Assembly: GCA_902614395.1 (NCBI GenBank)
Contig: CACMKW010000002.1
Span: 67,356 to 131,355 of the forward strand
Reading direction: 5' to 3'
Length of the DNA stretch: 64,000 nucleotides
DNA from: an uncultured Alphaproteobacteria bacterium
GTDB lineage: Bacteria; Pseudomonadota; Alphaproteobacteria; HIMB59; GCA-002718135
Below, piece by piece: positions 1 to 64,000 of the stretch (the first letter of the stretch is position 1; every line of letters begins with the position of its first letter). Both the position numbers and the translations under genes were made by a program. The notes under the pieces were generated by a model. That model was not told where the DNA came from. It did not search any database and saw only the letters and a program-made list of their open reading frames with translations.

Positions 1-816
1 CTTCAATTATCCGGAATAGGTAATGAAAAATATCTTAAAAGCTTGGGAATAGAGGTAATTAATAATTTAGTTGGGGTGGGAGAAAATTTACAAGATCATT
101 TAGAGATGTATATTCAATATAAATCAAAAAAAAATGAAACATTACATTCTTTAGCAACAAATTTTCTCTATCAAGCAATTGAAGGATCAAAATGGTTTTT
201 GTTTAAAAAAGGTAGATTAGCAAACTCACACTTAGAGTTAGGAGGGTTTGTTAAATCTGACAAATCATATAATCATCCAAACTTACAATTTCATTTTTTT
301 CCATACTTAGTTATTAATCATGGTTTAGAAAATCCTAATTTTGAAGCTTTTCAATTTCATGTTTGTCCAAATAGACCAAAAAGTAGGGGTTTTGTTAAAA
401 TTAAAACAAATAACTATAAAGATGATCCTAAAATACAATTTAATTATCTTAAGCATGAAGATGATTTAAAACAAATGAGAGAAGGTGTGGTAATTGCAAA
501 AAAAATATTATCTCAAAAAGCGCTAAAAGAATATGTTGGTACTGAAATTAGGCCTGGGAAGAATGTATCTAATCAAAATGAGTTAGATGAAGTTATTAAA
601 AATACATCTGAATCTGCGTATCATCCGTCATGCACAAATAAAATGGGTGAGGACAAAACTTCAGTTGTAGACCAAAGCTTAAGGGTTCATGGAATTCAAA
701 ATTTAAGAGTTATTGATGCTTCTGTAATGCCAGATATTGTTAGTGCTAATTTAAATGCAACAACTATTATGATTGCTGAAAAAGCTTACGACCAAATAAA
801 GAGTACCGTTTGTTAG
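1..816 (+). CDS. GMC-family (choline dehydrogenase-like) oxidoreductase, C-terminal part
   Basis: This is a flavin-dependent GMC oxidoreductase, probably oxidising an alcohol such as choline. The frame is open to base 1, so the N-terminal FAD-binding part lies outside the window; about 271 residues remain. The start of the visible part has the signature LQLSGIG followed by GVGENLQDH, typical of BetA-like enzymes. The C-terminal GMC domain follows, with SAYHPSCTNKMG (catalytic His) and the closing NLNATTIMIAEKAYD block. Substrate cannot be fixed from this fragment, since GMC enzymes also oxidise other alcohols. The nearby carnitine-to-betaine genes make a quaternary-amine substrate plausible. 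The downstream small gene is convergent. Confidence 0.9.
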   Translation, partial: LQLSGIGNEKYLKSLGIEVINNLVGVGENLQDHLEMYIQYKSKKNETLHSLATNFLYQAIEGSKWFLFKKGRLANSHLELGGFVKSDKSYNHPNLQFHFFPYLVINHGLENPNFEAFQFHVCPNRPKSRGFVKIKTNNYKDDPKIQFNYLKHEDDLKQMREGVVIAKKILSQKALKEYVGTEIRPGKNVSNQNELDEVIKNTSESAYHPSCTNKMGEDKTSVVDQSLRVHGIQNLRVIDASVMPDIVSANLNATTIMIAEKAYDQIKSTVC

Positions 817-836
817 AGAATTAAAATCTAATATAA

Positions 837-1016
837 TTAGATAGTTTTTCTTCTAAGAGTCCAACCATATCTTTCGCTGTAGTATGCTTCGATACCATCA
901 GCAAGATTAAGGTCATAATTTGAGTCTATAGATCCTTCAAGAACCTTTTTCTCAATAGAACTCTGCTCTAGGCTTTCTTTTTGGTTATTAATGTTTTCTG
1001 TTAATTTACTATTCAT
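837..1016 (-). CDS. Small conserved-looking protein, 59 aa, divergent from the ScfR-type regulator
   Basis: An intact frame of 59 codons reads from an ATG at 1014-1016 to a TAA at 837-839. The product is hydrophilic, begins MNSKLTENINNQ and ends DGIEAYYSERYGWTLRRKTI. It has no signal peptide, membrane segment or Cys. I do not recognise the family. The aromatic-rich C-terminus and balanced composition look like real protein rather than AT-rich noise. No Shine-Dalgarno is seen; the ATG directly follows a double TTGTAAA repeat that matches the one at the start of the divergent regulator gene. It may therefore be a target of that regulator. Probably real, function unknown. Confidence 0.6.
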   Translation of the reverse strand: MNSKLTENINNQKESLEQSSIEKKVLEGSIDSNYDLNLADGIEAYYSERYGWTLRRKTI

Positions 1017-1036
1017 ATTTACAAGTTTTACAAATA
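1017..1036 (-). promoter_or_regulatory. Putative operator, two 9-bp direct repeats abutting the small gene's start
   Basis: Read on the minus strand this is TATTTGTAAAACTTGTAAAT, i.e. TTTGTAAAA then CTTGTAAAT, ending immediately before the ATG of the 59-aa gene. The same arrangement sits at the start of the divergent regulator. RamB/ScfR-type regulators are known to bind TTTGCAAA-like sites, so a binding site for that regulator is a reasonable inference. Confidence 0.5.
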
Positions 1037-1108
1037 TATAATAATGTAAAAAAAAACTAGATTTTTCTTTATTTTTAATGTAAAGAAAATTACTTTGAAT
1101 TTTTATTT

Positions 1109-1126
1109 TTTGTAAATTTTGTAAAT
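1109..1126 (+). promoter_or_regulatory. Putative autoregulatory operator, perfect tandem TTTGTAAAT repeat
   Basis: TTTGTAAAT occurs twice in perfect tandem at 1109-1117 and 1118-1126. The second copy overlaps the first two bases of the regulator's ATG at 1125. A protein bound here would block translation-start access or transcription. There is no room for a Shine-Dalgarno site, so the mRNA may be leaderless. The match to the repeat upstream of the divergent small gene supports a shared regulator. Confidence 0.5.
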
Positions 1127-2564
1127 GAATATTGAATCTGACATAAATTTTGGTCCAAGGTTAAAAAAACAAAGGATAAGCAAAGGTTTTTCACAAGCTG
1201 AATTATCAAAAACTATTGGAATATCTCCTAGTTATTTAAATTTAATTGAAAGTGGAAAAAGAAAAATACCGCTTTCCTTACTAATTAAAGCAGCTGATAA
1301 ATTAGATTTATCAATTAAAGACTTCTCAACAGAATCTAGCAAACGACTTCTTTCTGACGTGATGGATGTTTTAAGCAATGAAATTTTTGATGATTTAAAG
1401 ATAACCAATCACGATACAAGTGACTTCATTGGTTCAAATCCTAACATCGCTAAAGCATTACTGACAATTAATGATTCTTTTAAAAGCTTTAAAGAAGATA
1501 TGCAAAATCGACTTGAAACGATGGATGTAAATGCAAATCAAATAGAAAAACCAACAAGACTACCTGTAGAAATCGTTTCAGATATTCTTCAAGAAAATAA
1601 AAATTACTTTCATGATTTAGAAATTAGTTCTGAAAATCTAAGAAAAGAAATAGGTCTTGAAACTGGACCTAACATTGGTTCTGGATCAAAATTATCACTT
1701 TATCTCAAAGAAAAACATGGAATTGAGGTTAAAATTGTAACCATAAACGAAGACGAAAAAATAGTTAAAAGATTTGATGAAAGATCCAAGATTTTTTATC
1801 TTTCTGAAATGTTAACTTATACATCAAGAAATTTTCATTTAGCATCACAAGTTGCTTATTTAGAGGCTAATGATGTAATCAATAAAGTTATTAAAGAAAA
1901 TAATGTTGAATCAGAAGAAGTAGAACCATTGCTTAAACTATCTTTACTAAATTATTACGCTGCTGCTTTTATGATGCCTTATAACGATTTTTTAAAGAGT
2001 GCTAAATTACATAAATATGATGTGGAAATTTTAATGCATCATTATGCTTGTAGTTTTGAACAAGTTACACATAGATTAACAAATCTTCAAAGACCTGGAA
2101 ACGAAGGAGTGCCATTTCATTTTTTAAAAACAGATATTGCTGGAAATGTTTCAAAGCGCTTTTCTTTATCTGGTATTCATATACCAAGACATGGAGGTTC
2201 TTGTCCTAGATGGAATGTTTATACTGCATTTTTAAATCCTGGAAAAATTCATCCTCAAATATCTAAAATGCCTGATGGACGAGTATATTTTTGTATAGCA
2301 AGAGCTTTTGAGAAAGGAATTGAAAAACATGGAATGCCTAAAAGTTTTGTTTCGATTGGTTTAGGTTGTGATATGAAATACGCTAAAGATCTAATTTATT
2401 CTGAAGGAATTGATCTAAATAATAAAAAATTACAAATGCCAATTGGAGTTTCGTGTAGGATATGTCCTAGAGTGGAATGTCAGCAAAGAGCTTTTCCTCC
2501 AATTGATAAAGAACTTAAATTAGATATAAAATATCGAGGGACGTCTCCCTACGTTACAATTTAG
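1125..2564 (+). CDS. XRE-family transcriptional regulator of the ScfR/RamB short-chain acyl type
   Basis: This is a cytoplasmic DNA-binding regulator of 479 residues. Residues about 10-65 form a Cro/C1 helix-turn-helix (GFSQAELSKTIGISPSYLN, then LIESGKRKIP). The middle and C-terminal parts match the large C-terminal region of ScfR/RamB/PrpC-activator proteins: NYYAAAFMMPY, then HRLTNLQRPGNEGVPF, then SGIHIPRHGGSCPRWNVY, ending in the Cys-rich CRICPRVECQQRAFPP. No HExxH protease motif is visible. Known relatives control acetate, propionate or glyoxylate-cycle genes in response to acyl-CoA levels. Here it lies beside carnitine genes that make acetoacetate, so control of that pathway is plausible but unproven. 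A tandem TTTGTAAAT repeat overlaps the start codon. It converges with the curA-like gene, with stops adjacent. Confidence 0.88.
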   Translation: MNIESDINFGPRLKKQRISKGFSQAELSKTIGISPSYLNLIESGKRKIPLSLLIKAADKLDLSIKDFSTESSKRLLSDVMDVLSNEIFDDLKITNHDTSDFIGSNPNIAKALLTINDSFKSFKEDMQNRLETMDVNANQIEKPTRLPVEIVSDILQENKNYFHDLEISSENLRKEIGLETGPNIGSGSKLSLYLKEKHGIEVKIVTINEDEKIVKRFDERSKIFYLSEMLTYTSRNFHLASQVAYLEANDVINKVIKENNVESEEVEPLLKLSLLNYYAAAFMMPYNDFLKSAKLHKYDVEILMHHYACSFEQVTHRLTNLQRPGNEGVPFHFLKTDIAGNVSKRFSLSGIHIPRHGGSCPRWNVYTAFLNPGKIHPQISKMPDGRVYFCIARAFEKGIEKHGMPKSFVSIGLGCDMKYAKDLIYSEGIDLNNKKLQMPIGVSCRICPRVECQQRAFPPIDKELKLDIKYRGTSPYVTI

Positions 2565-3572
2565 TTAAATTTTAACTAACATTTTACCTAAATTTTTACC
2601 ATTCAGTAGATCTATAAATGCTTTAGGAGCATTTTCTATATTTTCATAAATTGTTTCTTTAAATTTTATTTTTCCTTCTGAAATCCAATTTCGCATATCA
2701 GTTTCAAAAGGTTCATTATCATTTTCATGATCAAAAATTAAAAAACCTTTTATTGTTAATCTTTTTACTAATACGTGAGCCATATTTTTTAGTCCAGCAG
2801 AAGCAGAAGTTGAATTCATTTGAGATATTCTTCCACAAATAATAATTCTTCCAAAATTTTTCATTCGAAAAATTGCAGACTCTAAAAAATCACCTCCAAC
2901 ATTATCAAAGTATAAGTCAAATCCTTCAGGACAAATTTCTTTTAAGTGAAGAACAAGGTTATCAATTTTCTTATAATTAAATGCCACATCAACATTTAAT
3001 TCATTTTTTAACCAATCAACTTTTTCATCTGATCCTGTACTAGCATAAACTTTACATCCTAAATTTTTTGCAATTTGACAAACTGTTGATCCAACACTTC
3101 CACCTGCTGAAGATACAAGAATACTTTGTCCCCTTTGTATATTCCCATGATTAAAAAGACCAATATATGCTGTTTGACCTGTCATTCCTAAAGGTCCTAG
3201 ATAAGTTTGCAATGGAAGATTGGAATTTTTTATTTTTTTTAAATCACCGCCTTTGCAAATGAAGTTATCTCTCATTCCAAAATTACTGAAAACAACATCT
3301 CCTTCTTTAAATTGTGAATCTTTTGATTTTTGGACTGACCCAATTGCATAACCTTCCATTTCCTCGCCTAGTAAAAAGGGTGGTTTATAATTTTTACGTT
3401 CTGTCATCCTTGCTCTCATATATGGATCAACAGATATCCATGAATTAAGAACATGAATATTATCTGTTTCATCTAATTTTAAAGTTTTAGATTTAATTTC
3501 AAAATCTTCTTCTTTAGGTAACCCAGTTGGTATATAATTTTTTAAAGCTACATATTTTGAGATTATTGTCAT
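2565..3572 (-). CDS. NADP-dependent zinc-independent MDR reductase (CurA/prostaglandin-reductase-like)
   Basis: A cytoplasmic medium-chain dehydrogenase/reductase of 335 residues, normal length for the family. Typical marks are ISVDPYMRARM near residue 47, LGEEMEGYAIG, LGPLGMTGQTAYIGL and the nucleotide-binding VSSAGGSVGSTVCQIAKNLG. It lacks the zinc-ligand pattern of alcohol dehydrogenases. Such enzymes reduce the double bond of alpha,beta-unsaturated ketones or aldehydes with NADPH. It is the last gene of a tight minus-strand operon behind the BKACE enzyme and carnitine dehydrogenase (2-base gap), so a role alongside carnitine breakdown is possible. The true substrate is unknown. Confidence 0.85.
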   Translation of the reverse strand: MTIISKYVALKNYIPTGLPKEEDFEIKSKTLKLDETDNIHVLNSWISVDPYMRARMTERKNYKPPFLLGEEMEGYAIGSVQKSKDSQFKEGDVVFSNFGMRDNFICKGGDLKKIKNSNLPLQTYLGPLGMTGQTAYIGLFNHGNIQRGQSILVSSAGGSVGSTVCQIAKNLGCKVYASTGSDEKVDWLKNELNVDVAFNYKKIDNLVLHLKEICPEGFDLYFDNVGGDFLESAIFRMKNFGRIIICGRISQMNSTSASAGLKNMAHVLVKRLTIKGFLIFDHENDNEPFETDMRNWISEGKIKFKETIYENIENAPKAFIDLLNGKNLGKMLVKI

Positions 3573-3574
3573 AA

Positions 3575-4495
3575 TTATAATTTATATTTTTTCTTTAATT
3601 CTAGCAAATCTATTAAGAAATTATCTCTTATGTTACTTAAATCTTTTATAGAATGGCTCTTTGATTGTTTTTTTGTGCCTTTAATGATTTTTTCTTTAAG
3701 TTTTTTTGTTAGTTTTGGAGATTTGAGTTTAGTCCATGGAAGTTTCAATGCTGGTCCAAACTGATCTAGCATATGTTTCATACCCATTTCTCCTCCCGCT
3801 AAGTGAAATGTCAAAAAAGTTCCCATCAGAGCCCATCTCATACCAGGACCATAACTTATTGCTTCATCTAAATCTTTTGTTGAAGCATATCCATCATTTA
3901 TAATATGTAAACCCTCTCTCCACAAAGCTTCTTGCAATCTATCAGATAAAAAGCCTGGTAATTCTTTTTCTACCAATAATGTTTTCATTTTAATTTTTTG
4001 ATAAAATTTTTTTGCTTTATTAAGATATAAATTTGTAGTTTTTTTACCTTTTACAATTTCAACCAAAGGTATAATATATACAGGATTAAAAGGATGAGCT
4101 ATGATTAATCTTTTTGGATTAATACATTTTGATTGTAAATCTGATGGAAGTAAACCAGATGAACTTGAAGCAATTATTGAATTTGATGGTGAATATTTAC
4201 TTATATTTTTTATAACATCTTTTTTTAAAGATAGTCGTTCAGGTACATTTTCTTGAATTAAATCTGCATTTTTCACTGCTTCCTCAATATCGTCTACGAT
4301 TTCCAAATTTTTTAAATTGATTTTTGTATTATATAATTTTTTAATAATTAAGTTTGTTCTTGTTATTTCATCTTTTAGAAAATTTAATTGCTGAGAATTT
4401 TTATCAAATGCTTTGACTTTTATACCGTTAGCAAGAAATCTAAGTATCCAGCCGGTACCAATTACACCAGTTCCAATGACAGCAATATTTTTCAA
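3575..4495 (-). CDS. cdhA: L-carnitine 3-dehydrogenase (3-hydroxyacyl-CoA dehydrogenase superfamily)
   Basis: Oxidises L-carnitine to 3-dehydrocarnitine with NAD+, in the cytoplasm. The N-terminal Rossmann fold starts IAVIGTGVIGTGWILRFLANG. The 3-hydroxyacyl-CoA-dehydrogenase-type central block has ENVPERLSLKKDV, SSSSGLLPSDLQ and AHPFNPVYIIPLVEIV, and the C-terminal helical domain has LPGFLSDRLQEALWREG and GPGMRW. At 306 residues it matches stand-alone carnitine dehydrogenases; some relatives carry a fused C-terminal thioesterase, which here is the separate gene at 5430. It lies one base after the BKACE gene, and that pairing is what separates it from a generic 3-hydroxyacyl-CoA dehydrogenase. 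Confidence 0.85.
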   Translation of the reverse strand: MKNIAVIGTGVIGTGWILRFLANGIKVKAFDKNSQQLNFLKDEITRTNLIIKKLYNTKINLKNLEIVDDIEEAVKNADLIQENVPERLSLKKDVIKNISKYSPSNSIIASSSSGLLPSDLQSKCINPKRLIIAHPFNPVYIIPLVEIVKGKKTTNLYLNKAKKFYQKIKMKTLLVEKELPGFLSDRLQEALWREGLHIINDGYASTKDLDEAISYGPGMRWALMGTFLTFHLAGGEMGMKHMLDQFGPALKLPWTKLKSPKLTKKLKEKIIKGTKKQSKSHSIKDLSNIRDNFLIDLLELKKKYKL

Positions 4496-4496
4496 A

Positions 4497-5387
4497 TTAA
4501 AAATGTTTTTTTAGTTTTAATTTTTCTCTTGTTTGTTGTGGTGATAAAATAGAAGCTCCCATATCTTCAACAATGCACCTTGCCTTTTCAACTAACTGTG
4601 CATTTGATGCAAAAACTCCTTTCTTTAAATAAAGATTGTCTTCCAGTCCTACACGAACATTTCCTCCTAAAATAACTGCTTGTGCAGCCATAGGCATTTG
4701 AGATCTTCCTATTCCAAATCCAGACCAAATACCTTCAGTAGGTACCATTTCAGCCATTGCTTTCATTGCGCTCGTTGTTGCTGGTGATCCCCAAGGTATA
4801 CCAAGGCATATTTGATAAAAAGGAGGACCATCAATTAAGCCTTCTTTATAAAGTTGGTTAGCAAACCATAAATGACCCATTTCAAAAGCTTCCATTTCCG
4901 GTTTCACTCCAAGCTCCTGCATTTTTTTTGCTGCAGTTCTTAGTTGTATCGGTGTATGAATAAATGTCATGTTTGAGTCACCAAAATTAAGTGATCCGCA
5001 ATCTAAAGTGCAAATTTCAGGTAATAACTCTTCAACATGTTCTAATCTGCTTAATGCATCGATCATATCTGTATTTGCTCCAACCGGATTTAAAGGATCT
5101 TTCCCAGTCCCAACTTCAAAATCACCACCCATACCTGTTGTAAAATTTAAAACTACATCAGTTTCAGAAGAACGAATTCTATCTGCCACTTCCTTATAAT
5201 AATTTAAATTTCTTGAAGGTTTGCCATCAGGTTCCCTTACATGTACATGAGCTATTGCAGCACCTGCTTTAGCGGCTTCAATTGAAGCATCAGCAATTTG
5301 TTTTGGCGTTATAGGTAATTCAGGATGTTTACCTGCTGTATCTCCTGATCCAGTTACTGCACATGAAATTATTACTTCATTATTCAT
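4497..5387 (-). CDS. cdhC: BKACE-family dehydrocarnitine-cleavage enzyme
   Basis: A zinc-dependent beta-keto acid cleavage enzyme (formerly DUF849), 296 residues. In carnitine users this enzyme transfers the acetyl part of 3-dehydrocarnitine: with acetyl-CoA it yields acetoacetate and betainyl-CoA. Visible marks are CAVTGSGDT near the start, the zinc-site motif [14 protein letters not shown] around residues 47-60, [13 protein letters not shown], and [11 protein letters not shown] near the end. It is the first gene of the minus-strand operon with carnitine dehydrogenase and a curA-like reductase, and is divergent from the thioesterase gene by 42 bases. BKACE enzymes vary in substrate; the assignment to dehydrocarnitine rests on this context. 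Confidence 0.85.
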
Positions 5388-5429
5388 TATTTTAAACTAC
5401 TATATTTTTTGAATTAATAAAGAAAAACA

Positions 5430-5897
5430 ATGAAGATATATTTAAATTCAGGAAGAGTTAAAAAGGAATGGACCGATTACAATGGTCATATGAATTTGGC
5501 ATTTTATATTCATCTTTTTGATGCTGGATGGGAAGTTCTTTTACAAAAATTTAATATGGGGGAAACTTCTGCAAAAACAGAGAAGAAAACCACTTTTGCC
5601 GTAGAGTCACACACAACTTATGACAAAGAAGTGAAAGAGGGTGATGAAGTAGATATTAATTTATTATTTCTTGATAGGGATAAAAAAAGATTAATTTATA
5701 AATTAGAAATGACACATAAGCTTGAAGGTTATAGAGCAGCAACAACAGAGGTTTGTTCTTTGTATGTTGATTTAAATGTTAGAAAAGTTTCTGAATTAGA
5801 ATTAGAAAAGCAAAAAGATATAGATAAATTTATTCAAGAAAATAAAAATAACTTTGATCCAGGTGACCTTACACTAATCAACAAGCTAAAAAAATAA
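5430..5897 (+). CDS. cdhB: Hot-dog thioesterase, probable betainyl-CoA thioesterase
   Basis: A 155-residue single hot-dog-fold thioesterase of the 4-hydroxybenzoyl-CoA type. The catalytic signature WTDYNGHMNLAFYIHLFDAG is at residues about 14-33; the Asp of DYNGHMN is the expected catalytic acid. A later SHTTYDKEVKEGDEV strand is also typical. In Pseudomonas, CdhB hydrolyses betainyl-CoA formed by CdhC to glycine betaine. Its position divergent from the BKACE/carnitine dehydrogenase operon supports that role. Its stop codon directly abuts the stop codon of the convergent HD-domain gene. Sequence alone shows only an acyl-CoA thioesterase; the substrate is inferred. Confidence 0.8.
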   Translation: MKIYLNSGRVKKEWTDYNGHMNLAFYIHLFDAGWEVLLQKFNMGETSAKTEKKTTFAVESHTTYDKEVKEGDEVDINLLFLDRDKKRLIYKLEMTHKLEGYRAATTEVCSLYVDLNVRKVSELELEKQKDIDKFIQENKNNFDPGDLTLINKLKK

Positions 5898-6476
5898 TTA
5901 TAAATTTCTATAAGGTGTTCTATTAAATATTCTTTGAACCATTGGAACAAATTCTTTTAAAGGAATTGTATCATAATTTGGATCAAATGATGCTTGATCC
6001 CATCTTTCACAAAAATCTATAGTGTCTTTAAAGAATTCATGACCTTTGAATTTATTTCTTAGATTTCTGTCTTTTCCATAATAATGATTATAGTAGTAGG
6101 CTTGGAACAAACCATGTTGTTCTACAATCCATCTTGTTTTTTCAGAAACAAAAGGTTTCAATACTGCAGCTGCAAGTTCAGAATGATTAAGAGGTGCAAT
6201 TTCATCACCTATATCATGCAATAAGGAAGCCACCACCATTTCTTCAGAAGCTTGTTCACGTAAAGCTCTGGATGCAGTTTGAAGAGAGTGTTCTAATCTC
6301 GAAACCTTATAGCCACCTAAAGAATTGTCTAAACTTTCTAGCACTCTTACTATTCTATCAGCAGTACCTTCAATAAATTTATCTTCAAAATTAGCAAGAA
6401 GTTCATAATCCTCTTTATCACCATGTTTCATTTCAGTGAATTTTACTTCATCTTTAGACATGAAATAATTATACAT
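5898..6476 (-). CDS. HD-domain diiron-oxygenase-like protein (PhnZ/TmpB/MIOX fold)
   Basis: A 192-residue HD-domain protein. The six metal ligands used by PhnZ are all present: H63 in LEHSLQTA, H87-D88 in LLHDIGD, H98 in NHSELAAA, H121 in VEQHG and D160 in CERWDQASFDP. This pattern, and the long HGLFQAYYYNHYYGKDRN insert, fit the mixed-valent diiron oxygenases rather than classical HD phosphatases. The PhnZ substrate-gate residues are not conserved: its Tyr24, Glu27 and His62 correspond to Leu, Tyr and Asp here. The substrate is therefore probably not an aminoethylphosphonate. A second start at Met6 (6461) is possible. The carnitine/betaine neighbours hint at quaternary-amine metabolism; function is unknown. 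Confidence 0.7.
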   Translation of the reverse strand: MYNYFMSKDEVKFTEMKHGDKEDYELLANFEDKFIEGTADRIVRVLESLDNSLGGYKVSRLEHSLQTASRALREQASEEMVVASLLHDIGDEIAPLNHSELAAAVLKPFVSEKTRWIVEQHGLFQAYYYNHYYGKDRNLRNKFKGHEFFKDTIDFCERWDQASFDPNYDTIPLKEFVPMVQRIFNRTPYRNL

Positions 6477-6489
6477 ATTTTTAAATTTT

Positions 6490-7473
6490 ATGAAACTAAT
6501 TCCTGAATGGTATGAACATCAATATTGTCTAATTGCTTGGCCATGTAATAAAGATCTTTATGGTAAAATTATTAATAAAGCCAGAGATGAAGTTTCAAAT
6601 GTAATTAATGAAATTGCAAAAACTGAGCATGTTATTGTGTTGTCAAATAAAGAAGACATTAATGAAATTCAAAATAAAACTGATCATAAAAATATAGATA
6701 TTGTAGAGTGTAAATTAGATGATTCTTGGATGCGAGATATTGCACCAATTTTTTATAACGAAGATGAAAAATTAAAATCAATTAGTTTTGAATTTAATGG
6801 TTATGGAAAGTATCCAGATTATTTAAATGATAATAAAATATCAAAATTTATTTCAAACTATTTAAATATCCCAACAAAAATTTCTGACTTAGTCATTGAA
6901 GGAGGAGCAATAACTTATGATGATAAAAAAAATTTATTTAGCACTAAAAATGTAATATTTAATAAAAATAGAAAACAAAAACATAATAGTGAGTATATTA
7001 TTAAAGAATTAAAGCTCTTGTTTGACTTAAATTATATTTTTTTATTTGAAAATGGACTAATGGAGGATGACACAGATGGTCATGTAGATAATTTATTATG
7101 CCCGATAGGAAATAATAAATATTTAATTGCTACAACTCACAAATTAGATCCTAATTATGAAATATTAGAAAAAAACAAAGCTGATCTTATTAAATTTTTT
7201 AAAGATACTAATCAAAGATTTGATTTAGTTGAAGTTCCTTTACCTACAAGAAAAAAGATTAATAATAAGAATATTATTAGTTCCTATATAAATTTCTATT
7301 TCAGTAAAAATAAAATTATCTTACCTAAATTCAATGTTAAGGAAGACAATGAGGTAAAATTAATTTTTGAAAATTTATTCCCAAATCGAGAAATTATGAT
7401 GTTGGAAACAGAGAATATAAATTATGGTGGAGGAAATATTCATTGTATAACAATGAATGTACCAAAAATATGA
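6490..7473 (+). CDS. aguA: Agmatine deiminase
   Basis: Hydrolyses agmatine to N-carbamoylputrescine and ammonia in the cytoplasm. It is a guanidino-modifying pentein-fold enzyme of 327 residues, slightly short for the family. Visible marks are LDDSWMRDIAPIF at residues about 76-88, the acidic/His motif EDDTDGHVDNLLCPIG, and the closing YGGGNIHCITMNVP with catalytic Cys319. Its stop overlaps the start of aguB as ATGA, showing translational coupling. Only 13 bases separate its ATG from the annotated start of the divergent HD-domain gene. Confidence 0.93.
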   Translation: MKLIPEWYEHQYCLIAWPCNKDLYGKIINKARDEVSNVINEIAKTEHVIVLSNKEDINEIQNKTDHKNIDIVECKLDDSWMRDIAPIFYNEDEKLKSISFEFNGYGKYPDYLNDNKISKFISNYLNIPTKISDLVIEGGAITYDDKKNLFSTKNVIFNKNRKQKHNSEYIIKELKLLFDLNYIFLFENGLMEDDTDGHVDNLLCPIGNNKYLIATTHKLDPNYEILEKNKADLIKFFKDTNQRFDLVEVPLPTRKKINNKNIISSYINFYFSKNKIILPKFNVKEDNEVKLIFENLFPNREIMMLETENINYGGGNIHCITMNVPKI

Positions 7474-8327
7474 AAGTAAAAGTAGCAACATCACAATTTA
7501 AGGCTCTTAAAGGAGACTTTGACGCTAATTTAAATAAGGCAATTAGTTTAGTTGAAAAAGCTTCAAATGAAAATGTTGATATTTTACTTTTGCAAGAATT
7601 ATTTCAAGATTATTATTTTTGTTCAACAAAAAATGATCAATTTTTTGATCTTGCAATTGATTTTCCTTCCCATCCAATGTTCGAAAAATTATCTAATATT
7701 TGTAAAGATAAAAAGATTTCATTACCAATTAGTTTTTTTCAAAAAAAAGAAAATAAGTTTTTTAACTCTCTAGTTATGATCAATTCATTTGGTAAATTAA
7801 GTAAAGTTTACAATAAATCTCACATCCCTGAAGGACCTGGATATAATGAGAAGTATTATTTTGAAAAGGGTAACACAGGTTTTATGGTTTTTGACACCCC
7901 TCTGGCAAAAGTTGGCTGTGCAATTTGTTGGGATCAGTGGTTTCCTGAATGTGCAAGAATACTAACGTTGAAAGGTGCAGATTTAATTTTATACCCATCA
8001 GCAATTGGCTCTGAGCCACACATGCCTGAATTAAATTCAAAGGATCATTGGATTAATACAATGGTAGGACATGCTGCTGCAAATCAAATCCCTATAATAA
8101 CCTCGAATAGAATAGGGAAGGAGGTCGAAGCTGATATTGAATTAAATTTTTATGGTAATTCTTTTATACTGGATCATCTTGGAAATATAATAAATCGTAT
8201 GAATGATAAGGATGAGGGAATAATAACTGCGACTTTAGATTTGTTAATTTCAAGAGAATATAGAAAATTATGGGGTAACTTTAGAGACAGAAGGCCAGAT
8301 CTATATAAAAAAATTCTCGATTTTTAA
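7470..8327 (+). CDS. aguB: N-carbamoylputrescine amidase
   Basis: A nitrilase-superfamily amidase that converts N-carbamoylputrescine to putrescine, CO2 and ammonia. With the start at 7470 it is 285 residues and begins MKVKVATSQF; a start at 7443 would add nine residues overlapping aguA and is less likely, because the ATGA overlap with the aguA stop is the standard coupling. The catalytic triad is visible as E43 (LLLQELFQ), K116 (KVYNKSHIP) and C153 (AICWDQWFPE). Together with aguA it makes putrescine from agmatine and precedes a putrescine ABC transporter. Confidence 0.93.
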   Translation: MKVKVATSQFKALKGDFDANLNKAISLVEKASNENVDILLLQELFQDYYFCSTKNDQFFDLAIDFPSHPMFEKLSNICKDKKISLPISFFQKKENKFFNSLVMINSFGKLSKVYNKSHIPEGPGYNEKYYFEKGNTGFMVFDTPLAKVGCAICWDQWFPECARILTLKGADLILYPSAIGSEPHMPELNSKDHWINTMVGHAAANQIPIITSNRIGKEVEADIELNFYGNSFILDHLGNIINRMNDKDEGIITATLDLLISREYRKLWGNFRDRRPDLYKKILDF

Positions 8328-8367
8328 TTTATTTTATTTAATGTAATTTTTATTTAGGAGGGGAATA

Positions 8368-9420
8368 ATGCTTAAGTATTTTATATCTCTATTAGTTTTA
8401 ATTTCTTTTTCAGCTCAGGCTAAAGAAGAACTATTTATTTACAATTGGTCTGACTATATTGCCGAAGATACAATTGAAAATTTTGAAAATGAATTTGGCA
8501 TTGATGTAACTTATGACGTTTTTGATTCAAATGAGGTTCTTGAAGCTAAACTTTTAGCTGGTGGGTCTGGCTATGATATTGTCGTGCCTTCAGGTTCTTT
8601 TTTAGAAAACCAAATCAAGGCTGGAGTATTTCAAAAACTTGATAAGGCTCAACTTTCAAACATTGGTAATTTAGATCCTGATGTACTAGCAAAAATTGAT
8701 GCACATGATCCAGGCGGTCAGTATTCAATAAACTATATGTATGGTACCACTGGCATTGGTTACAATACTGATAAAGTTGATGAAAATGATATTACAAGTT
8801 GGAGCATTTTGTTTGATCCAGCTATTGCATCAAAATATGCAGACTGTGGAATCGCAATGTTGGATGCTCCTACAGAGGTTATGGAAATCGCTTTAAAATA
8901 CGTTGGAAAAGATCCTTATACTGAGGATGAGAAAGATTATGAGATCGCTCTTGAAATGCTACAGGAAATAAGACCTTACATAAGATATTTTGATTCTTCT
9001 CAATATATCGATGATTTAGCAAATGGAGAGATCTGTTTAACTATGGGTTGGTCAGGTGACGTTTTTCTAGCTGCAGATGAAGCTGCAGATGGAGTAGAAG
9101 CTTGGTACTCAATTCCATCCGAAGGGACCGTAATTTGGTTTGATATGATGGCTATTCCAGCTGATGCAAAAAATGTTGAGAATGCACACAAATTCATAAA
9201 TTATATTTTAAGACCTCAAGTTGCTGCTGATATTACTAACTATGTTTGGTATTCAAACCCAAATAAAGCAGCTAATGAGTTAGTTGATCCTGAAATTTTT
9301 GAAGATCCTGCTATTTATCCAGATGAAGCAACTTTAAGTATGCTTTTTGCTGATACTGCTGACTCTCCAAAAAAATCAAAATTATCAACTAAATATTTTA
9401 ATAAATTTAAATCAAATTAA
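8368..9420 (+). CDS. potF: Putrescine/polyamine ABC transporter, periplasmic binding protein (PotF-like)
   Basis: Captures putrescine or another polyamine in the periplasm. The 350-residue product has a signal peptide ending around AQA (residues 16-18). It then follows the PotF pattern closely: FIYNWSDYIAEDTIENFE, YDVFDSNEVLEAKLLAG, YDIVVPSGSFLENQI and YMYGTTGIGYN. A strong AGGAGG site lies before the ATG, unusual among its weakly marked neighbours and fitting a highly expressed binding protein. A stable stem-loop follows before potG. PotD (spermidine-preferring) is the alternative, but the DSNEVLEAKL block favours PotF. The aguAB genes upstream support putrescine. Confidence 0.9.
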   Translation: MLKYFISLLVLISFSAQAKEELFIYNWSDYIAEDTIENFENEFGIDVTYDVFDSNEVLEAKLLAGGSGYDIVVPSGSFLENQIKAGVFQKLDKAQLSNIGNLDPDVLAKIDAHDPGGQYSINYMYGTTGIGYNTDKVDENDITSWSILFDPAIASKYADCGIAMLDAPTEVMEIALKYVGKDPYTEDEKDYEIALEMLQEIRPYIRYFDSSQYIDDLANGEICLTMGWSGDVFLAADEAADGVEAWYSIPSEGTVIWFDMMAIPADAKNVENAHKFINYILRPQVAADITNYVWYSNPNKAANELVDPEIFEDPAIYPDEATLSMLFADTADSPKKSKLSTKYFNKFKSN

Positions 9421-9435
9421 AAAATATACTTCATT

Positions 9436-9465
9436 TCAGCACTAATATATTAATATTAGTGCTGA
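9436..9465 (+). terminator. Intercistronic stem-loop between potF and potG
   Basis: A 12-bp near-perfect stem (core CAGCACTAATA at 9437-9447 pairing with TATTAGTGCTG at 9454-9464) with a 6-base loop. No long T tract follows, so it is more likely a 3' stabiliser or partial attenuator than a full terminator. Such hairpins after binding-protein genes let that gene exceed the rest of the transporter in expression. Confidence 0.65.
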
Positions 9466-9471
9466 TTTAAG

Positions 9472-10539
9472 ATGGATAATAATTTTCTTGTAGTTGAAAA
9501 TATTTCTAAATCCTTTGGAGATAACAAAGTTTTAGAAAATATTAATTTAAATATTTCAAAATCTGAATTTTTCGGTCTCTTAGGATCTTCGGGGTCAGGC
9601 AAAACTACCTTACTAAGAATACTAGGTGGATTTGAGAAGCCAGATACAGGACGCGTAATCCTCGATGGAACGGATATAACAAACCTTGAACCTTTTGATA
9701 GGCCATTAAACTATATGTTTCAATCGTATGCTCTATTTCCTCACTTAAACGTATTTAATAATTTAGCTTTTGGAATAAAAGAAAATTTTACCCAAAAAGA
9801 AATCGAAATAAATGTAAGAGATATTGCTGAACTTTTATCTATTGAACATTTATTAAAAAGAAGGATTAAGCAACTATCAGGTGGAGAGCAGCAACGAGTT
9901 GCTCTTGGAAGGTGCTTAATAAAAAAACCAAAGTTATTATTATTAGATGAACCTCTTGCAGCACTAGATAAAAAACTAAGATCAAAAACACAATTAGAGT
10001 TAACAACACTCCAAAAGAAACTGAAAATTACATTTGTTTTCGTCACTCATGATCAGGAAGAAGCAATGTCCTTGTCTGATAGAATGGCAATAATGAAGAA
10101 TGGTCTTATTTTGGAATGTTCTAGCCCTGAAGAGATTTATGAAAATCCTAAAAGTCTTTATACTGCCAATTTTATAGGAATTGCAAATATAATTGAGATT
10201 TATAAGAAAGGTGAAAATTTTTATTCTGATGATTTAGGTATAAATTTTAAATTAAACAAAGAATTAAAAAATATAAAAACTAATATTTTACTAAGACCAG
10301 AGAAAATAAAAATACAATCAATAAATAATTTGAAAACAAGTTCATTTAATTCCTTTAGTGGAGAAATTTTAGAAAAATCATATTTAGGAAGCTTTACACG
10401 TTATGAAATTAAAATTAAAAATATGATAATTTCAGTTTTAGATCAGAATTTTTACTCCAACTCAAATTATAATTTCCCAAAAGGGGAGAAAGTCATTTGT
10501 AGTTGGGAAAGTGAATCAATTAAGGTTTTAGAGGATTAA
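9472..10539 (+). CDS. potG: Polyamine ABC transporter ATP-binding protein
   Basis: ATPase subunit of the polyamine importer, 355 residues. Walker A GSSGSGKTTLLR is at about residues 38-49, followed by the Q-loop MFQSYALFPHLNVF, the ABC signature LSGGEQQRVALGR, Walker B LLLLDEPLAALDKK and the H-loop FVTHDQEEAMSL. The C-terminal 110 residues form a TOBE-type regulatory domain (LLRPEKIKI). The next gene starts with TTG right after its TAA, so the three downstream transporter genes form one transcription unit. Confidence 0.93.
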   Translation: MDNNFLVVENISKSFGDNKVLENINLNISKSEFFGLLGSSGSGKTTLLRILGGFEKPDTGRVILDGTDITNLEPFDRPLNYMFQSYALFPHLNVFNNLAFGIKENFTQKEIEINVRDIAELLSIEHLLKRRIKQLSGGEQQRVALGRCLIKKPKLLLLDEPLAALDKKLRSKTQLELTTLQKKLKITFVFVTHDQEEAMSLSDRMAIMKNGLILECSSPEEIYENPKSLYTANFIGIANIIEIYKKGENFYSDDLGINFKLNKELKNIKTNILLRPEKIKIQSINNLKTSSFNSFSGEILEKSYLGSFTRYEIKIKNMIISVLDQNFYSNSNYNFPKGEKVICSWESESIKVLED

Positions 10540-11427
10540 TTGAAAAATAAATTATTTGAAAAATATTTTGTTTTAAGTCCTTATTTTTGGCTTGTTCTAT
10601 TTTTTTTTATACCATTAGCTATAATTTTTAAAATATCAATTTCGGTATCAGAGTGGGGGATGCCTCCTTATCAAGATATTTTTCTTTTTGATAATGGATT
10701 TAAGATCAATACTACATTTGAAAACTATGTTTATATATTTAGTGATTATTACTACATTGGATCTTTTGTAAACTCTTTGATACTAGCTCTAATATCTACT
10801 TTTTTTTGTTTACTTATTGGGTTCCCATTAGCTTTTTATATTGCAACTTCAAATATCAAATTAAGAAATATCCTATTAGTTTTAGTAGTTATTCCATTTT
10901 GGTCATCATTTTTATTAAGAGTATATGCATGGAAAATAATTTTACAGAATAATGGAATTTTAAATGTAATACTTCTAAACCTTGGCATAACATCAGAACC
11001 ACTGCAATTATTATACAATCAATATGCTGTCATCATGGGAATTGTATACACTTATTTACCTTTGATGATTTTACCACTCTATGGATACTTAAATAAATTT
11101 GACTTAAATTTAATTGAAGCATCAAAAGATTTAGGATTAAATCGTATTAAAACCTTTTTTAAAGTTATTCTTCCTTTGTCCGTTCCAGGAATTGTTGCTG
11201 GATCTTTATTAGTTTTTATACCTGTTGTTGGAGAATTTATTATACCTGAAATGTTAGGTGGTAGTGATAGATTGTATTATGGAAAAATATTATGGGAGGA
11301 ATTCTTTGTTAATAGAAATTGGCCAGGTGCTAGTGCTTTAGCTTTTAGTGGAATTATTATTTTGGTTTTGCCAATTGTTATTTTTCAAATACTTTATTCT
11401 CGTTGGAGTCAAAAAAATGAAATCTAG
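10540..11427 (+). CDS. potH: Polyamine ABC transporter permease (PotB/PotH type)
   Basis: First inner-membrane permease of the importer, 295 residues with about six transmembrane segments. The EAA loop that contacts the ATPase is seen as EASKDLGLNRIKTFFKVILPLSVPGI, which should be read as two short adjoining blocks (EASKDLGLNR, then VILPLSVPGI). A TTG start at 10540 directly follows the potG stop. Its end overlaps the start of the second permease by 11 bases. Similar to the MalF-like half of the PotBC/PotHI families. Confidence 0.9.
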   Translation: MKNKLFEKYFVLSPYFWLVLFFFIPLAIIFKISISVSEWGMPPYQDIFLFDNGFKINTTFENYVYIFSDYYYIGSFVNSLILALISTFFCLLIGFPLAFYIATSNIKLRNILLVLVVIPFWSSFLLRVYAWKIILQNNGILNVILLNLGITSEPLQLLYNQYAVIMGIVYTYLPLMILPLYGYLNKFDLNLIEASKDLGLNRIKTFFKVILPLSVPGIVAGSLLVFIPVVGEFIIPEMLGGSDRLYYGKILWEEFFVNRNWPGASALAFSGIIILVLPIVIFQILYSRWSQKNEI

Positions 11428-12211
11428 TTTAATCAAAAGTACAGTTATTTTTTTAGGTTTATTTTTTTTATATTTCCCAATTTTAGTTTTAATTTTTTAC
11501 TCATTTAATGAAAATAAGAGAGTAATGGTTTGGAAAGGATTTTCTTTAAGATGGTACAATGAATTATTGAATAATGAACAAATAATTGAAGCATTTATTA
11601 TTAGTATTAAAATTGCAGCTTTGTCTGCAACTTTTGCTACAATTTTAGGAGTTATGATTGGATATTCACTTGTAAGAATAAGAAAAATTCCTTTTAAATC
11701 ATTTTATATTTTTCTTTCTTCAACACCTTTGGTTTTACCAGAATTAATTTTAGGTCTTTCAATGTTGCTTTTTTTTATAAGCTTAAATAATGTGATTGGA
11801 TTTCCATCATCTAGAGGACAATTAACTATTTTTATATCGCACGTTACTTTTTGTATTGCATTTGTCGCAATTATTATTCAAGCAAGATTAACTGACTTTA
11901 ACAAAAATATTGAGGAAGCTGCGATGGATCTAGGCTATAATTATACCAAGGTACTCTATAAGATAACTTTACCAATAATTTTACCTTCTATTATTGCTGG
12001 TTGGTTATTAGCTTTTACAATTTCTTTAGATGATCTAGTTGTTGCGAGTTTTACTACTGGGCCTGGAGCTAACACATTGCCAATTGTAGTTTTTTCTAAA
12101 GTTAGATTAGGATTGAGTCCTGAAGTAAACGCTTTATCAGCAATTTTAATGTTTTCTTTAATAATAATTGGTTTATTTTATTTTTATTTTAATAAAAAAT
12201 TTAAACATTAA
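11417..12211 (+). CDS. potI: Polyamine ABC transporter permease (PotC/PotI type)
   Basis: Second inner-membrane permease, 264 residues from the ATG at 11417. That start (MKSSLIKSTVIF) is preferred over one at 11348 because it overlaps the potH end by 11 bases and gives the normal family length. Marks are YSFNENKRVMVWKGFSLRWY, typical of PotC/PotI, and an EAA loop EAAMDLGYNYTKVLYKITLP. About six transmembrane segments. It converges on, and overlaps by 11 bases, the end of the glutamine-synthetase-family gene. Confidence 0.9.
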   Translation: MKSSLIKSTVIFLGLFFLYFPILVLIFYSFNENKRVMVWKGFSLRWYNELLNNEQIIEAFIISIKIAALSATFATILGVMIGYSLVRIRKIPFKSFYIFLSSTPLVLPELILGLSMLLFFISLNNVIGFPSSRGQLTIFISHVTFCIAFVAIIIQARLTDFNKNIEEAAMDLGYNYTKVLYKITLPIILPSIIAGWLLAFTISLDDLVVASFTTGPGANTLPIVVFSKVRLGLSPEVNALSAILMFSLIIIGLFYFYFNKKFKH

Positions 12212-13568
12212 GTAATAAATACTCTCGCTCCCAAGAACTTATTACTGATAAATAAGCTTGATACTCAACTCTTCTTATCGCAGCAATCGACCTTACAAAT
12301 TTTTCATTAAATATGGATTTTATATCTTCATCATTTTCAAAAAGAGTTAATGATTCATCCATATTTTTAGGCAGATTAGAATTTTTATCTTTAAATGCAC
12401 TATCTTTGGTTTCTGGATTTGGTTTTAAATTGTTTTTCATTCCTAAATATCCTGACGCTAAATTAGCAGCAAAAACTAGATATGGATTTGTATCAGATCC
12501 AGGAATTCGATTTTCAATACGCATATTCCTTTCCTCGATTGATGGAATTCTAAAACCACAACTTCTATTACCTATTCCCCATTTAACATTTTTAGGAGCA
12601 CCCCAAGTTGCAAACAATCTTCTAAATGAATTTATATTTGGAGCGTAAATTGGCATTAATAATGGAGTATATTTTTCCAATCCACCTAAATAATTTTTCA
12701 TTTTTTTTGAAATTTTAGATGATTTATTAAAAAAAATATTTTTATTTTTTTCATTATATATCGATTGATGTATGTGCATTGCGCTACCAGGTTGGTTTTC
12801 CATAGGTTTTGCCATAAATGTTGCATGAAGTTTATGTTTCAAAGCCGACTGTCTTAGAGTTCGTTTAAATAAAAAAACCTGGTCTGCTAGATCTAAAGGA
12901 TCACCATGCTGAAAATTAATTTCCATCTGAGCTGAACCAGATTCATGGTTAATAGTATCAATTTCAATATTTTGTGCTTCACAATAATTATATACATCTT
13001 CAAAAAGATGATCAAATTCGTTAACAGCATCTATTCCTAAGGCTTGCTTACCTGTTTCTTGTCTACCTGATTGACCCACTGGCACTTCAAGGGGGTAATC
13101 TGAGTCCGCATTAGGTTTTACTAAATAAAATTCTAATTCTGGTGAAACAATTGGAGTTAAATTATCTTTTTTATAAAGTTTAAGAATATTTTTTAGAGCA
13201 TTCCTACTAGAATTTATTACATCATCTCCGTTAAGATTTATTGCATCGCAGATAATTTGTGCAGTAGGGTCGTCGTACCATGGTACTACTCTCATTGTAT
13301 CAAAATCTGGTTTTAAAATTACATCAATGTCAGTTGGATTGTAAACACTTCTTGGTAAAGCACCGGCAGAGTCCTCAGTTGCATAATCACCTGATATGGT
13401 TTGAATAAAAGTTGACTGAGGTAATCTGTGACTTTCATCTTCAAGTCCTTTTAAAAATTTATTAGTTGGTAAAATTTTTCCCCTTGCTATACCTCCAAGA
13501 TCTGGAACCAAACATTCAACTTCTGTAATAGAGTTTTCATGAAACCAATTTTGAAATTTTTCAATCAT
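12201..13568 (-). CDS. puuA: Glutamine synthetase family, probable gamma-glutamylputrescine synthetase
   Basis: A 455-residue ATP-dependent ligase of the glutamine synthetase fold. The N-terminal beta-grasp block is VECLVPDLGGIARGKILP, the first step of the active site is VSPELEFYLV (metal-binding Glu), followed by SGSAQMEINFQHGD, ATFMAKPMENQPGSAMHIHQS and the closing RIENRIPGSDTNPY. In the PuuA branch the enzyme joins glutamate to putrescine so that the carbon can be oxidised. The convergent position next to aguAB-potFGHI supports a polyamine substrate. It is not classical GlnA: the adenylylation-loop region is not typical. The substrate (putrescine versus spermidine or another amine) is uncertain. 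Confidence 0.82.
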   Translation of the reverse strand: MIEKFQNWFHENSITEVECLVPDLGGIARGKILPTNKFLKGLEDESHRLPQSTFIQTISGDYATEDSAGALPRSVYNPTDIDVILKPDFDTMRVVPWYDDPTAQIICDAINLNGDDVINSSRNALKNILKLYKKDNLTPIVSPELEFYLVKPNADSDYPLEVPVGQSGRQETGKQALGIDAVNEFDHLFEDVYNYCEAQNIEIDTINHESGSAQMEINFQHGDPLDLADQVFLFKRTLRQSALKHKLHATFMAKPMENQPGSAMHIHQSIYNEKNKNIFFNKSSKISKKMKNYLGGLEKYTPLLMPIYAPNINSFRRLFATWGAPKNVKWGIGNRSCGFRIPSIEERNMRIENRIPGSDTNPYLVFAANLASGYLGMKNNLKPNPETKDSAFKDKNSNLPKNMDESLTLFENDEDIKSIFNEKFVRSIAAIRRVEYQAYLSVISSWEREYLLLNV

Positions 13569-13643
13569 ATTGAGACTGTTTGTTTACTAATTATTATTAA
13601 ACCATTAAAGATAAGTTAATGTTTACTACAAAAAAAAGAACCT

Positions 13644-14981
13644 TTAATCAACATGATAATGAAAAAGAGAGTTGTGATTATTCGAAATATATGTCCAAGT
13701 TCTGATTTGGGAAATTTTAATTGAAAGCTCAGGTATGCCCCCTCCAAAGTTGTTAAGCTTGCTTATCTTAGTATTGATCCATTCTTCAGGTATATGATAA
13801 TTATTTTCGATTAAGATCAAGTATATATCTTTTAAAAGTAATAAGTAATTATCATTAAATAGTTTTTCAAAATCTGGTATTTGGCAAATATTCCATAATA
13901 ACTTTAAATTTTTTTTTGATTTAAGAAATTTTTGTATATCATTGTCGTTAATTAAATTACGAAGATTAACCTCATCCAAAGCATTTTTTTTATGAATGTA
14001 ATAATTATTAATAGGATATTTTTTTAATGAAGATAATAATGTTTCGATAGAATTGAAATCTAAATCACTATTTCTCCAATAAAATTTATTAATGTTATCA
14101 AAGTTATGGTTTTCTATTTGTTGAATGATTAAGGGATCTAAATTACCTGCTTCTTTTGTATGGCTAAATGTGCCGTCCTGTTTATATCTACCTGCTCTTC
14201 CAGCAATTTGACCTAATTCATTAGGAGCAAGATTTCGATTATATCTACCATCAAATTTCTCTAGAGAAGAAAAACTTACATGATTAATATTTAAATTTAA
14301 ACCCATTCCAATAGCATCAGTAGCAACAAGATAATCAACATTTTTGTTTTCATATACCTCAACTTGCGCATTTCTAGTTCTTGGACTAAGTGATCCTAAT
14401 ACAACCGCAGTTCCTCCCTTATAGGTTCTAATATTTTCAGCAATCTCATAAACTTTATTAATATTAAAAGCTATTATTGCAGATCTAGGTTCAAGTTTTG
14501 AGAAATTTTGTTTCCTTAAAAAAGTAAGTTGAGAAAATCGATTTTTTTTTTCAATAATAATGTTTGGATAGATTTTTTTTAATATATTTTCAACATTCAT
14601 TGATCCTAAAAAAATAGTTTGGAAATTACCTTTTAAGTTTAGAATTCTATCTGTAAAAATATGTCCCCGTTCATAATCAGCAGCTAATTGAATTTCATCT
14701 ATAATAACACAATCTACAGAAATATTATTTGGCATTGATTCAACAGTACAGAAAAAATATTTTGCTTCTTTTGGCAATATTTTTTCCTCTCCAGTAACTA
14801 AAGCTACTTTACTTAACCCAATTCTTTTTACAGCTTTGTCGTAATTTTCCCTAGCAAGTAGTCTTAATGGAAAGCCAAATATTCCAGAGGAGTAAGAGAA
14901 TAATTTTTCAAATGCAGCATAGGTTTTACCTGTATTAGTAGGCCCAAGTATGGCTAATAGGTTTTCATCAGAATTAGACAT
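13644..14981 (-). CDS. SUV3-like superfamily II RNA helicase, short form
   Basis: An ATP-dependent RNA helicase of 445 residues. Motif I is LGPTNTGKTYAAFEKL (residues about 12-27), motif II is DEIQLAADYERG, and motif VI is QIAGRAGRYKQDGTF, preceded by ATDAIGMGLNLNI. The DEIQ box and PTNTGKTY loop are marks of the SUV3 branch, which in mitochondria works in RNA degradation. Many alphaproteobacterial relatives carry long C-terminal extensions; this one stops soon after the helicase core, as expected in a reduced genome. It is four bases downstream of acnA on the same strand and probably co-transcribed. Confidence 0.85.
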   Translation of the reverse strand: MSNSDENLLAILGPTNTGKTYAAFEKLFSYSSGIFGFPLRLLARENYDKAVKRIGLSKVALVTGEEKILPKEAKYFFCTVESMPNNISVDCVIIDEIQLAADYERGHIFTDRILNLKGNFQTIFLGSMNVENILKKIYPNIIIEKKNRFSQLTFLRKQNFSKLEPRSAIIAFNINKVYEIAENIRTYKGGTAVVLGSLSPRTRNAQVEVYENKNVDYLVATDAIGMGLNLNINHVSFSSLEKFDGRYNRNLAPNELGQIAGRAGRYKQDGTFSHTKEAGNLDPLIIQQIENHNFDNINKFYWRNSDLDFNSIETLLSSLKKYPINNYYIHKKNALDEVNLRNLINDNDIQKFLKSKKNLKLLWNICQIPDFEKLFNDNYLLLLKDIYLILIENNYHIPEEWINTKISKLNNFGGGIPELSIKISQIRTWTYISNNHNSLFHYHVD

Positions 14982-14985
14982 TTAT

Positions 14986-17628
14986 TTATGCAGCTTCTGA
15001 TATTATTTCATTTAAAACGTAATTTAAAATTCCTCCTGCTTTGTAGTATTCAAGTTCTTTATTTGTATCGATTCTACACTTTAATTTTATATTTTTAATT
15101 TCTTTAGAATTTATTTCACAACTAAGTAAGATACCTGGTTTTAAATCTGATAAACCAGATATGGATATAAATTCTTCACCTTCAATATTCAGGTTCATTT
15201 TGTTTTCACTATTCATAAATTCAAGAGGCAAAACACCCATTCCAATTAAATTAGATCTATGAATTCTCTCAAAACTTTCAGCAATAACTGCTCTAACCCC
15301 TAAAAGTCTTGTTCCTTTTGCAGCCCAATCTCTTGATGATCCTGTACCATATTCTTTCCCAGCAATTATTACAGTATCAATATTATTTTCTATATATTCT
15401 TGAGCAGCATCATAAATTGACATTTGTTTGTTAGAGAGAAAAGATTTTGTGTAGCCTCCTTCTACATTATCTAAAATCTGGTTCTTAATCCTTATATTTG
15501 CAAAAGTTCCTCTCATCATGATTTCATGATTACCTCTTCTAGAACCATAGGAATTAAAGTTTCTAGAATTAATCTGTCTATCAGTTAAATAGAGGCCTGC
15601 GGGGCTATCTTCTTTAATGTTTCCTGCAGGTGAAATATGATCAGTTGTAACGCTATCACCTAGTAATGCTAATATTCTTGCATTTTTTATATCTTTTAGT
15701 TCAAATTTATTTTTTTTGTCAAAAAAAGGTGGATGCTTAATATAGGTACTGGTATCATTCCAATCATACGTTGTATCTTTCGAACTATTAATTGATTTCC
15801 AATTATTATCCCCTTTATAGATTTCTTTATATCTTTCTTTAAACATCTCTGGAGTTAAACACAAACTAAGTGTTTGATTAATTTCTTTATTAGATGGCCA
15901 TAAATCTTTTAAAAATATTTTTTTTCCAGATTTAGATTTACCTAAGGAGTCAGTTGTAAGGTTAACATTAATATTTCCTGCAATAGCATAAGCAACAACA
16001 AGAGGAGGTGAAGCAAGAAAATTTGCTTTCACTTCTTGATGTACTCTGCCTTCAAAGTTTCGATTTCCAGATAAAACTGAACAAACAGTTAAATTATCTT
16101 TTTTTATTTCATTGGAGACCCATTCATCTAAGGGGCCAGAATTACCAATACAGGTAGTACATCCATAGCCAACTGTATTGAAACCCAAAATATCTAAATA
16201 TTCTTTTAATCCAGCTTTATCAAGATAATCACTAACAACTTTACTACCTGGTGCTAAACTTGTCTTTACCCAAGGTTTTACTTTTAAACCTAAATCAATT
16301 GCCTTTTTAGCAACTAACCCTGCTGCAATCATAACATTAGGATTTGATGTATTTGTACAACTAGTGATGGCTGCTATTACAACATCACCTGTATTTAATT
16401 TATTTTTATTTATAATTTTTTTGTTATCCATCTTACTAAATTCATTTGGTACTTCTTTTAAAAGAATTTTATCTTGAGGTCTTTTGGGACCAGCTAGAGT
16501 GGGTTCGACTGTATCTAAATCTAATAATATTTTGTCAGAAAAATCAGGTGAATAATTATTGTCTACCCAAAGAGTTTGTTTTTTTGAATATTCTTCAACG
16601 ATTTTAAGGTGCTCACTTTGTTTACCAGTTAATTTAAGATAATTAATTGTTTCTTCATCTGTTGGAAAAAATCCGCAAGTAGCTCCATACTCTGGAGCCA
16701 TATTAGAAATAGTTGCTCTGTCAGCTAATGATAAATTGTTTAATCCTTTTCCATAAAATTCTACAAACTTTCCAACAACACCCTTGTCTCTAAGCATTTT
16801 AGTGATAGATAAAACTAAATCAGTAGCTGTTATACCTTCCTTCAAGTGTCCGTTTAGCTCAAAACCAATAACGTCTGGAATATTCATGGAAATAGCTTGG
16901 CCTAACATCGCGGCCTCAGCTTCTATTCCTCCAACTCCCCATCCTAAAACAGAAAGCGAGTTTACCATTGTTGTATGACTGTCTGTTCCTACAACTGAAT
17001 CTGGGAATAAATAGTTTTGATTATTAATTTCTTTCATCCATATAGTCTTTGCTATGTTTTCTAAGTTTACTTGATGACAAATTCCTGCCCCTGGCGGTAC
17101 AAGATAAAAATTATCAAATGAGCTTTGTCCCCATTTAAGAAATTCGTATCTTTCTTTATTTCTATCAAATTCTTTCCTAACATTTTCTTTTAGGGCGTTA
17201 TTATCTTTATAATTATCTACCATTACAGAGTGATCAATAACCAGATCTACCCTAGATAATGGATTTATTTTTTTTGGTTCAATTCCTCTTGATTTTAATG
17301 CATTTCGCATAGCGGCAAGGTCAGCAACTGCTGGAACTCCAGTAAAATCCTGCATTAAAACTCTCGTTGGGAAAAAAGCTATTTCAATTTTTTCAGTCTT
17401 TTTATTAATTTGTTGTAAAGAATTGAAAACTTTAGAGATCATATCTTTATTAATATTCTCACCGTCCTCGTTTCTAAGTAAATTTTCAACTATTATTTTT
17501 ATAGAAATTGGCGTTTTACTTAAATCGATATCAAAATATTGAGCTGCTTTATTTAAGTTAAAATATTTGAACTTTTGATCATTTATTTCAATTATATCTT
17601 CTGAATTAAAAGAATTTATATTTTTCAT
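14986..17628 (-). CDS. acnA: Aconitate hydratase A
   Basis: TCA-cycle enzyme isomerising citrate to isocitrate with a [4Fe-4S] cluster. It has 880 residues, the normal size for the AcnA/IRP1 type. The cluster Cys motifs are AAITSCTNTSNP and GYGCTTCIGNSGPL. Other marks are DFTGVPAVADLAAMRNA, VGTDSHTTMVNSLSVLGWGVGG, TDHISPAGNI and, in the swivelling domain, GKEYGTGSSRDWAAKG. The acnA-ccm neighbourhood is conserved in alphaproteobacteria. The region upstream of its ATG is shared with the divergent histone-like gene. Confidence 0.97.
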   Translation of the reverse strand: MKNINSFNSEDIIEINDQKFKYFNLNKAAQYFDIDLSKTPISIKIIVENLLRNEDGENINKDMISKVFNSLQQINKKTEKIEIAFFPTRVLMQDFTGVPAVADLAAMRNALKSRGIEPKKINPLSRVDLVIDHSVMVDNYKDNNALKENVRKEFDRNKERYEFLKWGQSSFDNFYLVPPGAGICHQVNLENIAKTIWMKEINNQNYLFPDSVVGTDSHTTMVNSLSVLGWGVGGIEAEAAMLGQAISMNIPDVIGFELNGHLKEGITATDLVLSITKMLRDKGVVGKFVEFYGKGLNNLSLADRATISNMAPEYGATCGFFPTDEETINYLKLTGKQSEHLKIVEEYSKKQTLWVDNNYSPDFSDKILLDLDTVEPTLAGPKRPQDKILLKEVPNEFSKMDNKKIINKNKLNTGDVVIAAITSCTNTSNPNVMIAAGLVAKKAIDLGLKVKPWVKTSLAPGSKVVSDYLDKAGLKEYLDILGFNTVGYGCTTCIGNSGPLDEWVSNEIKKDNLTVCSVLSGNRNFEGRVHQEVKANFLASPPLVVAYAIAGNINVNLTTDSLGKSKSGKKIFLKDLWPSNKEINQTLSLCLTPEMFKERYKEIYKGDNNWKSINSSKDTTYDWNDTSTYIKHPPFFDKKNKFELKDIKNARILALLGDSVTTDHISPAGNIKEDSPAGLYLTDRQINSRNFNSYGSRRGNHEIMMRGTFANIRIKNQILDNVEGGYTKSFLSNKQMSIYDAAQEYIENNIDTVIIAGKEYGTGSSRDWAAKGTRLLGVRAVIAESFERIHRSNLIGMGVLPLEFMNSENKMNLNIEGEEFISISGLSDLKPGILLSCEINSKEIKNIKLKCRIDTNKELEYYKAGGILNYVLNEIISEAA

Positions 17629-17833
17629 GCTAAAGTTGATAAATAATTATAATAATTAAATAGTATGAAGATAAATTTTTGTATAGCAAAATGTTTATTT
17701 ATTATTAGTTTTCTGCGAAAAAATAAAAAAGTAAGTTAGTTTTTTTTATATTAAGTTTTTTAAAATAATAATTTAAATCAATAACAGGATTAATTTTAAA
17801 ATATTGGTATATTGTTGACTTTAATCGTAAGTT

Positions 17834-17862
17834 TTGGGAATAAACGCTTAGCCTTTTATAAT
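17834..17862 (+). promoter_or_regulatory. Sigma-70-type promoter for the histone-like gene
   Basis: TTGGGA (17834-17839), a 17-base spacer and a perfect TATAAT (17857-17862) lie about 60 bases before the histone-like ATG. A transcript from here would start within the GC-rich hairpin region. A second -35-like TTGACT at 17815-17820 has no equally good -10. The 295-base gap from 17629 otherwise holds no gene. Confidence 0.55.
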
Positions 17863-17902
17863 TATCACTACGGTGATAGTGGAGGGAGGTTCCTCCGGGG
17901 TA
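17863..17902 (+). ncRNA. Structured GC-rich 5' leader of the histone-like gene
   Basis: Two adjacent hairpins are visible. The first has stem TATCAC/GTGATA closed by a C(TACG)G tetraloop (17863-17878), a very stable loop class. The second has a GGAGG/CCTCC stem with a 2-base loop around 17885-17896, followed by GGGG. This GC-rich patch stands out in an AT-rich gap. It lies just before the AAGGAG ribosome site at 17912-17917. It could be a regulatory leader; I do not recognise it as a known riboswitch. Confidence 0.4.
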
Positions 17903-17923
17903 ACAAAATACAAGGAGTATTTT

Positions 17924-18100
17924 ATGGCTAAGAAGAAAAAGAAAGCTGCTCCAAAGAAAAAGAAAAAAGCAGCTCCTAAGAAAAAGAAAAAAGCAGCTCC
18001 TAAAAAGAAAAAGAAAAAAGCTGCTCCTAAGAAAAAGAAAAAAGCAGCTCCTAAAAAGAAAAAGAAAAAAGCTGCTAAAAAGAAGAAAAAGAGAAGATAG
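17924..18100 (+). CDS. Histone H1-like Lys/Ala/Pro repeat protein
   Basis: A 58-residue, extremely basic protein beginning MAKKKKKAAPKKKKKAAP and built of about seven KKKKKAAP-type units, ending KKKKKRR. The start at 17924 is fixed by the AAGGAG site six bases upstream; the frame extends back to 17873 but that would translate the structured leader. It resembles the C-terminal tail of histone H1-like nucleoid proteins found in several bacteria and probably binds DNA or RNA by charge. The DNA itself is repetitive, so copy number of the units may vary between strains. It has its own promoter and terminator. Confidence 0.85.
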   Translation: MAKKKKKAAPKKKKKAAPKKKKKAAPKKKKKKAAPKKKKKAAPKKKKKKAAKKKKKRR

Positions 18101-18120
18101 TAATACTTCGATTTTTCAGG

Positions 18121-18141
18121 AAAACTTTAATTTAAAGTTTT
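18121..18141 (+). terminator. AT-rich hairpin after the histone-like gene
   Basis: AAAACTTTAA and TTAAAGTTTT form a perfect 10-bp inverted repeat around a single T, followed by a T-rich tract. It is a weak terminator or 3' stabiliser and is the first of three hairpins in a row (the next is ATCTTTTT/AAAAAGAT at 18151-18167). Confidence 0.45.
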
Positions 18142-18167
18142 CTTTTTCTTATCTTTTTCAAAAAGAT

Positions 18168-18194
18168 AAAACGGGGTTCTGCCCCGTTTTTTTT
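18168..18194 (+). terminator. Rho-independent terminator
   Basis: ACGGGG (18171-18176) pairs with CCCCGT (18182-18187) around a 5-base loop, extended by AAA/TTT, and is followed by eight T residues. It ends the histone-like transcript before ccmA. Confidence 0.9.
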
Positions 18195-18229
18195 ATTGTT
18201 TTAAATCAAAAATTAATTAGATCTAAATA

Positions 18230-18835
18230 ATGATACTCGTTAAAAATTTATCAATTGAAAGAGCTAATAAAAAAGTATTTGAGAATGTTAATCTATCTCT
18301 TGGATTAGGAAAAATAATATTATTAAAAGGGAAAAACGGTTCTGGGAAAACTACATTATTAAAAGCATTACTTAACCTAATAGAACCCTCTTCTGGTGCA
18401 ATATATTGGAAAGGACAATTATTAAAAAAAAATTTATATAATTTTTTTAATCATGTTACTTATATTGCTGACAGAACATCAAGTTTAAGTAAATTATCAG
18501 TTCAAGAAAATATTAGAATTTGGAAAAAAATCTTTTTATCAAATATTAGTAATTCTCAAGTTGAGAATATTTTAAAAACTTTAAAATTAGATATTTATTT
18601 AAAACAAAAAGTTAATTCATTATCTTTTGGAGAGAGAAAAAAATTAGAGTTTTTACGATTAATTTTAGAAAACAAAAAAATTTGGATTTTAGATGAACCC
18701 TTATCCAATTTAGATAGTGAATCAATTGATGTTATAGCGCAGACTTTTGAAGATCATCGTTCTAAGGAAGGTTCAATAATATTTAGTTCGCATCAAGAAT
18801 CAGAGATAAATGTATCAGAGGAAGTACTACTATAA
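18230..18835 (+). CDS. ccmA: Heme exporter ATP-binding protein CcmA
   Basis: ATPase of the CcmABCD complex, which releases heme-loaded CcmE during cytochrome c maturation. It has 201 residues, the normal short size. Walker A is GKNGSGKTTLLKALL (about 35-49), the signature is LSFGERKKLEF and Walker B is IWILDEPLSNLD. The signature deviates from the usual LSxGQ by having GE, which is accepted in this family. First gene of a compact eight-gene ccm cluster. Confidence 0.92.
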   Translation: MILVKNLSIERANKKVFENVNLSLGLGKIILLKGKNGSGKTTLLKALLNLIEPSSGAIYWKGQLLKKNLYNFFNHVTYIADRTSSLSKLSVQENIRIWKKIFLSNISNSQVENILKTLKLDIYLKQKVNSLSFGERKKLEFLRLILENKKIWILDEPLSNLDSESIDVIAQTFEDHRSKEGSIIFSSHQESEINVSEEVLL

Positions 18836-18840
18836 ATAAA

Positions 18841-19512
18841 ATGATAATTTTAAATAAAATAATTTCTTTTTATTATAGAGAGTACAAATTAAATCTAAGT
18901 GGATTTCAAGATATTTTAACAAATATTATTTTCTTCTTTGTTTCAATTTTTATATTTATTTTCTCTATTGGACCAGACAAGGAAACAATTTCTAGTATAG
19001 GAATTGGTATTGTATGGACATTATTATTGCTAAGCTCAACATTATCTTTAAGAAAATTTTATCAAGATGACTTTGAGAATGGTAATTTATTGATTATGCA
19101 TTTAAATGGATTTAGTTTTGGTTTTATTGCGATTTTAAAAACTTTTTCACATTTTATTTTTGTTCAGTTACCTTTTTTGTTGTCTATACCAATTGCATGT
19201 ATCTTATTAAACATTGCAAATGATGAACTTATCTATCTTTTTTCCAGTTTTGCAATAGGATCATTCATTTTATCATGCCTAGGTTCCATTTCATCTTCTA
19301 TGAATCTAATGAACCAGCGAAACTTCCTACTAGGAAGTGTTATAGTTATGATATTTAGTGTTCCAATAATTATCTTTTCAGTTGGTATTGTTAATTTTGA
19401 AGAAAACTTTAAATCTCTCATAAGTATATTATTTGGAATACTATTAATAGTTTTTGCTATAAATCCTTGGGCAAGTGGTTTGTGTCTTAAACTTTCATTA
19501 GAAAATAATTGA
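18841..19512 (+). CDS. ccmB: Heme exporter permease CcmB
   Basis: Inner-membrane partner of CcmA, 223 residues with about six hydrophobic segments. Recognisable marks are IGIGIVWTLLLLSSTLSLRKFYQDDFENG near residues 50-80 (IVWTLLLLSSTLSL and FYQDDFENG being the conserved parts) and the closing INPWASGLCLKLSLENN. It starts five bases after ccmA and its stop almost touches the ccmC start, as expected for a coupled operon. Confidence 0.9.
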   Translation: MIILNKIISFYYREYKLNLSGFQDILTNIIFFFVSIFIFIFSIGPDKETISSIGIGIVWTLLLLSSTLSLRKFYQDDFENGNLLIMHLNGFSFGFIAILKTFSHFIFVQLPFLLSIPIACILLNIANDELIYLFSSFAIGSFILSCLGSISSSMNLMNQRNFLLGSVIVMIFSVPIIIFSVGIVNFEENFKSLISILFGILLIVFAINPWASGLCLKLSLENN

Positions 19513-19513
19513 T

Positions 19514-20212
19514 ATGATGTTCTTAGTTAATCCTAGTAAATTTAATAAGGTCGCAGATTATGTATTTCTACCAGCGTTGATTTCATCCATTATATTATTT
19601 TCTATCGGATTAATATTTGCATTTTATTTATCTCCTGATGACTATCAACAAGGATCAACTGTACGTATAATGTATGTTCATGTACCTAGTGCTTGGATAG
19701 CATTACTTACATATGCCATAATGACATTATATAGTATTGCTGGATTAGCCTTTAGAATACCGTTTGGATTTATTATTAACACGGCAGTAGCTCCCATTGG
19801 GGCAGTATTTACTCTAATATGTATTATAAGTGGATCATTGTGGGGTAAACCAATGTGGGGTACTTGGTGGGTATGGGATGCTCGTTTAACCTCAGTGGCA
19901 ATACTTTTTATTATTTATCTTATTATTGTATTTATGAATTTATCATTTGAAAATAGAGTAGTAAGAGAAAAAGTTATAGCAATATTTGTTCTTGTTGGAT
20001 CTATAAACCTCCCTATAGTAAAATTTTCTGTAGATTGGTGGAATACCTTACATCAACCGGCAACAATTAGTAAATTATCAAAACCCAGCATTGACCCTTC
20101 AATGATGATTCCTTTAATTATCATGACTTTTGCATTTGTTATGGTTGGTTTAGCAATAGCTATTTTAAGAATTAAAACAGAGATAATTTCAAGAAAATCT
20201 TATTTAAGTTAA
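19514..20212 (+). CDS. ccmC: Heme handling protein CcmC
   Basis: Inner-membrane protein that loads heme onto CcmE. It has 232 residues and six transmembrane segments. The periplasmic tryptophan-rich heme-binding motif is WGKPMWGTWWVWDARLTS, and flanking heme-ligand His residues are visible in MYVHVPSAW and in WWNTLHQPATI. It starts two bases after ccmB. Confidence 0.95.
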   Translation: MMFLVNPSKFNKVADYVFLPALISSIILFSIGLIFAFYLSPDDYQQGSTVRIMYVHVPSAWIALLTYAIMTLYSIAGLAFRIPFGFIINTAVAPIGAVFTLICIISGSLWGKPMWGTWWVWDARLTSVAILFIIYLIIVFMNLSFENRVVREKVIAIFVLVGSINLPIVKFSVDWWNTLHQPATISKLSKPSIDPSMMIPLIIMTFAFVMVGLAIAILRIKTEIISRKSYLS

Positions 20213-20273
20213 TTTGTGACTTTTAGTCCTGTTGATTAAGTATCTTTCCTAAATATTTTTGCTAATAGTAATT

Positions 20274-20375
20274 ATGTATTTCTGGTATATTTTTGGATCT
20301 TACCTAGTAGCTTTTCTTTTAATAATTTTGTTATTATTTTTTAGTTATTTAAAATTTAAAAGAATAAAAAAGTAA
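20274..20375 (+). CDS. ccmD: CcmD-like single-span membrane protein, 33 aa
   Basis: A very short gene between ccmC and ccmE. The product starts MYFWYIFGSYLVAFLLI, has one transmembrane helix and ends in the basic tail KFKRIKK. CcmD proteins are small single-span proteins at exactly this position, with a conserved aromatic N-terminus and charged cytoplasmic tail; they help release holo-CcmE. At 33 residues it is shorter than most. The stop directly precedes the ccmE ATG. Confidence 0.8.
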   Translation: MYFWYIFGSYLVAFLLIILLLFFSYLKFKRIKK

Positions 20376-20816
20376 ATGAGTTTACGATTTCAAAGATTGT
20401 TGCTTATATTACTTACTTTGGTAATTATACTAAGTGCGGTCTTACTTATTTTATATAATGCAAGAGAAAATGTGTCGTATTTTTACACACCTTCTGAAAT
20501 TGATAATCTAGATATCGCAATAGATGAGAAGATAAGAATAGGCGGATTTGTAGAAAACGATAGTTTTAATAAAATTTCTTCAAGTTCATTTAAATTTAAA
20601 ATTACTGATGAAAAAGCATCTATACTTGTCACTTTCAATGGGATTCTTCCTGATTTATTTAGAGAAGGACAAGGTGCAGTGATAGAGGGTACTTTTGTTG
20701 ATAATGATATTTTTAATGCAACTAATGTTTTTGCAAAACATGATGAAAATTATATGCCAGCGTCAATAAAAGAAGAACTGAAAGATACAGGTTATTGGAA
20801 TAAAAAATATAAATGA
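20376..20816 (+). CDS. ccmE: Heme chaperone CcmE
   Basis: Periplasmic, membrane-anchored heme chaperone of 146 residues. One N-terminal membrane segment (about residues 8-27) is followed by a beta-barrel OB-fold with RIGGFVENDSF and VTFNGILPDLFREGQGAVIEG. The covalent heme-binding motif is HDENYMP near residue 126, with the His as the attachment site. It overlaps ccmF by four bases (ATGA). Confidence 0.95.
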   Translation: MSLRFQRLLLILLTLVIILSAVLLILYNARENVSYFYTPSEIDNLDIAIDEKIRIGGFVENDSFNKISSSSFKFKITDEKASILVTFNGILPDLFREGQGAVIEGTFVDNDIFNATNVFAKHDENYMPASIKEELKDTGYWNKKYK

Positions 20817-22675
20817 GTTCATTAGTTGGTTTTTTAAGTTTAGTTATTGCCATAGGTATTAATTTTTACTTATTTTTATCTAGGTATATATTTAGATTTC
20901 AAAAACAGAAATTTAATTTATTTATTCGTTTTTCATCATTATTAACATTGTTATCTTTTTTTTCATTAATGTATGCGTATGTGGTATCTGATTTCTCAAA
21001 TTATAATGTCTTTCAAAACTCTCACTCAAATAAACCATTAATATATAAAATTTCAGGTACTTGGGGAAATCATGAAGGTTCGATGCTTTTGTGGCTAAGT
21101 ATTTTATCTATTTTTAGTTTCTTTTTTTCCTTTACAAAAAATATAGACGAAAGCTTTCAAAGATTAACATTAATTATTCAATCCTTACTTCATATTTTAT
21201 TTGGTCTCTTTATCGTCTTTACATCTAATCCATTTCTAGTTAATTCAATTTTAGTAAATGAAGGTTTGGGTTTAAATCCAATTTTACAAGATCCAGGTTT
21301 AGCTGTTCACCCTCCAATTTTATATGGAGGTTACGTTGGTTATTCCATTGTTTTCAGTATTGCTATTGCAGGTTTATTTCAAAATACAGATGATGAATGG
21401 CTTTATGTTGCAAAGAAATGGTCATTGATTAGTTGGACTTTTTTAACTGGTGGAATAGCTCTGGGTTCATATTGGGCATATTATGAATTAGGTTGGGGTG
21501 GATGGTGGTTTTGGGATCCGGTTGAAAATATTTCACTGATGCCTTGGATTGCTGGACTTGCATTAGTTCATTCTCTCATGATGGTAAGAGGTGAGCAAGC
21601 CATTAAAAAATGGATAGTTTTTTTATCAATTCTTTGCTTTTCATTAAGTGTTTTTGGAACATTTTTAGTAAGATCTGGAATTTTAACAAGTGTACATTCA
21701 TTTGCAGCAGATGCATCCAGAGGCATATTTATATTACTAATTTTTTTTATTGTAACTGGATTTGGTTTTTTAGTTTTCTTGCTAAAAGAACCAAAAAAAT
21801 CAAATGCTTTAAACTTGTTATTTATCAATAAGGTTTCAGCACTTGTAATAAATAATATTTTAATGATTATAGCAACGTTAACTATTCTTTTAGGAACAAT
21901 ATACCCAATTATAATTGAAGTTTTGTATAATAAGAGAATATCAGTTGGAGGCCCTTATTTTAATTTAACAGTAATTCCTATAATGATCCCTGGCTTTTTA
22001 TTAATGAGTATTGCGCCAATTTTATCATGGCAAACAAATAAGATAAATAATTCAAAAAAATATGTTCTAGCTTTTATTGTCTTAAGTGTTTTAGTTCTAA
22101 TTCAATCATATTTTTTGGATTTTAATACATGGGGTTTTGTTGGGTTACTTTTAGGTTTTTGGATAATATTGGCTTCAACTATTGCTATATTTTCTTCGTA
22201 TAAAATTAAAATTAACATTAAGTTTTTAAAAATAATTAATCCTCATGTTGCACATATTGGTGTTGGTATTGCTATAATCGGTATCACCTGTTCTAGTGTT
22301 TTTCAAAATGAGCTAGATTTTAACCTTAATGAGGGAGATAAGTTTATTGTAAATGGAAAAACAGTTTTGTTTGAAAAAATAGAAACAACTAATGAAATTA
22401 ATTTTCAATCTTTAAGAGGAAAATTTTTGTTTGATATTGAAAAAAATCAATCAAAAGAAATAGAGGCTGGAAAAAATTATTATCCGGTGTCAAAGATGAT
22501 TACATCTGAAGCTGGTATTTTACATCAGTGGAATAAGGATATATATTTTATCCTAGGTGATCAAAAAAATAATGAGTGGTTTGTAAAAGTTTTAATTAAT
22601 CCATTTGTTAGCTTTATATGGCTTGGAGTGATAATAATGATGTATTCAGGTTTAATAGCAGTTTCTAGAAGATGA
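20813..22675 (+). CDS. ccmF: Heme lyase subunit CcmF
   Basis: Large inner-membrane subunit of the cytochrome c heme lyase, 620 residues with many transmembrane helices. The tryptophan-rich motif GWGGWWFWDPVENISLMPW is at about residues 225-243, and ISGTWGNHEGSMLLWLSIL and LQDPGLAVHPPILYGGYVG carry the conserved heme-ligand region. It overlaps both neighbours by four bases, so translation of ccmE, ccmF and ccmG is coupled. Confidence 0.96.
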   Translation: MSSLVGFLSLVIAIGINFYLFLSRYIFRFQKQKFNLFIRFSSLLTLLSFFSLMYAYVVSDFSNYNVFQNSHSNKPLIYKISGTWGNHEGSMLLWLSILSIFSFFFSFTKNIDESFQRLTLIIQSLLHILFGLFIVFTSNPFLVNSILVNEGLGLNPILQDPGLAVHPPILYGGYVGYSIVFSIAIAGLFQNTDDEWLYVAKKWSLISWTFLTGGIALGSYWAYYELGWGGWWFWDPVENISLMPWIAGLALVHSLMMVRGEQAIKKWIVFLSILCFSLSVFGTFLVRSGILTSVHSFAADASRGIFILLIFFIVTGFGFLVFLLKEPKKSNALNLLFINKVSALVINNILMIIATLTILLGTIYPIIIEVLYNKRISVGGPYFNLTVIPIMIPGFLLMSIAPILSWQTNKINNSKKYVLAFIVLSVLVLIQSYFLDFNTWGFVGLLLGFWIILASTIAIFSSYKIKINIKFLKIINPHVAHIGVGIAIIGITCSSVFQNELDFNLNEGDKFIVNGKTVLFEKIETTNEINFQSLRGKFLFDIEKNQSKEIEAGKNYYPVSKMITSEAGILHQWNKDIYFILGDQKNNEWFVKVLINPFVSFIWLGVIIMMYSGLIAVSRR

Positions 22676-23196
22676 ATAGGATATTTATTTTAACACCATT
22701 AATAGTACTTTTAGTCATATGTATTTTTTCACTAGTTTATTTATTAAGTGGTAAAGATCCTAATAAACCACCGAGTGCACTCTTAAATAAAGATGTTCCT
22801 ATTTTTGAAAGTAGTTCTTTGTACAATTCAAAGGATATAATCAAAACAAAAGATATAAAAAATAAGAAGACCTTAATTAATTTTTTTGCTTCTTGGTGTA
22901 CTCCTTGTAAAATAGAGCATCCACTTTTTTTTGAAATACGTAAAAAATATCCTGAACTATATTTGTTAGGATTTAACCACAAAGATCCATCTTCTGATGC
23001 AAAAAAATATTTAGAGGATGATGGAAATCCATACGATTTTGTAGGTGTAGACTCTGATGGTTTAATTGCATTAGAATTTGGTGTTTTTGGTCTACCAGAA
23101 ACGTATTTGATTAATGAGGATGGTAAGATTATCTATAAATTTATGGGTCCGTTAACAATGGATATTTTAAAAAATGAAATTGAGCCACTTCTATAA
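22672..23196 (+). CDS. ccmG: Thiol:disulfide interchange protein CcmG/DsbE
   Basis: Membrane-anchored periplasmic thioredoxin that reduces apocytochrome c cysteines. It has 174 residues, an N-terminal membrane anchor at about 5-27, the active site FFASWCTPCKIEHP and the family-specific YDFVGVDSDG and FGVFGLPETYLI (cis-Pro loop). Start ATG overlaps the ccmF stop; its end overlaps ccmH by 23 bases. Confidence 0.94.
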   Translation: MNRIFILTPLIVLLVICIFSLVYLLSGKDPNKPPSALLNKDVPIFESSSLYNSKDIIKTKDIKNKKTLINFFASWCTPCKIEHPLFFEIRKKYPELYLLGFNHKDPSSDAKKYLEDDGNPYDFVGVDSDGLIALEFGVFGLPETYLINEDGKIIYKFMGPLTMDILKNEIEPLL

Positions 23197-23560
23197 ATTT
23201 TTACATATAATAATTTTAAGTTTTGTGTTTTTTACTTTTAAAATATTTGCAATTGAAAATATTGAAGAAAGAGTAAAAAAACTAACCTTAGAGTTGCGAT
23301 GTATGACTTGTCAAAATCAAAGCATTTATGACTCAGATGCAGAATTCTCAAATGATATTAAAAAAATTGTTAAAAATAAGTTGAAGGCTGGAGAAAGTGA
23401 GCGAGATATTAAGAAATTTTTGGTTGAAAGATATGGTGAATACATTCTTTTTAGACCATTAATGAATTATAATAATATCTTTCTTTGGAGTTTCCCTTTT
23501 ATATTACTAATAATTGGCTTGTTTTTTGTATTAATTAAGAGCAAAGGAAACAAGGTCTGA
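23174..23560 (+). CDS. ccmH: Cytochrome c maturation protein CcmH (CycL)
   Basis: A 128-residue periplasmic thiol oxidoreductase anchored in the membrane. It has an N-terminal signal segment, the redox motif LELRCMTCQNQSI at about residues 36-48, the conserved VERYGEYILFRP block and a C-terminal transmembrane helix. It corresponds to the short alphaproteobacterial CcmH. No CcmI (TPR apocytochrome chaperone) follows; the next gene is an unrelated amino-acid binding protein. Confidence 0.93.
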   Translation: MKLSHFYKFLHIIILSFVFFTFKIFAIENIEERVKKLTLELRCMTCQNQSIYDSDAEFSNDIKKIVKNKLKAGESERDIKKFLVERYGEYILFRPLMNYNNIFLWSFPFILLIIGLFFVLIKSKGNKV

Positions 23561-23604
23561 AACAATTTATTTTGTTTTTTTTTATTTAGCTTATATGGTT
23601 CTCC

Positions 23605-23637
23605 TATAATTTAGAAATACTTCTTCAAGGAGGAAAT
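23605..23637 (+). promoter_or_regulatory. Promoter -10 and ribosome site before the amino-acid binding protein
   Basis: A perfect TATAAT at 23605-23610 is followed by an AAGGAGG site just before the GTG start at 23638. The -35 region is weak (T-rich), so factor-assisted transcription is possible. The strong ribosome site also decides the GTG start. Confidence 0.4.
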
Positions 23638-24471
23638 GTGAAAAAAATTTTAATATATTTATTATCAATTGGTGTTTTTGGATTTGCTTCAATTGCAAAT
23701 TCACAAACAATAAGAATTGGTACAGAAGGTGCTTATCCACCATGGAATAATCTGAACTCAGCTGGTGAACTAGAGGGTGCGGAGATAGACTTTGGTAATG
23801 AAGCTTGCAAAAGAATGGGCGTTACTTGTGAGTGGGTAACTCAAGATTGGGATGGTATAATACCTGCACTTCTTCAAGGTAAATATGACATTATTATTGC
23901 TGGAATGTCTATTACCGAAGAAAGAAAAGAAAAAGTTAATTTTACAACTGGGTATATGACTGATGGAGCAAGATTTGCTGTTTTAAAAAATAGTGGTTTA
24001 GCAAATTTAAATATTGCTGGTATGGCTAAAGTTAATCTTAATAATGCAGGTGGAAAAGAACAAGCTGCAATAGGCCAATTAATTGCCGCAATGGATGGTA
24101 AAACTGTCTGTGTTCAATCTTCAACAATTCACCAAAATTTCTTAGAAAAACACATGTCTGGTGCAGTAGATGTAAAACTATATCAAGCTGTTGATGATCA
24201 TAATTTAGATTTAGCTGCTGGAAGATGTGATGCAGTTCTTGCTGATGTAGGATCAATTATTGATTTTATGGAATCTGATGGTGGTGTTGATGTTGCATTT
24301 ACAGGTCCAACTTTTTCTGGTGGAGTCTTCGGTGATGGTGTTGGCGGAGCAGTTAGAAAAGAAGATACAGGTATCTTAGAGATGTGGAATGCTGCTATTG
24401 CAGAAATGTCTAAAGATGGAACCACTGCTGAAATAACTAAAGAGTGGTTTGGTAGAGATATCTCAATGTAA
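23638..24471 (+). CDS. Basic/polar amino-acid ABC transporter substrate-binding protein
   Basis: Periplasmic SBP_bac_3-family binding protein, 277 residues, GTG start. The signal peptide ends around ANS (residues 20-22). Mature marks are IRIGTEGAYPPWNN, WDGIIPALLQGKYDIIIAGMSIT (WDGIIPALLQGKYD the key block) and AAGRCDAVLADVGSI. The pattern is closest to lysine/arginine/ornithine or octopine-type binding proteins. No permease or ATPase gene is adjacent, so it is an orphan binding protein at this site. It has its own -10 element and a strong terminator, fitting the high expression of such proteins in marine oligotrophs. The ligand cannot be set from sequence. Confidence 0.88.
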   Translation: MKKILIYLLSIGVFGFASIANSQTIRIGTEGAYPPWNNLNSAGELEGAEIDFGNEACKRMGVTCEWVTQDWDGIIPALLQGKYDIIIAGMSITEERKEKVNFTTGYMTDGARFAVLKNSGLANLNIAGMAKVNLNNAGGKEQAAIGQLIAAMDGKTVCVQSSTIHQNFLEKHMSGAVDVKLYQAVDDHNLDLAAGRCDAVLADVGSIIDFMESDGGVDVAFTGPTFSGGVFGDGVGGAVRKEDTGILEMWNAAIAEMSKDGTTAEITKEWFGRDISM

Positions 24472-24490
24472 AGCTAATTTTATTTTAATA

Positions 24491-24520
24491 AAAAGCGGTC
24501 CTTGAGACCGCTTTTTTTTT
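24491..24520 (+). terminator. Rho-independent terminator
   Basis: GCGGTC (24495-24500) pairs with GACCGC (24506-24511) around a CTTGA loop; the stem is extended by AAAA/TTTT and followed by nine T residues. It ends the monocistronic binding-protein transcript. Confidence 0.93.
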
Positions 24521-24570
24521 GATTAAATTAAAGCCATAATGCATAATGTAAATTAAATAAAAATTTTATA

Positions 24571-24852
24571 ATGAACTCTCTTTTATATTTAATTATTCAA
24601 ATTATAAACTTATTCCAATTTGTTCTTGTAGTTTACATAATCCTAACATGGCTAGTAAACTTTAATATAATTAATACAGGTAATCGATTTGTTTATAGCA
24701 TACTTGATGCTTTATATCGATTATGTGAACCAAGTTTAAATTTTGTAAGAAGATACATACCTACTTTTGGTGCAATAGATTTGTCACCAATAGTTGTTTA
24801 TCTAGGCTTGTGGTTTATAAAAAGTTTATTAATTGAGTATTGGCCTAGATAG
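24571..24852 (+). CDS. YggT family membrane protein
   Basis: A 93-residue inner-membrane protein with two hydrophobic segments. The conserved centre is YRLCEPSLNFVRRYIPTFGAIDLSPIVV, of which CEPSLNFVRRYIP and DLSPIV are the family marks. YggT proteins have been linked to osmotic-shock tolerance and cell-division or membrane functions, but the biochemical role is not settled. It precedes folD by two bases, a pairing common in alphaproteobacteria. Confidence 0.9.
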   Translation: MNSLLYLIIQIINLFQFVLVVYIILTWLVNFNIINTGNRFVYSILDALYRLCEPSLNFVRRYIPTFGAIDLSPIVVYLGLWFIKSLLIEYWPR

Positions 24853-24854
24853 TT

Positions 24855-25733
24855 ATGTCTCAAATTTTAGATGGAAAAAAAGTTGCACAAAAACTGAAAG
24901 ATGAGCTTAAAATTGAAATTGAAAATATTAAATCAAAATTTAATCGTGTTCCTGGATTGGCTGTAGTTCAAGTAGGAAATGTTGCGGCAAGTAGTGTCTA
25001 TGTCAAAGCTAAAACAAAAGCTGCAAAAGAAGTGGGAATTAATGTTTTTGATCATCATCTAGAGGAAACAACAGATCAAAATGATTTAATCAATTTAATT
25101 AGTCAATTAAATAACAATGGAGATGTTGATGGCATTCTTGTTCAACTACCTTTACCAAAAACAATAAATGAAGAAGCAGTGTTAAATTGCATAATACCAG
25201 AAAAAGATGCTGATGGTTTTCATCCCTTAAATGTTGGCAAACTTTCAATAAGTACCAAGAATGATGAAAATTTAATGATACCTTGTACCCCTTATGGTTG
25301 TCTACTGCTTCTTAGAGAACTTGGTATAGATTTAGCTGGCAAAAATGCAGTTGTAATAGGAAGATCTAATATAGTTGGAAAACCAATGGCTCAATTATTA
25401 TTAAAAGAATCTTGTACCGTAACAACAGTGCATTCTAAAACTGTAGATATTGAAAGTATTTGCAAAAGAGCAGATATTCTAATTGCCGCTATTGGAAAAC
25501 CTGAATTCGTAAATAAAGATTGGGTAAAGGAAGGGGCAATTATTATTGATGTTGGTATAAATAGAGTCAAAATAAATGAAGAAAAATCAAAATTAGTTGG
25601 GGATGTCTTATTTAGTGATGTAGAAAATAAGGTAAGTGCAATATCTCCAGTACCTGGAGGTGTAGGGCCCATGACGATTGCATGTCTTTTAAGAAATACA
25701 ACTATTTCATGCAGGAATAGATTAATCGATTAA
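24855..25733 (+). CDS. folD: Bifunctional methylenetetrahydrofolate dehydrogenase/cyclohydrolase
   Basis: Interconverts 5,10-methylene-THF, methenyl-THF and 10-formyl-THF with NADP+. It has 292 residues, normal length. Marks are VAASSVYVKAKTKAAKEVG (catalytic Tyr and Lys), DGILVQLPLP, EKDADGFHPLNVG, VVIGRSNIVGKPMAQLLL and the closing PVPGGVGPMTIACLL. One-carbon flux through FolD is central in marine oligotrophs that demethylate betaine-type compounds, which fits the window's betaine genes. It overlaps the convergent glycosyltransferase gene by four bases. Confidence 0.96.
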   Translation: MSQILDGKKVAQKLKDELKIEIENIKSKFNRVPGLAVVQVGNVAASSVYVKAKTKAAKEVGINVFDHHLEETTDQNDLINLISQLNNNGDVDGILVQLPLPKTINEEAVLNCIIPEKDADGFHPLNVGKLSISTKNDENLMIPCTPYGCLLLLRELGIDLAGKNAVVIGRSNIVGKPMAQLLLKESCTVTTVHSKTVDIESICKRADILIAAIGKPEFVNKDWVKEGAIIIDVGINRVKINEEKSKLVGDVLFSDVENKVSAISPVPGGVGPMTIACLLRNTTISCRNRLID

Positions 25734-26575
25734 CTAATTTTATAAATATATTTTAAAAAAACATCTGCTGAGATTGCTTTTCTAGCTTCCTCACAATGAC
25801 TACATAATTTTTTATATTCTCCACATGGAGATAACTTATGTTCATAATATATATTCTCATGAAAATCGTATCCAATCGCTTCAGGAGTTATCCAGCCTCC
25901 AAAATATAAAACTGCTTTTTTATTTAAAGCTGCAGCAACATGTCCAAAGCCTCCTTCAGGACCAACATATAAATCTGCTTCATTTAAAACTGCGCATGCT
26001 AGACGAAAATCCATATTCTCAGGGGAAAAGACTGATAAATTCTTTTTACTTTCTTTATGCACTGATTGGATTACCAAAAAATCTTTTTTAAGCACATTTA
26101 TTAATCTTTGCCAATTTTCTGCACCCCAATCTTTATTTTGATGCTTAATACTAAATTGCCAATCATAAATCTTTGTTGATGTAGTTTCTAAAAAAATAAT
26201 TTTTTTATAATTTTTGTTATTTTTGCTATTCCAAAATTCAATTGCTTCAGATATTATTTTTTTTGCGTCTGCTTTTTCTTTTTTTGTAAAATAAATTTCT
26301 CCAGGATTGGGTTTAAATTTTCTCCAAACATAATTTGTATTGGTAGTTTTTTTATAATCAATATAAGGTCTATTATTTTCATGATAATCTAAAATATGTA
26401 TAGGTTTGTTTCTCTCAAGATTTCTGCAATCAGATATATTTGGGTTATTGTCATAAATGGGTGAATGATAGGCTCTTTGGCTTTTTGCTTCTCCAATTAC
26501 AATTTGTCTATCTGGAAATTGTTTTTTGATTTTTGAAGCTAACTTTGTTACTAGTAAGTCATCACCGTAACCCAT
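25730..26575 (-). CDS. Glycosyltransferase family 9 (heptosyltransferase)-like protein
   Basis: A 281-residue protein with the GT9 layout. MGYGDDLLVTKLASKIKKQFP at the N-terminus matches the acceptor-side fold. The C-terminal ADLYVGPEGGFGHVAAALNKKAVLYFGG is the nucleotide-sugar-binding block, of which VGPEGGFGHVAAALNK is the key motif. It is shorter than LPS heptosyltransferases. A Cys-rich tail (PCGEYKKLCSHCEEA) is unusual and could bind a metal. It is the downstream gene after argG, three bases apart. The sugar and acceptor are unknown. Confidence 0.75.
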   Translation of the reverse strand: MGYGDDLLVTKLASKIKKQFPDRQIVIGEAKSQRAYHSPIYDNNPNISDCRNLERNKPIHILDYHENNRPYIDYKKTTNTNYVWRKFKPNPGEIYFTKKEKADAKKIISEAIEFWNSKNNKNYKKIIFLETTSTKIYDWQFSIKHQNKDWGAENWQRLINVLKKDFLVIQSVHKESKKNLSVFSPENMDFRLACAVLNEADLYVGPEGGFGHVAAALNKKAVLYFGGWITPEAIGYDFHENIYYEHKLSPCGEYKKLCSHCEEARKAISADVFLKYIYKIS

Positions 26576-26578
26576 TTA

Positions 26579-27769
26579 CTAAAGATTATTTTTTTTGAAT
26601 CTAACTGAATTTATTTTTATAAATCCTTCAGCATCTTTCTGATTATAATCTCCGACTTCGTCAAATGAGACAAGGGAGTTATCATATAGACTGTTATCTG
26701 ATTTTCTTCCGGAAATAATTACATTACCTTTAAAAACTTTAAGTTTGACTTCCCCATTTACCTTTTTTTGAGTAGAATCAATCAAGCTTTGCATTGCAAT
26801 TCTTTCTGAGGAAAACCAAAAGCCATTATAGATTGTTTCAGCATATTTAGGCATTATCTCATCTTTAAGATGAGATTCACCTTTGTCTAATGTTATGCTT
26901 TCTATCGCTTTTCTTGCATTAATAAGTATTGTTCCTCCAGGAGTTTCATAAACTCCTCTTGATTTCATTCCTACGAATCTATTTTCAACAAGATCCACTC
27001 TTCCAACACCATGTTTACCTGCTATAGAATTTAATTTTGCTAAAAGGTCATGTGGTTTTAAATTATCTTTATTAATTGAAACAGGATCACCGTTTTTAAA
27101 TTCAACTATTAATTCTTCTGCCTTATTTGGAGAATCTTCGATACTGCTAGTTCTTGAAAAAACATACTCAGGTGGCTCGATCCAAGGATCCTCAAGAAGC
27201 TTACCTTCAGAGGAAGTATGTAAAAGATTTGAATCAGTGCTGAAAGGAGGTTCTCCCATTTTATCTTTAGGGACCGTTATCTGATTTTTTTCAGCATATT
27301 CTATCAAATCATTTCTACTTTCAAAATCCCAATCTCGCCATGGTGATATAACTTCGATTTTAGGATTGTTTGCATAATAACCTAATTCAAATCTAACTTG
27401 ATCATTACCTTTGCCGGTGGCTCCATGTGCAACAGCATCAGCACCAACTAATTTTGCAATTTCAATTTGTCTTTTCGCTATTAAGGGTCTTGCTATTGCT
27501 GTACCTAACAAATAGGTTCCTTCGTAAAGTGTATTTGCTCTAAACATTGGAAAAACATAATCTCTAACGAATTCTTCTTGTAAATTTTCAATAAATATTT
27601 CTTTTACACCTAAATTTTTTGCTTTGGTTTCAATTGGTAAAAGTTCTTCTCCTTGACCAATATCTGCTGTAAATGTAACTACAGGACATTCATATTTATT
27701 TTGAAGCCACTTGAGAATGACACTTGTGTCTAACCCACCTGAATAAGCTAAAACAATTTTCTTAGGCAT
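26579..27769 (-). CDS. argG: Argininosuccinate synthase
   Basis: Joins citrulline and aspartate using ATP in arginine synthesis. It has 396 residues. The ATP-binding loop is [16 protein letters not shown] at residues about 7-22, followed by [18 protein letters not shown] and [18 protein letters not shown], all diagnostic. It abuts the ialB-like gene: its ATG ends at 27769, and the preceding gene's stop begins at 27770. Arginine supply also feeds agmatine if an arginine decarboxylase exists elsewhere, which would connect to the aguAB genes; that gene is not in this window. Confidence 0.97.
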
Positions 27770-28243
27770 TTAACAATCGTTAATTAACTGATTATACGCA
27801 GCAGTGAATCCATTAAGAGTATAGGTGTCATTGGTAATAGTGCCTCTTGAAGACTCACCTGTAACCTTAAGCTCTAATCCTTTTTTCATAGCAAAAATTA
27901 CTTTTGCATCTTCTTCTGTCCAAGCAGCAGTTGGCAAGTCTTCTGTTGTATAAAATTTGTATTCTCCCTTATCTATCTTTACAATAATATCAGATGGGAC
28001 TTTGTAGCTATAACCTGCTTCTATTTGAACTACAGTATCAGGATTACCAATATTTTTATAAACAAGAACGTAGAAGTTTCCTCTTTTCTTATCACTAGGT
28101 AAATCTGTTTCAGTTGCTAAGCTACCTACGTAACAATACTCATCAGCTTTCTCAAAAGACCACTTGCCAGTCTCTAAGCCCATTAAGGTGGAAGGCACTG
28201 CTACATATAGTACTATAAGAAACTTAATAAAAATTTTCATCAA
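27770..28243 (-). CDS. Invasion-associated locus B (IalB) family periplasmic protein
   Basis: A 157-residue exported protein. The signal peptide covers about residues 1-22, followed by a single compact domain with WSFEKADEYCYVGSLA, IEAGYSYKVPSDI, AAWTEEDAKVIFAMKKG and the closing GTITNDTYTLNGFTAAYNQLI then DC. The two Cys (after EY and at the C-terminus) are the usual IalB pair. The family is widespread in free-living alphaproteobacteria, where its function is unknown; the name from Bartonella should not be read as virulence. It is divergent from the ECF sigma gene, and 69 bases separate the starts. Confidence 0.8.
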   Translation of the reverse strand: MMKIFIKFLIVLYVAVPSTLMGLETGKWSFEKADEYCYVGSLATETDLPSDKKRGNFYVLVYKNIGNPDTVVQIEAGYSYKVPSDIIVKIDKGEYKFYTTEDLPTAAWTEEDAKVIFAMKKGLELKVTGESSRGTITNDTYTLNGFTAAYNQLINDC

Positions 28244-28312
28244 TTGGTTCTTTTAGTATATCTTATGCAAATAGTTAAGAAAGTTTAGACTATGTTTGAT
28301 AATTTATAAAAT

Positions 28313-28849
28313 ATGGAAAAATCACATTTAAACAGCTTGATGAGCAAAATTCAAAGACACCGCGACGAAATGGCTTTCTCAGAAATTTTTGATTATTTTG
28401 CCCCAAAAGTTAATGCCTATTTTATCCAAAATAGTATCAAATTTGAGAGCTCCGAAGAGTTAACACAGGAAGTTTTGAGCACAGTTTGGGCAAAGTCAGA
28501 TCTATATAATTCAGAAAAATCAGCTCTCTCAACATGGATTTTTACTATAGCAAGAAACAAAAAAATAGACTTTTTCAGGAAAAATTCAAAGGTAGATTTT
28601 AAGGAAGAAGATATAAGAGAGTTTTTATACCAAGATAGAGAAGTTGACCTCATTAAAGAAAATGAAGCAAAAAAACAGATAGAGAGAATAAATGATGAAC
28701 TGGATGAACAGCAAAAAATAATGATAAAAATGAATTTTTTTGAGAATAAAAGTCATAAAAAAATTGCAGATGAGCTTGAAATTCCTTTAGGGACAGTTAA
28801 ATCAAGAATAAGGCATATCTTAACAAAAATGCAGGAATTTTTAACATGA
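28313..28849 (+). CDS. rpoE: ECF-type RNA polymerase sigma factor (RpoE/ChrR-partner group)
   Basis: A 178-residue alternative sigma factor. Region 2 spans about residues 20-85, with SSEELTQEVLSTVWAKSDLY (core binding) and STWIFTIARNKKIDFFRK (-10 recognition). Region 4 near the end has LEIPLGTVKSRIRHILTKMQ, the helix-turn-helix for the -35 box. The following gene, overlapping by four bases, is a ChrR-like anti-sigma factor. In Rhodobacter this pair responds to singlet oxygen. Expected targets include photooxidative-stress genes, but no target promoter was confirmed in this window. Confidence 0.92.
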   Translation: MEKSHLNSLMSKIQRHRDEMAFSEIFDYFAPKVNAYFIQNSIKFESSEELTQEVLSTVWAKSDLYNSEKSALSTWIFTIARNKKIDFFRKNSKVDFKEEDIREFLYQDREVDLIKENEAKKQIERINDELDEQQKIMIKMNFFENKSHKKIADELEIPLGTVKSRIRHILTKMQEFLT

Positions 28850-29475
28850 ATGGAACAGTAGTAAAAAACCAGCTTATATTTGATTTTGCATCTGGGCTTT
28901 TAGGTCCAGCAAAGTCGCTATTTGCTTCAACATATTTACAATTAAATTCAAATGCTTCTAAAATTAGCAGTACATTTGAAAATATGTTGGGTGAAAATCT
29001 AATGGATAATGAAAACATTCATCCTAAAAACCTAAAATATACAGATTGCATTAAAAGCGAAAATGGAAAAACTACGCTGAATACTAAAGATCCAGTAACT
29101 AGATACTTTGGAAACCTTAACAATTTAAATTGGAAACAAGTTTATAAAGGTTTTAAAGAGTACACAGCATCTATTGACGATAAAGATGAATTAAAATTAA
29201 TTAAAATGGACCCTGGAGTTTCTGTACCACTTCACTCCCATGGTGGAAAAGAGTTCATATTAGTTTTAGAGGGCAGCTTCTGCGATGAATATGGTGAATA
29301 CTCTAAAGGAGACATTCAGATAAATGATCAAAAAATAAAACACACCCCAATCGCGTCAAGAGATACTGGCTGTGTATGTTTAAGTATTACTGAAAAAGAT
29401 GTTATTTTCTTTGGTAAGTATGGATCTTTCTTAAATTTATTTACATTTATTAAATCTTTTTTTAAGCCAAAATAA
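28846..29475 (+). CDS. chrR: ChrR-like cupin anti-sigma factor lacking the zinc-binding ligands
   Basis: A 209-residue partner of the upstream sigma factor, overlapping it as ATGA. The N-terminal anti-sigma domain aligns with ChrR without gaps around FASGLLGPAKSLFASTYLQL. But the zinc triad His-x3-Cys-x2-Cys is replaced by Tyr-x3-Asn-x2-Ala (STYLQLNSNAS). The C-terminal cupin domain keeps its own metal site: PLHSHGGKEFILVLEG supplies two His and a Glu, and IKHTPIASRD supplies the last His. So the sensing domain looks intact while the sigma-binding domain must fold without zinc. Adjacent to its sigma and almost surely functional. Confidence 0.88.
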   Translation: MNGTVVKNQLIFDFASGLLGPAKSLFASTYLQLNSNASKISSTFENMLGENLMDNENIHPKNLKYTDCIKSENGKTTLNTKDPVTRYFGNLNNLNWKQVYKGFKEYTASIDDKDELKLIKMDPGVSVPLHSHGGKEFILVLEGSFCDEYGEYSKGDIQINDQKIKHTPIASRDTGCVCLSITEKDVIFFGKYGSFLNLFTFIKSFFKPK

Positions 29476-29499
29476 ATTCATTAATATATAATTCTAAAC

Positions 29500-30495
29500 G
29501 TGACTAAAATTCACGTTGACTTTACTAGAGGTAAAAAAATTGAAAGCACCCATCAAGTTAAGGCATTAGTAACAAATATTGATGGTAAAATTTTGTTATC
29601 TACAAACAATGATAATGATTTTTTTTTTCCTCGATCTTCAATTAAAATATTTCAAGCTATTCCTTTAACAATGTCAGGTGCAGCCAAAAAATATAAATTA
29701 AACGGTAAACAAATAGCTTTAGCTTGTGCTTCACACAAAGGTGAGAGGTTTCATATAAATGAACTAAAAAAATGGATTTCAAAAATAAAATTAAAAACAA
29801 AGAATTTACAATGTGGTATTCATGGGCCATTAGACAAAACAGCCTCAGAAAAAATAATATATTCTAGAAAGAAATTTAACGAATTACATAACAATTGTGC
29901 TGGCAAACACTTAGCTATGTTAACAAGCTGTCTGTATAATAATAATAGCATTACAAATTATTTAGATTTCAATCATCCACATCAAAAAAATGTTAGAAGA
30001 GTTTTCAATAAGTTCACAGAGACAAAATTATCAAAGAAAAATTTCTCTTTAGATGGCTGTAGTGCTCCACAATATTCATTCCAAATAAAATCAATATCTA
30101 AAGCCTTAAATAATTTAATTAAATGTTATAATAGTAATCTTGAATATTCAATAGCAGCAAGAATACTGATTGATTCAACTTTAAAATATCCAAATTATAT
30201 TGGGGGAACAAAAAGCTTTGATACAAAAGTAATTGATTCTTCACAAAGTAAAATATTTTGTAAACATGGGGCGGAAGGTGTTTTTTTGTTTGCTCATTTG
30301 AATAAAGGTATAAGTGGAGTAGTTAAAGTAACAGATGGTAATGAAAGAGCAATACCAATCACTATAATAAATATTTTTAAAAAATTAAAAATAATGAATA
30401 AAAGTGAATTAAGAAGCTTACAAAAAAAAGAAAAATTTTATCTTAAAAATCATGCAGAAAAGAAAATTGGGCATATTAACTGTAAGATAATATAA
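29500..30495 (+). CDS. L-asparaginase II family protein
   Basis: A 331-residue protein of the thermolabile, Rhizobium-type asparaginase family (PF06089), which differs from the AnsA/AnsB fold. Marks are FFPRSSIKIFQAIPL, IALACASHKGERFH, the NNCAGKHLAML block with family Cys/Lys, and DGCSAPQYSFQIKS. These enzymes hydrolyse L-asparagine to aspartate and ammonia. GTG start at 29500; the ATG alternatives inside would remove the conserved N-terminus. The last 20 bases overlap the convergent DUF3429 gene. Confidence 0.82.
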   Translation: MTKIHVDFTRGKKIESTHQVKALVTNIDGKILLSTNNDNDFFFPRSSIKIFQAIPLTMSGAAKKYKLNGKQIALACASHKGERFHINELKKWISKIKLKTKNLQCGIHGPLDKTASEKIIYSRKKFNELHNNCAGKHLAMLTSCLYNNNSITNYLDFNHPHQKNVRRVFNKFTETKLSKKNFSLDGCSAPQYSFQIKSISKALNNLIKCYNSNLEYSIAARILIDSTLKYPNYIGGTKSFDTKVIDSSQSKIFCKHGAEGVFLFAHLNKGISGVVKVTDGNERAIPITIINIFKKLKIMNKSELRSLQKKEKFYLKNHAEKKIGHINCKII

Positions 30496-30913
30496 GTAAC
30501 AAAAATAAAGCAATTAAAAATGTTAGTGGCAATCTTAGAAAATAAAAAGCGGTTTTATTTAATTCGTTAGAAAATATAATAATGTAGTCAAAAAATAATT
30601 GTGTTAACAAAAGCAGAATTATTAAAATAAATATAATAAAAATATTAATATTATAAAGATTTAATATTATAATAATAACAGAGAATAGGCTTGGTAGAAA
30701 ACCATAAACAACAATATGTATAGGTGGATTATTTTTTAAATTCCAGTTAATTGATCCAATAAAAACAATAATTATTAAACTGTAATAAGTGATAAAATTG
30801 AACAAAATCTCTTCTTTAATTTTCAAAAAATAATATTTATCTAAAAATACTATAGCGTATGGTATTAACCCAAAATATGAAATTAGGAATTGTATATTAA
30901 ATTTTTTGTACAT
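30476..30913 (-). CDS. DUF3429-family membrane protein
   Basis: A 145-residue integral membrane protein with four or five hydrophobic segments. SYFGLIPYAIVFLD near the start and YSLIIIVFIGSINWNLK match the family's GLIPF and FLGGIHWG blocks, so DUF3429 is the likely family. Function unknown. It is convergent with the asparaginase and divergent from the kinase-like gene, with only five bases between starts. Confidence 0.65.
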   Translation of the reverse strand: MYKKFNIQFLISYFGLIPYAIVFLDKYYFLKIKEEILFNFITYYSLIIIVFIGSINWNLKNNPPIHIVVYGFLPSLFSVIIIILNLYNINIFIIFILIILLLLTQLFFDYIIIFSNELNKTAFYFLRLPLTFLIALFLLLILSYS

Positions 30914-30918
30914 TTATT

Positions 30919-31794
30919 ATGATTAAAAATAATATCATTTTAGAAATAGAAAAACTTTTAGATAATAAAAAAATTTTAGATTACAACATTTTATCTGACT
31001 CTTTTGGAATAAATTGTTTGAAAGTTGAGATAGAAGACAAAGAGCAATATATTGTAAAATATTATTACAAAAAAGATGGTAGGTTCAATGCAATAAAATC
31101 TGAAGCTGATAACATTCTTTTTTTAAATAGTAATAAGTTCAATTTTTTTCCAAAAATCATTAATAATAATAATAAATTTCTTATAATGTCATTCATAGAT
31201 AACAATAATAATCTACCAATCAAGACTAATGATGATTTATTAGGTGCTATAATTTCGCTTCATTCTAAAAGGAGTAAAAATTATGGATTTAATTTTGATA
31301 CTCAAATTGGTGGATTAAAGCAGTCAAACTCAAACACAAAAAATTGGGTAGAATTCTACAGAGATAAAAGATTACATTACATATTTGAAATAATTAATAA
31401 AAATCAACCAATGGATAAAGCTATAAACAATAAAATTGAAGTATTATTAAAAAAAATAGATAATTTCATTCCCAATAACCCAAAACCATCACTGCTACAT
31501 GGTGATTTATGGGAAGGAAATATACTTTTCAAAAATAAAAGGTTTTCAGGTTTTATTGATCCAGGATCTTTTTATGGTCATAATGAATTAGAGGTATCCT
31601 ATTTAAGATGGTTTAACCCTAAATTTGTTGATAGGAATTTTTTAGATAAATATAATGATCATATTAGTATTGATAAGTATTACGTAGATTATGAACCAAT
31701 TTATCAATTGTATTATTCATTATTAAACGTCCATTTATGGAATAGAAGCTATATTGAAAATGTTCGAGGATTGTTAGATAAAATTAAAATATAA
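30919..31794 (+). CDS. Fructosamine kinase-like phosphotransferase
   Basis: A 291-residue protein of the aminoglycoside-phosphotransferase/fructosamine-kinase fold. The N-lobe ends in the hinge MSFID; the catalytic loop is LLHGDLWEGNILFKNKRFSG (Asp of HGDLW as base), followed by GFIDPGSFYGHNELEVSYL, where the Asp of IDP binds metal. The HGDLWxGN motif and IDPxxxYGHxE pattern are typical of fructosamine-3-kinases, which phosphorylate glycated amines for repair. The bacterial substrate is usually unknown. Lies five bases from a divergent membrane gene. Confidence 0.8.
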   Translation: MIKNNIILEIEKLLDNKKILDYNILSDSFGINCLKVEIEDKEQYIVKYYYKKDGRFNAIKSEADNILFLNSNKFNFFPKIINNNNKFLIMSFIDNNNNLPIKTNDDLLGAIISLHSKRSKNYGFNFDTQIGGLKQSNSNTKNWVEFYRDKRLHYIFEIINKNQPMDKAINNKIEVLLKKIDNFIPNNPKPSLLHGDLWEGNILFKNKRFSGFIDPGSFYGHNELEVSYLRWFNPKFVDRNFLDKYNDHISIDKYYVDYEPIYQLYYSLLNVHLWNRSYIENVRGLLDKIKI

Positions 31795-31798
31795 AAGA

Positions 31799-32851
31799 TT
31801 AAACACATGGGTTGGGATCAGATAAGTGTATGTCTTCTATTTCTTTTAATAGTTCTTTTGACAGTGATATATCGATGCTATCTATATTCTCTTTAAGTTG
31901 ATCCATTGTTGTAGCTCCAATTATATTACTCGTAACAAATGGACGATCATTCACAAAAGCATTTGCGAAAGTGGAAGGGGCGATATTGTGTTTTTGAGCT
32001 AGTTTAAAATATTTTTCAATTGCTCTTTCTCCTCTTTCAGTATGATGTCTAGAAAATCTTCGCGGCCAAAGGGTATATCTAGCTTTTTGAGGATTTTTTC
32101 CACCAATATATTTACCGCTTAATCTACCACCTGCTAAAGGTGAATAAGCAAGTAAACCACAGCTTTCTCTGATAGAAACTTCAGAATTATGAATATCAAA
32201 TACACGGTTAACTAGACTGTAAACATTTTGAATTGACATCATACGAGGAAGATTTTTTTCTTTAGAAATTTGGAGATATTTCATAACACCCCAGGGTGTT
32301 TCATTTGATAAACCTGCATATCTAATCTTACCTGACTGAACAAGCTGATCTAAATTATATAAAACCTCTTCTACTGTAGTCCAATCATTATCGCTTGCAT
32401 CATACTCAAAGTCTAAAACCCCAAACTTTGGTACTTTTCTTTCAGGCCAATGAAGTTGGTATAAATCAATATAATCAGTTTTTAACCTTTTAAGACTTTC
32501 ATCTATTGCAGCATTCATATTCTTTTTATCAAAACCAAGACTTTTAGATCCTTCTCTAATCCACTCTAGACCGTCTGATTTTGATGCTATTTTTGATGCT
32601 AAAATTATTTTATCTCTATTTTTTTTTTCATGAAACCAGTTGCCAACTATTTCTTCAGTTTTTCCATAAGTTTCTTTGCGAGGCATTACAGCATACAATT
32701 CTGCTGTGTCAAAAAAATTTACTCCTCTTTCGACAGCATAATTCATTTGATCAAAACCATCTTGTTGGCTATTTTGTTCACCAAATGTCATTGTGCCCAA
32801 ACAAATGACGCTTACATCAATATCTGTATTTCCTAGTTTTCTATATTTCAT
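31799..32851 (-). CDS. Aldo-keto reductase (Tas-like)
   Basis: A 350-residue NADPH-dependent TIM-barrel reductase. The opening YRKLGNTDIDVSVICLGTMTFGEQNS and motifs VNFFDTAELYAVMPRKET, YIDLYQLHWPERK and IIGATTMDQLKENIDSI track E. coli Tas along the whole length. The catalytic residues Asp (FFDTAELY), Tyr, Lys (ASKIAS) and His (LHWPE) are present. Tas-type enzymes reduce aldehydes or ketones of uncertain physiological identity. Its stop lies four bases from the convergent kinase-like gene. Confidence 0.9.
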   Translation of the reverse strand: MKYRKLGNTDIDVSVICLGTMTFGEQNSQQDGFDQMNYAVERGVNFFDTAELYAVMPRKETYGKTEEIVGNWFHEKKNRDKIILASKIASKSDGLEWIREGSKSLGFDKKNMNAAIDESLKRLKTDYIDLYQLHWPERKVPKFGVLDFEYDASDNDWTTVEEVLYNLDQLVQSGKIRYAGLSNETPWGVMKYLQISKEKNLPRMMSIQNVYSLVNRVFDIHNSEVSIRESCGLLAYSPLAGGRLSGKYIGGKNPQKARYTLWPRRFSRHHTERGERAIEKYFKLAQKHNIAPSTFANAFVNDRPFVTSNIIGATTMDQLKENIDSIDISLSKELLKEIEDIHLSDPNPCV

Positions 32852-32921
32852 ACTATTTTAATAAAATGCCTTGAAATTGTCGGATTTATAGCGATATTAG
32901 TAATAATTAAAAGGAGAAATT

Positions 32922-33674
32922 ATGGCTTTAGACTTTAATCAACGATCTTATACTAAATCAGTAGATCAGGCAGCAATTGATGAAGGCTTGAGGGCGTACA
33001 TGCTTAAAGTCTACAATTATATGACAATTGGCTTATTGCTTACTGGTTTTATTGCTTATTTTTTTGGAAAAGCATCAATAGTTACTAATGAGATGGGGCA
33101 AATTGTTGGAGTAACTCAGGTAGGAGCATTACTTTTTGGGTCTCCTCTAAAATGGGTGGTTATGCTAGCACCTTTAGGATTTGTTTTTTACTTAAGTGCG
33201 AGAATTAACAAAATGTCAGTTTCAGCAGCACAAATTACTTTTTGGCTTTTTGCAAGTATCATGGGTTTATCACTTGCATCAGTATTTATAGAATTTACCC
33301 AAACTTCTATAGCAAGAGTGTTTTTCATTACGGCAAGTACTTTTGGGGCAATGAGCTTATACGGCTATACCACAAAAAGAGATCTAACAAAACTTGGTGG
33401 TTTTTTGTTCATGGGTCTAATTGGCATTATTATTGCAAGTGTAGTAAATATTTTCGTTGGATCAACAGCTTTACAATTTGCAATCTCAGTTATTGGTGTT
33501 TTAGTATTTGTGGGTTTAACAGCGTACGATACTCAAAATATTAAAAATATGTATTATGGTGGTGATAGTGAGGAGATAGGCTCTAAGAAAGCATTAATGG
33601 GTGCCTTAAAATTATACTTAGATTTCATTAATCTATTCATTTTATTGCTACAATTATTTGGCCAAAGAAGATAA
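32922..33674 (+). CDS. Bax inhibitor-1/YccA family membrane protein
   Basis: A 250-residue inner-membrane protein with seven hydrophobic segments. Family marks are RAYMLKVYNYMTIGLLLTG, SLYGYTTKRDLTKLGGFLFMG (key part YGYTTKRDLTKLG) and FVGLTAYDTQNIKNMY, with the acidic residues of the TMBIM pH-sensor region. Members in bacteria modulate the FtsH protease or leak calcium. A strong AAGGAG ribosome site and a terminator immediately downstream mark a separate, well-expressed unit. Confidence 0.92.
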   Translation: MALDFNQRSYTKSVDQAAIDEGLRAYMLKVYNYMTIGLLLTGFIAYFFGKASIVTNEMGQIVGVTQVGALLFGSPLKWVVMLAPLGFVFYLSARINKMSVSAAQITFWLFASIMGLSLASVFIEFTQTSIARVFFITASTFGAMSLYGYTTKRDLTKLGGFLFMGLIGIIIASVVNIFVGSTALQFAISVIGVLVFVGLTAYDTQNIKNMYYGGDSEEIGSKKALMGALKLYLDFINLFILLLQLFGQRR

Positions 33675-33706
33675 TTCTTTTAAATCCAAAATATCTTTTT
33701 ATTATA

Positions 33707-33734
33707 CCCAGTCTATAAAAGACTGGGTTTTTTT
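33707..33734 (+). terminator. Rho-independent terminator after the Bax-inhibitor-1 gene
   Basis: CCCAGTC (33707-33713) pairs perfectly with GACTGGG (33721-33727) around a 7-base loop, followed by seven T residues that run to 33734. The ATG of the next gene begins at 33735, so no leader space remains. Confidence 0.93.
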
Positions 33735-35540
33735 ATGTCTAACTTAGAAAATAAACTAAAAAAAATAGTTAACACATTTAATAATATTAATAAGGAGGAT
33801 GGTTACAGAGATATAAAAAAATTATCTGAAAAACATAAAAAGGATATAAAAGTTTTAAATGTATTGTCACAAATTTCCCAAAAGATGGGGGATATAGATA
33901 CAACAATTAATTCTTTAAAAAAAATTCTATTAATTGAAAATAATAATGTCGATCTTCTTTCTAAAATTTATAAATTGTTTTTAATCAAATCTTCATTGGA
34001 TGAAGCTTTAGAATATATTGATTCAATTTTAAGAATAGATAAGAAACATTATGAATCAATACGCGATAAAGCTTATATTTATTTTTTAAAAAATAATTTT
34101 AATAATGCAAAAAAATACATAGACAAAATTTCGAAATTAAAAGAGAATGATTTCTTTGCATATAATATCAAAGGTTTAATATATTTAAAAAATAATATTT
34201 TGTATGAAGCAAAAGATTATTTTGAGCAAGCAATTGAAATAAATAATAAACATGTTGATAGTTATAATAATTTAGGTGCTTGTTTGCTCGAGCTAGAAAA
34301 ATTAAATGAAGCTCACAAAGTGTTTAAAGATGCCTATGAAATTGATACTAACAATACTAATACTTTGATAAATTTGGGTAATGTTTTAAGTCTTCAAGAT
34401 AATATTTTAGAAGCTATAAAAATTTATAATAAAGCATTAGATTTAGCTCCAAATAATCAAGAAATTTTATCTAATATAGCAATTTGTTATTGTAGAGAAA
34501 ATAAAGAAAAAGAAGCTAAAGTTTATTACGATAAAGCAATTAAAATTAATCCATATGATTATAAATTGAAATATGCCTATTGTACTTTGCAATTAAAATT
34601 AAATAAATTTTCCAAATCATGGGACTTGTTTGATTCAAGATTATTGATTGAAAAAAATAAGGTTAAATTAAATAATTTTGAATTAGTAAAGAATAACTTA
34701 TTTGGGAATTTAAAAGTAAACCCAAAAAACAAATTATTAATTTTAAGGGAACAAGGGATTGGTGAGGAAATTTTATTTAGTTCTATATATCAAGAGATGA
34801 TTGATAATTTTAGAAATATTAAAATTGAAGCTGACAAAAGACTGGTATCCGTATTTAATCGATCATTCCAAGATGATATATTTGTTGAAGATGGATATTA
34901 CTCAAAAAATTCAAAGATGTCTGAATTTGATAATGTAATATACGCTGGAAGTATGATCAAATTTTTTAGAAAAAGAAAAAGTGATTTTGCTAATAGGAAA
35001 TTTTTAATAGCTAGAAATGACATTATTGATAAATATAAGGAAAAACTTTCTGATTACAAAAAAAAACTCAAAGTGGGTATTTCATGGAAAAGTGTAATAA
35101 ATATTTATGGAAATTTAAAATCATTATCTGTCAAAGATTTTGAACCACTATTTACTAGTGATAGGCTTATTATAAACTTACAATATGGAAGTATTGAAAA
35201 TGATAAAGAATATTTATCAAGCAAGAATAAGTATTTAAAAGTATTTAGTGAATTAGATTTATTCAATGATATTGAAGAGTGTATGGGTTTACTAAAAAAC
35301 TTAGATTTATTTATAACGGTTAGTAACTCAACAGCTCATTTTGCTGGAGCTCTTGGTATACCAACGATATTAATATGTCCTAAAAAATCATCTACGTATT
35401 ACTATTGGAATACTAATAGTGGATCGTCAATATGGTATAAAAATATAAAAGTTTTAGGAGTAGATAGTTCAATAAATAAAACTATAGAGCAAATAAACAA
35501 CATTGTAGAAAAGAATAATGAATTTAATTTCTCAAATTAA
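33735..35540 (+). CDS. TPR protein with C-terminal glycosyltransferase-like domain (paralogue 1)
   Basis: A 601-residue protein. Residues about 1-290 are tandem TPR helices (e.g. DSYNNLGACLLELEKLNEAH and AIKIYNKALDLAPNNQEIL). The C-terminal 280 residues form a GT-B-like domain: LLILREQGIGEEILFSSIY, then KVGISWKS, then LDLFITVSNSTAHFAGALG. This arrangement is common in marine alphaproteobacteria, often near surface-glycan or flagellin-modification genes. The exact sugar transfer is unknown. The ATG directly follows a terminator T tract with no ribosome site, but alignment with the next paralogue supports it. It overlaps that paralogue by 23 bases. Confidence 0.85.
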   Translation: MSNLENKLKKIVNTFNNINKEDGYRDIKKLSEKHKKDIKVLNVLSQISQKMGDIDTTINSLKKILLIENNNVDLLSKIYKLFLIKSSLDEALEYIDSILRIDKKHYESIRDKAYIYFLKNNFNNAKKYIDKISKLKENDFFAYNIKGLIYLKNNILYEAKDYFEQAIEINNKHVDSYNNLGACLLELEKLNEAHKVFKDAYEIDTNNTNTLINLGNVLSLQDNILEAIKIYNKALDLAPNNQEILSNIAICYCRENKEKEAKVYYDKAIKINPYDYKLKYAYCTLQLKLNKFSKSWDLFDSRLLIEKNKVKLNNFELVKNNLFGNLKVNPKNKLLILREQGIGEEILFSSIYQEMIDNFRNIKIEADKRLVSVFNRSFQDDIFVEDGYYSKNSKMSEFDNVIYAGSMIKFFRKRKSDFANRKFLIARNDIIDKYKEKLSDYKKKLKVGISWKSVINIYGNLKSLSVKDFEPLFTSDRLIINLQYGSIENDKEYLSSKNKYLKVFSELDLFNDIEECMGLLKNLDLFITVSNSTAHFAGALGIPTILICPKKSSTYYYWNTNSGSSIWYKNIKVLGVDSSINKTIEQINNIVEKNNEFNFSN

Positions 35541-37305
35541 TGTTATACTTAAAAAATTTGAAACTGGTGATAAATTAGAAAGTTATAAAGAACTTCACAA
35601 AATTTTTAAGAAAAACAAAGATAATAATTTACTACGATATAACCTAGCAGTTATTCAACAAAGTCTAAACATGAATAAAGAGGCTAGAATAAATTATAAC
35701 CATCTAATAAAAAATGAAAAAAATCTGAAGGCAATGATTAATCTTTATAATATGGATATTACAGAAGCAAATTATTATAAAGCATTTAATACAATAGAAA
35801 GTATTTTAAAAATAAAGACAATTGAAAACGTAGTTAAAGACAAAGCTTTTGTTCTTTACAAATTAAATAGAATTGAAGAAGCAAAAAAAATTTGCATATT
35901 TTACCTAAATAAAAATAATAAAGATTTAGGTTTTCTTACTGTAATAGGTCAGTGCTTATTTCATGAAAGAAAATATGATGAAGCAATTAAAATATTTGAA
36001 AATATACTACAAATAGACTCAAATAATCTCTCAGCATTAAACTCTTTAGCAAGAACACATAATGAAAAAAACGAAAATGGAAAAACAGAAGAATACTATC
36101 TAAAAGCTCTAAAGATTGATGGTTCATCTTTTTATTTATTAAATAATATTGCAGGTTTTTATAGAGAGAATTCATCCTACGATAAAGCTATTGATTACTA
36201 CAAACAAGCGCTTTCAGTAAATCCAAATAATGCATATATCTATAACAATTTAGCTAAAATCTATTTTGATTTAAACAATCATGAAAAAGCTATGGAAAAT
36301 AGTTTTAAAGCTTTGAAAATGAAAATGAATGATGGTGATATTCAAAAAACTATTTCCTTCATATATCTCAAAGATCATGATTTTGAAAATGGTTGGAACT
36401 ACTATGATGGAAGATTGGATATAGAGGATTTTAAACAGAAAAATAATTTCATAAAGAAATTAAACAAAAAATTATACAGATCAGGTAGTCTTAAAAATAA
36501 AAAAGGTAAATTTCTAATTGTACGTGAACAGGGTGTTGGTGATGAAATACTTTATAGTTCTATGTATGAAGATGTTTTAAGTGATTCTGATAATACAATT
36601 ATAGAGTGTGATCCTCGTTTATTAAATTTCTACAAAAGATCATTCCCAGGATATAGCGAAAAATTTGTTAGCCTTGGAACTATTACAAATGATGATGATG
36701 AGTTTAAAAAGATTGACTATATAATTTATGCTGGAAGCCTAGGAAGATATTACCGTAAGAATATTAAAGATTTTAAAAATAATTCTTTTTTAAAAGTAGA
36801 CGAAAAAAAATTAGAGGAAATGAAAAGAAAATTGTCAATTTATAAGAAAAAATACAAGATTGGATTATCATGGAAAAGTTTTAGTGATAAATTTGCCACA
36901 GATAAATCTCTAAACCTTAAAGATCTTAAAAAAATTTTTAGTCTTACTGATTGTGATATCTTTAATTTACAATATGGTGTGGTTGAGGATGAAATAAATA
37001 TTTTCAATAATACAGCTAAAAATAGACTACTTAGTATAGAGGATTTGGATTTGATAAATGATTTTGAAGGTATTGCTGCATTATTAAAGTCACTTGATGT
37101 TTTTATTTCTGTTAGTAACAGTACTGCCCATCTTGCAGGAGCATTGGGTGTGAAAACAATTTTGATTAAGCCAGAAAATTTTGCTGTTTTTCATTACTGG
37201 AATCAAAAAACAGATAATACTCCGTGGTATCCTTCTGTTAGACTAATTGACAAAAAAAAGTTTTTGAATGATTCTAAATTTTTAAAAAATATTTTAGGTA
37301 CTTGA
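35518..37305 (+). CDS. TPR protein with C-terminal glycosyltransferase-like domain (paralogue 2)
   Basis: A 595-residue homologue of the preceding gene with the same layout. N-terminal TPRs include AIDYYKQALSVNPNNAYIYN, and the C-terminal domain has FLIVREQGVGDEILYSSMY, YKIGLSWKSFSDKF and LDVFISVSNSTAHLAGALG. The two proteins align along their length but have diverged, so the duplication is old. Tandem coupling by a 23-base overlap suggests they act together, perhaps as a pair on one acceptor. Convergent overlap of 12 bases with the following glycosyltransferase gene. Confidence 0.85.
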   Translation: MNLISQINVILKKFETGDKLESYKELHKIFKKNKDNNLLRYNLAVIQQSLNMNKEARINYNHLIKNEKNLKAMINLYNMDITEANYYKAFNTIESILKIKTIENVVKDKAFVLYKLNRIEEAKKICIFYLNKNNKDLGFLTVIGQCLFHERKYDEAIKIFENILQIDSNNLSALNSLARTHNEKNENGKTEEYYLKALKIDGSSFYLLNNIAGFYRENSSYDKAIDYYKQALSVNPNNAYIYNNLAKIYFDLNNHEKAMENSFKALKMKMNDGDIQKTISFIYLKDHDFENGWNYYDGRLDIEDFKQKNNFIKKLNKKLYRSGSLKNKKGKFLIVREQGVGDEILYSSMYEDVLSDSDNTIIECDPRLLNFYKRSFPGYSEKFVSLGTITNDDDEFKKIDYIIYAGSLGRYYRKNIKDFKNNSFLKVDEKKLEEMKRKLSIYKKKYKIGLSWKSFSDKFATDKSLNLKDLKKIFSLTDCDIFNLQYGVVEDEINIFNNTAKNRLLSIEDLDLINDFEGIAALLKSLDVFISVSNSTAHLAGALGVKTILIKPENFAVFHYWNQKTDNTPWYPSVRLIDKKKFLNDSKFLKNILGT

Positions 37306-37995
37306 GTTAAATTTATTTGAAAGATATTCATCTCTTTCCAATATCCATTCTTTTGCAAATTCAACATCTTGCCATTCAGAAAACCAAGGTCCACCTCGTG
37401 TATAATGAACTGCATAGGGCTTTTTATTATTGTGACCTGAGGTCCAACCTTCCAACCAGTTCCATCTTTCATCTAGTAAACCAATTTCATCATCTTGACA
37501 CCATTTGAATTGATGAAGATATGCACCAGTTTCATTATTTACTTTCTCAACTGTAAGATTCTTTGTGCTTGGATGAGAACAATTGTACAAAATAAAACTA
37601 GACCAATTTTTTCTTGGATAGATTGTTTGTTTTTGTCCATCCATCTTATGTTTTTCTTTAGGGGTATAATCATGTTGAACACAATAAGCAGCTTTAGTTT
37701 CATCAAGATTGTTTAACAAATTTGCAACATCTCCTAAAAAAATAAAATCACAATCACAAAAAACTGCCCACCCTTCATAATTCATAAGTTTAGGAACTAA
37801 AAATCTGGAATAAGTAAATTCTGTAGAAGCTAGTGGATCGACATTTCTAGTATATAATTTTTTAGCTATAAGCTCCTCAAGCTTTAAAGACATAACATTT
37901 ACTTTAATGCTAGATCGCTTTAAAAGTGAGTGCTTACATACTCTATATGCAATATCTTCTTTAGAATCATACCCTATGAAGAAATGTAGTTTCAT
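37294..37995 (-). CDS. Glycosyltransferase (GT-A fold, GT8-like)
   Basis: A 233-residue protein starting MKLHFFIGYDSKEDIAYRV, typical of small GT-A transferases that act on a visible nucleotide-sugar site. The DxD metal motif is AVFCDCDFIFLGDVANLL near residues 78-95. Further marks are FTYSRFLVPKLM and the C-terminal AVHYTRGGPWFSEW, a His-containing block seen in glycogenin/GT8-like enzymes. Sugar and acceptor are unknown. It forms a patch with the two TPR-glycosyltransferase genes but reads in the opposite direction, sharing the strand of hemY. Confidence 0.75.
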   Translation of the reverse strand: MKLHFFIGYDSKEDIAYRVCKHSLLKRSSIKVNVMSLKLEELIAKKLYTRNVDPLASTEFTYSRFLVPKLMNYEGWAVFCDCDFIFLGDVANLLNNLDETKAAYCVQHDYTPKEKHKMDGQKQTIYPRKNWSSFILYNCSHPSTKNLTVEKVNNETGAYLHQFKWCQDDEIGLLDERWNWLEGWTSGHNNKKPYAVHYTRGGPWFSEWQDVEFAKEWILERDEYLSNKFNSST

Positions 37996-37996
37996 A

Positions 37997-39298
37997 TTAA
38001 TAATTACTATTTCTTAACATTTTATGTGATGCCCAAACAAGCGAATTATAATTTCCAGAATTAGATAAGCTACTCCACTCATCTTGGGTTTGATTAGTAA
38101 TTCTACAAATCCATGTATCTTCCAAATTTGCATTTTCAGCTCTCATAATCCATGCATCACTTTTCTGTTTATCATTATTTTCTCCAAGTTCTATGTCTGA
38201 CATAAAGTAACAGATTTCTTTTGATGGATTGGCTCCAATCATACCTGAAATATTTTCCCTAGCCAAATCCCAGTTTAGATTTTTTATAGCAAAATACACT
38301 AAAAGTTTTTTTGACTCCTCTGAATTTAAATTATTTTTAACCAAATCATTTATAAATTTTATTTCACTTAAATTATTCTGAATTAATATTTTTGTTATAA
38401 TAGATCTCAGTAAAGAACTTTGATTTAAGTTCCAATACTTCTTAATTTGTTTACTTAAATTTCTTTTATCATTTAAATTTGCAAGAATCTCTAAGTGTAA
38501 TTTTATGTATGGAGCAAAGTTTTTCTTTAATTCAATAGCTTTAAGAACATTTTTTAAAGCATCTTTTATTTCACTTTCAGATTTAATTTTTGCTATCTCG
38601 TAATATCCAATTGATTTATTTTCACTAAGATCATTTTTATTTATAATTTTATTTGAGAAGGCTTTATCTGATAATAAAATTAGTTGATTCCAGTTCTTTG
38701 TTTTGGCAGCAATAAATATTAATGTTTCATAGAGCTTTTCAATATTAGGATTTAAAGAGAATAATTTTTCTCCATATAAAAAAGCATGGTGATAATCATG
38801 ATTTTTTAAATTTTGTTCCATTAACCCCCTGTAACCTAGTGCTTCTGTTTTTTTTGATTTAATCATATCTTCATAAACATTGTTTAATTCTGGAAATTTT
38901 TTCTCTATCTTTAAAACCTCAGATTTTAATAAAAGAGATAAATATGGGTCGTCTTTTAAATAAGAAGTCATTTTTTTGTGATATTTTATTGCAGATTTAT
39001 TGTCTTTATTAGCTACAGCAATCATTGCATCGACAAAGTGTAAGTAACCTTTTTCAATTTTATTATATTTATTTTTTAGGAAATATTTACCGAGTGAAAG
39101 TCTTGACCGGAAGAATAAGTAAAACACCAGATATAATAGAAAAATAAAAGATAAAAAAACAACAGCAAATAAATTTGAAGAAAAAGAATATTTTAAATTT
39201 CCTATATCTAACGATACAATAAATGGATTGGTGAAAATAAAAGTAAGGGCTATGATTAATAATAAAAGCTGCAATACAAAAATTGAAAATCTATACAT
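37997..39298 (-). CDS. hemY: HemY-like membrane-anchored TPR protein
   Basis: A 433-residue protein with two N-terminal membrane helices (about residues 5-25 and 42-66) and a TPR C-terminal region. KGYLHFVDAMIAVANKDNKSAIKYHKKM and TEALGYRGLMEQNLKNHDYHHAF match the HemY_N consensus (KGYxALxxGMxAVAxGD, LGLRGLxxxA). Despite its name its role in heme synthesis is not clearly established. It overlaps the upstream mitofilin-like gene by eight bases, the usual alphaproteobacterial pair. Confidence 0.85.
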   Translation of the reverse strand: MYRFSIFVLQLLLLIIALTFIFTNPFIVSLDIGNLKYSFSSNLFAVVFLSFIFLLYLVFYLFFRSRLSLGKYFLKNKYNKIEKGYLHFVDAMIAVANKDNKSAIKYHKKMTSYLKDDPYLSLLLKSEVLKIEKKFPELNNVYEDMIKSKKTEALGYRGLMEQNLKNHDYHHAFLYGEKLFSLNPNIEKLYETLIFIAAKTKNWNQLILLSDKAFSNKIINKNDLSENKSIGYYEIAKIKSESEIKDALKNVLKAIELKKNFAPYIKLHLEILANLNDKRNLSKQIKKYWNLNQSSLLRSIITKILIQNNLSEIKFINDLVKNNLNSEESKKLLVYFAIKNLNWDLARENISGMIGANPSKEICYFMSDIELGENNDKQKSDAWIMRAENANLEDTWICRITNQTQDEWSSLSNSGNYNSLVWASHKMLRNSNY

Positions 39299-40175
39299 TA
39301 TTTAATTTTGAAATTTCAGTTATAAAATTATTATAGTTATTCATTTCATTTAAAGATACTTTAAAAAAAACTTTATAATTTTCTATCTTACTTATACTGT
39401 CATAAGCTTTTGTTATGTTTCTATTTTTAATAAAAAATTTAGTTTCCTGTAATATTAAAATTTTTTCATCAGAAATAATATTTTCTGAAGATGGAGAAAG
39501 GTTTATGTATGGTAAAAAAATTTTGTTAAATAGACTATTGTTTTCATTCACAATATTCTTCAAATATAAATTAACTTCATCATTAAATTGATTTTCTAAA
39601 AATAAATGGCCCTTGTATTTATTTTTTTTTAGAATTGATAATTTTTCCAAAATAGGATTTTTGTTATTTTCTAAAATTGTTTCAAGATATTTGAGTTCTC
39701 TATCAAAATTCAAATTATTTTCGTATTTGATTTTTATTAACTCAACTACTTCTTTGACAGATTGATTTACTAACTCAGAATTATTATTAAGTTGATCTTC
39801 AATATTTTTATTTTTTATAGAAGTAATCTCATAACTTAGAGAATTGAAATTCTTATTTAACAATTCTATACTTTCATTGATTGCCGTCAAATCAACTTTT
39901 GATTCTTTATTTGAATTTTCTTTAATAAGTTTTTCTATATTTGTTAAAGCAGTTTTTGTTTCTAATATTTCTTTAGATATATTTTTTATAAATTCAGAAT
40001 TTTCATTTATATTTTGCCTAAGTTCATTTTCTAATTCAGTCTGAAGTTTGGATACCTCATCTTCATTTTGATAATTCGTATAGAGAAGATAAATTAAGAA
40101 AAAAACACATAATAGAAGAATAAAGCTTAATGAAAATTTAGAAAAAACATAAAAACTATCAAAAATTTTTTTCAT
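39291..40175 (-). CDS. Mitofilin-like inner-membrane coiled-coil protein
   Basis: A 294-residue protein with one membrane helix at about residues 12-32, then a long coiled-coil (residues about 40-160) rich in Glu, Asn and Lys, and a C-terminal helical domain. The sequence is weakly conserved, but size, architecture and its place directly upstream of hemY and divergent from tsaD are those of alphaproteobacterial mitofilin/Mic60 homologues, which shape membrane invaginations. The usual hemC and hemD genes between tsaD and this gene are missing here. Identity rests mainly on context. Confidence 0.6.
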   Translation of the reverse strand: MKKIFDSFYVFSKFSLSFILLLCVFFLIYLLYTNYQNEDEVSKLQTELENELRQNINENSEFIKNISKEILETKTALTNIEKLIKENSNKESKVDLTAINESIELLNKNFNSLSYEITSIKNKNIEDQLNNNSELVNQSVKEVVELIKIKYENNLNFDRELKYLETILENNKNPILEKLSILKKNKYKGHLFLENQFNDEVNLYLKNIVNENNSLFNKIFLPYINLSPSSENIISDEKILILQETKFFIKNRNITKAYDSISKIENYKVFFKVSLNEMNNYNNFITEISKLNNV

Positions 40176-40236
40176 ACCCTTTTTTTAGCATTATTAGTTT
40201 GTTGTTTAACAGTGTAAAATACTATACCAAAAAAAT

Positions 40237-41247
40237 ATGCTTGTATTTGCTGTAGAAACTTCTTGCGACGAAACATCAGTATGTCTGATGGAAAACAGCT
40301 CTATTTTAGAACATATTACTTTTTCTCAAGAAATTCATAAAATACATGGTGGAGTTGTACCAGAGTTAGCTTCAAGATCACATTTGGAAAGAATACAAAG
40401 TATAACGAATGATTTATTTAGTAATATAAAAATAGAACCAAAAAAAATTGATGCTTTTACTGCTACTTGTGGGCCCGGGCTTATAGGCAGTTTATTGGTT
40501 GGCTCAACTTTTTCCAAATCTTTAGCAATTTCTTTTAACAAACCATTCATTCCAACTAATCATCTTGAAGGACACATATTGTCTACAAGTTTTAATAACA
40601 ATATTAAGTTTCCAAGTCTCATCTTGCTTTTAACTGGGGGGCATACTCAGGTTTATTTGATGAAAAGTGAGAATGAAGTGGAGTTATTAGGACAAAGTGT
40701 TGATGACGCAATAGGAGAAGCTTTTGACAAAACAGCAAAATTAATCGGTCTTTCATATCCTGGTGGTAGTGAGATTGAACAACAAGCGCTTAAAGGGAAT
40801 GAAGACAAATTTGTTTTACCAAAACCATTAGTTAAAGAAAAAAATTTTAATTTTTCATTTTCTGGTATTAAAACAAATATAAATCTTTTAACAAAAAAAA
40901 ATAAAATTGATAAAAAATTTGTAGAAGATTTGTCAGCGTCTTTTCAAAAAAATATAACTGAAATTCTTATTGAAAAGTTAGATAGAGGATTAAAAAGATT
41001 AAGTTCTGAAAATAATAATATAAGATCAATTTCAGTAGTAGGAGGAGTGTCAAATAACAAATATATCCGAAGTAAACTAGAAAATTTTTTCATCGAAAAA
41101 AATATTGAAATTTATTATCCTATAAAAGAAATGATGGGAGACAATGCTGCAATGATTGCATGGGCATGTATGAAATTTTATAAAAAAGACAGAAATGACT
41201 TATTTTTTAAACCAATTCCTAGATTAGAAGTAAGAAGTGTATTATAA
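40237..41247 (+). CDS. tsaD: tRNA N6-threonylcarbamoyladenosine transferase TsaD
   Basis: Catalytic subunit of t6A synthesis on tRNAs decoding ANN codons, 336 residues. Marks are AVETSCDETSVCLME at the N-terminus, FTATCGPGLIGSLLVGS, the metal-binding HLEGHILST, LLLTGGHTQVYLM, and DDAIGEAFDKTAKLIGLSYPGG. It works with TsaB, TsaC and TsaE, none of which is in the window. The 61-base gap to the divergent mitofilin-like gene must hold both promoters. Confidence 0.96.
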   Translation: MLVFAVETSCDETSVCLMENSSILEHITFSQEIHKIHGGVVPELASRSHLERIQSITNDLFSNIKIEPKKIDAFTATCGPGLIGSLLVGSTFSKSLAISFNKPFIPTNHLEGHILSTSFNNNIKFPSLILLLTGGHTQVYLMKSENEVELLGQSVDDAIGEAFDKTAKLIGLSYPGGSEIEQQALKGNEDKFVLPKPLVKEKNFNFSFSGIKTNINLLTKKNKIDKKFVEDLSASFQKNITEILIEKLDRGLKRLSSENNNIRSISVVGGVSNNKYIRSKLENFFIEKNIEIYYPIKEMMGDNAAMIAWACMKFYKKDRNDLFFKPIPRLEVRSVL

Positions 41248-41286
41248 AATTAATATCTTAAAAAATTTAAATTAAAGAATATTAAA

Positions 41287-41691
41287 ATGAAATATTGGTT
41301 GTTGAAATCTGAACCAGATGCATGGTCTTGGGATAATCAAGTTAAAGAAGGTGCATCGATGTGGGATGGGGTCCGAAATTATCAAGCTAGAAATAATTTA
41401 AAAGAAATGAAAATAAATGACTTATGTTTTTTTTATCACTCAGTAAAAGAAAGAAGTATTATTGGTATTGTTAAGGTTGTAAAAGAATATTATCCAGATC
41501 CTACTGATAAAACAGAACGTTTTGTTGTGGTTGATGTTAAAGCAACAAAAAAATTAAAAAACCCAGTCTCTCTTGATCAAATAAAAGAAAATAATAAGTT
41601 GAAAAATATAGCACTTGTTAAACAAAGCAGACTCTCCGTAATGCCTTTAAAGAAAACTGAATGGGATATAATAATTAAAATGTCAAATTAG
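41287..41691 (+). CDS. EVE domain-containing protein
   Basis: A 134-residue single-domain protein. It starts MKYWLLKSEPDAWSWDNQV and contains WDGVRNYQARNNLKEMKIND and FYHSVKERSIIGIVKVV, the EVE (PUA-like) fold marks. EVE domains bind modified bases in DNA or RNA; stand-alone bacterial versions of this type lie near housekeeping genes, as here downstream of tsaD, and have been linked to tRNA binding. Start and length match the family. Confidence 0.92.
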   Translation: MKYWLLKSEPDAWSWDNQVKEGASMWDGVRNYQARNNLKEMKINDLCFFYHSVKERSIIGIVKVVKEYYPDPTDKTERFVVVDVKATKKLKNPVSLDQIKENNKLKNIALVKQSRLSVMPLKKTEWDIIIKMSN

Positions 41692-41746
41692 CTTAAAAAA
41701 ATAATTACTTGTTGATATTTAAATAATTTAGAATTAGTCTCTTACT

Positions 41747-43669
41747 ATGGAAATTAAAAAAGAATGGCTACAATATGCAAAGGTTGATGAAGAAAAATAT
41801 TCTTCAATGTATGATCATTCACTTCAAAATAACGATGAATTTTGGGCTGAGCAAGCGCAAAGGGTGGATTGGATTAATAAGTTTACAAAAATAAAAAATG
41901 TAAAATATTCTAAAGATGATGTAAGGATTAAATGGTTTGAAGATGGTAATCTAAATGTTTCTTATAATTGTATAGATAGACATGCTAAAAGTAATCCTGA
42001 TAAAATTGCAATAATTTGGGAGGGTGATGACCCGAATGAGACAAAAAAGATAACTTATAAAGAGCTATTATTAAAAGTATCAAGAGCAGCAAATGTACTT
42101 AAAAAAATTGGTGTAAAAAAAGGTGATAGAGTAACCATATATTTAACAATGATACCTGAGTTAGCATATATAATGTTAGCTTGTGCAAGAATTGGAGCTG
42201 TACACTCAATTATATTTGGAGGTTTCTCTGCAGAATCTATTGCTGGTAGAATAAAAGATTGTCAATCAGAGTATGTTGTAACCGCTGATGAAGGAGTAAG
42301 GGGGGGTAAAACTATTCCTTTAAAATTAACAACAGACAAAGCATTAGAATCATGTCCCGACGTTAAGAAATGTTTAATTGTTAAAAGAACAAATAAAGAA
42401 ATAAAATTAATAAAAGATAGAGATTTATTCTATGATGATGTTCTTAAAGAAGTTAATGATTTTTGTGAACCAGAAATTTTAAATGCTGAAGATCCATTAT
42501 TCATTTTATATACATCAGGATCAACAGGTAAGCCGAAAGGGGTAATGCATACATCAGGTGGTTACATAGTTTATGCTTCTATGACTCATGAATATATTTT
42601 TAACTACAATGATGGCGATATATATTGGTGCACTGCAGACATAGGATGGATAACTGGTCATAGTTACATTATTTATGGACCTCTTTCTAATGGAGCTACA
42701 ACTTTAATGTTTGAAGGAGTTCCAAACTATCCTGACTTTTCAAGATTTTGGCAAATAGTAGATAAACATAAAGTAAATATTTTTTATACAGCCCCAACTG
42801 CAATTAGAGCTTTAATGAGAGAGGGTGATGATTACGTAACTAAGACTAGTAGATCATCATTAAAGCTTTTAGGAACAGTTGGTGAGCCAATAAACCCCGA
42901 AGCATGGAAATGGTACTTCGAAGTTCCAGGTAATTCAAATTGTCCAATTGTTGACACTTGGTGGCAAACTGAAACTGGGGGAATATTAATATCTCCTCAA
43001 ACTGGTGCTATAAAATTAAAACCTGGTTCAGCTTCAAAACCATTTTTTGGTATTGAACCATGTATTGTAGATAAAGATGGTAAAGAACTAGAAGGGGAAT
43101 GTGAAGGAATGTTATGCATGAATAGATCATGGCCCGGTCAAATGCGAACGGTTTATGGTGACCATAAAAGATTCATTGATACATATTTTTCGCAATTTGA
43201 TGGAAAATATTTTACCGGTGATGGGTGTAAAAGAGATAAGGATGGCTACTATTGGATTACAGGTAGAGTCGATGATGTAATTATTGTTTCTGGTCATAAT
43301 CTAGGTACTGCAGAAATAGAAAGTGCTTTTGTTTCTCATAAAGATGTATCTGAAGCAGCAGTAGTAGGCTACCCACATGATGTTAAAGGCAATGGTTTAT
43401 ATTGTTATGTTTCCTTAAAGGTGGGTATAGAAACGTCTGATGATTTAGTACTAAATTTAAAAAAAACTATTAGAGAAAAAATTGGTCCAATTGCAACACC
43501 TGATTTTATTCACATCACTGCTGGTTTACCAAAAACCAGGTCAGGCAAAATTATGAGAAGAATTCTAAGAAAAATTGCTTCTAATGATTTTGATAATTTG
43601 GGAGACACATCAACACTGGCAGACCCATCTGTTGTAAATGATTTGATTGAAAATAGAAAAAATAAATAA
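41747..43669 (+). CDS. acs: Acetyl-CoA synthetase
   Basis: Activates acetate to acetyl-CoA through acetyl-AMP, 640 residues. Marks are [19 protein letters not shown] (P-loop-like A3), [38 protein letters not shown] (acetate/AMP pocket), [18 protein letters not shown] and the C-terminal acetylation site [15 protein letters not shown]. In the context of the carnitine route, which uses acetyl-CoA and yields acetoacetate, Acs would replenish acetyl-CoA. No ScfR-like TTTGTAAAT repeats are seen before its start. Confidence 0.97.
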
Positions 43670-43672
43670 AAA

Positions 43673-44224
43673 CTATCGAGGCTCCCAGTGCTTTAAACAT
43701 CTAGGTTCATAAATATTTGCTGCCCCAACTTGCGTTCTTTCACCGCCTAATGTTTTTCTAAAAGTTTTGGTGGCTTCTAAGCCACAAACATTACAAAAAC
43801 CATAAATCTTTACTATTTTATCTGATAAACCCAGTAACATTGAAGATGTTTCCCAAGGCTTTCCTCTTGAGTCTTGATCAAGACCTGCACAAACAACATC
43901 TATGCCTTTATTCAAGATTATTTCTACATTGCTTAATGTATCTTTCATGTCCATAAACTGAATTTCATCTAAAAATACCATATCAACTTCACTTTTTTCA
44001 AAAATAAATTTTTCTAATGTTGTTTCCCAATCAGTCATCGAATAACACTCATGACTCAAATCATTATGCGTGATAATTTTTTCATTAGAGTATCTGTCAT
44101 CTATACTTGGTTTAATTACTATAATTTTTTTATTTTGATGTTTTGCCCATAGAATTCTTTTTAGTAATTCACTTGTTTTACCTGCAAACATCGCTCCAAC
44201 TATTGTCTCAAGATTTCCTCGCAT
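43673..44224 (-). CDS. tdk: Thymidine kinase (type II)
   Basis: Salvages thymidine to dTMP, 183 residues. The P-loop is GAMFAGKTSELLKRI (residues about 11-25) and the Walker B FLDEIQFM. The zinc site is seen as CNVCG and the C-terminal RCLKHW (two Cys from the first, Cys/His from the second). Lasso-region residues GAANIYEPRC bind thymidine. It converges on acs with three bases between stops. Confidence 0.95.
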   Translation of the reverse strand: MRGNLETIVGAMFAGKTSELLKRILWAKHQNKKIIVIKPSIDDRYSNEKIITHNDLSHECYSMTDWETTLEKFIFEKSEVDMVFLDEIQFMDMKDTLSNVEIILNKGIDVVCAGLDQDSRGKPWETSSMLLGLSDKIVKIYGFCNVCGLEATKTFRKTLGGERTQVGAANIYEPRCLKHWEPR

Positions 44225-44293
44225 AACTCAATATATTTTATTTTTACAATTTATTATATAATTATTTTAGATAAATATTAATTTTATGAAGTA

Positions 44294-45559
44294 ATGTTAA
44301 AAGGTGTAAAAATTAGATTTGAAATTCATAATATATTATTTTCAGTTTATAAATTTAATAGAACTCTAAATAATTCTTTAATTAAAAAACAAATTAATAA
44401 ACAAAAAAAAGAAGATATAGCTTTTTTATATAATGTAACGCTAAACTCAATGAGGTTACATTTACATTGTTTAAAAATAATAGACAAATTTATAAAAAAA
44501 AAATTAAGAGATCAGGAAAAGATTTTATTAATTAGTGCTATTACCCAAATTGTATTTTTAAACTTTAAGGAATACGCTGTCATTAATTGTTCAGTTGAAA
44601 TAGCAAAAAAACTAAATTTATATCCTGGTCTTATTAATGCAACATTAAAGAAAATAGCTAAAGATAAAAATGATTTGAAAAAAATCAAAATTAATTTTAG
44701 CGATTTACCTCTATGGTTTCAAAGAAAAACTCGCTTTATGTCTGAATATGAAAAAAAACAATTTCTAGAAAATTTTCACAAAGAGCCAAATATTCATATT
44801 GTTTTTAAAGATGAAGAAAAGTTAAAAAAATTTAATGCTAAAATACTTAAAACATCAATGATATCTGGTTTTTTATTGGATGAAAAAAATTTTCAGGAAA
44901 AAATTTCTTTTATTAATGGTGATTGGTGGGTACAAGATTTCAGTTCCTTTCTTCCATTGTATAATTTTGATGAAATAAATAAAAAAAAGGTTTTCCTAGA
45001 TGCATGTGCGGCTCCAGGTGGAAAATCTTTTCAAATTTTATCTAAGAAATTAAATGTCATCTTGAATGATAAAAGCAAAAATAGAATTCAGACTCTTAAA
45101 ACTAATTTAGAGAGACTTAAATTAAGCGCAGAAATTTATAATGAAGATTTTATTAAATTTGATAATAAAAAAAAATTTGATGTAATTATAATTGATGCTC
45201 CTTGTTCGGCTGTTGGAACAATAAGGAGGAATCCTGAAATTTTTTTTAAAAATAAAGGCCCGAATTTTGACAAACTGCTTTCTTTACAAGAAAATATGTT
45301 AGAAAAAGCATCATTTTTATTAAATACAAACGGATTTATAATTTATATGACTTGTTCTTTTTTACAAATTGAAACCATAGATCAAGTTAAGAAGTTCCTT
45401 AAACTAAATAATAATTTTGTGCTTTCAAATTTTAGATTAAGAGAAAATCAAAAAAATTACTCAAAATTTATTAAAAATAATTTTATGATAACTATTCCTA
45501 ATATAATTTTTGACTATAATATTGATGGATACTTTGCAGCTTTTTTAAAAAAAATATAA
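44294..45559 (+). CDS. rsmB: 16S rRNA cytosine-C5 methyltransferase RsmB (Sun/Fmu family)
   Basis: Methylates C967 of 16S rRNA with SAM. It has 421 residues with an N-terminal NusB-like RNA-binding domain (about 1-130) and a C-terminal Rossmann methyltransferase domain. The SAM site is FLDACAAPGGKSFQIL, motif IV is IDAPCSAVGTIRRNPE and the catalytic Cys lies in IYMTCSFLQIET. It overlaps the heparinase-family gene by one base (TAATG). The rsmB-heparinase-purH order is typical of alphaproteobacteria. Confidence 0.92.
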   Translation: MLKGVKIRFEIHNILFSVYKFNRTLNNSLIKKQINKQKKEDIAFLYNVTLNSMRLHLHCLKIIDKFIKKKLRDQEKILLISAITQIVFLNFKEYAVINCSVEIAKKLNLYPGLINATLKKIAKDKNDLKKIKINFSDLPLWFQRKTRFMSEYEKKQFLENFHKEPNIHIVFKDEEKLKKFNAKILKTSMISGFLLDEKNFQEKISFINGDWWVQDFSSFLPLYNFDEINKKKVFLDACAAPGGKSFQILSKKLNVILNDKSKNRIQTLKTNLERLKLSAEIYNEDFIKFDNKKKFDVIIIDAPCSAVGTIRRNPEIFFKNKGPNFDKLLSLQENMLEKASFLLNTNGFIIYMTCSFLQIETIDQVKKFLKLNNNFVLSNFRLRENQKNYSKFIKNNFMITIPNIIFDYNIDGYFAAFLKKI

Positions 45560-47091
45560 TGATTTTAATAATAAAAAAAATATTATTTTTATTTATAACC
45601 TCTAAATTCAATGCAAAAAAAAATTTATCTTATTTAGATTTAAACTTTAAAAAAATAGATTTTACAAATCATGATAAAATAAAATCATTTATTTTTAAAA
45701 AAAATTTTTATACTTACAGAAATAAAAATATTCATAGTTTTGATTTTTTAAATTTCTCAAATAAACTTGGTGGTAAAATAGGTATAAATTTGTCTAAAAA
45801 AGCTATCTTTGAGTGGCATAAACTAAACAAAAATAAGTTAGGCTTTCCTTGGATAGAAGATCTATCATCTAAAAGGCTAATAAATCTTTTGTATAACTAT
45901 GAATATATAAATTCTTCCTCAAAGGAAGCTGATAAGAAAAAATTAGATTTTATTATCTATTTTCATATTCAAAGAATTTTATTTGATTTCAACTCAAAAA
46001 AAATATCTGAATTTACTTCATACGATTTAAAAGCATATTTGTTATCTTGCTCACTCCTAAAGAAAATTAATGAAAAAGAAATTGATTATATAAAATATAT
46101 TGTTGATAACCAAATTGATAAGATTGGTATGCATAAAAGTTATAATTTCTTGGAACATTCTAAGTTTATAAATAATCTTAGTGAAATAAAAAATATTTTA
46201 CTTTTTTCTAAATCAAATAAATCAAATGTTTTTGATGAAGTAATTCTAAAAATGACATCGATATTAAATGAATATTTCCATTTAGATGGTTCTCTTGCAC
46301 TATTTAATGGTACCAATAATATTTATTCAATGATTATTTACAATTCCTTAAATAAAGAGAGTTACTTAAAAAAAAGGGAATTTTTGAATATTGATAATGG
46401 AATTGCATTTTACTCAGATAAAAATAAAAAAATATTTTTTGATGTAGTACAGCCAAATTCGGATATGATTAGTTCGAACTTAAGTGCTGGAACTCTATCA
46501 ATCGAATTAAGTGGCTTCGGAGAAAAAATAGTTACAAATTGTGGTGCTTCAGAGAGTTTTGGTAAAAATCCTGAATATTTGAGATACAGTGCAGCTCATT
46601 CTACCATTATTTTACAAAATACTAATATAAGTGAGATAAAGGAAGACAATCCACATATAAAATTTCCCCAATCTGTAGTCTTTAGAAAAGAAGCCAATGA
46701 ACAAGAAGAAATATTTGAAGGATCACATAATGGATACTTAAAGAAATTTAGTAAAATAATAAAAAGAAGATTAGTTATTCATAGAAATAAAAATAAATTC
46801 AATGGCGAGGATAGCTTTATTTCATATAAAGATATTGGGAGTCGTTTAATCTACCATATTAGATTTCATTTAGGGAATGATATAGTTTTAAATTTTACAA
46901 ATAATAAAAAAAATATAATTTTAAAAACTAAAAAGAACAATATTTGGTTATTTAAAAGTAATACAGAGCTTATAATTGAGGATAGTATATTAGTTGATAA
47001 TAATATTACGAAACCTACTAAACAAATTGTAATTAAGGGTGTATTGTCAGATAAAAAGATTATAGAAAAATGGTCCTTAGAAAAAATTTAA
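45559..47091 (+). CDS. Heparinase II/III family protein
   Basis: A 510-residue protein with an alpha/alpha-barrel N-terminal half and a beta-sheet C-terminal half. The C-terminal block ELSGFGEKIVTNCGASESFG then YSAAHSTIILQNTNISEI matches the family signature (GxE..v..N.G, AHNT). SYLDLNF near the start and FPWIEDLSSKRLINLLYNYEYI (key part WIEDLSSKRLINLLYNY) match the N-terminal domain. Members at this conserved location are not proven heparin lyases; cell-envelope polysaccharide turnover is a reasonable guess. Its end overlaps the first purH part by 22 bases. Confidence 0.82.
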   Translation: MILIIKKILFLFITSKFNAKKNLSYLDLNFKKIDFTNHDKIKSFIFKKNFYTYRNKNIHSFDFLNFSNKLGGKIGINLSKKAIFEWHKLNKNKLGFPWIEDLSSKRLINLLYNYEYINSSSKEADKKKLDFIIYFHIQRILFDFNSKKISEFTSYDLKAYLLSCSLLKKINEKEIDYIKYIVDNQIDKIGMHKSYNFLEHSKFINNLSEIKNILLFSKSNKSNVFDEVILKMTSILNEYFHLDGSLALFNGTNNIYSMIIYNSLNKESYLKKREFLNIDNGIAFYSDKNKKIFFDVVQPNSDMISSNLSAGTLSIELSGFGEKIVTNCGASESFGKNPEYLRYSAAHSTIILQNTNISEIKEDNPHIKFPQSVVFRKEANEQEEIFEGSHNGYLKKFSKIIKRRLVIHRNKNKFNGEDSFISYKDIGSRLIYHIRFHLGNDIVLNFTNNKKNIILKTKKNNIWLFKSNTELIIEDSILVDNNITKPTKQIVIKGVLSDKKIIEKWSLEKI

Positions 47092-47669
47092 AGAAAAAAT
47101 TTGCTTTAATATCAGTATTTGAAAAAAGAAATTTAAAATATCTTTGCTCTAACTTAGATAAATTTAATTACAGTTTTATGTCGAGTGGATCTACTGGAGA
47201 AAAAATACGCGAATTAGGTTTTAAATGTCAGGATATTTCAAAATTAACAAATTTTAAAGAAATGTTTGGGGGTAGGGTTAAAACATTGAATCCATTAATT
47301 TATAGTTCATTACTGTACATTAGAGATAATAAAATTCATAAAAAACAATTTAAATTGTTGAAGATGCCTGAAATAGATATTGTTGTTGTGAACTTATATC
47401 CATTTAAAAAATATTTAAGAAAAAATAATTACGATAAAATTATAGAAATGATAGATATTGGGGGGCCAAGTTTATTAAGAGCAGCAGGAAAGAATTTCAA
47501 ATATATAACTCCAATAATTGATATATTAGATTATAAAAAATTAGTAAAAAATTTATATGAAAATAAAGGAACAACTGACATTTTTTTTAGAAAAAAAATG
47601 GCTCAGAAAGTTTTTAAACAAACATCTCAATATGATAAAATTATCTCTAATTGGCTAAATGAAAAGTAA
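47070..47669 (+). CDS. purH: PurH N-terminal part: IMP cyclohydrolase (MGS-like) domain as a separate protein
   Basis: A 199-residue protein equal to the IMP cyclohydrolase half of bifunctional PurH. It closes FAICAR to IMP. Active-site Lys of GGRVKTLNP, Asn/Tyr of VNLYPFKKY, Asp of MIDIGGPSLLRAAGKN and that block's final Lys are kept. Several usual positions differ: SVSDK is SVFEK, STGGTA is SSGSTG, and KTLHPxxHGG is KTLNPLIYSS. The stop lies inside the next gene (11-base overlap), so both halves are made from one mRNA. Normally one chain of about 520 residues. Confidence 0.85.
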   Translation: MVLRKNLKKKFALISVFEKRNLKYLCSNLDKFNYSFMSSGSTGEKIRELGFKCQDISKLTNFKEMFGGRVKTLNPLIYSSLLYIRDNKIHKKQFKLLKMPEIDIVVVNLYPFKKYLRKNNYDKIIEMIDIGGPSLLRAAGKNFKYITPIIDILDYKKLVKNLYENKGTTDIFFRKKMAQKVFKQTSQYDKIISNWLNEK

Positions 47670-48576
47670 AAAGAATAAGATTAAATTAAGATATGGAGAA
47701 AATCCAAATCAAGAAGGCTATCTAATTAATGATCAAAAAAATTCTATTTTTACCTATCAGATTAGTGGAAAAAAAATAAGTTATAATAATCTGATTGATC
47801 TTGATAGTGGATTAAAATGTTTAAAGGAATTTCTGGAGCCTACATCAATAATTCTGAAACATACTAATCCCTGTGGTATAGCTTCAGCAAAAAATATAGA
47901 GGTTGCTTTTAATAGATCTTATAAAAGCGATCCTAAAAGTGCTTTTGGGGGTATAATTTTACTAAATAGAAAAATAAATTCTAAGCTTGCAAAAAAAATA
48001 TATAAAAATTTTTTTGAGATGGTAGTTGCTTTAGATTTTGATCAAGATGCACTTAAAATTTTAGAAAAAAAGAAAAATCTAATTTTGCTAAAAATACCTA
48101 ATATTAAAAAAACAACCTTTGAATATAGGTCGACTTTATTTGGAGATCTTTATCAAACAACAGATTTAAATCCAATTAATAGAAAGTTTTTAACTTTAGT
48201 TTCAAAAAAGAAAGGGTCAACTAAATCAGTTGATGATTTGATTTTCTCATTAAAAGTTGCAAAACACTTAAAATCAAATGCTATTGTTTTATCTAGAAAC
48301 AAGCAAACCTTAGGTTTAGGTCATGGTCATACAAACAGAGTAGATGCATTATATTATGCTATTAAAAATATGAATAAATATTTTAAAAAAGGAAACTTCG
48401 TTTGTGCTTCAGATGGTTTTTTTCCTTTTGTAGACAGTATAAATCTTCTCAATAGGAATGGATGCAGTGCTGTAGCTCAACCTGGAGGCTCAATAAATGA
48501 TAAAGTCATAATTTCTTTTTCAGTAAAAAATAAAATATCATTGTATTTTACAAAAAACAGGCTCTTTAAACATTGA
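47659..48576 (+). CDS. purH: PurH C-terminal part: AICAR transformylase as a separate protein
   Basis: A 305-residue protein equal to the AICAR formyltransferase half of PurH, using 10-formyl-THF. It begins with a short basic leader and then LRYGENPNQEGYL, the start of the domain in fused PurH. The catalytic Lys-His pair is in IILKHTNPCGIASA; SDPKSAFGGIILLNRKI, LGLGHGHTNRVDA and SVKNKISLYFTKNRLFKH complete the domain, with GCSAVAQPGGSINDK before the end. Frame differs from the first half. ATG at 47659 overlaps its stop as ATGAAAAGTAA, a classic coupled arrangement. FolD in this window supplies its cofactor. Confidence 0.88.
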   Translation: MKSKKNKIKLRYGENPNQEGYLINDQKNSIFTYQISGKKISYNNLIDLDSGLKCLKEFLEPTSIILKHTNPCGIASAKNIEVAFNRSYKSDPKSAFGGIILLNRKINSKLAKKIYKNFFEMVVALDFDQDALKILEKKKNLILLKIPNIKKTTFEYRSTLFGDLYQTTDLNPINRKFLTLVSKKKGSTKSVDDLIFSLKVAKHLKSNAIVLSRNKQTLGLGHGHTNRVDALYYAIKNMNKYFKKGNFVCASDGFFPFVDSINLLNRNGCSAVAQPGGSINDKVIISFSVKNKISLYFTKNRLFKH

Positions 48577-48725
48577 ATAAAAAAAATAAAATTCCTTATT
48601 ATTTAAAAATTTTAATTAAAGACCATCCTAAAATTACATCAGGTAGAAAAAATTTTGATCAACATAATTATAGAATTGTAAAAACAATAGAAATAATTAA
48701 AAAATATTTTAAATTGAAAATATAG
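48573..48725 (+). CDS. Possible small protein, 50 aa, TTG start coupled to purH
   Basis: A 50-codon frame starts with TTG at 48573, overlapping the purH stop as TTGA, and ends with TAG at 48725. The product includes IKDHPKITSGRKNFDQHNY then RIVKTIEIIKKYF, a composition (His, Pro, Gly, Arg, Gln) unlike random AT-rich translation. No family recognised. It is soluble, basic and without Cys. The coupling favours a real gene, but a chance frame cannot be excluded. Confidence 0.45.
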   Translation: MNKKNKIPYYLKILIKDHPKITSGRKNFDQHNYRIVKTIEIIKKYFKLKI

Positions 48726-48732
48726 ACCAAAA

Positions 48733-49497
48733 TTAACAAGAGATATTATTTAAAATATTTTCCCAAGCTTCTCCAGTTTCTATCTCTTTGAGAGTCCACT
48801 GACCATATGCTAAATTATTAAAAATTTTATAATCTATAGATGGATTTTCTATGTTCTGTATTTTACCTATGTGACTTAAGGTTTTGTCTGTAAAATATGC
48901 AGGAACCCCCTTATACATAGCTATAAAACCAGCTGTAGACTGCAAACTAACAAATGCCCATGCATCTTTTAATAATAAATTCAATGGTTTTTTAGATAGT
49001 TTATTATGTACTATAATTTTTCTATCAGAATATTTTCTAACTAATTGTGTTGTCTCTTCAGTCCACATAGGTACGTTATATATTTTTTTCATAGTTTCTG
49101 ATGGTTCAGAAAGGATTATATAATTACCTGTTTTTTTTTGATCAAGTATTTTTAAATTTAGTTTACTTAATCTATCACTTGGAAAATTGCCTTTACCATT
49201 GTGTATAAAGTTATTGTAAACAATTCTAAAGTAACCATTCATATTTTTAACTTTAGTTAACTTATTTTCAAATATTCTTTCTGACTGATTAAAATAACCA
49301 TGATCCATATAATAAAAATTCTTAACTTTATTAATTACTTGAAGAGTGCCCCTTAGCACCCCATAAGTTGCAATAGATTTATCGAATTCTTTAAAATTAT
49401 TTACATGACATAAAAGAGAGTCAGAACCTTTTGCAAAATTATAGCATAAAGTTCTATTCATTATATGGTCTGTATAAATTACTATGGGTTTTTCCAT
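48733..49497 (-). CDS. Putative capsule/glycan biosynthesis protein (KpsS/LipB-like)
   Basis: A 254-residue protein, starting MEKPIVIYTDHIMNRTLCYN. YYMDHGYFNQSERIF and the C-terminal KDAWAFVSLQSTAGFIAMYKGVPAYFT follow the GT-B-like pattern of capsular polysaccharide proteins, in which the S-T-A-G-F-E/I block contacts the nucleotide-sugar. LSEPSETMKKIYN and a following WTEETTQLVRKYSDRKIIV are also as seen in that group. No signal peptide. It ends the four-gene minus-strand glycan patch. Assignment is by pattern only; substrate unknown. Confidence 0.5.
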   Translation of the reverse strand: MEKPIVIYTDHIMNRTLCYNFAKGSDSLLCHVNNFKEFDKSIATYGVLRGTLQVINKVKNFYYMDHGYFNQSERIFENKLTKVKNMNGYFRIVYNNFIHNGKGNFPSDRLSKLNLKILDQKKTGNYIILSEPSETMKKIYNVPMWTEETTQLVRKYSDRKIIVHNKLSKKPLNLLLKDAWAFVSLQSTAGFIAMYKGVPAYFTDKTLSHIGKIQNIENPSIDYKIFNNLAYGQWTLKEIETGEAWENILNNISC

Positions 49498-49558
49498 TAT
49501 ATTTATTCTATAAATTAATAAATTTTTTATAATAAAGTGTAATGCTAAATATCGGTAT

Positions 49559-51094
49559 CTATTTTTTTTTAAAAATTATTTTTTCTTCTGAATTAGGTTG
49601 AATTTCAATAAATGTGTCTTCTTTTTTTTTGTATGAAAACTTAATAGAATTTTTTTTATTACTAAAATTAAATATTCTCAATTCTGTGCTTTCATCTTGC
49701 AACTCACGAATCAGTGGTAAACATCCTGCTGTTATAGTAGCTGATTTAAATTTAATTAAATAATCAGATTTTCCAAGGTTTTCATTACTGCCAACAATTA
49801 ACTTAGTATAACATCCTGTAACCGCTCCAATTCCCCAATTCCTACCATGTCCAGATACAATAGAGCTGAAATGCTTTCCAGAGTCTGAGTGTTCAGACCC
49901 AAGGCGAAGAATTGATGAGGCAATTTTAATTTTTTTGGCAGCAGTTCTAAAAGCCCTTTCTGCATATTCGATTTTTCCAGTAATGTTATACAACAATGAA
50001 AAATATGATGTTGAGGGCTCCCTGAATTCTTTAGGTTCAAACGCGTTAAAGAAATACCAATAAATCATGTCTTTTCTATTTCCTATACCAGGTCTTTTAA
50101 TTATTTGGTTTTGTGGAAATGTTAACATGATTTCTGAATCGTCATAAGATTCTAAATTAGATATAGAATCTAAAACTGAATTATCAAAAGAATAATCAGA
50201 AAAAGTATTTCTGTAATAAGAAATAATTGTTCCTACATTATCTGAATATGGATGCTCAATGATTGGAATTATATTTTTGATTATTTTTTTAGTGGCTTCT
50301 AAAAAGATATTATCATTTGTATTTTTATAAAGTTCTCCAAAAATATAAATAAAACCTGAAGCAATTAAATTTTCAATTCCAGATAAAGGATCGTTTTTGA
50401 AATGATGGTGATTTGATGCTAAAAATTTTTCTTCTGGATTAATCATATCTTTCGAAAAAAACTCATCCCATTCACAGTTCCAAGCCACAGGTATAGTTTC
50501 TTTTGCAATAATGATTCTCTCAGCAAATTTTTTACTATAGTCAATTGACCAGTCTAAATATTTTTGATCAGATGTTATATTCCATGCCAGTAATGCTATA
50601 TGAACAAATCTTAAATGATCAGCTGTATTAAATTTATAAATATCTCTATCGCTTATACCATCACTACCAAAATACCAGCTGTTAAAGTTTTTTTGAGAAT
50701 AGTTATACCAATCTTCTGTTTCTTTATCCCAGTTTCCAATAAATTTAGAAACATTTATAATTAATTCTTTTGCTTTTATATTTTCAGGAAAGAGATCAAT
50801 GTATCTAGGCAAAAAACCGAGAAAAAGCTCTGATCCATGATGAACATCTTCCATTTTGAAGTATCCTCTGTTAAGATTTTGTTCTGCCCAATTAATTAAA
50901 TTTTCTCCCATATAAAATAAAAAATTTTTATTAGTTTCATTTGGATCTATTAGATAATCATGAAAAAGAGATATACAATAGTTTGCGTTATCACCTTGAT
51001 AAATTGAATTTGAAAAACTTTCTAATGCTTCTTTATTTATAAGTTTTTTGATTTCTCGATTTATAGTAAATGCTGATTCAAATAAAATTTTCAT
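49559..51094 (-). CDS. Unassigned 511-aa protein, likely alpha/alpha-toroid fold
   Basis: A large soluble protein with no signal peptide. Repeating helical pairs carry aromatic and His-rich loops: KMEDVHHGSELFLGFLPRYI, NTADHLRFVHIALLAWNIT, ASNHHHFKNDPLSGIENLIA and LRLGSEHSDSGKHFSS followed by GHGRNWGIGAVTGCY. The pattern resembles six-hairpin glycosidases, polysaccharide lyases and epimerases. A C-terminal beta-rich tail (IRIFNFSNKKNSIKFSYKK-type strands) also fits such enzymes. I cannot name the family. It overlaps the sulfotransferase gene start-to-stop as ATGA, so it probably acts on the same glycan. A C5-epimerase or lyase is one guess, not supported by a specific motif. Confidence 0.6.
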   Translation of the reverse strand: MKILFESAFTINREIKKLINKEALESFSNSIYQGDNANYCISLFHDYLIDPNETNKNFLFYMGENLINWAEQNLNRGYFKMEDVHHGSELFLGFLPRYIDLFPENIKAKELIINVSKFIGNWDKETEDWYNYSQKNFNSWYFGSDGISDRDIYKFNTADHLRFVHIALLAWNITSDQKYLDWSIDYSKKFAERIIIAKETIPVAWNCEWDEFFSKDMINPEEKFLASNHHHFKNDPLSGIENLIASGFIYIFGELYKNTNDNIFLEATKKIIKNIIPIIEHPYSDNVGTIISYYRNTFSDYSFDNSVLDSISNLESYDDSEIMLTFPQNQIIKRPGIGNRKDMIYWYFFNAFEPKEFREPSTSYFSLLYNITGKIEYAERAFRTAAKKIKIASSILRLGSEHSDSGKHFSSIVSGHGRNWGIGAVTGCYTKLIVGSNENLGKSDYLIKFKSATITAGCLPLIRELQDESTELRIFNFSNKKNSIKFSYKKKEDTFIEIQPNSEEKIIFKKK

Positions 51095-51717
51095 TTTTGT
51101 ATTAGTTTAAAATCTTTTGCATATATTTTTTCAATTTTACTAATCTGTGAGTTAGTAAGTTTTATTTTAATTTCACTTCCGCCAGTTTGAATTTTAGGAA
51201 AAATTATTTTTCTTGAAAAAAAATCATTAACCTGTTCTGCAAAAAAACTGAGTTCATCAGTTGTAGACCAAAAAGTATAATAGTTTAAATCTTCACCCAA
51301 AAAGTATACCTGTGGTAAAAAATGTTTATTTTCAAAATTATTAATTTCAAGCTTTTCTAGTATCATATCAATTGAATGATCTTTAAATTGAATATCACGA
51401 TGATAAAGTATTCTGTTTTTATATGCAGAAATAAACCTTTTAATTGGATCTCTTACAATACAACACTTAATATCTATATTTATTTTTTTAAAAGGCTGTT
51501 TGGATGGAATTATTCCTATAATATTTTGTTTACCCTTATATTGGTCTGGTGTTTGTTCTATCTGGGGTATTTCATCGCCTAAAAAAAGAAAATGCTTATC
51601 AATCTTTAAATGTTTTGCAAAAAACATTTTAGCAGAAGTGTTGGCATTTTTAGGGCATGGGTAATAGACGAGTTTTTTATTTGAAGTTTTATTAGTAAAT
51701 ATGGCATATTTTGACAT
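51091..51717 (-). CDS. Carbohydrate sulfotransferase (Sulfotransfer_2 type)
   Basis: A 208-residue cytoplasmic protein without signal peptide or membrane segment. The PAPS 5'-phosphosulfate loop is YYPCPKNANTSAKMFF (residues about 18-33); the 3'-phosphate site is CCIVRDPIKRFISAYKNR near residues 85-102. This is the pattern of the family containing heparan 2-O and chondroitin sulfotransferases, so sulfation of a glycan or glycolipid is expected. Translation is coupled to the following alpha/alpha protein. Confidence 0.82.
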   Translation of the reverse strand: MSKYAIFTNKTSNKKLVYYPCPKNANTSAKMFFAKHLKIDKHFLFLGDEIPQIEQTPDQYKGKQNIIGIIPSKQPFKKINIDIKCCIVRDPIKRFISAYKNRILYHRDIQFKDHSIDMILEKLEINNFENKHFLPQVYFLGEDLNYYTFWSTTDELSFFAEQVNDFFSRKIIFPKIQTGGSEIKIKLTNSQISKIEKIYAKDFKLIQK

Positions 51718-51734
51718 TTTAATTTTTTAATTAG

Positions 51735-53372
51735 TTAATATCCGTATTTCGAAATCCATTTATTTAATTTGAATTTATGTCTATGTATGTTTTCATAATT
51801 TTTCCATCTTCCTATAGAGCTACTGTACAATGGATTTATAACTTGGTTATAACTCGGTGTTGATATCCTTGATCTATTTAATGCTGTTAAGTGAAATTGT
51901 TCAAGTTTTTCCTCATATTCCAATTCTAAAAACTTAAGCAAACCTGTAATTTCATATTTGAAATTATTTACAATATTTTCATACTTTGCAATAGTATATT
52001 TAAATTTTAATTCCTTTTCATAGATTTCAAATAAATTAAATACACTGTTGTAAAATTCAATAGTGTCGTCAATTTGTAAGAAATTAATCATTGAATCATT
52101 GATTTTAAAAGATGTAAAAAAACAGCTTGTAATAACATCACATGGGTGACGCATTGCAAGAATAATTTTTGCGTTAGGAAAAATTATTTTTATAAATCCG
52201 AGTTCAATAATTGATAAAGGTAATTTATCAATAATAATTTTTTTTTCATCATTTTTATTTGAAATTATTTTTTTTAAATAATTTTGCCTTATGTAGTTTT
52301 TTTCTGACTCAGTAATTTTCAGTAAATTTGATAAATTATTATTATTTTTTTTAAAAAACTCATGTCTCAGGTTTAATAATATAGGTTTTTCTTCTAAAAC
52401 TTTGATTTTTGAATGAGATCTTAAAATTGTATCTAATAATGTTGTGCCAGATCTGGGAAATCCAACCAAAAAAATTAAATTTTTATCATTACTATAATTA
52501 TTATTAATAATTATGTTATTAAGATTTTTTTTAATAAAAAAATTTTTATATTTTTCTATAGTATCTAAAACGTTTCTTTTATTATACTTCTTATTTTCGC
52601 TAAGATTTAACAAAATACTATTTCTTTTCTCAATATTATTAAATGCGTCATTGTATTTCTTTAGTTTCTCATTATTTTTAGATTTAAGATTTAGGAGTCG
52701 AATTTGATAATATTTATTGTTCTTAAATGCAGTATCTAAATTTGAGCTTAGAGTAAAATTTGCTGACTCTTTGAAATTATTCTCTCTGCTCAATCTAAGA
52801 CTATTAAAAAAATTTAATATATTTTTTTGCTCTTTGTTTTTAAAATTTTTATAAGCAGACTCAATGAGTAATTTTAAATTCAGTATGTCATTAGTGCTTT
52901 CATATAAATTTAATAAATTTATGTATGCGTCAAAATAAAAATTATCACATAAGATAGAATTTTTATAAGATTGTTTAGCTTCGTTAAATTTTTGTTCAAC
53001 TTCATGAAATTGAGCTTCTATAAAAAATAAAAATTTTTTTTCTTTGTTAAAAACATTATTTGTTAACTTTACAATTTCAGTTAATTTGTCGAAGTCTTTT
53101 CTTAATTTGTATTTAAAACAAATTTTTGCAGCTTGATTACAAATATCTTCATCAAATATATTTTTTAAAAAATTTGTTAATAAATTTATAGATTTAATTA
53201 ATTCATTTTGTAAGACGTATATATTTGAGAGGTTTATATAGGCTTTATTATTGTTACTGTTTAGTTTAATTGCGTTTATAAAAGATGATTTTGCTTCATC
53301 AAAATTTCCCATTTTTGCATTTTTAATACCGTCATTCATTAATGCTTGATAGTTATCTCTATTTTTTAACAT
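51735..53372 (-). CDS. TPR-sulfotransferase fusion protein
   Basis: A 545-residue protein. Residues about 1-260 are TPR helices (e.g. FDEAKSSFINAIKLNSNNNK and FNEAKQSYKNSILCDNFYF). The C-terminal half is a Sulfotransfer_1/3-type domain: FLVGFPRSGTTLLDTILRSH (5'-phosphosulfate loop, about 288-307) and IILAMRHPCDVITSCFF (3'-phosphate site). TPR-sulfotransferases of this type are frequent in marine bacteria and are usually linked to surface-glycan or peptide sulfation. It is the first gene of the minus-strand glycan patch. The acceptor is unknown. Confidence 0.85.
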   Translation of the reverse strand: MLKNRDNYQALMNDGIKNAKMGNFDEAKSSFINAIKLNSNNNKAYINLSNIYVLQNELIKSINLLTNFLKNIFDEDICNQAAKICFKYKLRKDFDKLTEIVKLTNNVFNKEKKFLFFIEAQFHEVEQKFNEAKQSYKNSILCDNFYFDAYINLLNLYESTNDILNLKLLIESAYKNFKNKEQKNILNFFNSLRLSRENNFKESANFTLSSNLDTAFKNNKYYQIRLLNLKSKNNEKLKKYNDAFNNIEKRNSILLNLSENKKYNKRNVLDTIEKYKNFFIKKNLNNIIINNNYSNDKNLIFLVGFPRSGTTLLDTILRSHSKIKVLEEKPILLNLRHEFFKKNNNNLSNLLKITESEKNYIRQNYLKKIISNKNDEKKIIIDKLPLSIIELGFIKIIFPNAKIILAMRHPCDVITSCFFTSFKINDSMINFLQIDDTIEFYNSVFNLFEIYEKELKFKYTIAKYENIVNNFKYEITGLLKFLELEYEEKLEQFHLTALNRSRISTPSYNQVINPLYSSSIGRWKNYENIHRHKFKLNKWISKYGY

Positions 53373-53424
53373 TTTCTATTTACTAAAAAAATTTAAGATA
53401 TATTTTCTCTCTAATAAACACATT

Positions 53425-54021
53425 ATGTCTAATCCTAATCTTTTCTTCTCAACCCCTGTTTGGGTTTCTAAAATAAATAATTATAAAGAAACTAATGAAA
53501 AAATATATCATTACATTAAAAATTTACAAAAAGCAGATAACAAAGGGATAATTAAAAGTAATGTTAAAGGATGGCACTCTAATAATTTTAATTTGGAAGA
53601 TGTAAATGTAATTGAATTTATTAATTTGATTTCTCCAAATATCAATAATGTTTTAAATGATATGAATTGGAATATGTCTAAGCAAAAAGCAAAGATATCA
53701 GCTATGTGGGCAATAATTAATATAGGTGGAGCTTCCAATTCTAGACATCATCATGGAAATAGTGACATAAGTGCTGCATATTATGTAAGAGCACCTAAAA
53801 ATTGTGGTGAGATTGTTTTTTATGATCCAAGACCAGCCCCGGTATATTTTCATCCATTATCAACAAAACCAAACAGTTTAAATGCAATGCAGAATGCAGT
53901 AAATCCGGTAGAAGGGGGTTTAGTTCTATTTCCTAGTTATTTAGATCATTCAGTGAATCCAAATCTCAGCAAAGAAGAAAGAATTGTGATAAGTTTTAAT
54001 CTAAATTTAGTAAGAAAATAA
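53425..54021 (+). CDS. 2-oxoglutarate/Fe(II)-dependent oxygenase (2OG-FeII_Oxy_5 type)
   Basis: A 198-residue protein of the TIGR02466 type. It begins LFFSTPVWVSKI, has SAMWAIINIGGASNSRHHHGN then SDISAAYYVRAPKNCGEIVF in the iron-binding region, and closes with LFPSYLDHSVNPNLSKEERIVISFNL, where His and the later Arg complete the iron/2-oxoglutarate site. These enzymes are abundant in marine bacteria and cyanophages; substrate unknown. It is divergent from the TPR-sulfotransferase gene by 52 bases and next to the tRNA-Gly scar. Confidence 0.85.
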   Translation: MSNPNLFFSTPVWVSKINNYKETNEKIYHYIKNLQKADNKGIIKSNVKGWHSNNFNLEDVNVIEFINLISPNINNVLNDMNWNMSKQKAKISAMWAIINIGGASNSRHHHGNSDISAAYYVRAPKNCGEIVFYDPRPAPVYFHPLSTKPNSLNAMQNAVNPVEGGLVLFPSYLDHSVNPNLSKEERIVISFNLNLVRK

Positions 54022-54056
54022 ATATTTTTGATTAAAATCTTTGGAACTAGATGATA

Positions 54057-54090
54057 ATTCCAACCCTCGACTTCAACCTTGGCAAGGTTG
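54057..54090 (-). repeat. Decayed copy of the tRNA-Gly core (old attachment-site remnant)
   Basis: Bases 54062-54090 are identical over 29 bases to 54620-54648, which is the anticodon-to-T-arm part of tRNA-Gly(GCC). The match extends leftward with one mismatch (ATTC then C versus G). Further left the acceptor-stem half has decayed, although TTTGGA just before still matches. It reads as a fossil 3' tRNA end left by an earlier integration. Confidence 0.7.
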
Positions 54091-54276
54091 CCGAATACAT
54101 GGTTTGCTTATTATTTACCGAATATTGGAACAATATTTGTAAAAAAATAAATATATTTGAATCCAAAGGGCTACTTGGAGGCTACATAAAAAAATACTTA
54201 TTTATTATAATATTAAATATTACGCTTTTTTATAATTATTTGATTTGGTAATTTTATTAAATCACAAGGGGGTAAA

Positions 54277-54537
54277 ATGTTACAAATAATTAGTCACGAA
54301 GTGAAAGATGTTGATGTATGGTTATCTTTTAACGATGAAAGAGTGAAAACTTTCTCAAAGTTTGCTGATAACATTGTTGATTTTGTAGATACTGAAAAAT
54401 CAAATTATGTTTCAATATGCTATAATGTTTTAGATGAACAAGAAATGGACAAAGTACTTGGCTCTGAAGAGGTAAGAAATGAAGCTGAAAAGCATGGTGT
54501 TGTTTTTGATACTCTGAAAAGATTTACTCAAAAATAA
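54277..54537 (+). CDS. Small conserved protein, likely dimeric alpha/beta-barrel
   Basis: An 86-residue soluble protein: MLQIISHEVKDVDVWLSFND, then a hydrophilic middle and EQEMDKVLGSEEVRNEAEKHG near the end. The beta-alpha-beta-beta-alpha pattern and the WLSxF, then SEEVRNEAEKHGV end are those of small ABM/DUF3764-like dimeric alpha-beta-barrel proteins. No function can be assigned. A strong AAGGGGG site precedes the ATG. It sits between the two tRNA-Gly scars, so it may be leftover cargo of an earlier element. Confidence 0.65.
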   Translation: MLQIISHEVKDVDVWLSFNDERVKTFSKFADNIVDFVDTEKSNYVSICYNVLDEQEMDKVLGSEEVRNEAEKHGVVFDTLKRFTQK

Positions 54538-54598
54538 TTATAAAGAATAAGGCTAATGGCTACTCTAGGGCTACTTATTTCTTGGGATGTTTAATTTT

Positions 54599-54648
54599 TG
54601 GAGCGGGCGAAGGGATTCGAACCCTCGACTTCAACCTTGGCAAGGTTG
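54599..54648 (-). other. 3' fragment of tRNA-Gly(GCC), attachment site attL
   Basis: Read on the minus strand this is the tRNA-Gly 3' half: the anticodon stem-loop with GCC, variable region, T-arm (GTTCGAATC), acceptor strand CGCCCGC, a discriminator base and an encoded CCA. The 5' half is absent: upstream on that strand the sequence turns to unrelated DNA at 54649. This is the host end left when an element integrated into the 3' half of tRNA-Gly. The complete tRNA should lie beyond 64000. It is not a functional tRNA here. Confidence 0.85.
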
Positions 54649-54734
54649 GGTTAAGTGCTGATTAAACCCCGCATATAAACAATTTCTCCCACATATTTTC
54701 TCTTTGTCACAACAGTGTCACAAGGAGATATCAA

Positions 54735-55709
54735 ATGGCAACACTACGTAGAAGAAATAATAAATGGCAAGTCCAAGTAAGAATAAGAAATTATGGTGCA
54801 ACTAGTAAAACATTTATTAATAAAAAAGATGCATTGCAATGGGGAAGGGAGAAAGAGATAGAGCTTCAAAGATGTGCTATAAAATATAGACCACAAAAAT
54901 TTCCAGTAACTAGAAAACTAATTGAAAAATATATTTATAATATTTCAATAAAAAAAAGAGGTTATGAATTTGAAAAGTATTGTTTTAATAATTTCTTAAG
55001 AACTTCTTTTTCAAACTTACCTTTAAATCAGATTTCAACTAAACATTTATCTGAATATAGAGATTTAAGATTAGAAAAAGTTAAGGCATCTACATTTCTA
55101 AGAGAACTAAATTTAATTAGGCATTTCTTTAATATTTTAAAAAAAGAATGGGGCTATGAAATTGATAATCCTTGTAACAATTTAACTAAACCAAAAGTTT
55201 TTCAAAAAAGGGAAAGGAGATTAACTGAATATGAATATAATTATCTTGTTAAAGGAAACTATTCTCAGAACACTCTTAGAAATATAATTGAGATAGCAAT
55301 TGAAACTGGCATGAGACGTGGTGAAATTTTAAATATAAAAAAAGAACACATCAAAACAGATACTCTTTTAATACCCATAACAAAGAACGGTCATCAGAGA
55401 ATAATTCCTCTGACTAAAAGAGCTAAATATATTTTACATAAATCAGAAATTCCTTTTTCTATGTCTGCAAATGCGGTTAGACTGGCTTGGGAAAGATTAA
55501 AAAACAAAGCTAACATTAGGGATTTACACTTCCATGATTTACGCCATGAAGCTATCTCACGGTTCTTTGAAAAAGGATTAAGTATTCCCGAAGTAGCCTT
55601 AATTTCTGGACATAAGGATATAAGAATGCTTTTTAGGTATACACATTTAAAAGCTGAGGATGTAATAAGTAAATTAGATGTTTCAACAAACCTTCAAAAA
55701 CTTAGATGA
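54735..55709 (+). CDS. Tyrosine-type site-specific integrase
   Basis: A 324-residue phage-type recombinase. An N-terminal Arm-binding-like strand (RRRNNKWQVQVRIRNYG) precedes the core-binding helices (about 65-160) and the catalytic domain. Catalytic residues are Arg of TGMRRGE, His-x2-Arg of FHDLRHEAISRF, His of SGHKDIR and the nucleophile Tyr of LFRYTHLKAE. An AAGGAG site precedes the ATG. It lies 86 bases from the tRNA-Gly scar and presumably catalyses insertion there. Its last 32 bases overlap hsdM in another frame. Confidence 0.92.
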   Translation: MATLRRRNNKWQVQVRIRNYGATSKTFINKKDALQWGREKEIELQRCAIKYRPQKFPVTRKLIEKYIYNISIKKRGYEFEKYCFNNFLRTSFSNLPLNQISTKHLSEYRDLRLEKVKASTFLRELNLIRHFFNILKKEWGYEIDNPCNNLTKPKVFQKRERRLTEYEYNYLVKGNYSQNTLRNIIEIAIETGMRRGEILNIKKEHIKTDTLLIPITKNGHQRIIPLTKRAKYILHKSEIPFSMSANAVRLAWERLKNKANIRDLHFHDLRHEAISRFFEKGLSIPEVALISGHKDIRMLFRYTHLKAEDVISKLDVSTNLQKLR

Positions 55710-57138
55710 TATACTTTGGAAAGATGCTGGTTGTAGCAGTGAGTTAGATTATGCTGAACAATCTTCATGGTTATTATTTCTAAAATGGCTTGATGACAGT
55801 GAGCGAGAAAATGAAACTAAAGCAAAATTAGATAATAAAAAATTTATTCCTGTTATTGATAAAGAATATCAATGGTCAACTTGGGCAATTATTAAAACCG
55901 CAGATGGTAAAATAGATTTTAATAAAACTCTCACTGGAGCAGATTTAAAAAAGTTTGTTGATGATAAACTCTTTCCATATTTATCAAGCTTTAGGAGTAA
56001 AGCAGAGAGCTTTGATACACTTGAATACAAAATTGGTGAGATATTCTCTGAATTAAGAAATAAATTACAAGATGGTTACACTTTAAGGGATGCTATTAAC
56101 GAAGTAGATAATCTTGAATTTAAAAGCAATGAACAAAAGCATGAATTAAGTGCTCTCTATGAAGAGAAGATTAAGAACATGGGTAATGCTGGGAAGAATG
56201 GCGGTGAATATTATACGCCCAGACCCTTAATTAGAACGATAGTGAAAATTATTAATCCTAAAGTTGGTGAGACTATTTATGATGGTGCAGTTGGAAGTGC
56301 AGGATTTTTAGTTGAAGCTTTTGACCATGTAAGAAACTCAAAATCACTGACGACATCTGAATTAAAGAAACTTCAAACAAAAACTTTTTATGGAGCTGAG
56401 AAAAAAACACTGGCTTATATTTTAGGCATCATGAACATGATACTTCACGGTATTGATTCACCAAATATTGTTCATAAAAATACATTGGAAGAAAACATTT
56501 TAGAAATACAAGAAAGTCAAAGAGTTAATATTGTTTTAGCTAATCCCCCTTTTGGTGGAAAAGAAAAATCACAAATACAAGAAAACTTTCCCATAAGAAC
56601 AGGTGAAACTGCTTATCTTTTTCTTCAGCACTTTATTAAAATGTTAAAAGTTGGAGGACGTTGTGGTGTTGTTATTAAAAATACATTTCTAAGTAATACA
56701 GATAATGCCAGTATAAATCTTCGAAAACAATTATTAGAAGAATGCAATCTTCACACAATATTAGACATGCCTGGTGGAACATTTCAAGGTGCTGGGGTTG
56801 AAACAGTTGTACTCTTTTTTGAAAAAGGAACTTCCACTAAAAATATTTGGTATTACCAACTAAACCTAGATAGAAATTTAGGGAAAACAAATGCACTTAA
56901 TGAAAAAGATTTAGAAGAATTTATAAGATTTCACAAAACAAAACAAGAAAGTGATAATAGTTGGAGTCTAGATATCAACAATATCAATAAAGAGACATGG
57001 GACTTAGGTGTTAATAATCCAAATAAAGTAGAAGAGGTTGATAACAGAACTCCTCAAGAAATAATTACTGAAATTGAAGAATTAGAATTACAAACAAAAA
57101 ATTCTTTAAATAAAATTAAAAATTTAATCTATGATTAA
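55678..57138 (+). CDS. hsdM: Type I restriction-modification DNA methyltransferase HsdM
   Basis: Adenine methyltransferase subunit, 486 residues. An N-terminal helical domain starts LDDILWKDAGCSSELDYAEQ. The SAM-binding region begins GEYYTPRPLIRTIVKIINPK, and motif IV is VLANPPFGGKEKSQ, typical N6-adenine (NPPF). Its start overlaps the integrase by 32 bases and its stop overlaps hsdS by eight bases, so it has no separate promoter space and would be translated from the integrase message or an internal promoter. Confidence 0.94.
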   Translation: MFQQTFKNLDDILWKDAGCSSELDYAEQSSWLLFLKWLDDSERENETKAKLDNKKFIPVIDKEYQWSTWAIIKTADGKIDFNKTLTGADLKKFVDDKLFPYLSSFRSKAESFDTLEYKIGEIFSELRNKLQDGYTLRDAINEVDNLEFKSNEQKHELSALYEEKIKNMGNAGKNGGEYYTPRPLIRTIVKIINPKVGETIYDGAVGSAGFLVEAFDHVRNSKSLTTSELKKLQTKTFYGAEKKTLAYILGIMNMILHGIDSPNIVHKNTLEENILEIQESQRVNIVLANPPFGGKEKSQIQENFPIRTGETAYLFLQHFIKMLKVGGRCGVVIKNTFLSNTDNASINLRKQLLEECNLHTILDMPGGTFQGAGVETVVLFFEKGTSTKNIWYYQLNLDRNLGKTNALNEKDLEEFIRFHKTKQESDNSWSLDINNINKETWDLGVNNPNKVEEVDNRTPQEIITEIEELELQTKNSLNKIKNLIYD

Positions 57139-58177
57139 ATCATATAAATTAGGAGAATTAATAATTGAAAACCCTAAATCAAAAATAAAAGTTAGGGACG
57201 CAAAAAATGTAGGGGATTATATTTTTTTTACCAGTGGTGAAAAAAATAAATACCATAAAAATTTTTTATGTGAAGGTAAGAATATTTTTATAGCAACTGG
57301 AGGAAAAGCAAACTTCAAATACTATGAAGGAAAGGCTTCTTATTCTACTGATTGTTATTCTATAAAAACTAAAGAATTTATTGATACGAAATTTTTATTT
57401 TTTTATTTAAAATTAAAAATGGATGAAATAAATAAAAAAATGTTTCTAGGTGCAGCCCTTAAGCATTTACAAAAAAAACAATTTAAAGAAATTAAAATTA
57501 AAATTCCTCCACTTGCAGAACAAAAACGCATCGTGTCTAAACTTGATACTGCTTTTGCTGAGATTAATAAGATTATAAATACAAATAAAATTAAAACAGT
57601 TAATAAACTTAAAGTTCAAATTTTAAATTCAAAATTAAACAATTTAAATTATGCTTATAAAAACACAAACATCGGTGCAATATGTGAACTAGCCTATGGA
57701 AAAGGTCTTGATAAATCAGATAGAAAAGAAGACTCTGGTTACCCAGCTTTTGGTGCAAACGGTATAAAATGTTTTGCAACAAAATATATATATGACAAGC
57801 CAAGTATAATTATAGGAAGAAAAGGTTCTGCAGGTGAATTAAAATATGTCAAAGAGCCTTTTTGGGCATTGGATGTAACTTATTTCATAAAATATAATTC
57901 AAAATTAGTAGATTTAAAATATCTGTATTATTTGCTAAAGTTGCAGAATTTACCTTCCCTTGCTAAAGGAGTTAAACCTGGAATTAATCGAAATGAGGTA
58001 TATTCAATACCCATATTGTTACCTACTTTAGAAAAACAAAGAATTATTGCTAAAGAAATAGATTATGCATTTAAGCAATTTGAAATTATTAATAATTTAG
58101 AAAAACTAAAACTTGAGAATTATGAAAAGTTAAAAATGTCTCTTCTTAATGATGAATTACAGAGAAAAGTAGCATGA
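57131..58177 (+). CDS. hsdS: Type I restriction-modification specificity subunit HsdS
   Basis: Sequence-recognition subunit, 348 residues, with two target-recognition domains (about 1-115 and 170-300). Each is followed by a conserved helix: PPLAEQKRIVSKLDTAFAEI and LPTLEKQRIIAKEIDYAFKQ. It is at the small end for HsdS. The base composition is more AT-rich than hsdR. It starts inside hsdM and its stop overlaps hsdR by four bases. Confidence 0.92.
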   Translation: MIKSYKLGELIIENPKSKIKVRDAKNVGDYIFFTSGEKNKYHKNFLCEGKNIFIATGGKANFKYYEGKASYSTDCYSIKTKEFIDTKFLFFYLKLKMDEINKKMFLGAALKHLQKKQFKEIKIKIPPLAEQKRIVSKLDTAFAEINKIINTNKIKTVNKLKVQILNSKLNNLNYAYKNTNIGAICELAYGKGLDKSDRKEDSGYPAFGANGIKCFATKYIYDKPSIIIGRKGSAGELKYVKEPFWALDVTYFIKYNSKLVDLKYLYYLLKLQNLPSLAKGVKPGINRNEVYSIPILLPTLEKQRIIAKEIDYAFKQFEIINNLEKLKLENYEKLKMSLLNDELQRKVA

Positions 58178-60531
58178 ACGAAGCAGAGACAAGAGCAGAT
58201 TTAATTGACCCTAAGATAAAAGCTGCTGGTTGGGGTGATGTTGAGGGTAGTATTGTTAGAAGAGAATTTAACATTACCAAAGGTGAAATTAAACCTGGCG
58301 GTATAAGAGCTGGAACAATCAGAGCTGATTATCTTCTGATTTATAAAAATAGAAAACTTGCTATTATTGAAGCGAAGAGTGATGAGTTAAGTGTAAGAGA
58401 TGGTGTTGGGCAGGCAAAAGATTATGCAGAGAAATTAAAACTGCTTACAACCTATTCATCTAACGGTCATAAAATTTATGAAATTAACTATGGTAAAGAT
58501 GACAAAGGAGAAATGTTTATTACCTCAGAGGGTGAGGTTGATTCGTTCCCTACTCCAGATGAGTTATGGAATAAAACATTTAAAGAGAGAAATGAATGGT
58601 CTGCTAAATTTGACTCCATTAGATTTGAACCTTTTAAAGGTTCCTTAGAGCCAAGATATTACCAAGAAATTGCTATTAATAATGCCCTCGATGCTATTGC
58701 GGATAAACAGCAACGCATTCTTTTAACGCTCGCAACAGGTACAGGTAAAACCGTTATTGCCTTTCACATTGCGTGGAAACTATTCCAAACACGGTGGAAT
58801 ATACAACGAGATGGTCAAAGACTTCCAAGAATTTTATTTTTAGCCGATAGAAATATATTAGCAAACCAAGCTTTTAATTCCTTTAGTGCCTTTGACGAGA
58901 ATGCTCTCGTTCGAATAAAGCCAAGTGATATTAAAGATAGGGGTTCGGTGCCAACGAATGCCTCAATCTTCTTTACAATATTCCAAAGCTTTATGTCGGG
59001 CCCAGAGAATGAGCCTTACTTTGGTCAGTATCCAGCTGATTTCTTTGATTTAATTATTATTGATGAGTGTCACAGAGGTGGTGCAAAAGATGAGAGTCGA
59101 TGGAGAGGAATTTTGGAATATTTTTCTTCTGCGGTTCAAATTGGATTAACCGCAACACCAAAGAGAAAGTTTAATGCTGATACATATTCATACTTTGGTG
59201 AGCCTGTTTATGTGTATTCACTTAAAGATGGAATTAAAGATGGCTTTCTTACGCCTTTTAAAGTGAAGCAAATACAAACAACCATGGATAAGTATGTCTA
59301 CACCGGTGAAGATGATATTTTGGAAGGAGAAAAAGAAATTGAAAAAGGAGAAGTCTTTGAGGAAAAAGATTTTAATACAAGAATAGTTATTGAGGGAAGA
59401 GAGAAGAAGAGAGTTCAGTTAATGCTTGATAGTATTAATTCTAAAGAAAAAACCTTGGTGTTTTGTGCAAACATTGCTCATGCAGGAATGGTGAGAGATT
59501 TAATTAATCAGTGTACATCAAATCCTCCAACAGATTACTGTGTGAGAGTTACAGCAAGAGATGGACAAGTGGGGGATACACATCTTAGACAATTTCAAGA
59601 TAATGAAAAAACAATTCCAACTATTTTAACAACAAGTCAAAAGTTAAGTACGGGTGTTGATGCTCTTAACATTAGAAATATTGTTTTAATGCGACCCGTT
59701 AATAATATGATTGAGTTTAAACAAATAATAGGTCGGGGGACACGCTTATTTGAAGATAAATTTTATTTTACCATTGTTGATTTTGTTGGTGCATCCGCAA
59801 ACTTTGCTGACCCCGAATGGGATGGTGAACCTCTAGAGCCAGAAGAACCAAAACCTAAAACAAATGATGAGTTTGAAGAAGGTGACATTATTGATGATGG
59901 TTTTGATGAGGGAGATGAAGAAGAAAAACCAAAGAAAGAAAAAATTATAATTAAACTTGCTGAAGGAAAAGAGTTAGCTATTAAATCAACATCAACAACA
60001 CTTTTTTATTTCCAAGGTCAACCAGTCTCTGCAGAAGAATTTATAAAAAAATTATTCAATACAGTTACGCTTCCAACATTTTTTCAAAATGAAGAAGAGT
60101 TAAGACAAATTTGGTCCTCTCCAATCACAAGAAATGAATTGTTAAAAAAACTGGAGGATAACGGTTTTACTAAGGAAAACTTAAAATCTATCCAGACATT
60201 AATAGAGGCAGAAAACAGCGATTTATTTGATGTATTAGAACACATTGTCTACAGCAGAGAGCCAATTCAGCGAGCCTCTAGAGTGTCTGCTGCAGAAGAT
60301 AAAATACACAGCAATCTATCTGAAAAACAAAAAGACTTTATCGATTTTGTTTTAGGTAAATATGTTGAGGGTGGAGTTGAAGAATTGGATATTAATAGAC
60401 TAAGTGATTTAATTGAACTTAAGTATCACACCGTATCTGATGGGCAAAAAATTTTAGGTGACGTCGAAGATATCAAAAATACGTTTATCGATTTCCAAAA
60501 ATATTTATATCAACAAGAATTAAGAGATTAA
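58174..60531 (+). CDS. hsdR: Type I restriction enzyme endonuclease/translocase HsdR (EcoEI-like)
   Basis: Motor and nuclease subunit, 785 residues. The PD-(D/E)xK nuclease is at the N-terminus: TIRADYLLIYKNRKLAIIEAK. Helicase motif I is LATGTGKTVIAFHIA, motif II IIIDECHRGGA, motif VI QIIGRGTRLFED. An acidic linker (residues about 560-590, rich in Glu and Asp) precedes the EcoEI_R_C-type C-terminal domain. Together with HsdM and HsdS it should restrict foreign DNA not methylated at the target. Codon use is less AT-extreme than the chromosome, consistent with transfer. Confidence 0.94.
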   Translation: MNEAETRADLIDPKIKAAGWGDVEGSIVRREFNITKGEIKPGGIRAGTIRADYLLIYKNRKLAIIEAKSDELSVRDGVGQAKDYAEKLKLLTTYSSNGHKIYEINYGKDDKGEMFITSEGEVDSFPTPDELWNKTFKERNEWSAKFDSIRFEPFKGSLEPRYYQEIAINNALDAIADKQQRILLTLATGTGKTVIAFHIAWKLFQTRWNIQRDGQRLPRILFLADRNILANQAFNSFSAFDENALVRIKPSDIKDRGSVPTNASIFFTIFQSFMSGPENEPYFGQYPADFFDLIIIDECHRGGAKDESRWRGILEYFSSAVQIGLTATPKRKFNADTYSYFGEPVYVYSLKDGIKDGFLTPFKVKQIQTTMDKYVYTGEDDILEGEKEIEKGEVFEEKDFNTRIVIEGREKKRVQLMLDSINSKEKTLVFCANIAHAGMVRDLINQCTSNPPTDYCVRVTARDGQVGDTHLRQFQDNEKTIPTILTTSQKLSTGVDALNIRNIVLMRPVNNMIEFKQIIGRGTRLFEDKFYFTIVDFVGASANFADPEWDGEPLEPEEPKPKTNDEFEEGDIIDDGFDEGDEEEKPKKEKIIIKLAEGKELAIKSTSTTLFYFQGQPVSAEEFIKKLFNTVTLPTFFQNEEELRQIWSSPITRNELLKKLEDNGFTKENLKSIQTLIEAENSDLFDVLEHIVYSREPIQRASRVSAAEDKIHSNLSEKQKDFIDFVLGKYVEGGVEELDINRLSDLIELKYHTVSDGQKILGDVEDIKNTFIDFQKYLYQQELRD

Positions 60532-60562
60532 TTTAATCAATTACTATCTCCTAAAATTATTC

Positions 60563-60856
60563 TTATTTAGATTTAATATATAGAACAAGTGGTACAATAA
60601 AAATAAAACCAAATAATAAAAATATTTTAATCACTAACTCTACTGACCAAGGTGCATTCATATATTCATCGATACAAATATCTTGTGCAGTTCCTTGGTC
60701 ACTATAAACAAAATTATTATCTACACTTTGACAATGTTCCAAAGCATTTTCAAATATTGGTGTGCTTGGACTTTTATGAACAAACAAAGAGTTTAAAGCT
60801 AAAATTGAAATTACAATCGGTGTAATTAAGAAATAAAACCAAAAATTATTAATCAT
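60563..60856 (-). CDS. Small membrane protein with two spans, island cargo
   Basis: A 97-residue protein with an N-terminal hydrophobic span (about 5-25) and a C-terminal span (about 73-93). The middle loop holds two Cys (ALEHCQSVDN and AQDICIDEYM) that could form a disulfide in the periplasm. No family recognised. Its start overlaps the end of the upstream 94-aa membrane gene by eight bases, so the two form a pair. Convergent with hsdR. Confidence 0.65.
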   Translation of the reverse strand: MINNFWFYFLITPIVISILALNSLFVHKSPSTPIFENALEHCQSVDNNFVYSDQGTAQDICIDEYMNAPWSVELVIKIFLLFGFIFIVPLVLYIKSK

Positions 60857-61133
60857 ACATATGAAAATAATTTAATTTAAAGGACCATGTAGAAGTCACA
60901 AGACAGAGAAAAAACATGACATACAAAACTTCTTTTTGAAATTCTTGAACTTCTTTTTTCTTAAAATGTAAATAATAGAGCCAGGTTGCTATAATTATAG
61001 AAATAACGAGAAATAATCCACTTTGTAAATATTCAGATTCTGTATTGATACTAAAAGATAAAGCTAAAACGATAAAATAGGATGTTAAAAATAAAATAAC
61101 CCTTGATAAAGACTCCATTAATGCTCCCTGCAA
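60849..61133 (-). CDS. Small membrane protein with three spans, island cargo
   Basis: A 94-residue protein with about three hydrophobic segments (about 10-30, 38-56 and 68-86) and a short charged loop FKKKEVQEFQKEV between the second and third. A start at Met6 (61118) is possible. No family recognised. It is translated with the following two-span gene, and a two-component membrane unit, such as an immunity or toxin-antitoxin-like pair, is conceivable but unsupported. Confidence 0.6.
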   Translation of the reverse strand: MQGALMESLSRVILFLTSYFIVLALSFSINTESEYLQSGLFLVISIIIATWLYYLHFKKKEVQEFQKEVLYVMFFLCLVTSTWSFKLNYFHMYD

Positions 61134-61159
61134 TTTTGTAAATTTTTATTTAATAAAAA

Positions 61160-61235
61160 TGTGGCACTTAAGAGGAGTTTTACAATGAAAAATTTGATGA
61201 TTGTATAATGAATATTTTTTCTACCCAGTGCCACA
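61160..61235 (+). promoter_or_regulatory. Inverted repeat TGTGGCACT...AGTGCCACA in the island gap
   Basis: TGTGGCACT (61160-61168) is a perfect inverted copy of AGTGCCACA (61227-61235), 58 bases apart. Related TGGCA/TGCCA words recur at 61361 and 61429. They lie between the divergent membrane-pair and secreted-protein genes. They could be operator half-sites for a cargo regulator; no regulator gene was recognised. The rest of the 228-base gap holds nothing I can support. Confidence 0.35.
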
Positions 61236-61361
61236 AAATATTTGTACTTTTCAAATTAGGCATATTCGAGTTCTAATTGTGTTAACTTTAAGAAAATATA
61301 TTTCTTAATTTTACCTTATTAATATCAAGATTATGTCTGAATCTTTTTTTAATGATACGAT

Positions 61362-62048
61362 GTGGCATTAATAAAACGAGTACTACTTTTTTTTCTATCC
61401 CTCGTAGGCATCATTGTTTTGCTAGTTGGTGCCACAACCTCCTACGCTCAAGATAACTATGAAGCAAATACTCTCGAGCCTAATTTTCGTTTTTATACAA
61501 TAGAATGGCTTGATATTGCAGACAATGAAGGAAGAAAATATGTATGTGGTACTAAAGTCTCAACCTTCGATTACAGTGGAAGAAAATATAATATTGAGTA
61601 TTTTTATCTGCTTACTAGTAAAGATACGATTGTAACGCAATTCATCGTAGACGCAATTCAATTAAGTGTCGACAATCCTGAAACAAGAAAAATGGAAGAG
61701 TTAAAAATAAAACTTTATGCCTCCGTACTTTCAAAAGATGGGAAAGATTTTTTAGCAGGAATGCGGGGTAATAATGATAATGATAAATCTGTAGGTGCTG
61801 AGTATACAGAGTTTGATAGAGAAGGAAATACTAAGATATTTAAAGATATATACAAAGGTGGTTTTGAATTAAAAGTACATCATATTCCAGGTGCAGAAAT
61901 TATTATCCCTATTGAAGTAAATACTGAATATGCCATAGAAAAAGAACAGGTTTTAGAAAATTGCATTATTGATTTAATTAACAATCAAGAACATAGGATA
62001 CAATCAAGTATCTCTATTGATGAAAGCATAGCTAGTAGAGTCGGTTAA
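61362..62048 (+). CDS. Exported protein of unknown function, 228 aa
   Basis: A GTG-started gene with a clear signal peptide: MALIKRVLLFFLSLVGIIVL, cleaved near TTSYAQ (residues about 25-31). The mature part of about 198 residues is beta-rich, with YEANTLEPNFRFYTIEWLDI, EGRKYVCGTKVSTFDYSGRKY and a final charged segment. Two Cys (about 57 and 206) may pair. An ATG overlapping at 61360 runs into a stop at once, so GTG at 61362 is the likely start. No family recognised. It could be a periplasmic partner of the Sel1-like protein. Confidence 0.65.
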   Translation: MALIKRVLLFFLSLVGIIVLLVGATTSYAQDNYEANTLEPNFRFYTIEWLDIADNEGRKYVCGTKVSTFDYSGRKYNIEYFYLLTSKDTIVTQFIVDAIQLSVDNPETRKMEELKIKLYASVLSKDGKDFLAGMRGNNDNDKSVGAEYTEFDREGNTKIFKDIYKGGFELKVHHIPGAEIIIPIEVNTEYAIEKEQVLENCIIDLINNQEHRIQSSISIDESIASRVG

Positions 62049-62088
62049 TGGAAGTTTGTACTATTTTAATTTTAATATTTATTTTATT

Positions 62089-63981
62089 TTAGTTTATTTT
62101 ATCCAAATCAACTAACTTGATTAAGTTTTTAGCTCTTTCTTTTGCTTTATCTAAATCATTATCTGATAAATTTAATTCACTAAGATTTCTTCCTTTTATA
62201 TCTTGACTTGACCAATAAACATAACCTGCTTCTTCATATTCATTCAATAAAATCATATAAGCATAATAAAACATTGCAGCATCACCTTTATTTATCTCTC
62301 CTTCAAAACATCTATTATTTCCAAGATTAAGATTAAATAATTTTTCTAATGCAACTAATGAACCATTTTGAAATAAATCATAAAGTTTTTTATTTAATTT
62401 AACTCTTAGTAAATCAAAGTTTTCATAATTTTCCAAATCTTCTCTTAATGGAGCTTGCCCTAAACAATTATACAATAGTCTCGTATTAATATCTGAATGA
62501 TGTTCTCGAAATGTATATCCAATTCTATTTAGGGTAAAAGCATCAATTCCAAAAGATTCAAAATATTCTTCATCAATTATTTTAAAACATATATCTTCCA
62601 TTGATACTTCTGAAATATTTAAAATGTTATTACTAAAATAAATTGAGCTGCAGTAATTGAAATAAGAATTTCTTAAAGAATTTGAAATATGGTCTTTATT
62701 ATCTATACTTTCTTTAAATAGATTTTCAATTATTCCAATTTTACTCTCATTAATTTTTTTTGAATAGACACTGTACATTAAAGCTAACTCATTCATAGCA
62801 CCATAATGTTTCTTGAAAGTTGATTTTTCTAATAATTTTATAATTTTATTAGGCATTGCATATCCTCCAAGTAACAACTCTTTAGCGAATATGTATGCGG
62901 CAACTCCAGTTTCATCATTTTTAATTGCTTTACTAAAATATTTCTCAACACCTACATAATCTTCTGCAGAAAATGAGATTAAACCTAATTCAATATCAAC
63001 ATTTCTATCTATATTTTCTAACTCTAATATTTGTTTGTTATAAATATTAGCTCCATTATATAGTCTTTTTTGATACTTTGATTTATTGCCAAAAATATCT
63101 AAGGATGGCATTTCTTCTAGACATAATATTAGTAATAAATTTAATAAACTATCATTCTCATCATAAACATCATTCAGTATTAAGAATGCCTCTTCAATGT
63201 CTTTATCTACACCTAAACCATATAGATAATGTAAGGCTTCAATTTTTTTTATTCCTTCTATGTTTTCAGAACTATTATTTGTAGTAACTGGAGATTCTTG
63301 AATAAATTTTAAAGATTTTTTATAATCAATTTTACCTTCAATCCCAAAAAAATTAGATAAAACTGCTGTAAAGTAATCAGGGTAATTTCCATTATGAATT
63401 TCTTCTCTTATTTTTTTTTTAATATTATATGCTTCTTGGGTATTTTTTCTTTCAATATTCCCAAAACTATAAGTTCTATATAATGAGTTGTAGTATGATA
63501 AATTATTATTTTTCTCATTTCTATTAATATTTATTTCAATAGCTTTTTTAATATATTCGACTCCACTTTCATTAAATTCTTTATGTCTTTCAAAATGTTC
63601 TGCTAAATCTATGTAGGCAGCATCTAAACCATTTTGTGCTGCAATTTTAAGGTAGTATAAATAATTTTCATCATAATCAAATTGAGTTCTAAGAGCCTTA
63701 TAATAATAAGCAATGGAATGGCCATCTTCGATTGCAAAATCAATCCAATTATCGACCAAATCCCAACGGCATGTTTCTTTTTCTTCATCTAATCCATAGA
63801 CTGTAGTTTTAAATACCCAGCTTACTTGTTTATTAATAGTATCAACATCAAAACAATGATTTATTAAGGTAGTAATAGCATCTTTATCGTCACTTTTTGC
63901 CTTTTCGTATAAGTCAAAATAATCAATAGCCTTTACTTGAGAAGTAAGAAAAAGAACTGCTAAAAAGATGTACCTAATCAT
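62089..63981 (-). CDS. Exported Sel1/TPR-like repeat protein, 630 aa
   Basis: A large exported protein. The signal peptide MIRYIFLAVLFLTSQVKA is cleaved near residue 18. Repeats resemble Sel1-like units: HSIAYYYKALRTQ, NGLDAAYIDLAEHFERHKEF, EALHYLYGLGVDKDIEEAF and DETGVAAYIFAKELLLGGYA. The C-terminus is degenerate and the repeats drift, so this is a divergent member. Such proteins scaffold periplasmic signalling or envelope complexes. It converges with the 228-aa exported protein gene, 40 bases apart. Both are island cargo of unknown role. Confidence 0.65.
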   Translation of the reverse strand: MIRYIFLAVLFLTSQVKAIDYFDLYEKAKSDDKDAITTLINHCFDVDTINKQVSWVFKTTVYGLDEEKETCRWDLVDNWIDFAIEDGHSIAYYYKALRTQFDYDENYLYYLKIAAQNGLDAAYIDLAEHFERHKEFNESGVEYIKKAIEININRNEKNNNLSYYNSLYRTYSFGNIERKNTQEAYNIKKKIREEIHNGNYPDYFTAVLSNFFGIEGKIDYKKSLKFIQESPVTTNNSSENIEGIKKIEALHYLYGLGVDKDIEEAFLILNDVYDENDSLLNLLLILCLEEMPSLDIFGNKSKYQKRLYNGANIYNKQILELENIDRNVDIELGLISFSAEDYVGVEKYFSKAIKNDETGVAAYIFAKELLLGGYAMPNKIIKLLEKSTFKKHYGAMNELALMYSVYSKKINESKIGIIENLFKESIDNKDHISNSLRNSYFNYCSSIYFSNNILNISEVSMEDICFKIIDEEYFESFGIDAFTLNRIGYTFREHHSDINTRLLYNCLGQAPLREDLENYENFDLLRVKLNKKLYDLFQNGSLVALEKLFNLNLGNNRCFEGEINKGDAAMFYYAYMILLNEYEEAGYVYWSSQDIKGRNLSELNLSDNDLDKAKERAKNLIKLVDLDKIN

Positions 63982-64000
63982 AATTGAATTTAAAATATAT

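Follow-up and report, generated by a model that had tools for sequence, protein, structure and literature searches.

A ChrR-type anti-sigma factor that lacks the zinc ligands of its anti-sigma domain and keeps its cupin metal site

The gene pair and its family

The window analysed here is a stretch of 64,000 nucleotides from an uncultured alphaproteobacterium of the order named HIMB59 in GTDB, whose genome assembly is 1.35 Mb and 78% complete. It holds an ECF sigma factor gene and a downstream gene for a ChrR-type anti-sigma factor, and the two overlap by 4 bp (Table 1). SigE-ChrR of Rhodobacter sphaeroides (ECF11; structures 2q1z and 2z2s) has the same layout, with the gene of a two-domain anti-sigma factor after the sigma gene, and both products of the pair resemble this system. 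Among solved structures, the set to which this comparison was confined (it does not extend to ECF-group models), the closest relative of the sigma factor is SigE with 118.3 bits, followed by SigK with 46.2 bits. For the anti-sigma factor, ChrR (2q1z) is the top match by fold, and its cupin ligands are common to both proteins. As a side observation, the neighbour divergent from the sigma gene (27770-28240, minus strand) encodes an IalB-family protein (PF06776, 38.4 bits).

Table 1. Coordinates of the gene pair and of the anti-sigma factor's domains and key residues, numbered from the first base of the window
Feature	Position	Strand	Details
ECF sigma factor gene, anti-sigma partner	28313..28849	+	178 aa; Sigma70_r2 and r4 domains
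ChrR-type anti-sigma factor, ASD zinc ligands absent	28846..29475	+	209 aa; exact ORF
Anti-sigma domain (ASD), about residues 1-69	28846..29052	+	alignment to ChrR; median dN/dS 0.089
Val5, place of ChrR His6	28858..28860	+	register extended from phmmer alignment
Tyr30, place of zinc ligand His31	28933..28935	+	phmmer and family alignment
Asn34, place of zinc ligand Cys35	28945..28947	+	phmmer and family alignment
Ala37, place of zinc ligand Cys38	28954..28956	+	phmmer and family alignment
Cys68, sole ASD cysteine, in stretch aligned with helix IV	29047..29049	+	216/216 covered relatives
Cupin-like domain, about residues 93-184	29122..29397	+	Cupin_7 residues 114-179; median dN/dS 0.042
Cupin metal ligands His130, His132, Glu136	29233..29253	+	His 216/216, Glu 217/217 relatives
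Cupin metal ligand His166	29341..29343	+	217/217 relatives

The anti-sigma factor matches the ChrR family profile TIGR02451 over residues 6-200 with 114.7 bits, below the curated cut-off of 124.5, and its Cupin_7 (Pfam) match scores 49.2 bits against a cut-off of 27. Two features of the ChrR family are present, a cupin with two His, a Glu and a His and an adjoining ECF sigma gene. What the protein does not have is the signature of the ZAS subfamily (H-x3-C-x2-C plus an N-terminal His).

Loss of the zinc ligands in the window and its relatives

In R. sphaeroides ChrR, as the portion of a review cited here describes it (PMC6852236), the anti-sigma domain (ASD) must bind zinc through His6, His31, Cys35 and Cys38 to inhibit the sigma factor; the window's protein has none of the four. 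A phmmer alignment with 2z2s_B (R. sphaeroides ChrR) pairs H31, C35 and C38 with Y30, N34 and A37; when extended, this register pairs chain position 6 with V5. Because the N-terminal segment by itself gives no more than 3.1 bits, the register there also draws on the family alignment, which agrees. The complete His/Cys inventory of the protein is H59, C68, H130, H132, C146, H166, C176 and C178. Residues 1-58 therefore contain neither His nor Cys, and the zinc site is absent whatever the alignment register, which rules out misalignment as the cause of the apparent loss.

A sequencing slip or the oddity of a single genome is ruled out by the relatives. In a large protein database, Y30, N34 and A37 are identical in all 216 of the relatives that cover them (one of 217 has a gap), V, L, A, T or I takes the place of Val5 in 215 of the 217 among the matches listed, and the H-x3-C-x2-C motif is absent from all 217 searched. 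The same Y-N-A combination occurs in 97/97 rows of the window's genus, a count in which two collections overlap and certain genomes appear twice. The initial annotation had read Tyr, Asn and Ala at the ligand positions, a missing N-terminal His and a retained cupin site, and the alignments, the inventory and the relatives bear it out on each of these points.

ChrR-type matches were found in 49 of 61 genomes (the window's own and 60 relatives), including all ten that are at least 90% complete; the relatives' records carry names such as "uncultured Alphaproteobacteria bacterium" and "Pelagibacteraceae bacterium AG-337-I02". A second family of the order lacks the ligands in 22/22 rows, with L-D-N (17), L-V-N (4) or V-S-G (1) in their places; this count leaves out one fragment without the domain (L050). 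One loss or two could underlie the state of the order, since the two families form separate long branches close to the base of a weak tree. The ChrR of this sister family (L028-L049) also seems to have a later start that leaves out the initial residues of helix I. In a mixed-alignment search toward other lineages, the best 120 of 1037 matches were all 57-91% identical to the window's protein.

The pairing of sigma gene and chrR is retained in the window's order: a sigma match is present in 119 of 122 loci, and 95 of those 119 have the 4-bp overlap, start codons having been chosen mechanically. Selection on the protein was gauged with 997 pairs of genus rows (total dS 0.1-0.8; 964-997 usable per part), which have sequences in common and so are not independent. 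Median dN/dS is lowest in residues 185-207 (0), followed by the cupin domain (0.042), the ASD (residues 1-69; 0.089) and the linker (0.252). The ASD is thus subject to purifying selection. Residues 185-207 (29398-29466) form a C-terminal tail, SFLNLFTFIKSFFK, that is hydrophobic and near-invariant in the genus.

Zinc-less ChrR proteins in other Alphaproteobacteria

A TIGR02451 profile search covered 289 alphaproteobacterial genomes, 148 of which had a match. The sample examined consists of 117 listed matches, 30 of them loci from the search and 87 regions; short or cupin-only matches lower down the list, and matches that were not listed, mostly do not belong to it. Four were then dropped, one from the window's genus (L229) and three with an unreadable ASD (L235, L236, L238), leaving 113 proteins. 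Of these, 84 are zinc-type, having H31, C35 and C38 as well as a His close to the N-terminus, and 29 are zinc-less, meaning that one or more of the three core ligands is missing. Both cysteines are gone in 24 zinc-less proteins, while four keep the first and one keeps the second. All 28 zinc-less proteins that cover the cupin site retain it (one is cut off); 82 of the 84 zinc-type proteins align with all four cupin ligands, one does not cover the site and one aligns otherwise. Zinc-less ChrR elsewhere thus resemble the window's protein in having lost ASD ligands with the cupin site intact, and differ from it in what stands at the ligand places, with L224 the only one of the 29 to have Y-N-A.

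How often the site was lost can be bounded with a quick tree built from 122 rows, of which 13 belong to the window's order; the ligand columns were blanked and four short or divergent proteins (L233, L234, L237, L239) left out. The tree needs 16 changes between zinc and no zinc, against 34 for shuffled labels, so the zinc state is clustered on the tree; only four of the changes are forced by well-supported branches. Many branches are weak and the rows of the window's order differ in composition. We read the tree as indicating that loss of the zinc site is recurrent, with between about 4 and 16 losses or reversals in the sample. Named carriers of zinc-less ChrR were not found, since the 10 plasmid records chosen, out of 88 and 90 with matches, all keep H-x3-C-x2-C.

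The two classes also differ in their neighbours. A sigma gene was detected within the flank examined at 20/29 zinc-less loci versus 74/84 zinc-type loci, so some zinc-less ChrR may have stopped acting as paired anti-sigma factors, and in certain lineages loss of the zinc site may have been accompanied by loss of the anti-sigma role. The nine zinc-less loci at which the examined flank showed no sigma gene are L205, L191, L210, L209, L217, L214, L207, L224 and L239.

How the pair may work without zinc in the anti-sigma domain

RseA and RskA are not known to be cytoplasmic proteins of the ChrR type or to carry a cupin sensor. Their ASDs are class I domains that work without the zinc motif (PMC6852236, PMC7406223), as the ASD encoded in the window is predicted to do, and RseA has the same fold without zinc (PMC6852236). 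In the portion of PMC7406223 cited here, the motif is absent from about 44% of class I ASDs and from 28% of those that are soluble, groups can contain both zinc and non-zinc members (AS19-1 and AS27 are named as mixed), and ChrR's group, AS11, is given without comment on zinc. Zinc-free ASDs as such are thus already published. ChrR regulators are elsewhere described as having zinc cysteines (PMC8999054, cited portion), and a search of the text of open-access articles found no description of a zinc-less ChrR.

The finding bears on the role of the ChrR ASD zinc in singlet-oxygen sensing. The cited review calls that role unknown and reports that the response of R. sphaeroides ChrR needs cupin Glu147 and His177 but not Cys187 or Cys189 (PMC6852236, in part). 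In a peptide study, a model of the ChrR zinc site unfolded in a fast reaction with singlet oxygen, and the authors put forward the zinc-thiolate site as a singlet-oxygen sensor (PMC6432622, in part). A protein that has lost its zinc ligands yet remains under strong selection offers a natural test of what the zinc does. ChrR proteins that are zinc-less, have neither cysteine and keep the cupin are natural separation-of-function cases; continued sigma binding and a continued response in such proteins would mean that sensing does not require the zinc finger.

Our preferred reading, to which we give a probability of about 0.68, takes the pair for a SigE-ChrR (ECF11-like) stress switch. The ASD would keep its fold without metal and still hold the sigma factor, and the cupin domain would sense the signal. 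The three-helix core of the ASD would be held through packing, with Val5, Tyr30 and Ala37 occupying the former place of the zinc, and the domain would sequester the sigma factor still, as zinc-free RseA does. Singlet oxygen or organic peroxide would enter the switch via the cupin domain and not through oxidation of a zinc thiolate, and release would then proceed via the cupin, possibly followed by proteolysis. The zinc-independent fold proposed in the initial annotation keeps its standing as a prediction, to which purifying selection, the fixed replacements, the adjoining sigma gene and the fold match to ChrR all lend indirect support. The altered release by singlet oxygen or peroxide that the initial annotation also raised may occur.

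Several results count against the preferred reading. A moderately confident structure model (mean pLDDT 69.1; 54 for residues 41-50) merges helices II and III into a single helix, 21-49, that spans Asn34. Zinc is essential in the sole ChrR tested by mutation (PMC6852236, cited portion), the profile score of the protein falls short of the curated ChrR cut-off, and sigma genes are less frequent at zinc-less than at zinc-type loci elsewhere. On a related detail, Ser, Asn or Asp make up 18 of the 25 changed residues at the Cys35 place of other ChrR, which suggested that Asn34 caps helix III; we dropped this claim because the model helix is continuous there.

It is also conceivable, if unlikely, that Cys68 has taken over the sensing of oxidants from the zinc cysteines and that its oxidation would push the sigma factor off. 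Cys68 is invariant in the covered relatives, with Asp67 adjoining it in nearly all, and the aligned column in other ChrR is mostly Val or Leu. However, that column holds a Cys in 0/22 proteins of the sister family and 0/29 of the other zinc-less ChrR (versus 6/84 zinc-type), so Cys68 is no general substitute for the zinc site; the alignment of this region has many gaps and is uncertain, and a single Cys may be merely structural. We likewise think it improbable that this marine genus discarded its zinc-thiolate sensor and replaced it with the invariant Cys68 in the sigma-binding helix, leaving the cupin as a second, metal-based input. If it were true, singlet oxygen or peroxide would strike the anti-sigma/sigma interface itself.

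We doubt more firmly that the ASD has ceased to inhibit the sigma factor, with the protein acting via its cupin alone and the sigma factor free or otherwise controlled. The zinc requirement of R. sphaeroides ChrR (PMC6852236, cited portion) and the nine of 29 zinc-less loci in other orders without a sigma gene in the examined flank would fit such a change, but the ASD is under purifying selection (0.089) with fixed residues at the former ligand places, and the sigma gene is tightly coupled to chrR in the window's order.

Low zinc in surface seawater, which the initial annotation suggested as the selective cause, is very unlikely to explain the loss. Both families of the order lack the site, and we take the order's relatives to be largely marine single-cell records, judging from their AG- names. 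However, the cupin metal site is retained with all its ligands, and loss recurs in the 29 of 113 other proteins, which come mostly from large genomes (26/29 from genomes of at least 2.4 Mb) and from loci with a GC content of 0.39-0.72. Nor are zinc-less proteins enriched in genomes of at most 2.0 Mb (3/29 versus 5/84 zinc-type; Fisher p = 0.42, with two proteins from certain single genomes), and we set this suggestion aside. Least credible is zinc binding by other ASD residues or a metal common to ASD and cupin: interdomain mixed coordination has been proposed for oxidised ChrR (PMC6432622, cited portion), but Asp67 and Cys68 are the only His, Cys, Asp or Glu conserved above 80% in residues 1-85 of 218 rows, too few for a normal four-ligand site.

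The preferred reading of a SigE-ChrR-like stress switch can be extended to a candidate regulon. A gene run in another part of the genome, at G000:C1:112138-117335 (L252 2639-7836), encodes a photolyase, an amine-oxidase-like protein, DUF1365, a CMAS-type (cyclopropane-synthase-like) protein and DUF2878. Genes of this kind are targets of SigE-ChrR elsewhere, and, judging by gene content, the sigma factor probably controls the run. Furan fatty acid genes are named as core targets in the cited review (PMC6852236, cited portion). Of the 61 genomes of the order, single-family searches detected DUF1365 in 51, the photolyase FAD domain in 59 and CMAS in 60; among 14 control genomes the corresponding numbers were 1, 7 and 13, which leaves DUF1365 as the only specific one of the three. 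A promoter common to the sigma gene and the photolyase run was not evident by eye, the photolyase start having been found in 4 of 11 loci, which also counts against the preferred reading. Most genus rows, though not the more distant ones, share a conserved block immediately 5' of the sigma gene, at 28241-28312 (TTTTAGTATATCTTA ... TAGTTAAG). With the sigma gene on one side and the divergent gene on the other, this block could act for either of them.
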